42,382 nt of DNA from a bacterium. Lineage in GTDB: Bacteria; Myxococcota_A; UBA9160; SZUA-336. The notes under the pieces were generated by a model, which was not told where the DNA came from, did no database searches, and was given only the letters and a program-made list of their open reading frames with translations. Location of the stretch: contig JAAELY010000079.1 in the NCBI GenBank assembly GCA_024226335.1, forward strand, positions 1 to 42,382, read 5' to 3'. Made by a program: the position numbers and the translations under genes. Shown here one piece after another: positions 1 through 42,382 of the stretch. Position 1 is the stretch's first letter. Every line of letters starts with the position of its first letter.

Positions 1-7
1 CGGAACC

Positions 8-27
8 TGTCAACGCCGATGAGACAC
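8..27. repeat. IS3 terminal inverted repeat, orfB-side end
   Basis: Imperfect 20-bp partner of the repeat at 1564-1583. The block TGAGACAC at 20-27 and the block CAACG at 11-15 are identical in both copies. It lies just after the stop codon of the DDE transposase gene in the direction of transcription, as expected for an IS3 right end. Confidence 0.75.
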
Positions 28-40
28 TCGATTGTTTGAT

Positions 41-1045
41 TTACTGAGCAATTCCTCCTGTCGTTGATGATTCGGGTGGGTTGATCCAGACCGCTTCGGG
101 AAGCGGACTGGGCTTCGGGGTGCCCCGGACGAAGCGTTCAGGGTGAGCCGTCCATGCGGCTTCCAGCGTGCGCGTTCGTTGCGCGATGACCGCGGGCGCT
201 TGACCGCGATGAACATCGTACGGCGTCAGCATCGAGATGCCGCCATGCCGGTGCTCGGTGTTGTACCACGGGAAGAACGATTGGCAGTGGCTCGTCGCGT
301 GGTGGATGTCCGCGAAGCGTCGCGGAAAACCGGGGTGGTACTTCAAGGTCTTGAACTGAGCTTCCGAGAACGGGTTGTCGTCCGAGACACGCGGGCGACT
401 GAGCGACCGCGTGACCCCGAGATCGCCAAGCAACTGCGCCGTGCACTTGCTCGTCATGGGAGAGCCGCGATCGGAGTGCAGAGTCAACACCTCCGGCTCG
501 ACACCTTCCTTGGTGCACGTCTCTTCGATCAAGCGACCGGCCAGGGCCGAGTTCTCTCGGTCGGCCACCATCCAGCCGACCGCGTAGCGGCTGTAGATGT
601 CGAGCAGGACGTAAAGGTAGTAGTACGTCCACTTCTTTGGTCCCAACAGTTTCGTGATGTCCCAAGACCAGACCTGGTTTGGCGCTGTGGCCATGAGTTC
701 GGGCTTCGCGTACTGCGGGTGCCGGAGTTGATTGCGACGCTCACGCACCGACTGACACTCGGCCAGGATCCGGTACATCGTGCGCTCGCTGCACAGATAC
801 GTCTTCTCATCGAGCAACGTCGCGAACACCTCGGCGGGCGATCGATCGACGAAGCGATCTGAACTGAGGATCTCGACGACGCGCTTGCGCTCGCTTGTGC
901 TCAAGGCCCGGGCGGACGTAGGACGGGGCTGCTGGTGCCCGGGGTTCAGACTCTTGCGACGGTAGAACGTTGCGCGCGACACACCGAGTGCCGTGCAGGC
1001 TGGCTCAACACCAACCCGCACGGCCAACTCGCTGGCAGCGATCAA
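41..1045 (-). CDS. IS3-family transposase OrfB (DDE integrase core)
   Basis: Catalytic part of the IS3 transposase. It has an N-terminal HTH_21-like region and an rve/integrase core with the DDE triad visible: Asp in WSWDITK, Asp in LHSDRGSPM, and Glu in NPFSEAQFKTLKY. At 334 residues it is a little longer than the usual 270-300. The start is TTG overlapping the orfA stop (TTGA), so re-initiation is possible. The reading frame is also open upstream as far as an AAAAAG run inside orfA, so a -1 programmed frameshift giving an OrfAB fusion, the usual IS3 mechanism, is equally possible. No inactivating change is seen; the element could be active. Confidence 0.93.
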   Translation of the reverse strand: MIAASELAVRVGVEPACTALGVSRATFYRRKSLNPGHQQPRPTSARALSTSERKRVVEILSSDRFVDRSPAEVFATLLDEKTYLCSERTMYRILAECQSVRERRNQLRHPQYAKPELMATAPNQVWSWDITKLLGPKKWTYYYLYVLLDIYSRYAVGWMVADRENSALAGRLIEETCTKEGVEPEVLTLHSDRGSPMTSKCTAQLLGDLGVTRSLSRPRVSDDNPFSEAQFKTLKYHPGFPRRFADIHHATSHCQSFFPWYNTEHRHGGISMLTPYDVHRGQAPAVIAQRTRTLEAAWTAHPERFVRGTPKPSPLPEAVWINPPESSTTGGIAQ

Positions 1046-1518
1046 CAGTCCTTCCCGTCCTCGAGACTGAAGCCCAGCAGCCCGGCAACTTTTTCCTGAA
1101 CGTCCAGGATCGTGTGTGCCTTGTGCAGGTCGTTCTCGAGCCGAGCGATCTTTGCTTCGAGTTCGCGGACCTTCGGTTCGAGCGGGTTGCTTGCCTTTGG
1201 CTTTGCGCCGCGTTTCTTCGAGCGGAGTCCGTGAAGCGCCCCCTCGTCTCGTGCCTTGCGCCAGTTGGCGAGATGCGAGCTGTAGAGCCCCTCGCGGCGA
1301 AGCAGCTGGCCGACTTCACCGGCGCCGGTGCAGCGATCCGCTTCCTCCAAGATGCGCAGTCGGTACTCGGCCGTGAACCGCCGCCGCTTCGGCTTCGCAA
1401 TCACCTGCGGGTCGGGTACAGCGTCTACCCCCGCGCTCGGGGCCTCGTCGCTTCGCTCCTCAACCCCAATCGCGGGGGTGGGGAGTCCTTTCACGTCCAT
1501 CTTCTTCCTCTCTGTCAT
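1042..1518 (-). CDS. IS3-family transposase OrfA (helix-turn-helix)
   Basis: DNA-binding component of the IS3 transposase, 158 residues. The central segment RRRFTAEYRLRILEEADRCTGAGEVGQLLRREGLYSSHLANWRKARDEG is the typical HTH_Tnp_1 (IS3/IS911) domain that recognises the inverted repeats. It is followed by a leucine-heptad coiled coil (VRELEAKIARLENDLHKAHTIL) used for multimerisation. The N-terminal 40 residues are not conserved-looking. The start ATG has only a weak upstream GGTGA. The 3' end contains an A5G run at 1094-1089, a candidate -1 frameshift site feeding OrfB. Confidence 0.92.
   Translation of the reverse strand: MTERKKMDVKGLPTPAIGVEERSDEAPSAGVDAVPDPQVIAKPKRRRFTAEYRLRILEEADRCTGAGEVGQLLRREGLYSSHLANWRKARDEGALHGLRSKKRGAKPKASNPLEPKVRELEAKIARLENDLHKAHTILDVQEKVAGLLGFSLEDGKDC
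1089..1094 (-). promoter_or_regulatory. candidate -1 programmed frameshift site (AAAAAG)
   Basis: Minus-strand codons CAG GAA AAA GTT near the end of orfA contain an A5G slippery run. The -1 frame from this point has no stop before it joins the OrfB frame, so slippage would make an OrfAB fusion as in other IS3 elements. The run is shorter than the classical A6G heptamer, so efficiency is uncertain. Confidence 0.5.
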
Positions 1519-1563
1519 CGGTGTTCACCTTCCACCGCCCTACAGTAATTCCAAGGGGGCCTG

Positions 1564-1583
1564 GTGTCTCACTGACGTTGGCA
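1564..1583. repeat. IS3 terminal inverted repeat, orfA-side end
   Basis: Imperfect inverted copy of the repeat at 8-27. It lies 46 bases upstream of the orfA start on the minus strand, where the transposase promoter of IS3 elements usually sits. Confidence 0.75.
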
Positions 1584-1894
1584 GAGAGAGCCGCCCCGAA
1601 GACTTCCTGACTGCCGTGGCCCCGTAGAGGAGCTCACGCCGCGACTGTGGAAAGAGCGCTTCGCTGCCGACCCCCACCGCTCCGTTCTCGATCAGACTCC
1701 GTGCTGACCCAGAAACACCCTCGGCTCACGAAGTCAACGACGGCGAGGGTTGATCGCTTGCGTTGAAGCTAGTAGTCACAACGGGTGCGGCGTGGCCGGT
1801 CTTGGCTTCGTTGCCGGGGTATTCTGCGATCGGATGATTCTTGGGACAGAACGGGATCTTGGCAGGGGCTGTCAGTGACGCTGAGTGCCTAACG
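1584..1894. other. Intergenic stretch between the IS3 copy and the metallopeptidase gene
   Basis: About 310 bases with no convincing gene. A 66-codon frame on the minus strand (1726-1926) has low-complexity, atypical composition and overlaps the metallopeptidase stop, so I do not call it. I see no clear hairpin-plus-U-tract terminator. It probably holds the 3' flank of the metallopeptidase transcript and debris of the IS insertion site. Confidence 0.5.
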
Positions 1895-4312
1895 TTAGTC
1901 CTGTGAGTCGTGGGGCCCGCTCTCACCGTCGTGGCCGAATGCCTCTGTTACTGGCCGGCTTCTGATTTGGAAGCCCTGATTGGGCGCCTCGATCTGGCCT
2001 CGGAGCGCCGTCACCATGGGGTGACCACGCGCCAACGTGTGGGCGTCGTGCCAATGTCGAGAGGCCTCTTGGGGATCGTCTTCTCGAAGGGCAATGCGTG
2101 CTAGTTCGACTCGAGCAGGGGCGAAGCGCGTCTCGAGGTCCAGGGCAGCGCGGAAGGCTTCGCGCGCCTCCCCATAGCCCCCACCTGAAACCGCCGCGAT
2201 CTCCTCGCGGGCCTCTCCCTCGAATTGCCGCAACAAGAGCAGCTCCCGGTCGGCGGCCCGCTGAGCCTCCAGGATCGAGCCCAAGGCCATCTGCGCGGCG
2301 GCGAGCACCTGTGAGGGATCCGAAGGGTCGCCCCTCTCCGCCAAGGCATCCCAATGTGAGTGAAACTCTCGGAGTGCGACGAGCGTGGGATCCTCAGCAC
2401 CTTGCAGGATCTGTGCGTACAGCCCGCTTGCCGCCTCCGAGTACTCTCCGAGGCCACCAATTCCACAGAGTTCGAGGAAGACGTGATCCAGTGCCTCGAG
2501 GAGCGAGCCTCTCTGGTACGCCTCGAAGGCCAAGACCTGCGAAAACCCTGGGCGCAACTGTGGGGCAGCACAAATCGCTGAACGCGAGACCTCGGCGGCT
2601 TCGCCCAGATGCCCCTCTTGGACGAGTGTCCAGGCGAAGCCGATGAGATCGGGGTATTGCATCAGATCTGGGCAGTTTTCTCGCAGGTGGCGATAGAAGA
2701 AGAGTGCCCCATTGGATTGACTCAGCTCGAGAAAGCGCCGGGCTGCCACCTGCACGTTGGCCCAGGCGTAGGGGGCCTCATCCTTGGGTGGAAGAGAACG
2801 GAGGAAGTCGTCGTAGTCGATGTCGACGGGATCCAGGTGGAATTCGTAGCGGTGCATGAGAAGTGGCTCTTCCGACTCGAGATCCTCTTCGGGAAGAAAC
2901 TCTACGTCGATCGACTCGACGGCGACCTCCGTCTTTGGCGTTGCCAACCACCACTCCGTCGGGCAAGCGATTCGGATGTCGGTTCGAGTTCGTGCCGAAT
3001 CGGTGCTGTACCGAGCCAGCATGCCATCTACCGCGCCAGGGCGAATGACGACCCGACCCCTTCGAAGAACCTCGCTCGGATCGATGCGGTTTCGGAGAAC
3101 GACCTCCGCCTCGAAAGCGAGGCGAGAAAGGAGGAAAGCGTTCTCCCGTGATCCATCGAAGACCTCCCCGTAGTGAGGCGGCCGATCAAGGACCAGCTGG
3201 ATATGAACGCATTGATCCAGATCGGAGTAGTGGGAGACACTGATCTCCACGATCTCCGGCGGGCCCCCATCCCATGCGAATCCGACCTGGAGGGTGGGCA
3301 GCGGTGTCGCCATCAGCGCCATTCCTGCGTTGATATCCGCCCGCAGACCCTCGTCGTACCTGGTTTGGAGGACGGCGTCGTTGAGGATGAGAATCCGATT
3401 TCGCGCGAATGGGTGCTCCATTCGGTCGGGTTCCACGTCCGGTTCGATGGCGTGGCAGAACGCGAACATCGTGAGTAGCGATCTCAGATGGAACCCAGGC
3501 ACCGAACCCAGGATCGCGAGTGCCCGCAGGTCGGCATCCGCCTCTTCGCGCTTCGCCTGAGCGGCATCATCCGGAGGCGCAAGATGATGCCCCAACTCGT
3601 GGTGTGCCAGCTCGTGCGCCAGCAGGAAGTGCATGGCGTCTCCGAGGAGTCGAATATGTAGGGAGAGCAGATACTCGCCGAACTCGCCAAGATACGCCGC
3701 AAGTAGCTCCTCGTAGTCGGCATCCGCTAGGTAGCTCGGAAAGTCGAACAGGGGTTTGTCGATCGAACGGCTGAGCGCCAACGCGATGCTCTCGCCTTCC
3801 TTGGCGAAGAAGCCCTTGTCCATCGCTTCCATGAGGCTGCTCGCCGGTCGGCGCTTGTAGCCATCACGCGTGACGATATTAGGCATCAGGGATTCAGCGT
3901 GCATCGTCAACGCCTGATCCGGAAAATCTGCGGGTTCGACCAGCTCTCGCAGGGACGGGACATCCCCCATGACCGGACTGACTTGCCAGATGAAGTTCTG
4001 TAGGAGGAAGTTCGAGTAGAGAATCAGCGCGAAATCGAGCTCCTGCAAGAACTCGATCCCCACGTGGAGCCCCTGATCATCCATCGCGACGGTTCTGGAT
4101 TCCGTGGGATGATCCGCGGCGTAAACGTGGAGCGGCGGACAAGGATCCGAGGAAGACGCGCCATGCGCTTCGAGAGAAGAATAGGCGGAATGGAGGAAAT
4201 CCTTCAGGAAACCCTCCAACTCCGCCTCAGCGCCGGACTTCTCGGATTCTCTCCCGGCCGTGATTCGCCGGTATTCGGCCTGATACCTCGTGAGGTCTTG
4301 GCTCACCAGCAC
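1895..4312 (-). CDS. HExxH zinc metallopeptidase-like protein with helical/TPR-like C-terminus
   Basis: A 805-residue cytoplasmic-looking protein without signal peptide or obvious membrane segments. Residues 233-243 read HELAHHELGHH, giving the gluzincin HExxH motif (H233, E234, H237). This is followed 20 residues later by EEADADLRAL, where E256 or E257 can be the third zinc ligand, as in M48, ImmA/IrrE-type and Lit/U49 peptidases. The preceding helix (LLGDAMHFLLA) fits the same fold. The middle part is unassigned and beta-rich. The last 250 residues are alanine-rich helical repeats, TPR-like (AREAFRAALDLETRFAPARVELARIALREDDPQEASRHWHDAH). It is transcribed divergently from the caspase operon, only 86-119 bases away. 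A second GTG at 4306 has better spacing (8 nt) from AGGGAG and may be the true start. I infer a role as sensor or effector protease in a conflict system; the substrate is unknown. Confidence 0.8.
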   Translation of the reverse strand: MLVSQDLTRYQAEYRRITAGRESEKSGAEAELEGFLKDFLHSAYSSLEAHGASSSDPCPPLHVYAADHPTESRTVAMDDQGLHVGIEFLQELDFALILYSNFLLQNFIWQVSPVMGDVPSLRELVEPADFPDQALTMHAESLMPNIVTRDGYKRRPASSLMEAMDKGFFAKEGESIALALSRSIDKPLFDFPSYLADADYEELLAAYLGEFGEYLLSLHIRLLGDAMHFLLAHELAHHELGHHLAPPDDAAQAKREEADADLRALAILGSVPGFHLRSLLTMFAFCHAIEPDVEPDRMEHPFARNRILILNDAVLQTRYDEGLRADINAGMALMATPLPTLQVGFAWDGGPPEIVEISVSHYSDLDQCVHIQLVLDRPPHYGEVFDGSRENAFLLSRLAFEAEVVLRNRIDPSEVLRRGRVVIRPGAVDGMLARYSTDSARTRTDIRIACPTEWWLATPKTEVAVESIDVEFLPEEDLESEEPLLMHRYEFHLDPVDIDYDDFLRSLPPKDEAPYAWANVQVAARRFLELSQSNGALFFYRHLRENCPDLMQYPDLIGFAWTLVQEGHLGEAAEVSRSAICAAPQLRPGFSQVLAFEAYQRGSLLEALDHVFLELCGIGGLGEYSEAASGLYAQILQGAEDPTLVALREFHSHWDALAERGDPSDPSQVLAAAQMALGSILEAQRAADRELLLLRQFEGEAREEIAAVSGGGYGEAREAFRAALDLETRFAPARVELARIALREDDPQEASRHWHDAHTLARGHPMVTALRGQIEAPNQGFQIRSRPVTEAFGHDGESGPHDSQD

Positions 4313-4431
4313 GACTCCCTCTTGAGATTTTCCTGGGACTTTCTGGCCGGGGTACTTCGACCCTCAAGTCCAGTATAGAATGGCTGGCCGCTGGGGGTAT
4401 GAACGCAGACCCGCAGAGCCGAGGAGTCCCT
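4313..4431. promoter_or_regulatory. Divergent promoter region between metallopeptidase and caspase operon
   Basis: Short shared intergenic region; both transcripts must start here unless they run in from the flanks. On the plus strand TATAGA at 4374-4379 is a plausible -10, but there is no good -35 at the right distance. No palindrome long enough to call an operator was seen. The close head-to-head layout suggests coordinated control of the two units. Confidence 0.35.
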
Positions 4432-6201
4432 GTGAAACGCGCGGCGGTTGCGATCGGAATCGACAGGACGGGCGGCCTCCCCGAGCTGCACGATGCGGCC
4501 GCGGGGGCACAGCGATTCGCGACGTGGGCACGAGGCCAAGGCATGGACCCGGTTCTGCCGATTACGGACGAGAACGAGAGCGTCTCGCTTCAGGCGATCA
4601 AGGCTGCCATCAAGGCGATCGTCGCGACCGGGACGGTCGAGCAGCTCCTGGTCTACTTTGCCGGGCACGGGGTCAACATCCGGTACGGCGAGTACTGGCT
4701 CTTGAGTGACGCTCCCGCCGACACCCAGGCCGCCGTCAACGTTGCCGGTAGCGTCACGCTCGCACGCTACTGCGGAATCCCCCACGTGGTGTTCATCTCG
4801 GATGCCTGCCGGACCGCGGCGGAAGGGGTCCAGGCTCAGTTCGTCACGGGCGGCGAGATCTTCCCGAACGAGGGGGCGGACGATGTGGAACAGGCCGTTG
4901 ACGTCTTCTTCGCTTGCACCCTCGGGCGGCCCGCCCACGAGATCAAGAACCCCGACGTCACGGCAGCGGAATACGAAGCGCTCTACACGTCGGTACTGAT
5001 TGCATCGCTGAGTGGCGAGCCGGAGGAGGTGGTGGACTGGTCCGCGGAACCCGCCGGCTTCGTCAGGCCGCGTGCCCTGAAGCGCCATCTCTACGACGAG
5101 GTCTCCCAACGAGTCGCGGCGGCCGGCCTGGAGACTCGAGTGATCCAGATCCCCGATGCGCGGATCACATCCGACGAGGATGCCTGGCTCGCCTCCGTCC
5201 AGCGCGCCGAAGTCCGACCTCCCGGGGCCACGCGCAGTCCGGGCGGGCCGCCGGTGCCTGTTCCCGAGAATCCGACCGATGTATCGCGAACGATCCTGGA
5301 CAACGCACTATCGGGAGGCGCACCCTCGGACCTTGCGGCGATTGCAGGCATCGGCACGTCCAGACGCCGCGGATTTACTGAAGACCGAGCCGCACGCACC
5401 GACTCCTACGCCCTGCTCACACATGCCGCTGAGCCCTTCGGCGCCATGAGTCACGAAACAGAGTGCGGCTTCAAGATCCGCGGGGGCCTGCTGTCGGATG
5501 CGTTCTCCACCACGGCCAACATCATCGAGCAGGGACCCACGGACGACTTGACCGTGGAGCTATCCGGGCGGGGGCATGGCAGCGTGCTCCTCACCACGGA
5601 CAGGGGCGCGGGCATCGTCCTTCCTGCGCTAGCCGGCTTCCTTTGCTCTCTGACCATCCAAGAGGGCGAGCTCGTCGATGTAGCCTATGAGCCGTCCGCT
5701 AACTCCGACCTGTGGGACATGTTCGAGGAACGTGCGGCTGAAGTACGCACCTTGCGGGCAGTCGCGGCATCCGCGACACACGGCGGGGTCTTTCGAATGG
5801 AAGGCGAAGGAGCCCTCGAGCTCGCGCGGAAGATGCAGTACGCGAAGACCATTGATCCGTCTCTTGCCATCTATGCGGCATACGCCTATCGAGATCTCGG
5901 ACGCCGGGACCTCATCCGGCAGATGGGCGGTTTCATGCGAGAGGCGCTGGGTGCTCCGCTTTTCGATGTAGCACTCCTTACGGGAGCTCTGCGCGACTCG
6001 ACGATCGACTCGACTTTACCGGCCATCGGCTTCCTGCCCTTGCTTTCCCAGGGCTGGGGTCTACTCGATGCCCATCGGGTCACGATGCAGGAACGGCTTC
6101 GCGGTTTGGAGCGACACCTCCTGGACTCGGCCTGGACGATGTTCGACGGGGAAGGCGCCGGGATGCTTCGCAGCGCACTCGAAGAAGGAATCATCACGTG
6201 A
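4432..6201 (+). CDS. Caspase-family (peptidase C14) protease with unassigned C-terminal region
   Basis: The N-terminal half is a caspase-hemoglobinase fold: strand 1 RAAVAIGID, then LLVYFAGHG with the catalytic His (residue 79 from this start), then VVFISDACRTA with the catalytic Cys (126). Both are intact. The basic residues and Asp in the region (YGEYWLLSDAP) match the family S1 side. About 300 further residues contain a linker rich in Pro/Gly and a helical C-terminal domain I cannot assign; it may be the recognition part. I chose GTG at 4432 because GAGGAG lies 5 nt upstream and the fold starts at once; an ATG at 4399 in frame would add 11 residues with a poorer site. The stop overlaps the hydrolase start (GTGA). 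Bacterial caspases act in regulated cell death and phage defence, often by cleaving a partner effector; that role here is inference. Confidence 0.9.
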   Translation: MKRAAVAIGIDRTGGLPELHDAAAGAQRFATWARGQGMDPVLPITDENESVSLQAIKAAIKAIVATGTVEQLLVYFAGHGVNIRYGEYWLLSDAPADTQAAVNVAGSVTLARYCGIPHVVFISDACRTAAEGVQAQFVTGGEIFPNEGADDVEQAVDVFFACTLGRPAHEIKNPDVTAAEYEALYTSVLIASLSGEPEEVVDWSAEPAGFVRPRALKRHLYDEVSQRVAAAGLETRVIQIPDARITSDEDAWLASVQRAEVRPPGATRSPGGPPVPVPENPTDVSRTILDNALSGGAPSDLAAIAGIGTSRRRGFTEDRAARTDSYALLTHAAEPFGAMSHETECGFKIRGGLLSDAFSTTANIIEQGPTDDLTVELSGRGHGSVLLTTDRGAGIVLPALAGFLCSLTIQEGELVDVAYEPSANSDLWDMFEERAAEVRTLRAVAASATHGGVFRMEGEGALELARKMQYAKTIDPSLAIYAAYAYRDLGRRDLIRQMGGFMREALGAPLFDVALLTGALRDSTIDSTLPAIGFLPLLSQGWGLLDAHRVTMQERLRGLERHLLDSAWTMFDGEGAGMLRSALEEGIIT

Positions 6202-7085
6202 CCAAACAGCTCGTCCTCGTTCATGGAAGATCCCAAGAGCACAAGGATTCAGTCGCCCTCAAGAAAGAGTGGCTGGACGCGTTCGAAGCGGGGTTGGCAA
6301 AGAGCGGACTCGACCTCCCGATCTCCGAGTCGGACATCCGCTTCCCGTACTACGGGCAGACACTATTCGATCTATCTCAGGGTGCGGATGAACAAGCCGC
6401 GGCCGATGTGATCATCCGCGGCACGAGCGAAGACGCTGCTCACATGGCCTTCATTCGCGAAGTGTTAGAAGAGGTGCAAGAACACGAGGGGATCACTCGC
6501 ACCATGCTCGCAGAGGCCGCCGGTGCAGAAGTCATCGAGCGGGGTCCGCTCGAATGGGAATGGCTCCAGGGGATACTCAAGGCCCTCGACACCCACGTGC
6601 CAGGAGCCAGCGCCGCAAGCGTGGCCCTCGCCACGAACGACGTCTACCAGTACCTGAAGAACCCGGCAATCCGCCGGCAGATCGACGACGGTGTGCGACA
6701 AGCGGTCTCTCCGGGGGTGCCCACGGTGATGGTGAGTCATTCGTTGGGTACCGTGGTCGCCTACAACCTGGCGAAGGCCGCCTCCCAGTCGGGAAACTGG
6801 GACCTCCCTCTCTTCGTGACTCTCGGCTCACCACTTGGCGTTCAGACGATCCGAAAGAGCATCCGACCGATTGCCTATCCGTCCTGCGTAGGTGACTGGT
6901 ACAACGCGATGGACGAGCGTGACATCGTTGCTCTCTATCCTCTCACTCCAGATCGCTTCTCGGTCGAACCACCCATCGAGAACAAGACCGATGTGGACAA
7001 CCCGACGTCGAACCGCCACGGCATCAGCGGATACCTCGGGGATCAGGACGTTGCGGCTCGCATCCACGCCGCCCTGATCAGTTAA
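6198..7085 (+). CDS. Serine alpha/beta hydrolase, caspase-operon partner
   Basis: A 295-residue alpha/beta hydrolase fold protein. It opens with strand LVLVHGRS (oxyanion-type HG). The nucleophile elbow VSHSLGT gives Ser182, the acid is probably Asp242 (DERDIVALYPL), and the histidine is His274 in NRHGISGYL. A helical insertion (about 60-170) between the first strands and the elbow could be a lid or regulatory cap. There is no signal peptide. The fold is lipase/PGAP1-like, so lipid or ester hydrolysis is likely, but the substrate cannot be read from sequence. It starts with GTG inside the caspase stop codon region (GTGA), so translation is coupled and the two products are probably made together. 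An effector cut or unleashed by the caspase is an attractive model, not shown. Confidence 0.87.
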   Translation: MTKQLVLVHGRSQEHKDSVALKKEWLDAFEAGLAKSGLDLPISESDIRFPYYGQTLFDLSQGADEQAAADVIIRGTSEDAAHMAFIREVLEEVQEHEGITRTMLAEAAGAEVIERGPLEWEWLQGILKALDTHVPGASAASVALATNDVYQYLKNPAIRRQIDDGVRQAVSPGVPTVMVSHSLGTVVAYNLAKAASQSGNWDLPLFVTLGSPLGVQTIRKSIRPIAYPSCVGDWYNAMDERDIVALYPLTPDRFSVEPPIENKTDVDNPTSNRHGISGYLGDQDVAARIHAALIS

Positions 7086-7086
7086 C

Positions 7087-7112
7087 GATCCCCCGTCAGA
7101 GCCGGGGGAATC
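7087..7112. repeat. GC hairpin directly after the hydrolase stop
   Basis: CCCCCG (7090-7095) and CGGGGG (7103-7108) form a stem with a 7-nt loop, extended by GAT/ATC pairing. It begins 2 nt after the hydrolase stop. No U-tract follows on the plus strand, so a classical terminator is doubtful. Read on the minus strand it lies downstream of the TnpA remnant and resembles the subterminal hairpin of IS200/IS605 elements (CCCCCGGCT..). Either role, or both, is possible. Confidence 0.6.
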
Positions 7113-7167
7113 TGGATTATGGGCCGCCCGAGGCGGTCGTGACGGCCGCTCGTTGGTCGCGGGCCGG

Positions 7168-7308
7168 TCAGATCACTCGAAGCTGCTCGATTCGCTTGTC
7201 TTCGGCTCCGTGTGCCCGAATGTAGTTCCGGACTCGTTCTTCATCAGGACCTACGGTCGAAACGAAGTACCCCCGAGTCTGATAGTGCTCTCCGATGAAT
7301 TTGCGCTT
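7168..7308 (-). pseudogene. IS200/IS605 TnpA transposase remnant (C-terminus only)
   Basis: The minus strand encodes GYFVSTVGPDEERVRNYI followed by EDKRIEQLRVI and a stop, preceded by RKRKFIGEHYQTR. This closely matches the C-terminal end of Y1-type IS200/IS605 transposases (typically W(G/S)xGYFVSTVGxDExxIRxYIxxQExED). The HUH motif and catalytic tyrosine, which lie further upstream in the family, are not found in any minus-strand frame to the right. The gene is therefore a fragment of about 45 codons out of about 140. It is evidence of past transposition at the edge of the protease island. Confidence 0.7.
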
Positions 7309-7966
7309 CCTCGTGCTGTCATCGAGCACCTCCTCCTCGTTCCAGGAGGTCATACTCTGCGAGATCAAACTCCCGCACGAAACATGCGGTCCAGTGCGCG
7401 CTTACGCATAACTGGCACCGGGTTCGGACAGGAACCAAGGGCAAAGCCAGACCGAGAAGCCTGCGAGAGACTCGTAGATCCGTGCCTGCTGCACGGGACA
7501 CGAGACGGCTTCATGGAGCGTGCCTGGTAGCCGTAGCGCTTGATTGGAGATCCACCTCCCCTCCGAGCATTCGAGAGGCGCCGATGAGCGCTACTCCTTC
7601 GATCTCTGCTCCTCGCTCGAGCCCGAGACTAACTGGACGATCTAAGCCAGGTCGATATTGAATGGACGGGTGAGGCAACAGATGAGTTTCTGGGACGCGG
7701 AGCGGCAACAGTGCTCCGATCAAGAGTCCCGATAAGTGTTTGGTGCAGACTCCAAGCGGAGCCTGGAACCAGTGGATCGAATAGCAAGCCGGAGACAAGG
7801 AGTTGCGACGCGCAAACCACCAACGCCCGATGAAAGCGGAGGCGTCAACAGACGTCCTCATCTATTGACAACCGGGGGCCTGATAGGTGTTGGGCGGCGG
7901 TTCGCGACGAGCAAACCTGCTAGCCCCCGGAGAGAGAGGTCGTGGCTTGGTGTGGGACCGGGCACA
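7309..7966. other. Unassigned stretch behind the TnpA remnant
   Basis: About 660 bases without a recognisable gene or RNA. All frames longer than 60 codons overlap each other and give atypical, Arg/Ser/Cys-rich products. The missing N-terminal part of TnpA was looked for and not found. It is probably decayed mobile-element or island-boundary sequence. Confidence 0.45.
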
Positions 7967-8380
7967 TTAGTCCCATTGATCGTGCGCAAATATCTGCTCT
8001 ACGCGGTCGCCTGAGACTTCGACCACTCGGAGCTCGTATGCGAAGTGCAGTGGGCCCGGTCGGCTGTACCACAGAAAGCGCGAATCGTCCGATCTGAAGA
8101 CCAAGGAACCCAGCTCGGCGGCCGTAAGGTTTGGGCGCCCGTACTTTCGATAGGGCCACAGCGCCGGTGTTTCGAAGAACGGTGCGCCCACCAGCATGCG
8201 CACTTCGTTCTCTGTAGTCCCGGGAGCGATCTGAGAGAATCCGTTCTCTGTAAACTGCGAGGTATACAGAGTGTGCCGACCTGCGACGAACCAAGCCGCC
8301 GCCGCCAGCCCAAGAACGGGGAGCAACCAGAGAATGTTCCACCCGATTGCCAATGTGACCACGAGTCTCTGTCGTTCCAT
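7967..8380 (-). CDS. Small membrane-anchored protein with BamE/SmpA-like motif
   Basis: 137 residues from ATG 8380 (a TTG at 8395 would add 5). It has one N-terminal hydrophobic segment (LVVTLAIGWNILWLLPVLGLAAAAWFVA) that would anchor or export it, then a short domain with SQIAPGTTENEVRMLVGAPFFE. That resembles the BamE/SmpA/OmlA pattern PGMTxxxVxxLLGxP, in which a short helix-turn packs on a small sheet. There is no lipobox Cys, so it is not a typical BamE lipoprotein. It is isolated between the accessory island and the transglycosylase gene. I call it a hypothetical envelope protein; function unknown. Confidence 0.6.
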   Translation of the reverse strand: MERQRLVVTLAIGWNILWLLPVLGLAAAAWFVAGRHTLYTSQFTENGFSQIAPGTTENEVRMLVGAPFFETPALWPYRKYGRPNLTAAELGSLVFRSDDSRFLWYSRPGPLHFAYELRVVEVSGDRVEQIFAHDQWD

Positions 8381-8781
8381 CCTCACGCCGCCCAACTACT
8401 ATTCGACAGCCGCACCTCATGCGCGGCTGAGTCGGATAACGTCCGACCGTCAAAATCAATTTCTTCCAAAGAACAGCTACTTACAAGCGTCTTCGTCTTC
8501 TTCGGCGCGCTATTCCGAAAACCCGGGTGGCACAAATGGTTTTTCTTGGCAAGGGCGGCCTTGCATTGACGATGGCCGCTCGAACAGGTCGGCCGGACTG
8601 CGGACGGTTCGCGTTCGATAGCGTCACTGGACCCGTGGCGTTCAGCCCCGTCGGGCGTCTCGGTACCGCCAGAGATCATCGCAACGATCCGCTGAAGCTC
8701 GCATAGCACGAGTAACGAAGCTCGCATCCGACCGACCCGGCTACCTCGGCCTTCCGGTGGAACTCCCCACCGGCTCCGGGT
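8381..8781. other. Intergenic stretch between BamE-like gene and transglycosylase gene
   Basis: About 400 bases with no supported gene. It contains a locally A/T-richer part (about 8445-8560) that could hold the promoter of the minus-strand BamE-like gene, though no clear -35/-10 pair stands out. It also contains the hairpin listed at 8754-8773. Confidence 0.45.
8754..8773. terminator. Hairpin downstream of the lytic transglycosylase gene
   Basis: A perfect 7-bp stem CCGGTGG/CCACCGG with loop AACTCC lies 8 nt beyond the stop codon of the minus-strand gene. The position fits a transcription terminator. The U-tract expected of an intrinsic terminator is missing on the minus strand (it continues AAGGCC), so termination may be weak or the hairpin may protect the mRNA 3' end. 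Confidence 0.4.
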
Positions 8782-10920
8782 TCAGCTTCGCTTTTCCACC
8801 AGGGGTACGCTCACCAGGGTTCCCGGTTTCATCTTCGTGAGATCCAGGTCCGGGTTGTAGCGCTGAATCAGCCAGCTTGGGGCCTGATAGACCTTATGCG
8901 ACAGGACCCACAGGCTTTCGCCCTTGCGCAGGGTGTGGTCGACGGTTCCGGTGATTGCGAAGTTGTCGAAGAAGTCTTCTTCGACTGCTTTGTGGTACTC
9001 CATGCGGCGCTGCTGGAATTGCTCGGGCGTGGCCTTGGAGAAGTCGAGTTTCAGGCGTTGGCCCATGCGCAGGTTTGCTTTGTTCCGCATGCGATTGAGC
9101 TTGCGCAATCGCGAGGTCGGTACGTTGAGCCATTCTGCGAAATGCCCCAGCGTCTCGTCAGCGTCTACGAGCACACCGTTGCGAATGATGCGACGGAATC
9201 GGGAACTCTTGACGGGTGGCGGGATCTTCGCGCCGCGCCTGACTCCCGTCATGGGTCCGGCGTTGTTTCCAGAACTCGGCTGGCTCTCGGCCTTCGCCAC
9301 CTGGATCGTCTGCTCGCCTTTCGGAGCCGAAGGGAGCGTCGTGGGCTCCGCGTCTGCGCTTTCCAGAGTCGGGATCGGCCGGGTCGGAATCTCGGGCGTG
9401 AGTGTCGCGGGCTCGACCGTCGCCGCGGCCAGGGTCGGTTCGGGTTTGAGCGGCTCGGGCTTCACGGATTTGGCGGGCGGCGCCTTCGTCTTGGCGGCGG
9501 GCGGAGGTGCGGCCTGAGCCGAGCTGATGATCTCGATGGACTTCTTCGGTTTGGGCGTCGCGCGCTTCGACTTGCTCTTGCCACCCGGAAGCTGCAGAAC
9601 CTGCCCGGGATAAATGCGGTGTTTGCGCTTCAGATTGTTGAGCGCGACCAGCGTGCGCACACTGGTGCCATTGCGCTTGGCGATCCTGCTCAGCGTGTCG
9701 CCGCGCCGCACCTTGTACAGATTGCTGCGGTGCTGTCTGGCGTGCTGAGCCTTCTGCGGGACCATGGCCAGCCACTTTTCCGGGTTGGGACCCGAAGTAC
9801 CGGCCGGAAGGCGCAGGGTGTAGCCCTTGGGAATTCGCTTGCCCGAGCGGTAGACCGATGGGCGCAAGGCCGGGTTGTAGCGTTTGATCAGGTCGGGGGT
9901 CGTCCCCAGATAGGTCTCCAGGTCTTCGACTCTGGCGTAGAACGGTAGGACGACCTCGTCGACGGGTTCGGGCTTGTTGCGATCCAGGGGGCCGAAGAAC
10001 GCCTCGTAGGAACGCACGACCCGGCGCGCGGCCAGGAACTGGGCGTAGAAGTTGCGCGACGCAAAGCCGAATGAACGGCTCTTGTACTTGGCCACGACCT
10101 CTTCGATGCGACTCGTACCGAGCTTTCGCTTGGCTCGCTTCATGCCCGAAGCGCCGTGGTTATAGGCGGTAATGGCCAGGGGCCAGGTGCCCGTCGCCTT
10201 GTAGTTGTCGCGCAGCAGGCGCGCTGCGGAGTGCGTGGCGATGATCGGGTCGAGTCGTTCGTCGACTACGTAGTCCACCTGCATGTAGCGCCGACCCGTG
10301 CCGCGCATGAACTGCCACATTCCGGCCGCGCCGTATTTCGAGTAGGCGCGTATATTGAACGAGGACTCGACGTGCGGCAGATAGGCCAGGTCTTGCGGTA
10401 GGCCCATCTCGCGAAAGATGGCGCGCATTTCATTCTCGTAGGCGCCGGAGCGAATCAAGCCGGCGCGGAACTTGTCGCGCTGGCCGACTTGAAAACGGAC
10501 TCGTTGAGCGGCTCGTGCGAAATCGCGCCCCGTCGGCTCCCGTTTCAGTTCCGTCTTGAACACGCGGACGATCGCGCGTTCGCTGTCATTTCTGGCCTTC
10601 TTGCCCTTCGCCAGGTGGTTCAATACCGCCCGCCAGTGCTTGCGCCGCTTGTCGACCTTGCGCTGGCGCTTCTTCTTGCTGGCGCCCTTGGGAAGCTGGA
10701 TGGTCTCGTAGACCACTCCGAGGTTGCGCGAATCGTGCAACAGGCCGCTGTCGGTGGTCACTTCCAGGTACACGCGCATCCAGAAGGCGACAGCCGAGCG
10801 CATGGGCTCGGGCTCTGGAAACAGTTGTTCGCGCGGCCTGGCGTCGGCCGCAAGCGTGAACAACACGCTCAGCACACACGAAAGCGCAGCGAGCGCCGCT
10901 ATTCGCCCGAACTTCTTCAA
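8782..10920 (-). CDS. mltD: Membrane-bound lytic murein transglycosylase D-like protein with LysM domains
   Basis: Cleaves the beta-1,4 bond between MurNAc and GlcNAc in peptidoglycan, in the periplasm. The N-terminus [27 protein letters not shown] is a Sec signal peptide without a clear lipobox. After a charged helical stretch (to about 165) comes the SLT/GH23 domain (about 168-310). It has catalytic Glu185 in HVESSFN, then the [10 protein letters not shown] and AYNHG signature motifs. LysM 1 is at 401-445 ([19 protein letters not shown]), followed by a Lys/Ala/Pro-rich linker, then two more LysM-like units towards the C-terminus, the last with [14 protein letters not shown]. This order matches MltD. 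The start is TTG at 10920 with a weak upstream site; no closer ATG keeps the signal peptide. It probably works in cell wall turnover or division. Confidence 0.9.
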
Positions 10921-10989
10921 AGAGAGCCCCCTGATCCTCTTATCGCAGAAGCGACCTCGAGCTTGAGTCAGCTGTGGAAAGAGGGGGAG

Positions 10990-12027
10990 TCACGTGTTGT
11001 GCCGGAAGTTCACGATATCGCCATCCTGAACGATGTAGTCCTTGCCTTCGACGCGGAGCAGTCCCTTGCTCTTTGCCTCAGTAAGACCACCCGCCAGGGG
11101 CTCGTATTCGTCGTAACCGATCACCTCTGCGCGGATGAAGCCTCGCTCGATGTCGGAGTGGATCTTTCCCGCCGCCTGCTTGGCGGCTGTATTGCGAGCA
11201 ATGGCCCAGGCGCGGCACTCGTCCTCGCCGGCGGTGAAGAACGGGATGATGTCGCCGCGCTCCAGAATGGCTCGGGTCACGGCAGCTCCCGCGGGTTCGC
11301 TCACGCCGTACTCCGCCAGAAACTCAACGCGATCTTCGGCGGCCAGTTCCGCCATCTCCGCCTCGAGACCCGCAGCTAGAGCCAGGATCGGGATACCCAG
11401 TTCTTCACCCCGCTTGACCAGTTCGGCCGGAGGTGGCGTGCCCGCTGCGTCTTCGGCGTTGTTTGCGACCGCGATCATGGGCCGGTCGGTGATCAGGCCG
11501 TAGCCGCGCAGGGCTTCGCGATGCTGGGCCTGGAGCGAGGAGGCAGAGATCACGGGAATGCTCGCCTCCAGCGCCGTCTGGATCAGGTCCAGGGCCTCTT
11601 TCACGGTGGCGTCGGTCTTTTCGCGCGTGGTTCGCTTGATCAGCTTCTCGATCGCGGCCAGGTCTTCCAGGCACAGGTCCGCGACCAGGCCGTCCAGCCC
11701 GGCGAGTTGCGCGGCCGGATCGGGATCCGCAAACGCCGGAATCACCAGCAGCAACAGGTCCATGCGCTTCATGGCCTCGATTTCCGCGGTCGGAAAATTC
11801 GGCTCCAGGGACGGACACAGATCGTGCAGGCGGATCTCGATCGGCGTGGTCTTCTTGGGCTTGAAACGGGCGGAGAGTTCCTCGAGGCGCGCATCCTGGA
11901 CGTGGATTACACCGATGGCCGCGCCCGACTTCCGGGCACCGGCCGCTTCCTGCGCGCGATGCGCGAGCAGTGCGTTAAAGACTGTGCTGCGCCCGGATCC
12001 GGGGTAGCCGACGATTCCCGCTTCCAC
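10990..12027 (-). CDS. ychF: YchF/Obg-family ATPase-like protein with substituted P-loop
   Basis: The fold order matches YchF: P-loop domain, helical insert, NxAE motif (ANNAED, which gives ATP rather than GTP preference in this family), and a C-terminal TGS domain. The TGS part is very well conserved (FFTAGEDECRAWAIARNTAAKQAAGKIHSD.. KGLLRVEGKDYIVQDGDIVNFR). The nucleotide site is odd: the Walker A reads GYPGSGRST, with Arg instead of the invariant Lys, and the expected DIAGL switch motif reads HDLCPSL, with a shortened loop. I place the start at GTG 12027 (VEAGIVGYPG), which matches the YchF N-terminus. An upstream GTG at 12141 would run across the divergent promoter. This is either a degenerate paralogue or a lineage variant; ribosome- or stress-related roles of YchF cannot be assumed. 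Confidence 0.8.
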   Translation of the reverse strand: MEAGIVGYPGSGRSTVFNALLAHRAQEAAGARKSGAAIGVIHVQDARLEELSARFKPKKTTPIEIRLHDLCPSLEPNFPTAEIEAMKRMDLLLLVIPAFADPDPAAQLAGLDGLVADLCLEDLAAIEKLIKRTTREKTDATVKEALDLIQTALEASIPVISASSLQAQHREALRGYGLITDRPMIAVANNAEDAAGTPPPAELVKRGEELGIPILALAAGLEAEMAELAAEDRVEFLAEYGVSEPAGAAVTRAILERGDIIPFFTAGEDECRAWAIARNTAAKQAAGKIHSDIERGFIRAEVIGYDEYEPLAGGLTEAKSKGLLRVEGKDYIVQDGDIVNFRHNT

Positions 12028-12154
12028 GGTCGGCAGAGTAACGAACGCGCTCGCGAAACGCGCCCCGTCCGGCGCTCCCGGGGGGCAATGACAACGCCGA
12101 GCGGACCGGTGGTATCCTGCGCGTCCGCCCGCAACGAGCACAGGAGAACTTCAG

Positions 12155-13294
12155 ATGGGACCGCTTTCGGGAATCAAGGTAGTCGAACTGGCCGGGATCG
12201 GTCCGGGACCTTTCTGCGCCATGATGCTGGCCGATATGGGCGCCGAGGTGCTGCGCGTGGATCGTGCCCAGAACGTGCGTGGGAACTCGGGGCAGCGCCC
12301 CTCCGATCCGCTCTTGCGCGGGCGTCGTAGCATCGGTGTCGATCTCAAGAATCCCGAAGGCGTCGAGACCGTGCTGCGCCTGATCGAATCTGCTGACGCC
12401 TTGATCGAAGGCTTTCGTCCCGGTGTCATGGAGCGCCTGGGGCTCGGTCCCGATGTGTGTCGCGCGCGCAATCCCAAGCTGGTGTACGGCCGGATGACCG
12501 GCTGGGGTCAGGACGGACCGATGGCGCAGGCTGCCGGGCACGACATCAACTACATCGCGCTCGCCGGTGCGCTGGATCCGATCGGGCGCGCGGGCGAGAG
12601 GCCGATCCCACCGCTCAATCTGGTGGGTGACTTCGGCGGCGGCGGCATGCTGCTGGCGTTCGGCATGCTGGCGGCTCTGGTCGAGCGACAGACATCCAAC
12701 CAGGGTCAGGTCGTGGACGCGGCCATGGTCGATGGTGCAGCGGTCCTGATGTCGATGTTCCACGGCATGCGCCACCTCGGCTTCTGGCACGACGAGCGCG
12801 GCACGAATCTGCTCGATACCGGCGCGCATTTCTACGACGCGTACGAGACGCAGGACGGCAAGTACATCTCGCTGGGTTCGATCGAGCCCCAGTTCTACGC
12901 CGAACTCCTGAAGCTCTCGGGTCTCGAGGGCGAGGAGTTGCCCGCGCAGATGGATCGTACGCAGTGGCCGGTCATGAAACAGCGCGTCGAGGCGCTGATC
13001 AAGACCAAGACGCGCGATCAGTGGTGTGAGATCATGGAAGGCAGCGATGTCTGTTTTGCGCCCGTGCTCGGGCTGGGCGAAGCCCCCGAGCATCCGCACA
13101 ATGTGCATCGCAAGACCTTCATCAAGGTCGACGGCGTGCCCCAGGCCGCGCCCGCACCGCGCTTCGATCGCACGACGCCGGAAACCCCCGTGCCTCCCGC
13201 GCACACCGGTGAGCATACCGACCAGGTGCTGGCGGACTGGGGGTTTGCCGCCGGAGACATCGCGAAGTTGCGCGAAGCCAAAGCCGTGGCCTGA
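12155..13294 (+). CDS. Family III CoA-transferase, alpha-methylacyl-CoA racemase type
   Basis: A 379-residue CaiB/BaiF-family protein most like alpha-methylacyl-CoA racemase (AMACR/MCR). It starts with [34 protein letters not shown], the CoA-binding Rossmann part. It carries [13 protein letters not shown] with His129 and LVGDFGGGG with Asp159, which align with the MCR catalytic His126 and Asp156. Glu in SIEPQFY (about 244) fits the third residue. These enzymes invert the 2-methyl centre of branched acyl-CoAs so that beta-oxidation can proceed. AGGAGA lies 7 nt upstream of the ATG. It is divergent from the YchF-like gene. Likely role: degradation of branched-chain fatty acids, sterol side chains or similar. 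Confidence 0.9.
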
Positions 13295-13307
13295 CTCGAC
13301 CCGTCTG

Positions 13308-14804
13308 ATGTCCAAAGCGATGCTCGGCCAAACCGGGTACCTCGCGGGTCTCCAGTGCCAGCGACGGCTGTGGCTATCGGCCAACGAGCCCCAGCTCGCA
13401 GAAGACCGCACGCCTACGATCGAGAGTCTGATCGCGGCCAGCGCGGCCCTCGAGCTGCGCGCGCGCGGATTATTTGGCGGCGGCGAGGTCGTGAGTGAGC
13501 GCGACGATGTGCCCGCCGGAGCCGCCGAACGCACGCGCCAGCTCCTGGCGGACTCTGAAGTTTCCGTGCTCTTCGGCGCCTACTTCGAACTACCCGGACG
13601 AACCGTTCGGGTCGATATGTTGGAGCGCGCCGGCGAGTCCGAGTGGCGACTGCTTCGAGTCAAATCGGCCCAGCGCGTCAAGGATGAACATCTGGACGAA
13701 CTGGCCTACCAGCTCGCGGTCGTTCGCGCGGCCGGGGTCGGGATCGCTTCCGTCGAGGTCCTGCATCCAGACGGGAAGTATCGTCGGCAAGAAGGCGAGG
13801 TCGACTGGCGGGCGTTCTTTCGCCGCAGCGACGTGACACGCGACGCCTCCTATCTGGCCGAAGACCTTCCCGATCAAATCGAGCAGATGAAGAGCGCGCT
13901 CGCGCTCTCCGAAGCGCCGACAATCGAAGCCTCCCCGCATTGCCGTCGGCCCTATCCGTGTCGTTTCTGGACGCACTGCACGCAATCCCTGCCGGCCGAC
14001 TGGATTGGCCGATTGCCCGCATTGCGCGCGCAGTACTTCCACGCGCTCTCGGAAGCCGGAGTCAGGACCGTTGCAGAGATCCCCTCCGAGTTTTCGCTGA
14101 CCCGCCCACAGAAGAACGCGCGACGCGCGATCCTGTCGGGTGAAACCGCGGTTTTTCCCGAGCTGGGACGCGCTCTGGTGGGAAGTGGTCCGCCATCGGA
14201 CTACCTGGACTTCGAGGCGATCACGCCAGAGGTTCCCATCTTCCCGGGAACGCGTCCCTACCAGACACTGCCGTTTCAGTGGTCCCTGCACAGTCAAACC
14301 CCCGACGGCCTCACCCATCGAGCTTTCCTGGCCGAGGGGAACGTCGATCCGCGCAAGGAGTTCGCGCACACGCTCTGCGATGCGTTGCGGGATCGCGATC
14401 TGCCGATCCTGGTGTACTCGTCTTTTGAAGCGACGGTACTCGAAGGACTGGCCGACGCATTTCCCGAGCTGAAGAAAGACCTGGAGAGGATTCGCCGGCG
14501 TCTCGTCGACCTGCTGCCGATCGCGCGCAATGGCATCTACGCACTCGCCTTCGAAGGTTCGTTCTCACTGAAACGCGTGGCACCCGCGCTCGATCCGGGA
14601 TTCAGCTACTCCGAACTCGATGGCATCGCAGATGGTGGATCGGCCGCCGGTGCCTTTATGAGTATCGCGCGACAGAAAGTGACACGAGACGAAGCCGAAC
14701 GCCTGCGCAGCCAGCTTCTGGAATACTGTGCACACGACACGAAAGCCCTGATCGTTTTGCAACAAGCGCTGAACTCCTGCGCAGCACGCGCAAACACGGG
14801 CTGA
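13308..14804 (+). CDS. DUF2779 protein with PD-(D/E)XK-like and Fe-S cysteine motifs
   Basis: 498 residues. The N-terminal half resembles Cas4/RecB-type nucleases: Cys17 (GLQCQRRLWL), core RTVRVDML with Asp103, then LLRVKSAQRVKDEHLDELAYQ with Lys119, then the cysteine cluster HCRRPYPCRFWTHC (Cys212, 218, 224). Four such Cys normally hold a 4Fe-4S cluster. The acidic residue of the D..ExK motif is replaced by Arg117, so nuclease activity is doubtful. The C-terminal half (from about 298, YLDFEAI) is the RNase H-like DUF2779 domain, with DFE, SSFE and AHDTKAL motifs typical of a DEDD exonuclease. The start ATG at 13308 lacks a strong Shine-Dalgarno; ATG 13320 is an alternative. The gene follows the CoA transferase by 13 nt and may be co-transcribed. 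Biological role unknown; nucleic acid processing is inferred. Confidence 0.82.
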   Translation: MSKAMLGQTGYLAGLQCQRRLWLSANEPQLAEDRTPTIESLIAASAALELRARGLFGGGEVVSERDDVPAGAAERTRQLLADSEVSVLFGAYFELPGRTVRVDMLERAGESEWRLLRVKSAQRVKDEHLDELAYQLAVVRAAGVGIASVEVLHPDGKYRRQEGEVDWRAFFRRSDVTRDASYLAEDLPDQIEQMKSALALSEAPTIEASPHCRRPYPCRFWTHCTQSLPADWIGRLPALRAQYFHALSEAGVRTVAEIPSEFSLTRPQKNARRAILSGETAVFPELGRALVGSGPPSDYLDFEAITPEVPIFPGTRPYQTLPFQWSLHSQTPDGLTHRAFLAEGNVDPRKEFAHTLCDALRDRDLPILVYSSFEATVLEGLADAFPELKKDLERIRRRLVDLLPIARNGIYALAFEGSFSLKRVAPALDPGFSYSELDGIADGGSAAGAFMSIARQKVTRDEAERLRSQLLEYCAHDTKALIVLQQALNSCAARANTG

Positions 14805-14835
14805 GTCACACGCGTTGATTCGTTAGTCTGGTCTG

Positions 14836-16323
14836 ATGATCGCGGGCGGACAGGCGGAGACGAGCGAAGAGTCGCCTCCGTCCGCCTTTCGATCGCTGCG
14901 CTTCTACTGGGTTGCGATCGCAATCGTTCTGGTCGCGGCCGTCGTTCGCATCCTGGCGAGCCTGAACGGACTGTGGCTCGATGAGATCTGGTCTCTCGAG
15001 CTTTCCCGGCGCATGACTTCGCCCCTCGACGTGTTGCTCAAACTTCGACACGACAACAACCACCCGCTGAATACGCTTCTCCTGCACTGGATCGGCGAGT
15101 CCCAGCCGGGGGGCTCCGGATGGGCCTATCGCTGCCCGGCTCTGCTCTCGGGCGTGGCCAGCGTCGTCATTGCGGGCAGCATCGCGGCCCGGCGCAGTGC
15201 GCTGGAAGCCTGTTTCGCATTGCTGCTCTGCGGGGCCTCGGCCTTGCTCATCCACTACTCTTCCGAGGCACGCGGTTATGCGCCCGCCATCGCATTTGCG
15301 TTGCTCGCCTTCTGGTTGCTCGACGCGAAGAAAGAACAGGCGGGCGTCGCGCATGCGATCGGTTTCTGGCTTTGCGTGGGCCTGGGTCTGTTCTCGCATC
15401 TGAGTTTCATCTACGCCTACGCGGCCTTCGCCGTCTGGTGGTTTGCCGAGCAGCGTGCAGCGGGCGTCGCCTGGACCGATGTCCTGCGTCGCGGGCTGCT
15501 CTGGCACGGGGTTCCCAGCGCGACGATCGCTTTGCTCTACCTGCTCTTTGTCCGCGAGTTGCAGATCGGCGGCGGCCCGGCGGTTTCGTTTCCGGGCAAG
15601 ATTGCGGGCGCGGCTTCCATTTCACTTGGTATGCCACTCGACGGGCCGCTGTCGTGGCTGGGTGCAGCACTCGCGCTCGGCCTGTTTGCGGCGGGACTCG
15701 TGTTGCTGCGGCGCTCCGGTTCGCGCCGCTGGATCTTCTACGGACTCGCGGTCGTCGGATTTCCGGCGTTGGCGCTCGCGCTCACGCGCCCGGCCTATCT
15801 GGCTCCCCGCTACTTCCTGGTCAGTAGTACGTTCTTTCTTCTGCTCCTGGCCGAACTCGCCGCGGCGGCGTACCGGCACAGCCGGGCAGGGCGGCTCGCC
15901 TGTGCCGGAGCGCTGGGTCTGTTCCTGATCGCCAACGCGCTCCACGTCGAACCGCTGTTGCGCTACGGGCGCGGTCAGTATCTGGAAGCCATGCGCTTCA
16001 TGAGTGACACCTCCGACGGCCCGATCAGGATCGGCTCGGACCACGATCTGCGCACGGGCAAGGTCGTGCGCTACTACGCGCGCTACTTCTCCGCCGATCG
16101 CGCACCGCAGTTTCTGGGCAAGGATGACTGGCCCGAGGGCGGAACCGACTGGTTCGTGCTCGAATACGCGGTGGAAGAGAGGGCGCGTCGCGGACGGGTT
16201 CCGCCGCGCTTTTTCGTGGACGGCCGGGGACACCGCTACGAGCTGAAACGCGGCTATCCCAGTGCACCGCTGTCCGGCGTCGACTGGTTCCTGTACCGCA
16301 ATGCGGGTATCCTGGCTCCATGA
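14836..16323 (+). CDS. GT39-like (PMT/ArnT-type) membrane glycosyltransferase
   Basis: 495 residues with about 10-12 hydrophobic segments, from FYWVAIAIVLVAAVVRILA at the N-terminus to LLLAELAAAAYRH and ACAGALGLFLIANAL, and a soluble C-terminal tail of about 120 residues. The first external loop holds GLWLDEIWSLEL, where the DE pair is the catalytic/metal motif of GT-C fold glycosyltransferases of the PMT/GT39 family. SEARGYAP in the next loop also fits (SxxxRxY). These enzymes use a polyprenyl-phosphate sugar donor at the outer face of the inner membrane. The acceptor (lipid A, protein or glycan) is unknown. The stop overlaps the next gene's ATG (ATGA), so the two are translationally coupled. 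Confidence 0.8.
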   Translation: MIAGGQAETSEESPPSAFRSLRFYWVAIAIVLVAAVVRILASLNGLWLDEIWSLELSRRMTSPLDVLLKLRHDNNHPLNTLLLHWIGESQPGGSGWAYRCPALLSGVASVVIAGSIAARRSALEACFALLLCGASALLIHYSSEARGYAPAIAFALLAFWLLDAKKEQAGVAHAIGFWLCVGLGLFSHLSFIYAYAAFAVWWFAEQRAAGVAWTDVLRRGLLWHGVPSATIALLYLLFVRELQIGGGPAVSFPGKIAGAASISLGMPLDGPLSWLGAALALGLFAAGLVLLRRSGSRRWIFYGLAVVGFPALALALTRPAYLAPRYFLVSSTFFLLLLAELAAAAYRHSRAGRLACAGALGLFLIANALHVEPLLRYGRGQYLEAMRFMSDTSDGPIRIGSDHDLRTGKVVRYYARYFSADRAPQFLGKDDWPEGGTDWFVLEYAVEERARRGRVPPRFFVDGRGHRYELKRGYPSAPLSGVDWFLYRNAGILAP

Positions 16324-16844
16324 GTCGAATATTCGGAACGATTCGCCAGAACGGATACGTGGTGCGCGATATCGAGGCGGCCATGAAACACTGGACGCAG
16401 GTCTTGGGCGTGGGCCCGTTCTATTACTTCGAAAGCGTTCCGATGCAGGACTTCCGTTACCGGGGCGAGCCATCGGCGCTGACGGTGAGTATCGCGCTGG
16501 CGAACACTGGACCCTTGCAGATCGAGTTGATCCAACAGCGAAACGACGCACCTTCCATGTACCGCGACTTTCTGGAGGCCGGAAACGAAGGCCTGCAACA
16601 CGTGGCCTACTGGACCGAAACCTTCGACCCGGATCTGAAGCGCTGGCTCGACGCGGGCTACGAAATCGGGCAGTCCGGCGGGATCGGAACGAGCGGACGG
16701 TTCGCCTACCTGGACACCGAGTCCCATCCCGGCACGGTCGTAGAAGTTTCGGAGATCAGCGGACCCAAGGGCCGCTTCTTCGAGAAGGTGGCCGAAGAAG
16801 CTCGCGACTGGGATGGCTCCGAGCCCGTGCGTCTTCTCGGTTAG
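16320..16844 (+). CDS. VOC-superfamily (glyoxalase-like) protein
   Basis: 174 residues with the paired beta-alpha-beta-beta-beta units of vicinal oxygen chelate proteins: RQNGYVVRDIEAAMKHWTQVLGVGPFYYF opens the first, and LQHVAYWTETFDPDLKRWLDAGYEIGQSG opens the second. Gln (IRQNGY), Glu (IELIQ), His (LQHVAY) and Glu (VVEVSE) are at positions that could bind a metal. It resembles glyoxalase_4 and methylmalonyl-CoA-epimerase-like members often annotated as bleomycin-resistance/dioxygenase proteins. It shares a 4-nt overlap with the glycosyltransferase gene, an unexpected pairing. Substrate unknown. Confidence 0.85.
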   Translation: MSRIFGTIRQNGYVVRDIEAAMKHWTQVLGVGPFYYFESVPMQDFRYRGEPSALTVSIALANTGPLQIELIQQRNDAPSMYRDFLEAGNEGLQHVAYWTETFDPDLKRWLDAGYEIGQSGGIGTSGRFAYLDTESHPGTVVEVSEISGPKGRFFEKVAEEARDWDGSEPVRLLG

Positions 16845-16847
16845 GCA

Positions 16848-16899
16848 GGCTGCCTAGCATCCCGTGGGCTGCTAGCGTCCCGTGGGCTGCTAGCGTCCG
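16848..16899. repeat. Short tandem repeat between convergent genes
   Basis: Nearly three copies of an 18-19 base unit: GGCTGCCTAGCATCCCGTG (16848-16866), GGCTGCTAGCGTCCCGTG (16867-16884) and a partial GGCTGCTAGCGTCCG (16885-16899). The last copy contains the stop codon of the minus-strand permease gene and the first starts 3 bases after the VOC stop. It could have arisen by slippage. Each unit contains the palindrome GCTAGC or CTAG. Confidence 0.8.
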
Positions 16900-18239
16900 A
16901 TCGCGAAGTAGACGACGAAGAGTACCGCGAGTGTGTAGACGATGGGATGCACTTCTCGGGCGCGACCGGCAAAGAGCTTGACCGTCGCGTAGCTGACGAA
17001 GCCGACCGCGAGACCGTTCGCGATGCTGAAGGTAAAGGGCATCACGAGAAGGCATAGAAACGCGGGCGCCGCCTCGCTGAAATCGTCCCACGGGATGCGC
17101 ACGACGCTGCGGCACATCAGGATGCCGACAGTGATCAGAGCCGGAGCCGTCACGGGGTGGTAGATCTCCGCGCCGCTCGCGACACCGGCCCCGACGGCCG
17201 AGACGAGCGGCAAAGCAAACAGCGATAGAAGGAAGAGGGACGCCGTGACCACACTGGCCAGGCCGGTCCGCGCTCCGACATTTACTCCCGTGGCGCTCTC
17301 GATGTAACAGGTGACCGAGGATGTTCCGAGAAGACCGCCGACCAGGGCGCCGGATGCGTCGACGCTCAACGCCCTTCCGAGTCTCGGGAAGTCCCCGTTC
17401 TCGTCGAGCAGGTTCGCTTCGGCGCCGACGGCGTAGAGCGTTCCCATCGCGTCAAAGAGTGCGAAAAACAGAAGCGTCGCTCCCAGCGGTATGTACTCCG
17501 TTCGCAGCGCTCCGATCAGGTCGATCTGAAGTCCGGGAAGATCCCACGAAGGCAGGGCGAACCAGGCGCCATCCACCCGCACCAGACCCAGCGCCGCACC
17601 TGCGATCGCTGTGATGACCATGCCCCAGAAGATCGCCGCGGCGCCGCCTCGGGCCATCAATCCCAGAGTGACGACGAGACCGAAGACGGCGAGCGTCGCA
17701 TGGGCGGTCGCGAGGTTGCCCATGCGGACCAGCGTCACCGGATCGTCGACGACGATGCCCGATTCCTTCAGGCCGATCAACGCGATGAACAAGCCGATTC
17801 CGACACCTGCTCCGAAACGCAGGGACGGTGGCACCGCCTTCGTCAACGCGTGGCGAACGCCGCTGACCGTCAAGAGCAGGAAGATCAGCGACACGATCAC
17901 CACGAGTCCGAGCCCGGCCTGCCAGGATTGATCGCCCGCGCAGATCGTGTAGGCGAAAAACGCGTTTAGCCCCATGCCCGGTGCGAGTGCGATCGGCAGA
18001 TCGCAGAGAAGACCCATCAAGAACGTTGCGAAGGCGGCGGCGAGTGCGGTGGCGAGAAAAGCTCCGGCGGCGGGCATGCCGCCATCGGCGAGGATCATCG
18101 GATTGACCACGAGGATGTAGGACATCGTCATGAAGGTGGTCAGGCCGCCGAGGACTTCGCGCCTGACGCTCGAGCCTGCCGCCGCTATGCCGAAGAGCGG
18201 TGTTCCAGCGATTCCACTGCCGTTCTCACTCGTTTTCAT
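16890..18239 (-). CDS. NCS2-family purine permease, AzgA type
   Basis: 449 residues, highly hydrophobic, about 12-14 membrane segments. Family marks: GGLTTFMTMSYILVVNPMILADGGMP near the N-terminus, APGMGLNAFFAYTIC, GVGIGLFIALIGLKESGIVV, and SVTCYIESATGVNVGARTGLASVV in the second repeat. These match the AzgA-like branch, which imports adenine, guanine or hypoxanthine with protons, rather than the UraA or XanQ branches. The stop codon lies in a small tandem repeat. Upstream (18240-18436) I see no purine riboswitch-like structure and no good Shine-Dalgarno. It ends convergently with the VOC gene. Confidence 0.9.
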   Translation of the reverse strand: MKTSENGSGIAGTPLFGIAAAGSSVRREVLGGLTTFMTMSYILVVNPMILADGGMPAAGAFLATALAAAFATFLMGLLCDLPIALAPGMGLNAFFAYTICAGDQSWQAGLGLVVIVSLIFLLLTVSGVRHALTKAVPPSLRFGAGVGIGLFIALIGLKESGIVVDDPVTLVRMGNLATAHATLAVFGLVVTLGLMARGGAAAIFWGMVITAIAGAALGLVRVDGAWFALPSWDLPGLQIDLIGALRTEYIPLGATLLFFALFDAMGTLYAVGAEANLLDENGDFPRLGRALSVDASGALVGGLLGTSSVTCYIESATGVNVGARTGLASVVTASLFLLSLFALPLVSAVGAGVASGAEIYHPVTAPALITVGILMCRSVVRIPWDDFSEAAPAFLCLLVMPFTFSIANGLAVGFVSYATVKLFAGRAREVHPIVYTLAVLFVVYFAIGR

Positions 18240-18436
18240 CGTGCTCGATGACCGGATCGAAGCCAGTTCTTCCTGAAAATACTCTCGGGTTCTGGCCGTC
18301 TACAACGAGTATCCCGCGCCCGGGTCGGAATCTACAGGTTCTTCACAGAGTCGACCGCCGACAATCCCAACACGAAGAGTGCTTCGGGTCAAACCGGGTA
18401 CCGATTCGTGAGCCGAAACGGACGGGACCCGTATTG

Positions 18437-19116
18437 CTACTGACATGTGCTTTCGCAGACAACGGGGACTTCGTCCAGGCACTGCTCATACTGTGCTGAG
18501 GTATTCGCATCGCAACTCTGATATGTGCTGGTGCAGACATCATGACAAGGCTGCGGAAGGGGTAGAATGGTGCAGGCCGAATGGCATGATTGGTCGGCGA
18601 TTGAACAGACACTATCGCCCAATCCCTTCGCGGAATTGCAATCGTTGGTCTCAAAGAATGTGCATCCGGCTATGCAATTGCAGCGTCTCGCGCAAACGTT
18701 GAAATCAGTTTCCCAGAGGCGGGTACAGGTATTCATCGCCGTATCGACGATCTTCATGCAAGTCGTCTTTTGCGCGGAGCAGACCTGCAGGCAGGTTGTG
18801 TTTCCCGCACAAGCGCTCTCGCAAGTGGCGTTCTGGTCTAGACAGATCTGAGTTGCGGTGGATTGATTGGTCAAGCATTCATCTTCGGCGAGTGTCTGCA
18901 ACCCAGAACAGCTTTCGCTGCAGGTCTCCTCGGTGCAGTCCGCTTTACAGCCATCGCCCGGCAGCAGGTTTCCGTCGTCGCAGACTTCGGGCGATGCGAG
19001 CGTTCCATCCCCACAGACGGGGCCGACGCGGCCCGTGCAGCCGGATCGGTCTTCCGCGAGAGCGGAAGTCAGAAGGCGAGTGCGAATACCAGTGTCAAAA
19101 GGCGAAACAGGATCAT
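18437..19116 (-). pseudogene. Cysteine-rich secreted protein, frameshifted in the signal peptide
   Basis: The main frame encodes about 210 residues with about 32 cysteines. It has CGDGTLASPEVCDDGNLLPGDGCKADC, the DUF4215/TIGR02232 myxococcal cysteine-rich repeat, then repeated CxxxC units (CESACAGNTTCLQVCSAQKTTC). This is typical of disulfide-rich surface proteins. The gene seems to start in another frame: ATG at 19116 has TGGAG 6 nt upstream and encodes MILFRLLTLVFALAF, a good signal peptide core, then hits TGA at 19071. The mature frame just there reads LLTSALAEDRSGC, which would complete the signal with an ALA-ED cleavage site. A single-base insertion or a two-base deletion in the codons around 19072-19080 would join them. 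So this is a frameshift mutation, an assembly error, or recoding. In the main frame alone the first ATG (19144) has no signal peptide. Confidence 0.7.
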
Positions 19117-19192
19117 GAGCAACTCCAGAGCGGCAACGCGGCATTCTGCCACACCCCGAATCTCCGCATTGGGGTTTTCTTTTCGCGGCCTG

Positions 19193-19633
19193 CTAGGTCA
19201 GTTGCTGGCGCATCTCCGAACCGACCTTCCGGAAGCCGAATTTCTCGTAGAACGGCTGGTTTCGTTCGGTCGCTTCGACCAGATAGAGGCCGTAGTCGGC
19301 GCAACCGCGTTGCCTGGCTCGATGCACGGTTTCTCTGACCAGCAAACCTCCGACGTCCTTTCCGCGAGCCGCGGGATCGACGATGAGTTCCTCGAGCTGG
19401 CAGTACTCGCCGCCGTAACGCATTGCGAGATTGAAAGAAACCGAGGCGAGTCCCAGCACCACACCATCTTCTTCTGCAACCAGGATTTCGCCCCGCTCCT
19501 GCTCGAGAAGCGCGTCAAACGCAGCACCCGCGGCTGAGTGGATGCTTCCCCCGGCGACCTGGGCGAGAGCGTCGAGTAGTTCGAGGCAACGACTCCGGTC
19601 ACTCTGTGTTGCCATTCGGACTTCGACACTCAT
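19193..19633 (-). CDS. GNAT-family N-acetyltransferase
   Basis: 146 residues with a complete GNAT fold: N-terminal VRMATQSDRSRCLELLDALAQ, the beta4 strand QLEELIVDPAARGKDVGGLLVRETVHRARQRGC carrying the acetyl-CoA pyrophosphate loop (Q/RxxGxG/A pattern, here ARGKDVGG), and NQPFYEKFGFRKVGSEMRQQL at the end. It transfers an acetyl group from acetyl-CoA to an amine; the acceptor is not predictable. AAGGAG lies 6 nt before the ATG. It sits 33 nt behind a TauD-type dioxygenase gene on the same strand and may share its transcript. Confidence 0.88.
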   Translation of the reverse strand: MSVEVRMATQSDRSRCLELLDALAQVAGGSIHSAAGAAFDALLEQERGEILVAEEDGVVLGLASVSFNLAMRYGGEYCQLEELIVDPAARGKDVGGLLVRETVHRARQRGCADYGLYLVEATERNQPFYEKFGFRKVGSEMRQQLT

Positions 19634-19666
19634 CGTCGACTCCTTGGGATTGGGATACGAGCTATT

Positions 19667-20560
19667 TCAGGCGCTGGGTCGGGATTTGCCGAGGATCGAA
19701 ACCCGCCCCCCGATCCTGGAGTGAGGGTAGTAGTCCCAGATCGCGTGATGCTGCGTGGAGATGTTGTCCCAGAACGTGAGGGTCTTTGCTTTCCAGTGCA
19801 CGCGACAGGTGATCTTCGGGGTCGAACTGATGTGGCGGAACAGCAGTTCCAGAACCGCGCGGCTCTCGGCCCCGCTGAGACCCACGATACGAGTGGTGAA
19901 GCCGCTGTTCACATAGAGCAGCTTGCGGCCCGTCTCCGGGTGCCGCACCACGACAGGATGCTCGGTGCGCAGGAAGTCCTTGTCCGGTGCGGGCGACCCG
20001 ATGCCCATCGCCAGTTGTTCGGAGTAGGGCCCGGCACCGTCGTGGATCGCCGTCAAGCCTTCGAGGAAGTTCTTCATCGGCTGGGAAAGCAACTCGTAGG
20101 CCTGGTTCATATCCGCGAACAGCGTATCGCCGCCACCACATTCGGGGATCTCGCGGATATAGAGCATGGAACCCCACAACGGAATCTCTTCGCAGCTCAC
20201 ATCGGCGTGCCAGCCGTCCCCGGCGGTGAAAGGTGATTCGGCGTTGGTGTGCACGGGCAGGATTTCGGGATGCGACATCTTCGCACCGCGCAGTTGCGGG
20301 TGGACGTGAAGGGGGCCGAAGCGCGCACCGAAGTCCTTGTGTTGTGCGGCGTCCAGTTCCTGTTCGGGAAAGACCAGCACCATCCAGTCGCGTAGGGCCC
20401 GGCGGATTTCCTTCTCCTGCTCTTCCGAGAGAGGTGCAGAAAGATCGATGCCTCGGATCTCCGCACCGATGTGAGGCGTGAGGGTCTCGATCTCAAAGCA
20501 CTTGAATTCGAGATCGCGATCCGGAACTGCGATGCGTCCGGGCTTGTGTTCGAGGGGCAT
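19667..20560 (-). CDS. TauD/TfdA-family Fe(II)/2-oxoglutarate dioxygenase
   Basis: 297 residues, close to the family length (about 280-300). The iron triad is visible: His118 and Asp120 in GWHADVSC, and the distal His271 in WDNISTQHHA. An Arg near 282 (PHSRIGGRV) can hold 2-oxoglutarate. The N-terminal HIGAEIRGIDLSAPLS is the usual TauD opening. The enzyme couples decarboxylation of 2-oxoglutarate to hydroxylation, often desulfonating or ether-cleaving the substrate; there is no neighbour that tells which. The ATG at 20560 follows AGGGAG by 6 nt. A longer frame to 20650 lacks such a site. A GNAT gene follows on the same strand. Confidence 0.92.
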   Translation of the reverse strand: MPLEHKPGRIAVPDRDLEFKCFEIETLTPHIGAEIRGIDLSAPLSEEQEKEIRRALRDWMVLVFPEQELDAAQHKDFGARFGPLHVHPQLRGAKMSHPEILPVHTNAESPFTAGDGWHADVSCEEIPLWGSMLYIREIPECGGGDTLFADMNQAYELLSQPMKNFLEGLTAIHDGAGPYSEQLAMGIGSPAPDKDFLRTEHPVVVRHPETGRKLLYVNSGFTTRIVGLSGAESRAVLELLFRHISSTPKITCRVHWKAKTLTFWDNISTQHHAIWDYYPHSRIGGRVSILGKSRPSA

Positions 20561-20683
20561 GCTCGTCTCCCTTGCGGACCAGATGGCGGAATCTGCTCCG
20601 CCACTGCCGCCAGCATACCTCAGGGCCGAGTACGGTACGCGGGCCTGCACATGCAGCGACTCGGCTGAGCCGCCGTGCGCGGA

Positions 20684-21541
20684 TCAGCCTCCCGTTGAGC
20701 TCGGCAACATCTGCCAGCTGGCGATGTACTCGGTGCCTTCCAGGCTCGGCGCCGGGGAGCGTCGGGAGAACTCGCCCTTGCAACCAGCTTCGGCGGTCGC
20801 CAGGTCGAAGTGACACATCGCGATACCCATATCGACCATCTGAAGATCGATGCCGCGCATCATTTCGTTGTAGCGAGGTGTGCGCTCGAGATGGAAATCG
20901 AAGCACCCCGCATCGCGCTCGATGATTCTCCAGGGCTGCTTGTTGCTCGCAGACGGAGCCAGACGCAAGCAGGCCAGTGCGGCTTCGAAACGTCCCTGTC
21001 TGGGAAGCGGCGTATCGCGGTCCCTGAGGAAGAATATCGACTCCCAGGGCTTGCGCTGATCCGCGCCCGCCAGCCGTCGCATGATGCGCTCGCGCAGACT
21101 TTTCTGTTTGGTCGCATAACCCACCGGAGTCACCACCGGAATGATCTCGTCTTCCTTCGCGCCCGCGTTGCGGGCGAAGTTTGCCCGGCGAAAGGTTCCA
21201 CCCATCCAGCACGTCCCGAGTCCGAGTCGTGTGGCTTCCAGGATGATCTTCTCGACGCAGTAGCCGACATCCACCCGCGCAGAGGCCGTGTCCGCAATCG
21301 CGGCCACCAGATACAATCGGGCGCCCTTGATGATCCCATAGGTCCCGAGGCTGCGAGCTTCGTCGGTCGCCAGTTCGTCGACGTCGATCATTTCGATGCG
21401 ACACTGGTTGCCCATCGGCCCTGTGCGGTTCTCAGCGATGACCTCTTGCAGGCGGGTTCGCAGTTCGGGGGGCACCGGGCGCTTGGCCTCGTAGGCGCGC
21501 ACGGAGATTCGTTTGGCGGCAATTTGAGTGATCGGATCCAA
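20684..21541 (-). CDS. Nitroreductase-family flavoprotein (TM-nitroreductase type)
   Basis: 285 residues. KRISVRAYEAKRPVPPEL is the FMN-phosphate binding opening, VGYCVEKIILEATRLGLGTCWMGGTF the central signature, and LAPSASNKQPWRII a repeat of the binding motif in the second half. This doubled layout matches the Nitroreductase_TM (TM1586-like) group, where one chain carries both halves. NAD(P)H-dependent reduction of a nitro or quinone compound is the family role; the real substrate is unknown. The start is TTG preceded by GGAGAG at 6 nt. It is divergent from the cyclase-AAA gene with 125 bases between. Confidence 0.87.
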   Translation of the reverse strand: MDPITQIAAKRISVRAYEAKRPVPPELRTRLQEVIAENRTGPMGNQCRIEMIDVDELATDEARSLGTYGIIKGARLYLVAAIADTASARVDVGYCVEKIILEATRLGLGTCWMGGTFRRANFARNAGAKEDEIIPVVTPVGYATKQKSLRERIMRRLAGADQRKPWESIFFLRDRDTPLPRQGRFEAALACLRLAPSASNKQPWRIIERDAGCFDFHLERTPRYNEMMRGIDLQMVDMGIAMCHFDLATAEAGCKGEFSRRSPAPSLEGTEYIASWQMLPSSTGG

Positions 21542-21666
21542 GGTTTTCTCTCCAAGACGTCGAGGTCCGGCCGTGACCGAGACAGGTTCAGCGGCGCCAG
21601 TCTAACAGGTTGGAAAGATCTCCTCCCGTCACCCCGTGACGTACCGGGAAATGAGGGTCTGACATA

Positions 21667-24600
21667 ATGCGATTACCCGAACCGCAGGAGTACTCCGCTA
21701 TCCGCTTTCTCGAGACAGTCCGACGCGCGAAAGCCTACCTGGAGGAACAGGGCCGCGTCTCGCTTCGCGCGCTGAGCCGTGAGTTCGAACTGGACGAGGA
21801 ATCTCTGGCCGATCTGGTCGAGGAACTCGTGGACGTGCAGCAGGTCGCGGCTCGGGAGAGCAAGGTTCTTTCCTGGGTCGGCTCTGCCAGAGCGACTTCC
21901 GGCGAAGAGATGCCGGTGGGTACGGCAAGACCTTCCGCGGAAGCTGCGACTCGACAATCTGGCGGAGCGGAGCGTCGCCAGCTGACGGTCATGTTCTGCG
22001 ACCTCGTGGATTCGACGGATCTCTCTCAACGTCTCGACGTCGAGGATCTGCGCAACATCGTGCGCGCCTACCACGAGTCGGCTTCCCGGGTCGTCGAAGA
22101 TTACGAAGGTCACGTCGCCCAGTATCTGGGGGACGGCCTGTTGATCTATTTCGGCTATCCGCAAGCCCGCGAAGATGCCGCGGAGCGTGCCGTCCGAGCG
22201 GGGCGCGAGATTCTCACGGCGCTCGTCCGCTTGAACAGCACACTCGATTCGCAACACCGCATCCGCCTTTCCGTCCGGATCGGTATCCACACGGGTCCGG
22301 TCGTAGTCGGAGAGATGGGAGGCGGTGCGAAGAGCGAGACGCTTGCACTCGGTGACACCACGAACATCGCAGCGCGTCTTCAGGCAATCGCCAAGGCCGA
22401 CACGGTGGTGGTCAGTGGCGCTACTCTGCGGCTGGTCCGGGGAAAGTTCTCGACGAAGGATCTCGGCACTCCGGAACTGAAGGGGATCACCGAACCGATC
22501 CACGCGTATTCCGTACTGCGCTCGTCCCGCATTCATGGTCAGCTCGACGTGGATCCGCGCAAGCTCACTCCGCTGGTGGGACGTGACCAGGAGCTGGGAT
22601 TGCTGCTCGAACGCTGGGATAAGGTCGAGGAGGGCGAAGGGCAGGCGGTGTTCCTGTCGGGCGAAGCCGGCCTCGGGAAGACACGGCTGTTTCGAGCGTT
22701 CCGCGAGCGGATGGCCGACACGCCCCACGGCTGGCTCGAATGTCGTTGCTCGCCCTACACACAGAGGACCGCCTTCCAGCCCGTGATCGATCTTCTCGAG
22801 CAGGAAATGGGTTTTCAGAGCGGAGACGATCCCGAGACGAAGCTCGCGCGTCTCGAAGAAGGCGTAGCGGCTGCCGGTCTTTCCGTTGCAGAGGCACTGC
22901 CGTTGCTCGCACCACTGCTCTCGTTGTCCCTCCCGGATCGCGTGGCCTCCGTCGAGTATTCCCGCGAGCTTCAACGCAAGAAGACCATCGAGGCACTGGT
23001 CGCCTGCGTCTTCGGGCTCGCCGAGTCGCAGCCGCTGGTGTTGCTGGTCGAGGACCTCCACTGGTGCGATGCATCCACGCTCGAGCTTCTGGGTTGGTTT
23101 CTCGAACAGAACGCCACCGCAAGAGTCCTGACGCTGATGAGCTTTCGGCCCGACTTCGAGCCGCCCTGGCCGGTGCGCTCTCACATCACACCACTTGCGG
23201 TAAAGCGGCTGTCCCGCCGCCAGGCCACGAACATGGTCGGTCGCATGACTCGCGACGTGCCGTTGCCCACTGCGGTGATCGAACGCGTCGTGGAGCGCGC
23301 CGATGGTGTGCCGCTCTTCGTGGAAGAACTCACGAAGATGGTATTGGAGTCGGGTCTGGTCGAGGAACGAGAGAGTCGCTACGAGCTCACGGGATCGATT
23401 GCGGAACTCGCCGTGCCGGCCACGCTCCAGGACTCGCTGATGGCGCGTCTCGATCGACTCGACGAGGGCAAGGAGGTCGCGCAACTCGGCGCCGTTCTCG
23501 GACGCGAGTTCAACTTTGAGTTGTTGCGCAGCGTCTGGCTCGATGAGGAATACCGCCTGCGCGCAGGATTGGTACAACTCGTGGATGCCGAACTTCTTTT
23601 CCAACGGGGAGCGTCGCCCGCGGCCGAGTTCACCTTCAAGCACGCACTGATCCAGGAGACCGCCTACCAGTCACTCCTGCGGAGTGACCGCCAACAGTTT
23701 CACGCGCGCATCGCGCGGGTGCTCGAAGAGCAGTTCCCGGAGCGTGTACGGTTGGAGCCGGAGGTCATCGCATGGCATTGCGATCAGGCCGGGCTTGCCG
23801 AGAAAGCCATCGCGAATTACCAGCGCGCCGGTGAGCAAGCGAGGGAGCGAACGGCGAACGAGGACGCCGTCGGTCACATCCGGCGCGCACTCGAACTGCT
23901 GACGACACTCCCTGAGTCTCTGCAGCGCGACCGGGTGGAGATCGGTCTACAGATGGAGATCGCGGTGCCATTGGGTGTGGCGCGTGGATTTGCTCACCTG
24001 GAATGCCAGGCCGCCTACCAGCGAGCCTACGAGTTGGCCGAGCGGACCGGTGACGCCCCGGAGCTGCCTCGAGCTCTCGTGGGATTGTCGATGACCCACT
24101 ACATACAGGGAGAACTAGCGACTTCGAGAGATCTCGCCGAGCGCGCGCTTGCGGCGGCCGAACCGCGCGGAGACACCAGCAGCCTCGCCTACGCCCATGA
24201 ATCCGTTGGCCAGTCGCTCTACTGGGAGGGCGAGCTCTCCCGCGCCCTTCATCACTTCGAGCGGGCCATTCTTCTCGATGACGGAAGCGATCGCGTTTCA
24301 CTCGCAACTCCCGGGATCGATTGGGAGCCCTGCGTCGTTTCACGCAGCCACGCGGCGCACTGCCACTGGGTACTCGGCCGACCCGATCGCGCCAGGGCGT
24401 TGAGTCTGGAGGCCGTGACCGTCGCCGAGGGAAGAAAGCAGGTGATGAGCCATGCCATCGCCTTTCATTTTGCGAGCTTGATCAACGCGCTGCGCGGCGA
24501 GTACGCACTGACCCTGCAAAGCACCGAGGAACACATCGCGTTGTGCGAAAGGCTCGGCTTTCCCGTCTATCTCGGTCTGGGCCGGACGTATCGAGGTTGG

Positions 24601-25092
24601 GCGCGAGCCCACCTGGGAGAGGCCGATGAAGGCATCGCGGAGATGCAGCGCGGAATCGTCGAGGTCGCGGGAACCGGCGGCAAGATCGGAGCGGGCGAGG
24701 GGATGAGCATGTTTGGCGAGGTTCTGTTGTCCGTCGGACGCGGCGAAGAGGCTCGAGGGGCTCTCGGAATTGGCAGTTCCCTATCCGAACAAAACGGTGA
24801 GCACCTGTGGGACGTCGAACTGCGCAGGCTACAGGCCGAGATCCTCCTGGACGTGGACGACGCTTCGACCGAGGCCGAAGGCCTGTTTCAAGAAGCGTTG
24901 GAGATCGCGAGGAATCAAAAGGCAAAGTCCTGGGAGTTGCGCGCCGCCACGGGGCTCGCGCGGCTGTGGCAGCGCCAGGGCAGGAAATTCGAAGCTCGCG
25001 ACCTTCTCGCTCCCGTCCACGGCTGGTTCAGCGAGGGCCTGGACACGCGAGATCTGAAGGATGCAAAGGCGTTGCTGGAGCAACTGGCGTAG
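21667..25092 (+). CDS. Class III nucleotide cyclase-AAA ATPase-TPR signalling protein
   Basis: 1141 residues with three modules. Residues 10-70 form a helical winged-helix-like segment (VSLRALSREFELDEESLADLVEELV). Residues 104-280 are a class III adenylate/guanylate cyclase domain: metal-binding Asp112 (MFCDLVDST) and Asp156 (QYLGDGLLIYFGYP), then RIGIHTGPVVVGEMGG and the GDTTNIAARLQ transition-state motif. From about 300 to 720 is an AAA/STAND-type ATPase with Walker A GEAGLGKTR (about 331-340) and Walker B LVLLVEDLHWCD (about 456-467). The rest is TPR-like helical repeats. The whole layout is known from myxobacterial, mycobacterial and proteobacterial proteins that link cyclic nucleotide synthesis to a protein-binding STAND switch. 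The ATG has GAGGGT about 10 nt upstream. The signal sensed is unknown. Confidence 0.92.
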   Translation: MRLPEPQEYSAIRFLETVRRAKAYLEEQGRVSLRALSREFELDEESLADLVEELVDVQQVAARESKVLSWVGSARATSGEEMPVGTARPSAEAATRQSGGAERRQLTVMFCDLVDSTDLSQRLDVEDLRNIVRAYHESASRVVEDYEGHVAQYLGDGLLIYFGYPQAREDAAERAVRAGREILTALVRLNSTLDSQHRIRLSVRIGIHTGPVVVGEMGGGAKSETLALGDTTNIAARLQAIAKADTVVVSGATLRLVRGKFSTKDLGTPELKGITEPIHAYSVLRSSRIHGQLDVDPRKLTPLVGRDQELGLLLERWDKVEEGEGQAVFLSGEAGLGKTRLFRAFRERMADTPHGWLECRCSPYTQRTAFQPVIDLLEQEMGFQSGDDPETKLARLEEGVAAAGLSVAEALPLLAPLLSLSLPDRVASVEYSRELQRKKTIEALVACVFGLAESQPLVLLVEDLHWCDASTLELLGWFLEQNATARVLTLMSFRPDFEPPWPVRSHITPLAVKRLSRRQATNMVGRMTRDVPLPTAVIERVVERADGVPLFVEELTKMVLESGLVEERESRYELTGSIAELAVPATLQDSLMARLDRLDEGKEVAQLGAVLGREFNFELLRSVWLDEEYRLRAGLVQLVDAELLFQRGASPAAEFTFKHALIQETAYQSLLRSDRQQFHARIARVLEEQFPERVRLEPEVIAWHCDQAGLAEKAIANYQRAGEQARERTANEDAVGHIRRALELLTTLPESLQRDRVEIGLQMEIAVPLGVARGFAHLECQAAYQRAYELAERTGDAPELPRALVGLSMTHYIQGELATSRDLAERALAAAEPRGDTSSLAYAHESVGQSLYWEGELSRALHHFERAILLDDGSDRVSLATPGIDWEPCVVSRSHAAHCHWVLGRPDRARALSLEAVTVAEGRKQVMSHAIAFHFASLINALRGEYALTLQSTEEHIALCERLGFPVYLGLGRTYRGWARAHLGEADEGIAEMQRGIVEVAGTGGKIGAGEGMSMFGEVLLSVGRGEEARGALGIGSSLSEQNGEHLWDVELRRLQAEILLDVDDASTEAEGLFQEALEIARNQKAKSWELRAATGLARLWQRQGRKFEARDLLAPVHGWFSEGLDTRDLKDAKALLEQLA

Positions 25093-25105
25093 CCAGCGGC
25101 CCGCT

Positions 25106-25969
25106 TCACGTCGAGGCGAGTTCGCTCGCCGGATCGCCTGCAATTCGCGTGTGCTTCATCAGCCTGAGTTCTCCGTGGTCATACGGTCGGGCACGATGCA
25201 GTAGACAGCGATTGTCCCAGATGGCGACATCCCCCACCGACCAATGGTGTTCATAGACGCGCGGGGGCTGGCACGCGAACTCGGCCAGTTCTTCGAGCAG
25301 CCGCTCGGATTCTTTCGCTTCGAGACCCGGGATGCCGTAGGCGTGTCGGCCGATCAGCAACGAAGGGCGTCCCGTAACGGGATGGATCTTGACGAGTGGA
25401 CGCAGGGGAGGCGGATCGTCGTGGAAGCCGTATCCGGGAATCGCGCCGTTAATCCGGGCGGGAGTGTGGCCGATCTTGGCCTGGCTGTAGTGCAGCGAGT
25501 GATAGGCGGATAGCTCCGCGATTTTCGTCCGGGTGGGATCGTCGAGCGCATCGTAGGCGGCCCGCATGTCCGCCCATTCGGTTCCCCCGCCCGTGCTGGG
25601 TACCACGTGAGCCGAGAACACGGCTCCCTTGGCCGCCAGGGGCATGTAGGAACTGTCGACGTGCCAGCCCTCGGTTCCCCGCAGTACCTCCATGACGGCA
25701 TCGCCCTCCGGCCGCAGGCTCCCATCGCGCCGCTGATTGGTCATGTACACGAGTTCCTGACCATTCATGATCTCGATCTCGCCGAAGTGCCGCGCAAAGG
25801 CGATCTGATCGGCCTCGCTCAGGTGCTGTCCGGGGAAGATCAAGAGAGCGAACTCGAAGAACGCCGACTCGATCGCCGACCAGTCGACGTCGTCGAGGGA
25901 AGAGAGGTCGACATCCGCCACAACGGCTCCAAGGGTTGCGTCGATCGGATCGAGAATCAGTCCACCCAT
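25106..25969 (-). CDS. TauD/TfdA-family dioxygenase, TfdA-like
   Basis: 287 residues with the Fe(II) triad His103 and Asp105 (EGWHVDSSYM) and His258 (WDNRCLLHRA), and Arg275 for 2-oxoglutarate (MKHTRI). WDNRCLLHRA and SAHVVPSTGGGTEWADMRAAYDAL match the TfdA side of the family (2,4-D and similar alpha-ketoglutarate-dependent ether or acid hydroxylases) better than TauD. AAGGGAG stands 5 nt before the ATG. The gene is convergent with the cyclase gene (13 nt apart) and divergent from the LLM oxidoreductase. It is not closely similar to the dioxygenase at 19667-20560, so this is not a recent duplication. Confidence 0.92.
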   Translation of the reverse strand: MGGLILDPIDATLGAVVADVDLSSLDDVDWSAIESAFFEFALLIFPGQHLSEADQIAFARHFGEIEIMNGQELVYMTNQRRDGSLRPEGDAVMEVLRGTEGWHVDSSYMPLAAKGAVFSAHVVPSTGGGTEWADMRAAYDALDDPTRTKIAELSAYHSLHYSQAKIGHTPARINGAIPGYGFHDDPPPLRPLVKIHPVTGRPSLLIGRHAYGIPGLEAKESERLLEELAEFACQPPRVYEHHWSVGDVAIWDNRCLLHRARPYDHGELRLMKHTRIAGDPASELAST

Positions 25970-26155
25970 GCTCGCTCCCTTCTGTTCAGGACCTGGCGAA
26001 GTCCACGTCGCATGCGTCTAGCCTACTCCAGAAGTGTTTCCGGCGGAAAGTCCACTCGTTCGACGCTTCCCCCGCGCGCGGTCATACTCCAAATAGGATC
26101 GTGAATTCGCATGCGGCCCGGGACATCTGGCACGGGCCCGCGGCGGGAGGAACGG

Positions 26156-27238
26156 ATGGAACTTGGAGTATGCGTAGCTTCGAACATCGCGGACATCGAC
26201 TACGTCGTTCGGGCGGAGGAACTCGGGTACACGCATGCCTGGCTGGCCGACAGCCAGATGATCTGGTCGGATTGTTACGCGACCCTGGCTCTGGTCGCCG
26301 ATCGCACCGAGCGTATTCGCATCGGAACCGGGGTCGCGGTGAGCGGAACACGCCCCGCAGCGGTTACTGCGGCCTCGATTGCGACGATCAATGTGCTGGC
26401 TCCAGGCCGGACCTTTCTGGGCGTTGGAGCTGGTAACACCGCCATGCGTATCATGGGCCAGCCGCCGCATCGTATCGCCGAGTTCGATCGCTATCTCGAG
26501 ACGCTCTCGCCTCTGCTGCGAGGAGAGGAAGCCCATCTGCAGGTCGGTGAAGTCGAGCGGCCGATCCGACACATCATGCGCGACGCTGGATTCGTGAACT
26601 TCGAAGCGCCGATCCCCCTCTACGTTTCGGCTTTCGGCCCGCGCTCACTGGGTCTGGCCGGGCACCATGGGGATGGTGCGATTCTCGCGATGCCACCCCA
26701 TCCCTCCGCGATGGAATTCTACTGGCAGCACATCGAAGCGGGTGCGAAACAGTCCGGTCGAAGCCTGGACAGAGAGGAGTATGCGACGACGGCCCTGACG
26801 ACCATCGTCGTCCTGGACGAGGGAGAACCCGTCGATTCCGAGCGCGTACGCAATGAGTGCGGTGCCTTCGCGATGGCAACGCTCCACTACGCCTACGACC
26901 AGTGGCGGCAGTTCGGGCAGCAACCGCCTCCCTATCTATCGGAGGTCTGGGAGGACTACTGCGCGATGCTCGACAAGGTTCCCGCGGAGCGTCTGCACCA
27001 GCGCATTCACTCTGGTCACAACTGCTGGGTGATCCCCGAAGAAGAGCGCTTTGTAACGCCGACTCTGATGCAGGCCTCGTGTGTGATCGGGACCGCCGAC
27101 GAGATCGTCGAACGACTGCGTGCCTTTGAACGGGCGGGACTCGATCAGGTGATGATCCTGCCTTCTCTCGAACCGCGCTACGAGGTGATTGAACGCGTGG
27201 CTCGCGACATCATGCCGAGGATCGCTTCGAAGGCCTGA
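26156..27238 (+). CDS. LLM-class flavin-dependent oxidoreductase
   Basis: 360 residues with the TIM-barrel layout of luciferase-like monooxygenases: MELGVCVASNIADIDYVVRAEELGYTHAWLADSQM at the start, IGTGVAVSGTRPAAVTAASIATINVLAPGRTFLGVGAGNTAM (flavin phosphate region), PLYVSAFGPRSLGLAGHHGDGAI, and a C-terminal VIGTADEIVERLRAFERAGLDQVMI. These proteins use reduced FMN or F420; which one cannot be decided here, although the GxG and TADEI pattern occurs in both. The start is ATG 26156, with GGGAGG 5 nt upstream; an upstream ATG at 26111 lacks a site. Likely oxidises a small organic substrate along with the neighbouring oxygenases. Confidence 0.9.
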   Translation: MELGVCVASNIADIDYVVRAEELGYTHAWLADSQMIWSDCYATLALVADRTERIRIGTGVAVSGTRPAAVTAASIATINVLAPGRTFLGVGAGNTAMRIMGQPPHRIAEFDRYLETLSPLLRGEEAHLQVGEVERPIRHIMRDAGFVNFEAPIPLYVSAFGPRSLGLAGHHGDGAILAMPPHPSAMEFYWQHIEAGAKQSGRSLDREEYATTALTTIVVLDEGEPVDSERVRNECGAFAMATLHYAYDQWRQFGQQPPPYLSEVWEDYCAMLDKVPAERLHQRIHSGHNCWVIPEEERFVTPTLMQASCVIGTADEIVERLRAFERAGLDQVMILPSLEPRYEVIERVARDIMPRIASKA

Positions 27239-27246
27239 GCGAGGGC

Positions 27247-28416
27247 TCAGAACTCGAAGACGTAGCTGGCGCGAAGGCCCGCAGTTCCGGTCTTCCGGTT
27301 TTCCACGCGGGTCAGTAGATAGGCCGCTTCAAGAGCGAGTTCTCCCTTTCCCACGGTGTGAAAAAGGCCGACGGAGGCCTGGGCCAGGAAGTCACTATTG
27401 TCTCTTGCACCTCGGATGTTCTCATCTCGCGACGTATACGAGAGCGCAAAGACCAGGTCTTGGAAATTCGCCGCCGAAGAAACCGTGAAGTAGCGACGCG
27501 TGCGATCGCTTTCTCCGTCCGCATTGTCCAGGAGAGCGAACTCCCCGAGGAAATTCAGCTCCAATTGGTCGTTGATCGGTATTCCATAGGACAGACCCGC
27601 AACGTAGTCGCTCTCCGGTTGCCCGCCTTCTCCTGCCAATTGATAGGCGAAGCCCAGGTTGTAGGTCAGCGTTGGTGCACCGAGGATGGCTTCCCCTTCG
27701 AGCGTCAGAGAGTAGGAGTTGAGGCGAGCTGTGTTGCTGGACCCGCCATCACTTCGCCGCACCCGCGAGCGATCGCGCATCAGCGATCGCGTCAGGTGGG
27801 ATGTATCGGCAAAGAAGATCTCGGCGCTGAGGATGTGCATTCCGCCCGAATCTCTTCCGAGGTCGTAGCTGGTTCCCGCTCCGATGCGCTCGGTCAGTTC
27901 GTAGTCCTCGGCGAAGTCGACGCCATAGAGTCCCGGGGCCAGGTCCCAGGCCTGGCCGAAGCGCGGATTGAGTTTGCCTGCGCGTAAGGACCACGCTCCT
28001 TTCGCCAGACGGGCGTAGAGTTCTTCTACGAAAAGCCCGTGTTGACTGAACTCGCGGTTCTCATGCGGATCCGGATCTTCGACGGGTTCCAGTACCAGCG
28101 ATGACTGGATCGAGAAACTCTCACTGAACGCGAGACCGATCGCCGGTCCGAGCGTCGCGTACAGATCGTTGAGTTCGGAGTCGCGATCCTGGGAGTGGTA
28201 GGCCCAGTCGTTCTGGATCTCGATCACCAGTTCACCACTGATGTGCGGGTAACTCTGTGTCACGTCGGCCTGCGTCGCGTCGCTCCGCGTTGCGTCGGAT
28301 TCAGAGGGGGCGCCGATCGCGTCCGCTCGAGCGAGCGCAGGGGAGAACAACGCGAGCACGCCCAGGAGCGCGAGTCGTGATCGCCAGCGTTGCGTACGTG
28401 TTTTCGAAGCTCTCAA
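27247..28416 (-). CDS. Outer-membrane beta-barrel protein, probably iron-regulated
   Basis: 389 residues. It has a signal peptide (RLALLGVLALFSPALARADA), a short low-complexity stretch with repeated SDAT/ADVTQ, then alternating amphipathic strands throughout (for example SGELVIEIQNDWAYHSQ, LNSYSLTLEGEAILGAPTLTYNLGFAYQL). It ends in FEF with the terminal Phe needed for Bam-dependent insertion. It does not look like a TonB-dependent receptor: too short, no plug. It could be a porin-like or phosphate-selective porin-like channel. A Fur-type site lies 55-73 bases upstream of the start. Start TTG at 28416 with GGTGGG just upstream. Iron-controlled expression is inferred from that site. Confidence 0.75.
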   Translation of the reverse strand: MRASKTRTQRWRSRLALLGVLALFSPALARADAIGAPSESDATRSDATQADVTQSYPHISGELVIEIQNDWAYHSQDRDSELNDLYATLGPAIGLAFSESFSIQSSLVLEPVEDPDPHENREFSQHGLFVEELYARLAKGAWSLRAGKLNPRFGQAWDLAPGLYGVDFAEDYELTERIGAGTSYDLGRDSGGMHILSAEIFFADTSHLTRSLMRDRSRVRRSDGGSSNTARLNSYSLTLEGEAILGAPTLTYNLGFAYQLAGEGGQPESDYVAGLSYGIPINDQLELNFLGEFALLDNADGESDRTRRYFTVSSAANFQDLVFALSYTSRDENIRGARDNSDFLAQASVGLFHTVGKGELALEAAYLLTRVENRKTGTAGLRASYVFEF

Positions 28417-28470
28417 TTACCCACCCAGAACACCTGAACTCACTCATCACGAAGTCAGCTTATCAGTAAT

Positions 28471-28489
28471 GATAATCAATATCAATATC
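28471..28489. promoter_or_regulatory. Fur-type operator
   Basis: The 19 bases GATAATCAATATCAATATC match the Fur consensus GATAATGATAATCATTATC at 15 positions. The site stands in a distinctly A/T-rich patch in otherwise GC-rich DNA, 55-73 bases upstream of the outer-membrane protein start, where a repressor site would cover the promoter. A second overlapping hexamer register (ATCAAT repeated) is visible to 28492. Confidence 0.65.
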
Positions 28490-28561
28490 AATACAGGCGA
28501 TGCGGAGAAGCAGGGGGCAGAGGAAAAGGTCCCGTAAGTGGCTGTATTAACAGGCGATCTT

Positions 28562-29530
28562 CTATACGTCGAAGATGCTCTTGCGCGTTCCTACCGGCAC
28601 GGGTTCAGGGTAGATGCTGGCCAGCGCGGCCGTGTGCGCGAGTTCGTCGATCCGGCCCACGTCGAAACGAACGTCGCTGTCTCGCTCGGCGAGATCCTGG
28701 TTGAAGATCCGCGCGACGTCGGCAAACGAGAGCGTGTCCCGTTCGACGCGCCGCCGCTCGGCCTCGTTGGGGAAGACGTGAGCCTTCATGAGTATGCTGA
28801 CCCGGATCTGTTCGAGAGGCGCGCGGTAGCACTCCACTCCACGGTCCGACACTGCCCAATCACCGCTGCCGTCGTTCGTCGGTGCTAGTTCGGCCGCTGG
28901 GCTCGTTAGGATCCTCCCCTTGTCGAAGGGTCCCACCGGCTCCACCTGATGGAACATGCCGTGGTTGTCGCCGACGATCGCAGTATTGGTCATCGCGTTG
29001 AAATGCCGCTCCGGTGGCTTGTCGGGGCCTTCGGGCCAGTACGCGATTCCACCGCCTTCGACGTCGTTCATCCACCAGATCGAAGTCGCCTGCGCGGTGG
29101 CCCAGCGCTGGAAGAGTCCCGACCAGAGCATCGTGCGCAGTAGCAACATCGGTGTATTGCTGCGATCGCGACCGCGAAATAGCGGGTTGTCGGTGTGGAC
29201 CGGGCCGCACTCCGGAATCGCGGCCATCAGGTTCACGAACAGAGTGTGTGGGACCACGACCTCCGCGTCGTAGAACTGGCGCGCCGTTTCGAGAACGCGT
29301 TCGTTTGCGATGAAGAGATCCGAACCCTCCACCGCGATGTTTTCATCCATCCAGGTCTTCTGGAACCACATCGGAGAGGTCGCGTCCGAGCCATCCTGAT
29401 CCGGTCGGAACCAGCCGCCAAGCGGGTTGTAGGGGGCGTTGCGTTCGAGAATGCCGACGACGGCGCCGAGATCCTCGATCACATTCTTGAGCAAGGTCGG
29501 TGGGTCCGGGTAGCGAAAGTTCAAACTCAT
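28562..29530 (-). CDS. Unassigned protein with 2-oxoglutarate oxygenase-like iron motif
   Basis: 322 residues, no signal peptide. I do not recognise the family with certainty. CGPVHTDNPLFRG (His112, Asp114) and, about 75 residues later, GDNHGMFHQVEPVG (His190 or His194) fit the HxD...H facial triad of Fe(II)-dependent oxygenases. IRVSILMKAHVF could be a late core strand with the 2-oxoglutarate Arg (about 243). RSNTPMLLLRTMLWSGLFQRWATAQ is a helical insertion. Start ATG 29530 has GGAGG 6 nt upstream; a longer frame to 29581 is less likely. It lies in a same-strand series of thioesterase, this gene and the Fur-linked barrel. Alternative: a different cupin-type protein. Confidence 0.7.
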   Translation of the reverse strand: MSLNFRYPDPPTLLKNVIEDLGAVVGILERNAPYNPLGGWFRPDQDGSDATSPMWFQKTWMDENIAVEGSDLFIANERVLETARQFYDAEVVVPHTLFVNLMAAIPECGPVHTDNPLFRGRDRSNTPMLLLRTMLWSGLFQRWATAQATSIWWMNDVEGGGIAYWPEGPDKPPERHFNAMTNTAIVGDNHGMFHQVEPVGPFDKGRILTSPAAELAPTNDGSGDWAVSDRGVECYRAPLEQIRVSILMKAHVFPNEAERRRVERDTLSFADVARIFNQDLAERDSDVRFDVGRIDELAHTAALASIYPEPVPVGTRKSIFDV

Positions 29531-29647
29531 CGCAGTCCTCCAGTGGCAGCCATGGTAGACGGGGAAAGCGGATGGATTCAAATGCAGCTCGTGTCCCCGG
29601 CTCCCGGCCTGGAGGTAGGATGCGAGAGGCCGCGGGCGCTTGAGGAT

Positions 29648-30472
29648 TCAGGCCAATAGGGCGAGTTGTCGGGACTGCGCCAGCAGGACACCGTCCTGTG
29701 ACCAGATCTCGCCATCTTCTTCCAGGAATCCGTCATGCGCAGTGCCTGTGCGGAAGCGCATCAGATAGAACTCATCGGGTTTGACCACCAGTGCGATCTG
29801 CGGGGCGCGGAAGTGCACGGTGAGTTCGATTGTCGGCACACCCCGACTGTTCTCGTCGGGTGTCCATTTCGAAAAAAGTGCGGGGGGCCAGGCATCTGCC
29901 AGCTGTGACAAAAGAATTGCGTCGCCGCCGCGCGGATCGTGAGGGCGGATCCAACCACCCGTGATGGCTTCGGCGTTCGGGTCCGCTTCCTCAGCTTCCC
30001 AAACGGAATGCTGATCGAAGTGTCTTCGGAACTCGTCGATACGCCCGCCCTCGGTTTTCCTGCGCTCGATCGACGTGGGTGGCGTGACTTCCGGCATCCT
30101 CCGGTCCTGGAATTCGAAGCCCGGCCTCTGAGGGCTCGCCAATGCGGCGACGGAGTAGGCGATCAGGCGGTCGTTCTGTTCCATCCGCGCGCTGACGGTA
30201 GAAAAGGAACGGCCGCTGCGTTCGATGTGCGTCGTTATACGAGAGGGACCTTCCACAGCCCGCGCGGTGAAGTGGGTCGTCAGCGTTCGCGGTTGGCGCT
30301 GGGGTTCACCGACCCTCTCGCAAATTGCCCGCAAGAGGATGGCGTTCAGATATCCGCCATTGGGACCGGCCACGATCCACCAGCTCGGATCGATGCGCGC
30401 TTCGAATTCGTCTTCGGCCACACGCTCGACCGCAGTATCGCGGTCGAAGCGACTCACAGGAACGTCACACAA
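29648..30472 (-). CDS. Acyl-CoA thioesterase, double hot-dog (TesB-like)
   Basis: About 274 residues with two hot-dog halves. The first has EARIDPSWWIVAGPNGGYLNAILLRAI (hot-dog helix) and LTTHFTARAVEGPSRITTHIERSGRSFSTVSARMEQND. The second has GGWIRPHDPRGGDAILLSQLADAWPPALF and PTIELTVHFRAP. This is the 4HBT_3/TesB-like arrangement of acyl-CoA thioesterases that release CoA from acyl chains. The open frame continues far upstream, but upstream residues are non-homologous. I choose TTG 30472, which has AAGGGA 6 nt upstream; GTG 30457 is possible. It could supply free acids to, or relieve CoA from, the oxidative pathways nearby. Confidence 0.82.
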   Translation of the reverse strand: MCDVPVSRFDRDTAVERVAEDEFEARIDPSWWIVAGPNGGYLNAILLRAICERVGEPQRQPRTLTTHFTARAVEGPSRITTHIERSGRSFSTVSARMEQNDRLIAYSVAALASPQRPGFEFQDRRMPEVTPPTSIERRKTEGGRIDEFRRHFDQHSVWEAEEADPNAEAITGGWIRPHDPRGGDAILLSQLADAWPPALFSKWTPDENSRGVPTIELTVHFRAPQIALVVKPDEFYLMRFRTGTAHDGFLEEDGEIWSQDGVLLAQSRQLALLA

Positions 30473-30570
30473 GCCAGATCCCTTTCGTTGGAGTGTTGCA
30501 AGGGCGAATGCAGCGCAAGTGTACGGTGGAAGCTCGTCTCCGGACAACTCGGCTGCCGTCGGGGGCGAGG

Positions 30571-31620
30571 TCAGTCGCAGTGCACGACCTGGTTGCGACC
30601 CGCGTCCTTGGCCTTGTACAGTCTTTGATCGGCCACGCGCACCAGTTCGGTCGATGTTCGGCCGTCGGCCGGATAGGAGGCAACACCCAGACTCGCGGTG
30701 AGCTCCGCCCGGTCGTCTTCGCAAAAGCGCTGGTTCTCCAGTGAAGCTCGGATCTTCTGGGCGAAGTCGAGTGCGCCCTGGGGGGATGTCTCCGGCAGGA
30801 TGAGAGCGAACTCCTCGCCTCCGTAGCGAGCGGCCAGATCGCTGCTGCGGCAACCGGCGAAGATGAGCCGCGCGACGCCCTGGATGGCCGCGTCACCCCC
30901 GAGATGCCCGTAGGTGTCGTTGTAGCTCTTGAAGTGATCGATATCGATCATCACCACGCTCAGAGTGCGCTGGTAGCGGTCGGCGCGCTCCAGTTCGATC
31001 TCGAGTTCATCCCAGAAGTGGCGGTGGTTCGACAGGCCGGTCAAAGGATCGAGTCGGGAGCGTTCGACGGCGTCCTCGTAGAGACTCGCGTTGCGCAAGG
31101 CCAGCGCGGCGTGACCGGCGATCGCTTCCAGTAGACGCAGATCGGTGAGATTGAAGATCCGGCGGTCCCGCTTGTTGTTCACGTTCAACACGCCGTATAC
31201 GACCCCGGAACTGACCAGCGGCGCGGACAGGAACGAACGCGTGTAATAGCGCTCGAGGCAGCGACCCGTGAAACGCGGATCCTCGTCGACATCCTCCACC
31301 AGTAGCGGCTGTCCGGTCCTGGCGACGAATCCGGAAATGCCTTCGTCGATACGCAGCTCGGATTCCTCGACCACCTCCTGCGGCAATCCGCGCGCCGCCA
31401 TGATGCGCAGGACCTCGCCCTCGAGTGCCTGTACCGAACCGATCTCCGCATCGAGGTGGGTCAGAGTGCGTCCGAGGAGCCGATCGATCACCTCGGCCGT
31501 GCTGAGCGTGGAGTTCAGATCGCGCACGGAGTCCAGCACGACCTGCAACTCCGCGTTCGTCAGCGGATCGTGGTAGTCATCCCTGGCCCCGGGCCAATTG
31601 TCTTCGGACTTTCGATTCAT
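30571..31620 (-). CDS. GAF-GGDEF diguanylate cyclase
   Basis: 349 residues. A GAF domain at about 28-178 (VLDSVRDLNSTLSTAEVIDRLLGRTL.. LLVEDVDEDPRF.. VVYGVLNVNNK) is followed by a GGDEF domain (190-349) with DPLTGLSNHRHFW, the IDIDHFKSYND metal site and an active-site GGEEF at 267-271. RSSD at 258-261 is a product-inhibition I-site at the normal 5-residue spacing, so c-di-GMP feedback is likely intact. No membrane segment, so it senses a cytoplasmic ligand. It makes c-di-GMP from two GTP. It lies between the gamma-glutamyltransferase-like gene (50 nt upstream) and the thioesterase on the same strand. Confidence 0.93.
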   Translation of the reverse strand: MNRKSEDNWPGARDDYHDPLTNAELQVVLDSVRDLNSTLSTAEVIDRLLGRTLTHLDAEIGSVQALEGEVLRIMAARGLPQEVVEESELRIDEGISGFVARTGQPLLVEDVDEDPRFTGRCLERYYTRSFLSAPLVSSGVVYGVLNVNNKRDRRIFNLTDLRLLEAIAGHAALALRNASLYEDAVERSRLDPLTGLSNHRHFWDELEIELERADRYQRTLSVVMIDIDHFKSYNDTYGHLGGDAAIQGVARLIFAGCRSSDLAARYGGEEFALILPETSPQGALDFAQKIRASLENQRFCEDDRAELTASLGVASYPADGRTSTELVRVADQRLYKAKDAGRNQVVHCD

Positions 31621-31670
31621 GGCTCTCTTGTTTCGTCATCGACTGTCTGACGAGGATCCTGAGGACCGAA

Positions 31671-33440
31671 CTAGCCGAGGGCGGCGGCGTAGGCGATAAC
31701 GCTCCTCGGTGAGGCTGCTGCCTCGAACAAGCCCGTCGATGCGTCGTGTGTGACCGCAAGCACCCTGCCGTGCTCCCAGGGACCACTGCGTTGCACCCGA
31801 TGTCCCCGCCTTTCGAGTTCTGCAACGACGTTTTCGGAAATCCGCGCCTCTGCCGCCATTCCACCCGGTCGGGCGAGACGGGGAAAAAAGGAGTCCGGCA
31901 TATGCGTGGTGTGGACGGTGGGAGCGTCGATCGCCGTCTGCAGATCCCGCATGCCGAAGTCCACCAGGTTCTGGAAGAACTGCACGGTCCACTGATCTTG
32001 ACCGTCACCGCCCGGTGTCCCAAAGGCCATCATACGGCCGTCCGGAAGCTGGGCGATGGAAGGCGTCAAGGTTGTGCGCGGGCGTTTCCCGGGCGCCAGG
32101 CCATTGGGGTGTTGAGGATCGAGGTTGAACATCTGCGCGCGCGTTCCGATCGGGAAGCCCAGTTCGGAAATGACCGGTGATGAAGGAATCCAGGCTCCAC
32201 TGGGCGTGGCACTCACCAGATTGCCGAAGCGATCGGCCACGTCGAGATGGGTCGTGTCGCTGCGCCCACGCGCGGCGGCGTGTGCAAGGGCCTGGGGTTC
32301 ACTGGGCAGTGCGAAACCCTCGTCGATCCACGGCCAGCCCTCTGGCAGGCGGCCCTTGCCCGGGCGCAACTCCAGTGACGCTTGCGCAGGGTCGACCAGC
32401 TTGCGTCGCATCGCGCTATACGCCTCGGACAGAAGCGCGTCCAAGGGTACGTCCGCAAACCGAGGGTCACCGTAACAGGCTTCGCGATCGGCCATCGCGA
32501 GCTTGGCGCACTCGATCCATGTGTGCAGCGCGTCGGCGCTGCCGTGCCCCATTTCGGCGAGCGGGAAGCCCTCGGCCAGGCGCAGTTGCTGCAGGAAGAC
32601 CGGTCCCTGGGTCCACGGTGGGCACTTCCATACGTGTGCGCCGCGATAAGAAGCCGAGGCCGGTTCCTCGATGCAACCTTCGTAACTGGCCAGGTCGTCT
32701 GCCCGCAACAAGCCTGAATTCGCTTGACCGCTGCCGTCGCGGAACGATTGCGTGCAGAAGGCTTCGATCTGTTCGGCAGCCCGTCCCTTGTAGAACGAAT
32801 CTCGCGCCGTCTGGATGCAGGTCTCCCGGTCGCCCGTAGCACGCGCCTCTGTGTCGGCCAGCTCTCCTAACAAGCGTGCGTAGGCGGGATTGGTCTGGCG
32901 CTCGCCATCGCGGCGGATCGGCAGATAGAGTTCGGCGCTGCTCGGCCATTCGTCGCGGAATCGCTTCTCGACGAAGGTCAAGACTGCGCGCAGGAACGGG
33001 TACATGGGAAACCCGCGCTCGGCCAGGCCTCGGGCCGGTGCGATCACGTCCGCGAGTCGCCGCGTTCCGAAGCGCGCGAGTAGAAGGCACCAGGCATCGA
33101 GGGCCGCGGGGACCGTAGCCGCCATCAGTCCGTCTCCGGGAATGCGCTCGATGCCCAGATTGCGAAAGGTTTCGATGCTGGCCGCAGCCGGGGCGACTCC
33201 CTGGCCAGAAATCGAAAATACCCGGTCCTGTGCGGCGTGGTACATGAGTATGGGGACTTCGCCAGCCGGGCCGTTCATGTGTGGCTCGAGCACCTGCAAT
33301 GCAAATCCCATGGCGCAGGCTGCATCGGCGGCATTGCCGCCTTCCGCCAGCATCTGGGCGCCTGCTTGCGTGGCCAGGTAGTGACCGGCGGCGCAGCCGC
33401 CTCCGAAACCGCGCAGGGTTGGGCGTGTGGTAAAGCTCAT
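31671..33440 (-). CDS. Gamma-glutamyltransferase-family Ntn hydrolase
   Basis: 589 residues. The N-terminal part has GHYLATQAGAQMLAEGGNAADAACAMGFALQVLEPHMNGPAG, the classic GGT opening. The autoprocessing site is DTTHLDVADRFGNLVSATPS, with Thr396 as the expected nucleophile. The small-subunit signature TPSIAQLPDGRMMAFGTPGGDGQ follows. There is no signal peptide, unlike periplasmic GGTs, so it is probably cytoplasmic, like the GGT-like acylases and hydrolases of unknown substrate. The usual glutamate-binding residues are only partly recognisable, so true glutathione activity is uncertain. No Shine-Dalgarno is evident before the ATG. The gene is divergent from the MFS transporter with 68 bases between. 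Confidence 0.88.
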   Translation of the reverse strand: MSFTTRPTLRGFGGGCAAGHYLATQAGAQMLAEGGNAADAACAMGFALQVLEPHMNGPAGEVPILMYHAAQDRVFSISGQGVAPAAASIETFRNLGIERIPGDGLMAATVPAALDAWCLLLARFGTRRLADVIAPARGLAERGFPMYPFLRAVLTFVEKRFRDEWPSSAELYLPIRRDGERQTNPAYARLLGELADTEARATGDRETCIQTARDSFYKGRAAEQIEAFCTQSFRDGSGQANSGLLRADDLASYEGCIEEPASASYRGAHVWKCPPWTQGPVFLQQLRLAEGFPLAEMGHGSADALHTWIECAKLAMADREACYGDPRFADVPLDALLSEAYSAMRRKLVDPAQASLELRPGKGRLPEGWPWIDEGFALPSEPQALAHAAARGRSDTTHLDVADRFGNLVSATPSGAWIPSSPVISELGFPIGTRAQMFNLDPQHPNGLAPGKRPRTTLTPSIAQLPDGRMMAFGTPGGDGQDQWTVQFFQNLVDFGMRDLQTAIDAPTVHTTHMPDSFFPRLARPGGMAAEARISENVVAELERRGHRVQRSGPWEHGRVLAVTHDASTGLFEAAASPRSVIAYAAALG

Positions 33441-33508
33441 CGGGGTTCTCGACTGGTCATGCGTCCAGTTATACCCTGCGGACCCAATAACTGGAGGATC
33501 GCCCGCTG

Positions 33509-34687
33509 ATGACCCGACCTGTGATGTTCGCGGCTCTGATTGCGTTTCTCCTGATGCTCGGGCTGGGAGTGCTCTTCCCGGTGTTGCCCATGTTCACGCG
33601 CGAACTCGAGCTGACTGATTTTCAGGCGGGACTGTTGCTGTCGAGTTATCCACTGGCCGGTGTTTTCGTGAGCCCGTTCTGGGGCTGGGTTTCGGGGAGA
33701 GTCGGTCGCAAACCCGCGATCGTCGTCGGCTTGTTCGGGTTTGGAGTGGGCTTTTCGCTCTTCGGTCTGGGTACGACGTTCGAGCAGCTTCTGGGTGCGC
33801 GCTTGCTCGGTGGACTGTTCTCGGCCGCTGCGCTTCCGGCGGTTCTGGCCTACGCCGCCGACGTGACTCCGCCCGACAGGCGCAGTACCGCGATGGGCGC
33901 GATCGGCGCGGCCATTGGACTCGGCGTGAGCTTCGGTCCGCTCATGGGTGGCCTCGTCGGCCACGCGCTGGGGGTGCGAGCTCCGTATTTTCTATCGGGT
34001 GCGATCGGAATCTCATCCGCGATCGGTGTCTGGATCTGGCTTCCCGAAAGCCTGACGGACTCCGTGCGCGAACAGATCGATCGACACCGAGTGGCGCTGA
34101 AGGCGGACGGTCTGACGACCCGCGACCTTGTGCAATCCATGTTGCCGCTGCTGGTGTTCAGTTTTCTCACCTCGACCGGCCGTATCGGTCTCGACAGCAC
34201 GCTCGGATTTCTCGCCCTGGATCGCCTGGGTTGGACGGAACGCGAGGTCGGAATCGTGCTGTTCGCTGCGGGCATGATGGTCGCGCTGGTGCAAGGCGGG
34301 CTGATACGCCCGCTCGCACGCGTGTTTTCCGATCGCGCACTCATGACCGCAGGCACATTGGTGATGGGCACAGGTCTCGTTGGCGTCGGCCTATCGATGA
34401 ATGCCAGCACTTTGGTCGCTTCGGGCCTGACGGTTGCGCTCGGCTTCGCACTCTTGACGCCTACTTTCAACGCTGCGCTTTCACGAGCTGCCGAAGGGTT
34501 CCAGGGGGAGGCTCAGGGATTCAACAGCACAGCACAGGCGCTGTCGCGGGTGGTCGGGCCGGTCGCGTTCCTTTTTCTCTACCAGGCCGTGGGTAGCGCG
34601 TCTCCCTATTTTCTGGCGGCAGCGCTGTGCGCAATCGCGGCTCGAATAGCCTTCCGAACCAGCGACTCTTCGCCACCAGACGTCTGA
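33509..34687 (+). CDS. MFS transporter, DHA1-like
   Basis: 392 residues, 12 hydrophobic segments. Motif A stands in the first cytoplasmic loop (FWGWVSGRVGRKPAIV). ALPAVLAYAADVTPPDRRSTAMGAIGAAIGLGVSFGPLMGG (motif C-like, antiporter type) is in TM5. Drug or metabolite proton antiport is the usual role. GGAGG lies about 11 nt upstream of the ATG, a bit far. The next gene, a molybdopterin oxidoreductase, starts 14 nt after the stop, so both are probably on one transcript and the transporter may export or import that enzyme's substrate. Confidence 0.88.
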   Translation: MTRPVMFAALIAFLLMLGLGVLFPVLPMFTRELELTDFQAGLLLSSYPLAGVFVSPFWGWVSGRVGRKPAIVVGLFGFGVGFSLFGLGTTFEQLLGARLLGGLFSAAALPAVLAYAADVTPPDRRSTAMGAIGAAIGLGVSFGPLMGGLVGHALGVRAPYFLSGAIGISSAIGVWIWLPESLTDSVREQIDRHRVALKADGLTTRDLVQSMLPLLVFSFLTSTGRIGLDSTLGFLALDRLGWTEREVGIVLFAAGMMVALVQGGLIRPLARVFSDRALMTAGTLVMGTGLVGVGLSMNASTLVASGLTVALGFALLTPTFNAALSRAAEGFQGEAQGFNSTAQALSRVVGPVAFLFLYQAVGSASPYFLAAALCAIAARIAFRTSDSSPPDV

Positions 34688-34701
34688 TAGAATTGGAAAC
34701 C

Positions 34702-36801
34702 ATGAGTCGTCGAGAAGTTCGAACTTTCTGTCGGGTGTGCGAGCCTTCATGTGGTCTGATCGGAGTTGTGCAGGACGGTGCGCTGCAGGCATTGCGGCCC
34801 GATCGCGAGCACCCAGTCACACGCGGCTTCGCCTGTAACAAGGGGATTGCGGGGATCGACATCCATCGGGATCCGGATCGCCTCGACGTACCCATGCGCG
34901 TTCGCAAAGCCGGTGACTTCGAAGAGGTTTCCTGGGACACGGCGCTCTCGGAGATCGCAGCGAAACTGCGCGATCTGAGCGAGCGCCACGGTCCCCAGTC
35001 CATCGCTTCCTATGTCGGGAATCCGAGTGCTTTCAACACGCTGGCGAGACCGGCCATAAGCAGCTTTTTCGCACAGCTAGGCGTGCGGCGCAGTTTCGGT
35101 TCGGGAACTCAGGACTGCGCGAACAAGTTCGCCGGAAGTGAGGCCGTGTTCGGATCGAGCACGATTCACCCGATTCCCGATATCGAACACACCGACGTAC
35201 TGCTGGTTTTCGGTGAGAACCCGCGCGTGAGTCACGCCAGCTTCATCTCGATTCCCGATCCGATGAAGGTGTTGAAGCGGGCGGCCGGTCGCGGCGCGAA
35301 GATCCATTTCATCAATCCCCGCCAGATCGAATCGGCGGGCGAGGGCGTGGGTGATGTAGTTCAGATCCGGCCGGACACCGACGTCTATCTGCTCGCCGCA
35401 CTTCTGTGTGAAATCGATCGCATCGGTGGTTTTGACGAAGACGTGCTGCGGGAGCACGGCGAACGCGTGAAGGAGCTGCGCGACTTCGTGCAGAACTATC
35501 CCGCGCAGCGGGTCGAATCCGTCACGGGCATCGATGCCGAGAGGATTCGCGAGCTGGCAGGTGAATTCTCGCGGGCGAAAGCGGCTTCGGTTCACATGTC
35601 GACGGGCGTTAACATGGGTCGCAACGGAACTCTGGCGTACTGGTTGCTTCATATGTTGAGCTTCGTGACCGGAAATCTCGATCGAAGCGGTGGCAATATC
35701 CTCTCGGTCGGTTTCTACCGGAGCGCCAAAGCAGGACGACGAGAGTTCGAACAGGGCTTCGTCGATACGGAGTTCGGGCGTCTGCGTCGCGGTGCATTGC
35801 CCGGCAATCTCCTGTCCCACTACATACTCGACGTCGAGGAACCGGTCCGGGCCTTGCTCGTCGTATCCGGGAACCCGCTGCTCTCGATCGCCGGCGAAGA
35901 ACGCCTGCGCGAGGCCTTTGCCGAACTCGAACTCCTGGTCGTCGTAGACCTGTACCGAAATGCCACGGCCGAGGTGGCCGACTATCTACTGCCGAGCACC
36001 GATATGTTCGAGCGCGCCGATATCAATATCGCCGGACTCGGGTTGCAGTCCGAGCCTTTCATTCAGTTTACCGATGCGGTCGTCGAGCCGAAGGCCGAGC
36101 GACGCGAGGAGTGGTGGATCTTCGCCCGCCTGTGCCAGGAGATGGGACTGAAGTCCGCACTCGATCGCGGTCCCACTCCCGATCTCTGGGGTCGCATCGA
36201 TCACATGTTGCACGACCGCGGCTTGACGCTCGATCAGGTGCGCGAGCAACCACACGGTGTCGTGTTGCCCCCGCTGACTCCCGGAGACTTCTATCGGGAG
36301 TATCTGCAGACCGGGACTGGTCGGGTCGACTGCTGCCCTCCAGGTTTCACAGAGGCTCTCGACCGAGTGGAGCTGCAGTTCATCGCATCCCAGTCGAAAG
36401 GCAAACAGGACCTCGAACTGATCACCCGGCGCGATGCCTATATGCACAACACCTGGTACCAGAACATCGAAGCCATGAAGCGCGGCGATCGCGATCGCAA
36501 CTATCTCTTCATGCACTCCCGGGATATGGCTACGCGCGGGCTGGAGGACGGCCAGAAGGTGCGCGTGTTCAACGAGCACGGAGCGCTCGAGATCGAGATC
36601 TCCTGCGACGACGACCTGATGCCCGGTGTCGTGGCCATTGTTCACGGTTGGGGAAACGCGCGAACTCCGGGTCTGCGGGTCGCGCAGCGAACCCCCGGCG
36701 TAAACGCAAACGTCCTGTTGCCGATCGGCCCGGACAGTTTCGAGCCACTGTCGAGCCAGTCCTTCATGACCGGAGTTCCAGTCGAAGTCGCCGCGCTCTA
36801 G
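34702..36801 (+). CDS. Molybdopterin oxidoreductase (DMSO reductase family), catalytic subunit
   Basis: 699 residues. The N-terminal 4Fe-4S site is Cys10, Cys13, Cys17 and Cys45 (FCRVCEPSCGLI.. GFACNKG). Then come the bis-MGD domains (VGNPSAFNTLARPAISSFFAQLGV, DVLLVFGENPRVSH, FINPRQIESA) and a C-terminal molydop_binding domain (LELITRRDAYMHNTWYQN.. DGQKVRVFNEHGALEIEI). No Tat leader, so it works in the cytoplasm. The Mo ligand is not evident: around the usual site I read SGTQDCANKF, where the Cys could serve. No small Fe-S or membrane subunit is encoded nearby, so an external electron carrier is needed. Formate dehydrogenase/assimilatory nitrate reductase-like and uncharacterised bacterial members are candidates. 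The stop shares CTAG with the opposite gene. Confidence 0.87.
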   Translation: MSRREVRTFCRVCEPSCGLIGVVQDGALQALRPDREHPVTRGFACNKGIAGIDIHRDPDRLDVPMRVRKAGDFEEVSWDTALSEIAAKLRDLSERHGPQSIASYVGNPSAFNTLARPAISSFFAQLGVRRSFGSGTQDCANKFAGSEAVFGSSTIHPIPDIEHTDVLLVFGENPRVSHASFISIPDPMKVLKRAAGRGAKIHFINPRQIESAGEGVGDVVQIRPDTDVYLLAALLCEIDRIGGFDEDVLREHGERVKELRDFVQNYPAQRVESVTGIDAERIRELAGEFSRAKAASVHMSTGVNMGRNGTLAYWLLHMLSFVTGNLDRSGGNILSVGFYRSAKAGRREFEQGFVDTEFGRLRRGALPGNLLSHYILDVEEPVRALLVVSGNPLLSIAGEERLREAFAELELLVVVDLYRNATAEVADYLLPSTDMFERADINIAGLGLQSEPFIQFTDAVVEPKAERREEWWIFARLCQEMGLKSALDRGPTPDLWGRIDHMLHDRGLTLDQVREQPHGVVLPPLTPGDFYREYLQTGTGRVDCCPPGFTEALDRVELQFIASQSKGKQDLELITRRDAYMHNTWYQNIEAMKRGDRDRNYLFMHSRDMATRGLEDGQKVRVFNEHGALEIEISCDDDLMPGVVAIVHGWGNARTPGLRVAQRTPGVNANVLLPIGPDSFEPLSSQSFMTGVPVEVAAL

Positions 36802-38192
36802 AAAGAGTACTTGGCGCTGAGGAAGAGCCGGTCCTTGTGAGGAATCTGGTCCATGGGCGGGAACTCGCCTTCCTCGTACATCAGGATGCCGCCGGTGACA
36901 CTCAGTGCGTCGCGTACGTCGTAGGTGAGTTGCGCGCGAAGGATCGCGCCGTCCTGCGCATGCGCACCGAAGCTCAGGAAGATCGCGGTGAAGTGCAGGC
37001 TCTGGTTCCAGAAGTCGGCGCTGTAGCGCAGTGAAGCTTCCACGCGGTTTCGACGCGTCTGGTTGAGGGCGTTCTCGAGCACACTGTCGAAACGAGTGGT
37101 ACGCCGGTTAACGATCTCAATCGCCACCGAGCCTTCGTCAAAACCCGAATACTCCATGCCGATCATCGCGTCGAGTCGGCCACGTTCCTTGGGAGAAGGC
37201 TCGAAGAAGTCGAGACCGTCGAAGAAGGCGACCTCTGTCTTCCAGAGAACATTGCCCATGACCTTCTGTCCCGAGATGCCGTACATGGAAATTCGACTGT
37301 GTTCGAGTCCGCTGGGCAGGAAACCCGGACCCACGCCGTGTGGGCGGTCGTCGTAGAAGCGGGCCCAGTGCAAACTCATGTCCCAGCCGCTGAAGATTCC
37401 CGTCAGGGCCAGGGCCCATTCGGTGTCCTGACCACCATTGCCCGGAGTTCTTTCGGGGATGGAGAAGAACGATGATGCAGGCAGGAACTCGCTGCCGGGC
37501 GCTGAGCCCGTGTCGAAACGCGTTTCGTGCACGGCCACGCCGGTCAACTGCCAGGCGCCGAAGAAGTAGTCGAGTCGGGTCATCGTCACCGGCAGGCGAA
37601 GATCCTCGATGTCGACCAGTCCAGGCTCGCGTCGATCGACCGGGTTCAACACGTCGATTACGCGCAGATTGTCCGAGCGTCCCCAGTTCACGATCTGCCG
37701 GCCGAACTTGAGGTCCAGGTTCTCCGATAGTGCGCCGCGGAGCCAGATCTCCTGAAACTCGTTCTCGCGCTCGTGAGCATCGAGAACTTCATTGGAAAAA
37801 TCACTACGCCCTTCGACTGCGTAGAAGTAGTCGCGATAACCGCGTCCTGCGATCCGGCTCTGCCAACCGCCGGGCAGATCCAGGTCGAGTTGGAGGCTCA
37901 GTTCTGCTTGAAGGCGGGTCAATCCACGGTAGTCGGGTTGGCCAGGTGCGGGATGATCTGCGTTGTAGGCGTAGGAGGAAGCGAGGTTTATCGCCCCGGT
38001 CAGATCCCAGAAACGTTCGGTGGGTTCGTCCGTCGGATCGTCGATCCCCTTGTCCGGTTCGGCATCGTCCCCAGACTCTTCGTCATCGAAGCCGCCGAGA
38101 ATATCGTCCACGTCCTGAGCGAAGACATCGGTAGAGTGGAGGGCCGGGCCTCCAATCAGAACCAGGGCGAGGATGAAACGAGCAAATAGCAT
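36798..38192 (-). CDS. DUF1302-like outer-membrane beta-barrel protein
   Basis: 464 residues. It has a signal peptide (MLFARFILALVLIGGPALHSTDVFAQD), then an acidic stretch (DDILGGFDDEESGDDAEPDKG) and a long series of amphipathic strands ending in KYSF with the terminal Phe. NWGRSDNLRVIDVLNPVDRREPG and FDTGSAPGSEFLPASSFFSI are typical of DUF1302/DUF1302-like barrels found beside MMPL permeases. The open frame runs further upstream, but the ATG at 38192 starts the signal peptide. It is the last gene of the tetR-MMPL-LolA-like operon, 14 nt after its neighbour. It would be the outer-membrane end of a transport line. The stop codon overlaps that of the opposite molybdoenzyme gene. Confidence 0.85.
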   Translation of the reverse strand: MLFARFILALVLIGGPALHSTDVFAQDVDDILGGFDDEESGDDAEPDKGIDDPTDEPTERFWDLTGAINLASSYAYNADHPAPGQPDYRGLTRLQAELSLQLDLDLPGGWQSRIAGRGYRDYFYAVEGRSDFSNEVLDAHERENEFQEIWLRGALSENLDLKFGRQIVNWGRSDNLRVIDVLNPVDRREPGLVDIEDLRLPVTMTRLDYFFGAWQLTGVAVHETRFDTGSAPGSEFLPASSFFSIPERTPGNGGQDTEWALALTGIFSGWDMSLHWARFYDDRPHGVGPGFLPSGLEHSRISMYGISGQKVMGNVLWKTEVAFFDGLDFFEPSPKERGRLDAMIGMEYSGFDEGSVAIEIVNRRTTRFDSVLENALNQTRRNRVEASLRYSADFWNQSLHFTAIFLSFGAHAQDGAILRAQLTYDVRDALSVTGGILMYEEGEFPPMDQIPHKDRLFLSAKYSF

Positions 38193-38206
38193 GGGGTACG
38201 CAAGGC

Positions 38207-39001
38207 TCAGAGGCCTTTCTCCAGTCTTCGCACACTGAAGATGTTCTCGTCGAGATCCTGGTTGAATTTCGTCTTGTTGTTCTTCAAGACCGTCTTGTGC
38301 AGGGTCTTCTTGCCCTTCTTCGTGGTCATGTGGATCTCGGTCGGGACCCAGATATCGTCGATTTCCTCGAGCGACTTCACGTCCATGTAACGCAGGCGGC
38401 CGCCCTTTTTCAGCCAGCCGACCGAGCGGATCACCACGAAGTTGTCCTGGCGAACGAATACGACCGATTTGGTGTAGCCCGTGCGATCGATCTCCTTCTC
38501 GGTCCGGGGTGTGGACTGGATCTGCCACACCTTCACGCCTTTGACTTCGGTCTCCTTCATCAGTTCGTAGTCGTAGCGTTCGAGTTCGCGCGAACTCATG
38601 TCGGAGTAGTTGAAATCGCTGCCCATGAAGCTACCGCTCTGATCGCTCGCGGCGATGCGCTTGGTCTTCTTCAGTGCAGGCATGTAGAGCCACTGGTCGT
38701 CGTCGCGATCGATTTCGTCGTAGTCGTAGGTGAGAAATCCCGTGTCTTTGACGTCCGCTGGGACGAGGAAGAACATGATCGACTGGGTGTCTTCGCCCTG
38801 GTCGCGGCGAAACGAACGCAAGACTCGTCTGCGCTCCTTGCCATTCTTGTCGATCAGGATCATTTCCATTTCCTGGACCACGGAATCGCCATCGTCCCGG
38901 TCTTCGGCCTTCTGCATGATCTCGCGGGCCGTCAGAGCGCTCGCATGGAGCGGCACGAGCAAGAGCAGCGCTGCCAGGATTGGGATGAAACGTAGGTGCA
39001 T
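38207..39001 (-). CDS. LolA-fold outer-membrane lipoprotein-sorting-like protein
   Basis: 264 residues. It has a signal peptide (MHLRFIPILAALLLLVPLHASA), then a LolA/LolB-like half-barrel: LTAREIMQKAEDRDDGDSVVQEMEMILIDKNGKERRRVLRSFRRDQGEDTQSIMFFLVPADVKDTGFLTYDYDE, with an alternating pattern of strands and QWLYMPALKKTKRI. These proteins carry lipids or lipoproteins through the periplasm and are frequently encoded with MMPL/RND permeases. GAGG lies 9 nt before the ATG. It sits between the permease gene (41 nt) and the barrel gene (14 nt). The long open frame extending upstream to 40288 is only an overlap with the permease gene and is not used. Role as shuttle between permease and barrel is inferred. 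Confidence 0.9.
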   Translation of the reverse strand: MHLRFIPILAALLLLVPLHASALTAREIMQKAEDRDDGDSVVQEMEMILIDKNGKERRRVLRSFRRDQGEDTQSIMFFLVPADVKDTGFLTYDYDEIDRDDDQWLYMPALKKTKRIAASDQSGSFMGSDFNYSDMSSRELERYDYELMKETEVKGVKVWQIQSTPRTEKEIDRTGYTKSVVFVRQDNFVVIRSVGWLKKGGRLRYMDVKSLEEIDDIWVPTEIHMTTKKGKKTLHKTVLKNNKTKFNQDLDENIFSVRRLEKGL

Positions 39002-39042
39002 GGGAGTTTTCCTCTTTGTAAGTCCCCGGGAAACCGGCCGGA

Positions 39043-41469
39043 TCAGTCCTGCGGCGTCAACCTCTTTTCCCGTCCCAGCGTCAGAGCCATGAGTGCCGGG
39101 GCGAGGATAACATCGAGAATGAAAGCCGCCGCGATGCAGAAGCTGATCAACGCCCCGAAGATGAAGAGGTTCCCCATGCTGGAGAGCATATAGACGGAGA
39201 ACCCCGCCGAGAGCACGATCGAAGTGACCGCCATCGCCTTTCCGGTGGTTTCCAGTGTCTTGCGCGTCGCTTGTTGTGGATCGCCGGTTTCGTCGAAGTA
39301 GCGCCGGTAGTTGTGAATGAAATGGATCGTATCGTCGACGGCCAGGCCGATCGCGATTCCACCGATCATCAAGGTGAACGTGTCGATTGAGAGGCCGAGT
39401 ACACCCATCAGACCGAGCGTCGTGATGATCGGTGCGAGGTTCGGCACCATGCTCGCCAGGCCCGCCCTCAGGTTGCCGATCAAGAGCATCATCAAGGGAG
39501 TGATGATCGCCAGGGCCATGACATAACTGGCGGCCATGCTGTGCATGACGGCGTAGATCGTCCCCGACATCATCTTCATCAAGCCCGTTACCTGAACCTG
39601 AGCACGTTCTCCCAGTCTTGCTTCGAACACCTCTTGAATGCTCTTCACGAAGGGTACGTAGTTGATTGCATCCTGGTACGGCACCCGAATCGTAAAGCGA
39701 CTGGTGCTGAAGACGGAGTCGACGAGGTCTTCCAGATCGTCCGAGCCGCTGTTCTCGAACAGCAGGAGTTCCTGTGCGATGAGTTGTCGCTCTTCTGGAA
39801 TGCTGTAGTAGTCGCTGCGGTTCTCGTTGAGTGCCTGGTTGATTTCCTTGAGCACGTCGGTCACCGACAGGGTCTTGCCGACTTCGAAGCCGACTCCCAG
39901 GCCCGCTTGCACGGTATCGGTATTGAGGGCGTCGAGGTCGCGTAGGATCTGAGGATCGTGCAAGCCGTTCTCGCGCCCGGTGTCGACCAGAACCTCCAGA
40001 CTCATGCTGCCCTTGAAGTCCCGGTCCACGATCTCCGTGCTTTTGCGCACCATATGGTCTTCGGGGAACCAACCGAGAAAGTCGTGCGAGAAGTGCAGTG
40101 TCCGGGCGCTCACGAGACCCCCGACGATCAACACGGCGGCGGCCGCCATCATCCAGCGGGGATTTCGGACGGAGAAATCTCCGGTTGCGATCAGAACGCG
40201 TTCCAGGAACCCGCCCCGCTGGACCAAAGTACTCTTGCGCGCTTTCAGGGGAGTCAGCGATAGCAGCACCGGGAGCATCACCAGGCAATAGACGAGTCCG
40301 AGCAGGATGCCGATCGGAGCGAAGATCCCCACATGCGAGATGGGCGCGAGTTCGGCCACGCTAAAGCTCAGCATACCGCCCGCCGTCGTCAGGCCCGTCA
40401 TCAGGATCGCGAGTCCGGAGTGACCAAGCGCGTGGACGATCGCCTCGTCTCGAGGGCGACCCTGGTCGATTTCGAGATAGGTGACCGTCAACAGGTGCAC
40501 TGCAGCGCCGATGCCCACGGCGAGCAGGAAGCTGGGCAGAATCTGGGTCGGGATATTGATGGAAACTCCCACCCACGCCATGATGCCCAGCGTCGATACA
40601 ATCGAGAGAATGACGACGAGTAGCGTCAATACGACAGCGGACACGCGCCTGAACAGCGAGAAAAGCACGACGCAGATGATCCCAATCATCACGACCAGGA
40701 ACTTCTGCATATCGGTCCCCATGCTCTTGACCATTCCGTCTGTAATCACGGGGGTGCCGGAGCCCACCAGCTTGAAGTCGGGTTTCTGGTGGCGCTCCAT
40801 GACCGCCAGGAGGGCATTCACCATTTCCTCGGCTTCCGCATTGCCCACCATCTCTTCAGCGGACGGTTCGTTGGCGGATTCCTCGTCGAACCCGCTGAGC
40901 GCATCGTCGGCCTCGTTGGACTTGTAGAGGCTGCCGCGGGCTACGACCGTCGACAGACGCCCGTCATTCGATAGCACCAGGTTCTTGTAAAGAGGATTGG
41001 CGAGTGCGCGCGCGCGAATAGCCTCGCGTTGGGCTTCTGTTTCGGGCCAGTCCTCGAAAAGGTCCTCGACGATCAATTCTTCTTCGTTCCCGAGTGTGGA
41101 CCGCGCGTTGATCAGGCTGCTGACTTCATCCAGGTACGGGACGTTGTCTTCCAGGTCCTTGTGAAACGCTCGCAATCGCTCGAGCGACTGCTCAGAGAAC
41201 GGATCCGGTGTGTCGACGACGATCAACGTGTAGTCGTCCTTGCCGAATTGCGTGCGGAAATCCTCCCACGCCAGGCGGTCGGGGGCGTCGGGATGCAGGA
41301 AACTCTCGGGCGACGCATCGAACTCCAGCGTTGGAAGCTGCGATGCGCACACGGAGGCGAGCAACAAGGAAAGTCCGAGAGTCAGCCAACGCCGGCGCAG
41401 GATCATCCGTCCAAAGTCTTCGAACCCTCTTTCGATGCGCGCGCGCAGCGGTACCTCAGCTTCAGCCAT
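39043..41469 (-). CDS. MMPL/RND-family inner-membrane transporter
   Basis: 808 residues arranged as two repeats, each with one TM segment, a large periplasmic domain and five further TM segments. The first TM is about 30-45 (WLTLGLSLLLASV); the SSD-like core follows (FLVVMIGIICVVLFSLFRRVSAVVLTLLVVILSIVSTLGIMAWVGVSINIPTQILPSFLLAVGIGAAVHLLTV). The second repeat ends with GGIAIGLAVDDTIHFIHNYRRYFDETGDPQQA, the GDDT/H motif of MMPL and HpnN/Patched-type transporters. These move lipids or other hydrophobic molecules by the proton gradient. AAAAAGGA is 8 nt before the ATG, which overlaps the tetR stop by 8 bases. It has no MFP or TolC partner nearby, as usual for MMPL proteins. Confidence 0.92.
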   Translation of the reverse strand: MAEAEVPLRARIERGFEDFGRMILRRRWLTLGLSLLLASVCASQLPTLEFDASPESFLHPDAPDRLAWEDFRTQFGKDDYTLIVVDTPDPFSEQSLERLRAFHKDLEDNVPYLDEVSSLINARSTLGNEEELIVEDLFEDWPETEAQREAIRARALANPLYKNLVLSNDGRLSTVVARGSLYKSNEADDALSGFDEESANEPSAEEMVGNAEAEEMVNALLAVMERHQKPDFKLVGSGTPVITDGMVKSMGTDMQKFLVVMIGIICVVLFSLFRRVSAVVLTLLVVILSIVSTLGIMAWVGVSINIPTQILPSFLLAVGIGAAVHLLTVTYLEIDQGRPRDEAIVHALGHSGLAILMTGLTTAGGMLSFSVAELAPISHVGIFAPIGILLGLVYCLVMLPVLLSLTPLKARKSTLVQRGGFLERVLIATGDFSVRNPRWMMAAAAVLIVGGLVSARTLHFSHDFLGWFPEDHMVRKSTEIVDRDFKGSMSLEVLVDTGRENGLHDPQILRDLDALNTDTVQAGLGVGFEVGKTLSVTDVLKEINQALNENRSDYYSIPEERQLIAQELLLFENSGSDDLEDLVDSVFSTSRFTIRVPYQDAINYVPFVKSIQEVFEARLGERAQVQVTGLMKMMSGTIYAVMHSMAASYVMALAIITPLMMLLIGNLRAGLASMVPNLAPIITTLGLMGVLGLSIDTFTLMIGGIAIGLAVDDTIHFIHNYRRYFDETGDPQQATRKTLETTGKAMAVTSIVLSAGFSVYMLSSMGNLFIFGALISFCIAAAFILDVILAPALMALTLGREKRLTPQD

Positions 41470-42151
41470 GCTCGGAGTCCTTTTTCGGTGGCTCGCGGCG
41501 GATGCCTCGAAGAAAGAGGTCGGCCACGAAATCGGCGTAACGATTCCTGAAATCGGGATCGAACGGGTCTTCATCGAAAACGCGTCGAAATAACGGTGCG
41601 GCGAGCAGGAAGAAATTGATCATGCCCATGAGAGCCGGAACCAGAAAGCGTGGGTCCAGTCTCTCGAAGGCGCCTGTGCTCTGACCTTCGCTGAGCAGAC
41701 TGGACAGGTTGCTGACATTGGGCGCGATGAAATTCGACGCGACACTGTCGGTGATCTCGCTGTCGGGAAGGAGCACCTGCTCCATGAACAGGCGCGGAGC
41801 GTATCGGTCTTCAGCCAGGGTCTCTAGGGTCAGATGGATGAAGCGTCGCAGTCGTTCTTCGGGGGGGCCGTCCGTCCGCAAGGCTTCCGCCAGGCGATCG
41901 CCCACGCGCTCGGCGATCTGTTCGATCACGGCGCGCAGCAGACCCTCTTTTCCGCCGAAATAGTAGTTGGCCAGGGTTGGACGGACCCCGGCTCGCTCTG
42001 CGACGGCCCTCAAGGTGAATCCGGACTGTCCCTGTTCGGCGAGTAGCGCGCGTGCGGCGTCGAGCAGGGCCTGGCGCCCTTGCTGGGTGCTGGCTCCCGG
42101 CGGTCGGCCAGGTCCCTTCTTTCTCGCTCTGCTCGGTGTCTCGCTAGTCAC
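41462..42151 (-). CDS. TetR/AcrR-family repressor of the MMPL operon
   Basis: 229 residues. The N-terminal AT-hook-like KKGPGRPPG is followed by a TetR helix-turn-helix at about 26-75 (QALLDAARALLAEQGQSGFTLRAVAERAGVRPTLANYYFGGKEGLLRAVI). The rest is the ligand-binding dimer domain with a TetR_C-like motif (MGMINFFLLAAPLFRR). It is the first gene of the operon and probably represses it, with the ligand being a substrate of the permease. The start is GTG with no Shine-Dalgarno; a promoter -10 ends 7 nt before it, so the message may be leaderless. The stop overlaps the permease start by 8 bases. Confidence 0.92.
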   Translation of the reverse strand: MTSETPSRARKKGPGRPPGASTQQGRQALLDAARALLAEQGQSGFTLRAVAERAGVRPTLANYYFGGKEGLLRAVIEQIAERVGDRLAEALRTDGPPEERLRRFIHLTLETLAEDRYAPRLFMEQVLLPDSEITDSVASNFIAPNVSNLSSLLSEGQSTGAFERLDPRFLVPALMGMINFFLLAAPLFRRVFDEDPFDPDFRNRYADFVADLFLRGIRREPPKKDSEHG

Positions 42152-42155
42152 GAAT

Positions 42156-42175
42156 TTTATTGTACAGACAATAAA
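42156..42175. promoter_or_regulatory. TetR operator palindrome over the operon promoter
   Basis: TTTATTGTACAGACAATAAA: two perfect 8-base arms with a 4-base centre, 4 nt upstream of the tetR GTG. It overlaps the predicted -10 (minus-strand TACAAT, 42164-42159) and part of the spacer, an ideal place for repression. A palindrome of this size next to a TetR gene is the usual autoregulatory operator. Confidence 0.8.
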
Positions 42176-42186
42176 TAAAGAATCAA
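42159..42186 (-). promoter_or_regulatory. Predicted promoter of the tetR-MMPL operon
   Basis: On the minus strand TTGATT (-35) is followed after 16 bases by TACAAT (-10), close to the sigma-70 consensus, in an A/T-rich patch. The expected start of transcription, about 7 nt after the -10, falls at or next to the GTG start codon. Confidence 0.6.
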
Positions 42187-42382
42187 CAGCGGATTCGAGC
42201 GGGCGGCCCGTTGCTCCGCCGTCAGCTAGGGAACCTCTGCGCAGGGAGGCTGCGGCTGCGAAGCGCGATGCATCCGCCTGCGCTGCGTCGCGCGACCCTC
42301 TGCAGATCTACGGATCTGCGATCGGATCACGCTTCTTGCTCAGGCGGCGACTCCCGCTTCTCGCTCGATTCCTCCCTGTGCA
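42187..42382. other. End of window upstream of the tetR operon
   Basis: No gene is supported in this terminal stretch of about 195 bases. It contains an inverted repeat GCAGATC/GATCTGC (42302-42319, 4-nt loop) and G/C-rich pieces. The inverted repeat has no U-tract and its role is unclear. Confidence 0.35.

Follow-up and report, generated by a model that had tools for sequence, protein, structure and literature searches.

A TetR-MMPL-LolA-like-DUF1302 operon from a Myxococcota_A genome, with a sequence box common to its inner membrane pump and its outer membrane barrel

Background

The AmeABCD cassette of Castellaniella defragrans encodes together an HAE3 pump, a DUF1302 protein and a LolA-superfamily periplasmic protein and acts on an apolar substrate; this system handles monoterpenes (PMC6394551). 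The LolA-superfamily carrier of the cassette is a DUF1329-type protein of 451 aa, which is accompanied by a second periplasmic protein, AmeC (COG4447), and no TetR gene has been reported for it (PMC6394551). In Thalassolituus oleivorans, the n-C28-induced genes TOL_3187/TOL_3188 encode an MMPL protein fused with a LolA-like domain in a single polypeptide and a downstream porin-like protein (PMC6304351). The Porphyromonas gingivalis operon PG1175-PG1181 and operons of P. intermedia unite TetR, MMPL and LolA-like carrier genes in one induced unit; these operons are iron-responsive, include ABC transporter genes and have no described DUF1302 barrel (PMC10434189). In Pseudomonas putida, PP_0765/PP_0766 and PP_2018/PP_2019 provide a DUF1302 barrel, a DUF1329 carrier and an extra periplasmic protein (PP_2018), while the efflux transporter is encoded elsewhere; no motif shared between the components has been described (PMC10866462). 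HpnN and MmpL3/4/5 also have the MMPL-type RND fold and carry lipid or siderophore cargo, but the pump studied here falls below the cut-offs of these families, and they work with other partners. To our knowledge, the way in which MMPL/HAE3-type RND pumps hand hydrophobic cargo across the Gram-negative periplasm has not been settled, and we know of no acceptor for the LolA3-type carriers.

In this work, we analyzed a four-gene operon located in a 42,382-nt stretch of DNA (hereafter the window; assembly GCA_024226335.1, contig JAAELY010000079.1) from a bacterium of the Myxococcota_A lineage. Like AmeABCD, it combines an HAE3-type pump, a DUF1302 barrel and a LolA-superfamily protein, but in another gene order and with a carrier of a different family; since the operon has no fourth periplasmic component, the AmeABCD set of DUF1302, DUF1329, COG4447 and HAE3 in one cassette is not reproduced. 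It shares the pump, the LolA-like domain and the downstream outer membrane protein with TOL_3187/TOL_3188, in which the first two are fused, and the TetR, MMPL and carrier genes with PG1175-PG1181. The nearest solved relative of the carrier is P. gingivalis LolA3 (PGN0947, structure 9tp6; PMC13103446), which does not imply that LolA3 is the carrier encoded in PG1175-PG1181. The operon is a real four-gene unit of an already known type (AmeABCD, TOL_3187/3188, PG1175-81). What looks new is a sequence box common to its pump and its barrel, and the presence of several pumps per carrier-barrel pair.

Organization of the operon

All four genes lie on the minus strand. They encode a TetR-family regulator (41462..42151; 229 aa, GTG start; Pfam TetR_N 5e-13, TetR_C_9 6e-13), an MMPL/HAE3 RND permease (39043..41469; 808 aa; Pfam MMPL 4e-29, TIGR00921 HAE3 2.5e-59), a LolA-like periplasmic carrier of the PF17131 family (38207..39001; 264 aa; Pfam 1e-55) and a DUF1302 (PF06980) outer membrane barrel (36798..38192; 464 aa; Pfam 4e-26), the latter two with signal-peptide-like N-terminal stretches. 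The genes are separated by -8 nt (TetR/MMPL), 41 nt (MMPL/carrier) and 14 nt (carrier/barrel). A preliminary description of the window had reported four packed genes of these identities; its coordinates and gaps are exactly reproduced, the Pfam matches confirm the components, and its reading of the locus as a one-unit relay from the inner membrane through the periplasm to the outer membrane, under local TetR control, is supported. Its statement that all needed parts stand in one unit is only partly borne out: the packing agrees with it, whereas three further pumps of the same clade are encoded away from the single carrier-barrel pair, and many pumps in the class to which the window belongs are unlinked or divergent.

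At its 3' end the operon overlaps by 4 nt with a convergent molybdopterin oxidoreductase gene (34768-36801, plus strand). Molybdopterin oxidoreductases occur within three genes of clade pumps at three other loci as well (L144:155-2356, L161:2649-4820, L162:7602-9749), the four loci belonging to different genomes, and a functional link to the substrate is possible. The enzyme was considered as a fifth part of the system and left out, the four proteins being only 27-32% identical to one another. Elsewhere, the window contains an IS3-like transposase pair at its edge (41-1518; rve integrase core and HTH_Tnp_1) and encodes a large protein that combines guanylate cyclase, AAA ATPase and TPR domains (21667-25092).

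A candidate operator, the perfect 8-4-8 palindrome TTTATTGT-CTGT-ACAATAAA (42156..42175), is located 4 nt before the TetR start. A perfect 8-mer palindrome was present in 70 of 2000 shuffles of the 200 nt used as a chance control. The palindrome contains the -10 element of a sigma-70-like promoter match, TTGATT-16-TACAAT (42159..42186, minus strand), which is the sole match in the region and is weak when taken alone, 1.2 being expected by chance. The entire genome has a single copy of the palindrome core, TTATTGTNNNNACAATAA. Because the palindrome overlaps the likely promoter and its core is unique, TetR is most likely a repressor of its own operon only and would act at this candidate site. 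The palindrome was rejected as a conserved operator, as the nearest TetR relatives (L039, L043) lack it; other TetR genes heading such operons (L087, L088, L090, and L103 from Desulfosarcina widdelii, a culturable relative with a clade carrier) show different palindromes. The predicted -10 element, a few nucleotides before the TetR GTG (42151-42186), would give a nearly leaderless mRNA, and the true TetR start may be further downstream than the annotated one.

Family assignment and structure of the pump, carrier and barrel

The pump has two MMPL stretches above the family cut-off and an RND-type layout, with candidate transmembrane segments around two large loops; D712-D713 and H716, in TM10, are invariant. 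TIGR00921 is its best model, with 201 bits against a cut-off of 352, which makes the protein HAE3-like without being a member by that model. Its similarity to HpnN (4e-27; 94 of the 752 bits required by the equivalog model) and to BstA (7e-7) is weak and far below the cut-offs. The siderophore exporters MmpL4 and MmpL5 are among its best sequence matches in the PDB.

With 188.5 bits against a cut-off of 30 and a LolA-like fold, the carrier belongs to PF17131 (LolA_like); a weak DUF1329 match (2e-7) is also present. The predicted structure (pLDDT 91) superimposes on P. gingivalis LolA3 with TM scores of 0.83-0.91, and the two proteins are 40% identical. Carrier residues specific to the clade were listed, none of which could be mapped onto a binding site. 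The barrel likewise belongs to its family, PF06980, by both score (92.5 bits, cut-off 23.2) and fold. It is predicted to have about 18 strands (pLDDT 88), preceded by a disordered N-terminal tail (residues 14-56, pLDDT below 50); among solved structures, AlgE and the Occ channels are closest to it in fold (E about 1e-12, TM about 0.5).

A box common to the pump loop and the barrel tail

The disordered tail of the barrel contains the acidic and hydrophobic sequence DDILGGFDDE (residues 29-38; 38079..38108, minus strand), in which F35, the sole invariant residue of the tail, is conserved in all 42 orthologues. A similar sequence, DDALSGFDEE with the nearly invariant F194 (residues 188-197; 40879..40908, minus strand), is found in the pump, in the variable periplasmic loop that connects its first and second transmembrane segments. 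The consensus of this box is DDhLxGF[DE][DE]. Orthologous barrel tails carry one or several copies, up to four or five by eye in two of the loci (L044, L046). The box, as well as the palindrome, had escaped the preliminary description.

A motif model of ten positions, trained on barrel tails only, was used to search the other proteins. At 12 bits or more it recognized 40 of the 57 clade pumps versus none of the 25 other MMPL proteins (p=4e-10), three of which adjoin a clade carrier; most of the pump sites are at residues 175-211. Elsewhere, the model matched 1 of 54 carriers and 6 of 685 other genes. At 10 bits or more, sites were found in 43 of 58 clade pump loops, compared with 1.0 of 58 after the loops had been shuffled, and the acidic composition is therefore no explanation for the box. 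The 15 clade pumps with no site at 10 bits include those of three genomes (G018, G041, G056) whose barrels keep the box. Retention is seen in unlinked (21/29), linked (17/24) and divergent (5/5) pumps. In a DNA-level scan of the whole genome, the strict motif occurred at eight places, four of them in this barrel and three in clade pumps. Genome matches in a PilB-like ATPase, an ABC-type permease, an aldehyde dehydrogenase and a short non-gene frame were judged to be due to chance. The PilB/GspE-like ATPase (L181; contig C124 near 4236) has the strict match DEVMAGFDDG in an acidic linker, probably by chance because this protein should be cytoplasmic.

Three genomes (G012, G013, G057) have no clade pump but keep both the carrier and the box of the barrel. 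The box is therefore independent of the pump, and, judged from these sequences, the carrier would be its reader. A simple charge attraction between the two is not supported, as the overall charge of the carrier is not positive (median pI 5.9). Flavobacterial and alphaproteobacterial MMPL-carrier-barrel operons have no box, which is thus not needed by every such relay. Covariation between barrel and pump at the residue before F (p=0.03) comes from few independent events and is only suggestive. Degenerate boxes also seem to vary in step in the two proteins, with SF in the genome G011 (L061, L153) and FDA in Helicobacteraceae (L104/L105/L106).

Genomic context and co-occurrence

Gene order was assessed in named genomes of several phyla, in which 29 loci have a carrier belonging to this clade. 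At 25 of these loci the gene immediately upstream of the carrier is the pump, and at 24 the gene immediately downstream is the barrel, mostly with short gaps; at the other five the contig ends, with no gene called downstream. This order is beyond chance. In three genomes (L113-L115) the pump and the LolA-like carrier are fused, as in TOL_3187/TOL_3188, and the next gene encodes a DUF1302-like barrel; no box is present in the barrel tails visible in two of them (L114, L115). In the window's own class, the carrier-barrel pair is constant, while the pump is divergent (L045, L046, L054, L055, L057) or elsewhere; in the genome G059, a TetR-pump pair (L143) is separate from the carrier-barrel pair (L044). 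Genes for an MlaE permease, an ATPase and MlaD lie a few genes upstream in two relatives, G026 and G059 (L043:5962-9143, TetR-pump-carrier; L044:3660-6302, carrier-barrel), and the Mla operon of L043 also contains an ABC_trans_aux lipoprotein.

Both the carrier, with orthologues defined by E below 1e-80, and the pump clade were examined in 59 genomes, which share ancestry, so that the counts are not independent events. The carrier is present in 28 genomes, all 28 of which have the barrel. The pump clade is found in 25 of these 28 versus 2 of the 31 carrier-negative genomes (p=3e-11), and both of the latter are incomplete. Scattered orthologues had been named in advance as an argument against a single unit; such scattering is partly found in gene order but not in occurrence, in which the presence of the carrier is closely tied to that of the barrel and the pump clade.

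Numbers of pumps and exits are unequal. The genome studied here encodes four clade pumps, a single orthologue of the carrier and a single DUF1302 barrel that scores above the cut-off, and G011 has about 20 pumps with one carrier and one barrel. In the pump tree, linked and unlinked pumps are intermixed, and the window pump groups with unlinked ones. The unequal numbers and the mixed tree fit a shared exit, and one carrier-barrel pair appears to serve several clade pumps.

Proposed relay and alternative explanations

We propose that the four genes form a relay under TetR control and driven by protons, which moves a hydrophobic small molecule or lipid. The substrate would first be extracted from the inner membrane by the HAE3-type RND pump, at the expense of the proton gradient (D712, D713, H716). 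The LolA-fold carrier would dock on the pump box, receive the substrate and diffuse through the periplasm with the cargo in its hydrophobic groove; docking on the box of the barrel tail would then release the substrate into or through the approximately 18-stranded DUF1302 barrel, to or through the outer membrane. One box at both membranes could thus be the docking site by which a single shuttle finds both ends. TolC is an exit shared by several pumps, and the carrier-barrel pair may be a common exit of this kind for several clade pumps. Carrier binding to the box, the direction of export and a hydrophobic substrate are each inferred; for the whole model, with box docking of the carrier at both ends and a shared exit, we estimate a probability of roughly 0.55. 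By analogy, the substrate is probably a hydrophobic metabolite or xenobiotic, because published relatives handle monoterpenes, Tween20 and long alkanes and two relatives adjoin an MlaE/MlaD operon.

An ordinary dedicated RND-LolA-barrel unit, in which the box serves some other need (a periplasmic protease, a chaperone, a scaffold, metal binding, or proximity of pump and barrel via a third protein), would agree with the box-less operons of the same type and with the carrier showing no obvious overall charge match to the box. We consider it unlikely: within the set of genes searched, the box is a specific feature of this barrel and this pump clade, and no component besides the carrier has been shown to co-occur with the two. 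Doubtful to a similar degree is import of hydrophobic growth substrates in place of export, since the general function of RND permeases is export driven by protons. Growth on Tween20 requires PP_0765/0766/2018/2019 (PMC10866462), the n-C28 alkane induces TOL_3187/3188 (PMC6304351), and the Mla operons next to the G026 and G059 genes point the same way; yet the growth phenotypes also fit detoxification, and deletion of AmeABCD lowered terpene tolerance and raised Nile Red accumulation (PMC6394551).

More specific cargoes are less probable still. A siderophore- or haem-related cargo is suggested by the Bacteroidota, whose TetR-MMPL-LolA-like operons (PG1175-81 and those of P. intermedia) are induced at least 13-fold under low iron (PMC10434189), and by MmpL4 and MmpL5 as matches of the pump. 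We regard it as improbable: that similarity is generic, no siderophore genes were found among the window genes scanned, and the low-iron operons also contain ABC transporter genes. Lipoprotein sorting, implied by Pfam and PDB names and by the carrier fold, is very improbable for an operon with an RND pump and no LolCDE; moreover, P. gingivalis LolA3 lacks the LolA arginine and binds its LolB only very weakly (PMC13103446), and deletion of lolA3 in F. johnsoniae caused no gliding or amylase-secretion defect (PMC11885536). Hopanoids and sterols, candidates of the preliminary description, are hardly credible. In their favor is the weak similarity of the pump to HpnN and BstA, at scores far below the cut-offs, but this genome, which is 97% complete, gave no match to the squalene-hopene-cyclase family (triterpene cyclases). 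Nor do the orthologues track such genes, the co-occurrence on which that proposal was to be judged: a cyclase is present in 2 of 28 orthologue-bearing genomes versus 10 of 32 without an orthologue (p=0.025 against a link).

Conclusions

Beyond this operon, we tentatively suggest, with less confidence than for the relay itself, that a LolA-fold shuttle docks on one short linear motif that is present on many RND pumps and also, frequently repeated in tandem, on a single barrel, and that the carrier-barrel pair may be an exit hub for pumps with different substrates. If the model is true, the shared box would identify the acceptor of the carrier and explain how the shuttle is targeted, and the hand-off would become testable by single-residue changes. 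Sharing of the exit would also change the interpretation of the unlinked MMPL pumps in these genomes.

What the first reader, a model, noticed from the sequence alone, without database searches (positions are those of the whole stretch)
42149..42186. Operator over the -10 and a probably leaderless repressor message
TTGATT-16-TACAAT places the transcription start at or just before the GTG, with no Shine-Dalgarno. A perfect 8-bp-arm palindrome overlaps the -10. Leaderless GTG starts are uncommon among proteobacteria and could keep repressor synthesis low.
Basis: partly seen in the sequence, partly recalled or inferred. Interest (0 to 1): 0.5.

Follow-up and report, generated by a model that had tools for sequence, protein, structure and literature searches.

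The report
Leaderless self-repressing efflux operon switch
A repressor gene that heads a membrane-transporter operon appears to have its promoter, its own operator and its start codon packed into about 38 bases so that the message begins at the start codon, an arrangement already known from a few other repressors and here found kept in related bacteria.

Summary
The GTG is the only standard start codon between the upstream in-frame stop and the HTH. The TetR gene heads a TetR > RND/MMPL > LolA-like > DUF1302 operon.

Comparison supports the leaderless reading. In the 9 TetR-MMPL operons with an intact 5' end (8 genera), the best -10-like hexamer ends 6-8 nt before the TetR start; 8 of 9 score at least 4 bits and none of 2000 shuffles reaches the mean; none has a Shine-Dalgarno of 4 nt or more. 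The window's transporter start does (AAGGA) and overlaps the repressor stop.

The likely mechanism is autorepression by TetR on its own -10, with a poorly translated leaderless repressor and a better translated pump. This is the published AcuR architecture, so it is a new member of a known kind. The rarity claim needs correcting: leaderless genes are predicted to be common in some delta-proteobacterial genomes, and many related TetR genes in this class and in gammaproteobacteria show the same layout. No transcript or binding data exist here.

The parts
42181..42186 (-). -35-like hexamer TTGATT
   Evidence: 4 of 6 to TTGACA, 16 nt from the -10
42159..42164 (-). -10-like hexamer TACAAT
   Evidence: ends 7 nt before the GTG; the best -10-like hexamer lies 6-8 nt before the start in 9 of 9 orthologous operons
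42156..42175 (.). candidate TetR operator, TTTATTGT-CTGT-ACAATAAA (minus-strand sense), covering the -10 and part of the spacer
   Evidence: the only site in window and own genome; a dyad centred 11-15 nt before the start in 8 of 9 orthologous operons, weak in two of these
42149..42151 (-). GTG start codon and inferred transcription start (leaderless)
   Evidence: the only ATG/GTG/TTG between the upstream in-frame stop and the HTH; no SD
41462..42151 (-). TetR-family repressor gene (229 aa; TetR_N plus TetR_C_9/TetR_C_29)
   Evidence: Pfam; nearest solved chain 2qtq, a TetR-family regulator
41478..41482 (-). Shine-Dalgarno AAGGA, 8 nt before the transporter ATG
   Evidence: anti-SD duplex energy -5.3
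39043..41469 (-). RND/MMPL transporter gene; its ATG overlaps the TetR stop (ATGGCTGA)
   Evidence: MMPL; best NCBIfam model is HAE3, below its cut-off; next to TetR in the 9 other operons found
38207..39001 (-). LolA-like periplasmic protein gene
   Evidence: LolA_like; start placed; same order in L033, L034, L036, L037
36798..38192 (-). DUF1302 outer-membrane protein gene
   Evidence: start placed; same order in L033, L036, L037

Best explanation
This is the control region of a self-repressed transporter operon with a leaderless first gene. RNA polymerase uses TTGATT-16-TACAAT and starts at or within one base of the GTG. A TetR dimer binds the 20-bp dyad lying over the -10 and spacer and shuts the operon by excluding polymerase. 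The repressor, lacking leader and SD and using GTG, is made sparingly from its own message, while the overlapping transporter gene has its own SD and possibly termination-reinitiation. When a ligand, probably a transporter substrate, removes TetR, much pump and little repressor are made. Shown here: the sequence elements, the only possible standard start codon, the missing SD, the gene order and the conservation of the layout. Inferred: the exact +1, TetR binding, derepression by a ligand, and the low repressor yield.
For: Nine TetR-MMPL operons with an intact 5' end (window plus L033-L039 and L119; a tenth, L007, is cut by its contig end) have their best -10-like hexamer 6-8 nt before the start. 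8 of 9 score at least 4 bits; mean 5.68 against a shuffled mean of 0.73, 0 of 2000 shuffles reaching it. The ninth, L035, scores 0.0 on the -10 but has TTGACA-17-TACATA-6-ATG. The joint -35/-10 score is 93.2 against a shuffled mean of 34.0 and maximum of 71.4 in 1000. No TetR start has an SD of 4 nt or more, 0 of 9. A dyad near the start exceeds shuffles (65 against 50.5, sd 2.7; 0 of 1000 reach it). 9 of 9 have a candidate transporter start overlapping the TetR stop. 7 of 9 have only one ATG/GTG/TTG between the upstream stop and the HTH. The same layout with mapped leaderless transcript, operator mutations and low repressor translation is published for AcuR (PMC3017554).
Against: No transcript, binding or expression data exist for this organism. 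The spacing is 7 nt, so +1 could be one base upstream of the GTG. Leaderless GTG is a weak start in E. coli and was much reduced for acuR. The dyad is weak in L037 (5 of 10) and L038 (6 of 10), and in L119 the best one is centred 24 nt before the start, away from the -10. At the overlapping transporter start only 5 of 9 have an SD of 4 nt or more (window, L037, L038, L039, L119); L033, L034 and L035 have none by word match (L034 still pairs at -5.0 kcal/mol) and L036 only GGA, so the SD contrast is not uniform. One TetR start, L038, has GGA and -3.3 kcal/mol. I chose the orthologue starts; L036 and L037 have other candidates.
Confidence: 0.8

Rival explanations
1. The operon is transcribed from a promoter further upstream, giving a leader; the AT-rich palindrome is a TetR operator that merely resembles a -10, and the GTG is read from a leadered message without an SD.
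For: The putative operators of this group are AT-rich and can look like promoters. The contig ends 231 bp upstream, so a distal promoter cannot be excluded. E. coli cecR, a distant relative, has a similar dyad that ends 13 nt before its ATG, further than here.
Against: The promoter scan found no other site up to the contig end. The -10 spacing of 6-8 nt recurs in operons of differing operator sequence, with a consensus TTGACA at 17 nt in L035. None of the 9 TetR starts has an SD of 4 nt or more.
Confidence: 0.13
2. The palindrome is bound by another regulator, or is not an operator, and the TetR acts elsewhere.
For: No binding data. The dyad is imperfect in some orthologous operons.
Against: It is the only such site in the genome, it lies on the promoter of the TetR gene itself, and AT-rich dyads with a similar position occur before most orthologues and before many more distant relatives of this TetR.
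Confidence: 0.05
3. Chance: AT-rich intergenic DNA that happens to hold a palindrome and a -10-like word.
For: A+T is 71% in the 45 nt before the GTG against 30% further upstream, which raises chance matches.
Against: Dinucleotide shuffles of the same bases give a perfect 8-bp-arm repeat in 12 of 2000; the layout is conserved across 8 genera.
Confidence: 0.02

Closest known systems
acuR-acuI-dddL operon of Rhodobacter sphaeroides (PMC3017554; passages plus sections 7, 8 and 13 read)
   Same: TetR gene first in the operon; -35 TTGATT (the same word) and a -10 so placed that the transcript starts at the start codon; no SD before the regulator but one before the next gene; 8-bp-arm inverted repeat over the promoter; autorepression.
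   Different: AcuR operator TAATAGAC-n6-GTCTATTA against TTTATTGT-n4-ACAATAAA here; ATG against GTG; catabolic genes against a transporter; the window TetR scores 29.3 bits on the AcuR model, cut-off 247.
tetR of Tn1721 and lambda cI (cited as leaderless in PMC3017554 and PMC3293720, sections or passages seen; originals not read)
   Same: Low-abundance repressors made from leaderless messages.
   Different: Divergent or phage arrangements (recalled), not first gene of a co-directional pump operon.
Mesorhizobium nreAXY (PMC12724321, listing and passages only)
   Same: Repressor-first efflux operon, leaderless transcript by 5' RACE, dyad operator between -35 and -10.
   Different: The repressor is CsoR/RcnR family and answers to nickel.
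E. coli cecR-ybhGFSR
   Same: TetR-family gene first, its end overlapping the exporter genes; dyad CTTAATCA..TGATTAAG upstream.
   Different: In E. coli the dyad ends 13 nt before the ATG, against 4 nt here; the window TetR scores 23.5 bits on the CecR model, cut-off 365.
AmeABCD of Castellaniella defragrans (PMC6394551, passages only)
   Same: HAE3-type RND pump grouped with a DUF1302 outer-membrane protein and a LolA-superfamily (DUF1329) periplasmic protein.
   Different: A second periplasmic protein (AmeC) that is not seen here; the word 'regulator' does not occur in the paper's main text.

Membership tests
Leaderless repressor-first operon (AcuR-like architecture) | -35/-10 placed so that +1 coincides with the start codon | tested here: met
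   Sequence geometry only: 7 nt in the window, 6-8 nt in 9 of 9 operons
Leaderless repressor-first operon (AcuR-like architecture) | transcript 5' end mapped at the start codon | not testable with these tools
   needs RNA
Leaderless repressor-first operon (AcuR-like architecture) | no SD before the regulator, SD before the next gene | tested here: met
   window: duplex 0 against -5.3; across the nine operons the transporter SD of 4 nt or more is present in 5 of 9
Leaderless repressor-first operon (AcuR-like architecture) | operator overlapping the promoter | tested here: inconclusive
   the palindrome 42156-42175 covers the -10; that it is bound by this TetR was not testable
TetR family | TetR_N HTH and a TetR C-terminal domain over Pfam cut-offs | tested here: met
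   TetR_N 48.9 bits (cut-off 24), TetR_C_9 49.5 (cut-off 25.3)
AcuR (NCBIfam NF051457) | score over the curated cut-off | tested here: not met
   29.3 bits, cut-off 247
CecR (NCBIfam NF008587; Pfam CecR_C) | score over the curated cut-off | tested here: not met
   23.5 bits, cut-off 365; CecR_C 22.2, cut-off 24
HAE3 RND transporter (TIGR00921), product of the next gene | score over the curated cut-off | tested here: not met
   201.2 bits, cut-off 351.9; Pfam MMPL is met (102.1, cut-off 20.5)

The most novel reading that the evidence does not exclude
Leaderless expression from an operator-filled promoter is an inherited trait of a TetR clade that heads efflux operons, kept from delta- to gammaproteobacteria although operator sequences and cargo pumps (MMPL, HlyD-like exporters) changed. 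That would make the start-codon-at-+1 layout a selected part of the switch, fixing a low repressor-to-pump ratio. Evidence: -10-like words (3.5 bits or more) at spacing 6-8 number 15 (0.75 expected from distant positions) in 30 same-class non-MMPL relatives and 28 (3.9 expected) in 35 mainly gammaproteobacterial relatives, but 5 (3.1 expected) in 32 more distant TetR genes. Shared ancestry of the sequences was not corrected for, many are Pseudomonas, and no tree was built.
Probability: 0.4. Interest if true: 0.5.

Novelty: new member of a known kind. Interest (0 to 1): 0.33.

Why it matters
It turns a single-site guess into a testable, conserved design: one short DNA segment serves as promoter, operator and translation start, and would set repressor low and transporter high from one message. 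If the layout is a clade trait, it gives a sequence rule for predicting TetR operators and correct start codons in efflux operons of uncultured bacteria, and a set of natural replicates for asking why several known repressors have leaderless messages.

Tried and rejected
A genome-wide regulon of this operator: rejected, only one site with up to 3 mismatches in the own genome as assembled. A later start codon: rejected, the next candidate is inside the HTH; upstream near-cognate codons ATA and ATT exist but were not pursued. Filing the TetR as AcuR or CecR: rejected on curated cut-offs. A first gene-calling attempt for the genome background was too strict (83 ORFs; 4 matches at spacing 6-8) and was replaced (169 ORFs). 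In one search my LolA query was in the wrong frame; one search repeats it correctly and only one search is used for LolA. (alignment of two upstream regions) was not used. Structure prediction, fold search and the RNA-family and RNA-model tools were not used: they do not bear on the 5' end. E. coli cecR was only read by eye; it shows the dyad but not the short distance to the ATG, which counts against a clade-wide layout that reaches E. coli.

Of 36 and 34 loci offered to the last two groups, 35 and 32 had a usable start. In one search, 2 of 69 HTH matches had no usable start (67 examined); one search used a stricter span and 65 genes. The relatives are a part only: one search kept the best 80 of 460, and searches gave loci for the best matches of 59 and 90 genomes.

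Full report
What is there. The window is a whole contig of an assembly of 5.75 Mb in 556 contigs. The closest named relatives of the TetR gene come from MAGs titled 'Deltaproteobacteria bacterium' (the 7 best rows). Near the right end, on the minus strand, a TetR-family gene (42151-41462) is followed by an RND/MMPL transporter (41469-39043), a LolA-like protein (39001-38207) and a DUF1302 outer-membrane protein (38192-36798). The repeat occurs nowhere else in the assembled genome with up to 3 mismatches.

Is the GTG the start? The in-frame stretch upstream is 52 codons to a stop without ATG, GTG or TTG, and the next in-frame candidate is a TTG at codon 47, inside the HTH (HTH 29-75). The N-terminus aligns with those of four orthologues; the conserved PGRP begins 11-15 residues from the start in all five. 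There is no anti-SD pairing (0 kcal/mol) before the GTG, whereas the transporter ATG, which overlaps the TetR stop as ATGGCTGA, has AAGGA at 8 nt (-5.3).

Is the message leaderless? Ten operons with this TetR followed by the MMPL gene were found, the window's included, within capped searches. Nine keep the 5' end (window, L033-L039, L119; 9 genomes, 8 genera). In these the best -10-like hexamer at spacing 5-9 lies 6-8 nt before the start. 8 of 9 score at least 4 bits; the mean is 5.68 against 0.73 for dinucleotide shuffles, with 0 of 2000 shuffles as high. The ninth, L035, scores 0.0 on the -10 alone but has a perfect TTGACA 17 nt upstream. None has a Shine-Dalgarno of 4 nt or more; L038 has GGA. 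Across the nine, the joint promoter score exceeds all 1000 shuffles and the dyad score all 1000, though the dyad is weak in L037 and L038 and displaced in L119. In 7 of 9 the start is the only standard start codon before the HTH; L036 and L037 have alternatives, so those two placements are my choice. The transporter SD is not universal: at the overlapping start 5 of 9 have one of 4 nt or more (window, L037, L038, L039, L119), L036 has GGA, and L033, L034 and L035 have none by word match, although L034 pairs at -5.0 kcal/mol. 9 of 9 have a candidate transporter start overlapping the TetR stop, so translational coupling may matter as much as the SD.

How unusual is it? In 65 TetR-type genes of the same genome, the window's included, -10-like words (at least 4 bits) at spacing 6-8 number 14 against 5.0 expected from positions 20-65; at 5 bits, 7 against 3.1. 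In 169 ORFs from 220 kb of the genome, again with the window's TetR among them, the figures are 13 against 6.2, and at 5 bits 10 against 3.3. So leaderless starts probably exist elsewhere in this genome, in a minority of genes. This agrees with a survey that predicted leaderless genes in 8 of 33 delta-proteobacterial genomes, averaging 15.8% in those 8 (PMC3160421, passages). For leaderless GTG it is fairer: in E. coli GTG is reported at under 10% of ATG activity, but in mycobacteria GTG does as well as ATG (PMC4633059, passages); the all-AUG leaderless set of Sinorhizobium was defined by AUG (PMC3616915, passages). Here 2 of the 9 operons use GTG (window and L119).

A wider pattern. Ten more distant TetR relatives were checked for the next gene: in 10 of 10 the next start overlaps the TetR stop, and the products read like lipoprotein or HlyD-like adaptors; the two tested hit HlyD-type models below their cut-offs. 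Many such relatives carry AT-rich palindromes of the TTAATTAA..TTAATTAA or TTAATCA..TGATTAA kind just before the start. Counting candidate starts at 3.5 bits, spacing 6-8 holds 15 matches against 0.75 expected in 30 same-class genes, 28 against 3.9 in 35 mainly gammaproteobacterial genes, and 5 against 3.1 in 32 further, mixed genes. By gene, 14 of 30, 25 of 35 and 5 of 32 have a match at spacing 5-9, while an SD of 4 nt or more is present at some candidate start in 8 of 30, 12 of 35 and 24 of 32. Relatedness was not corrected for. E. coli cecR does not show the short distance (dyad ends 13 nt before the ATG).

How it most likely works. The TetR dimer sits on the -10 and shuts the operon. On ligand release, polymerase starts at or next to the GTG; ribosomes start poorly on the leaderless GTG, so little repressor is made, while the transporter is read from its own SD and perhaps by reinitiation. 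The steps after the sequence anatomy are inferred. AcuR is the demonstrated precedent: 10 sequenced RACE clones start at the AUG, promoter mutations abolish expression, operator mutations make it constitutive, the acuR fusion gives about 7.5% of the acuI fusion, and a GTG version of its start is much weaker (PMC3017554, sections 7 and 8). The window TetR is not an AcuR or a CecR by curated cut-offs, so it works like AcuR without belonging to that family.

What the operon may do. An HAE3-type RND pump with DUF1302 and LolA-superfamily partners is known as AmeABCD, linked to monoterpene efflux (PMC6394551, passages). Export of a hydrophobic compound is a reasonable guess for the substrate and inducer; nothing here tests it. 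The RND gene's best NCBIfam model is HAE3 but below its cut-off. L039 has TetR-MMPL without detectable LolA or DUF1302 neighbours in the stretch fetched, and the contigs of L035, L038, L119 and L007 are too short to tell.

Verdict. The kind of system is known; what is added is that the layout is conserved in this TetR-MMPL lineage and apparently in a wider TetR group. My searches for 'leaderless' with TetR terms (25 of 45 papers listed, 9 of 9, 12 of 133) listed AcuR and NreA as the nearest repressor-first cases I recognised, and no title on this TetR-MMPL operon or on a leaderless CecR-like clade. Only titles, abstract openings and the papers named above were seen, and the searches cover only the open-licence library.

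Noticed in passing
window 42302-42319: Second inverted repeat upstream, GCAGATC-TACG-GATCTGC, about 150 bp before the TetR start; 31 of 100 shuffles of the window also hold a match with up to 2 mismatches, so it may be chance or belong to a gene beyond the contig end.
   Followed up: partly
L053, L057, L134, L012 (upstream of the TetR start): TetR genes of gamma- and deltaproteobacteria with adaptor-like genes next have AT-rich palindromes a few bases before the start, the same kind of layout as the window.
   Followed up: partly
own-genome loci, for example L177, L183, L190, L191, L203, L208, L213: Other TetR genes of the same genome with a -10-like word 6-8 nt before a start and no SD of 4 nt or more; candidates for further leaderless regulators, some expected by chance.
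   Followed up: partly
L039: TetR-MMPL pair without LolA-like or DUF1302 neighbours in the fetched flank, unlike L033, L036 and L037.
   Followed up: no
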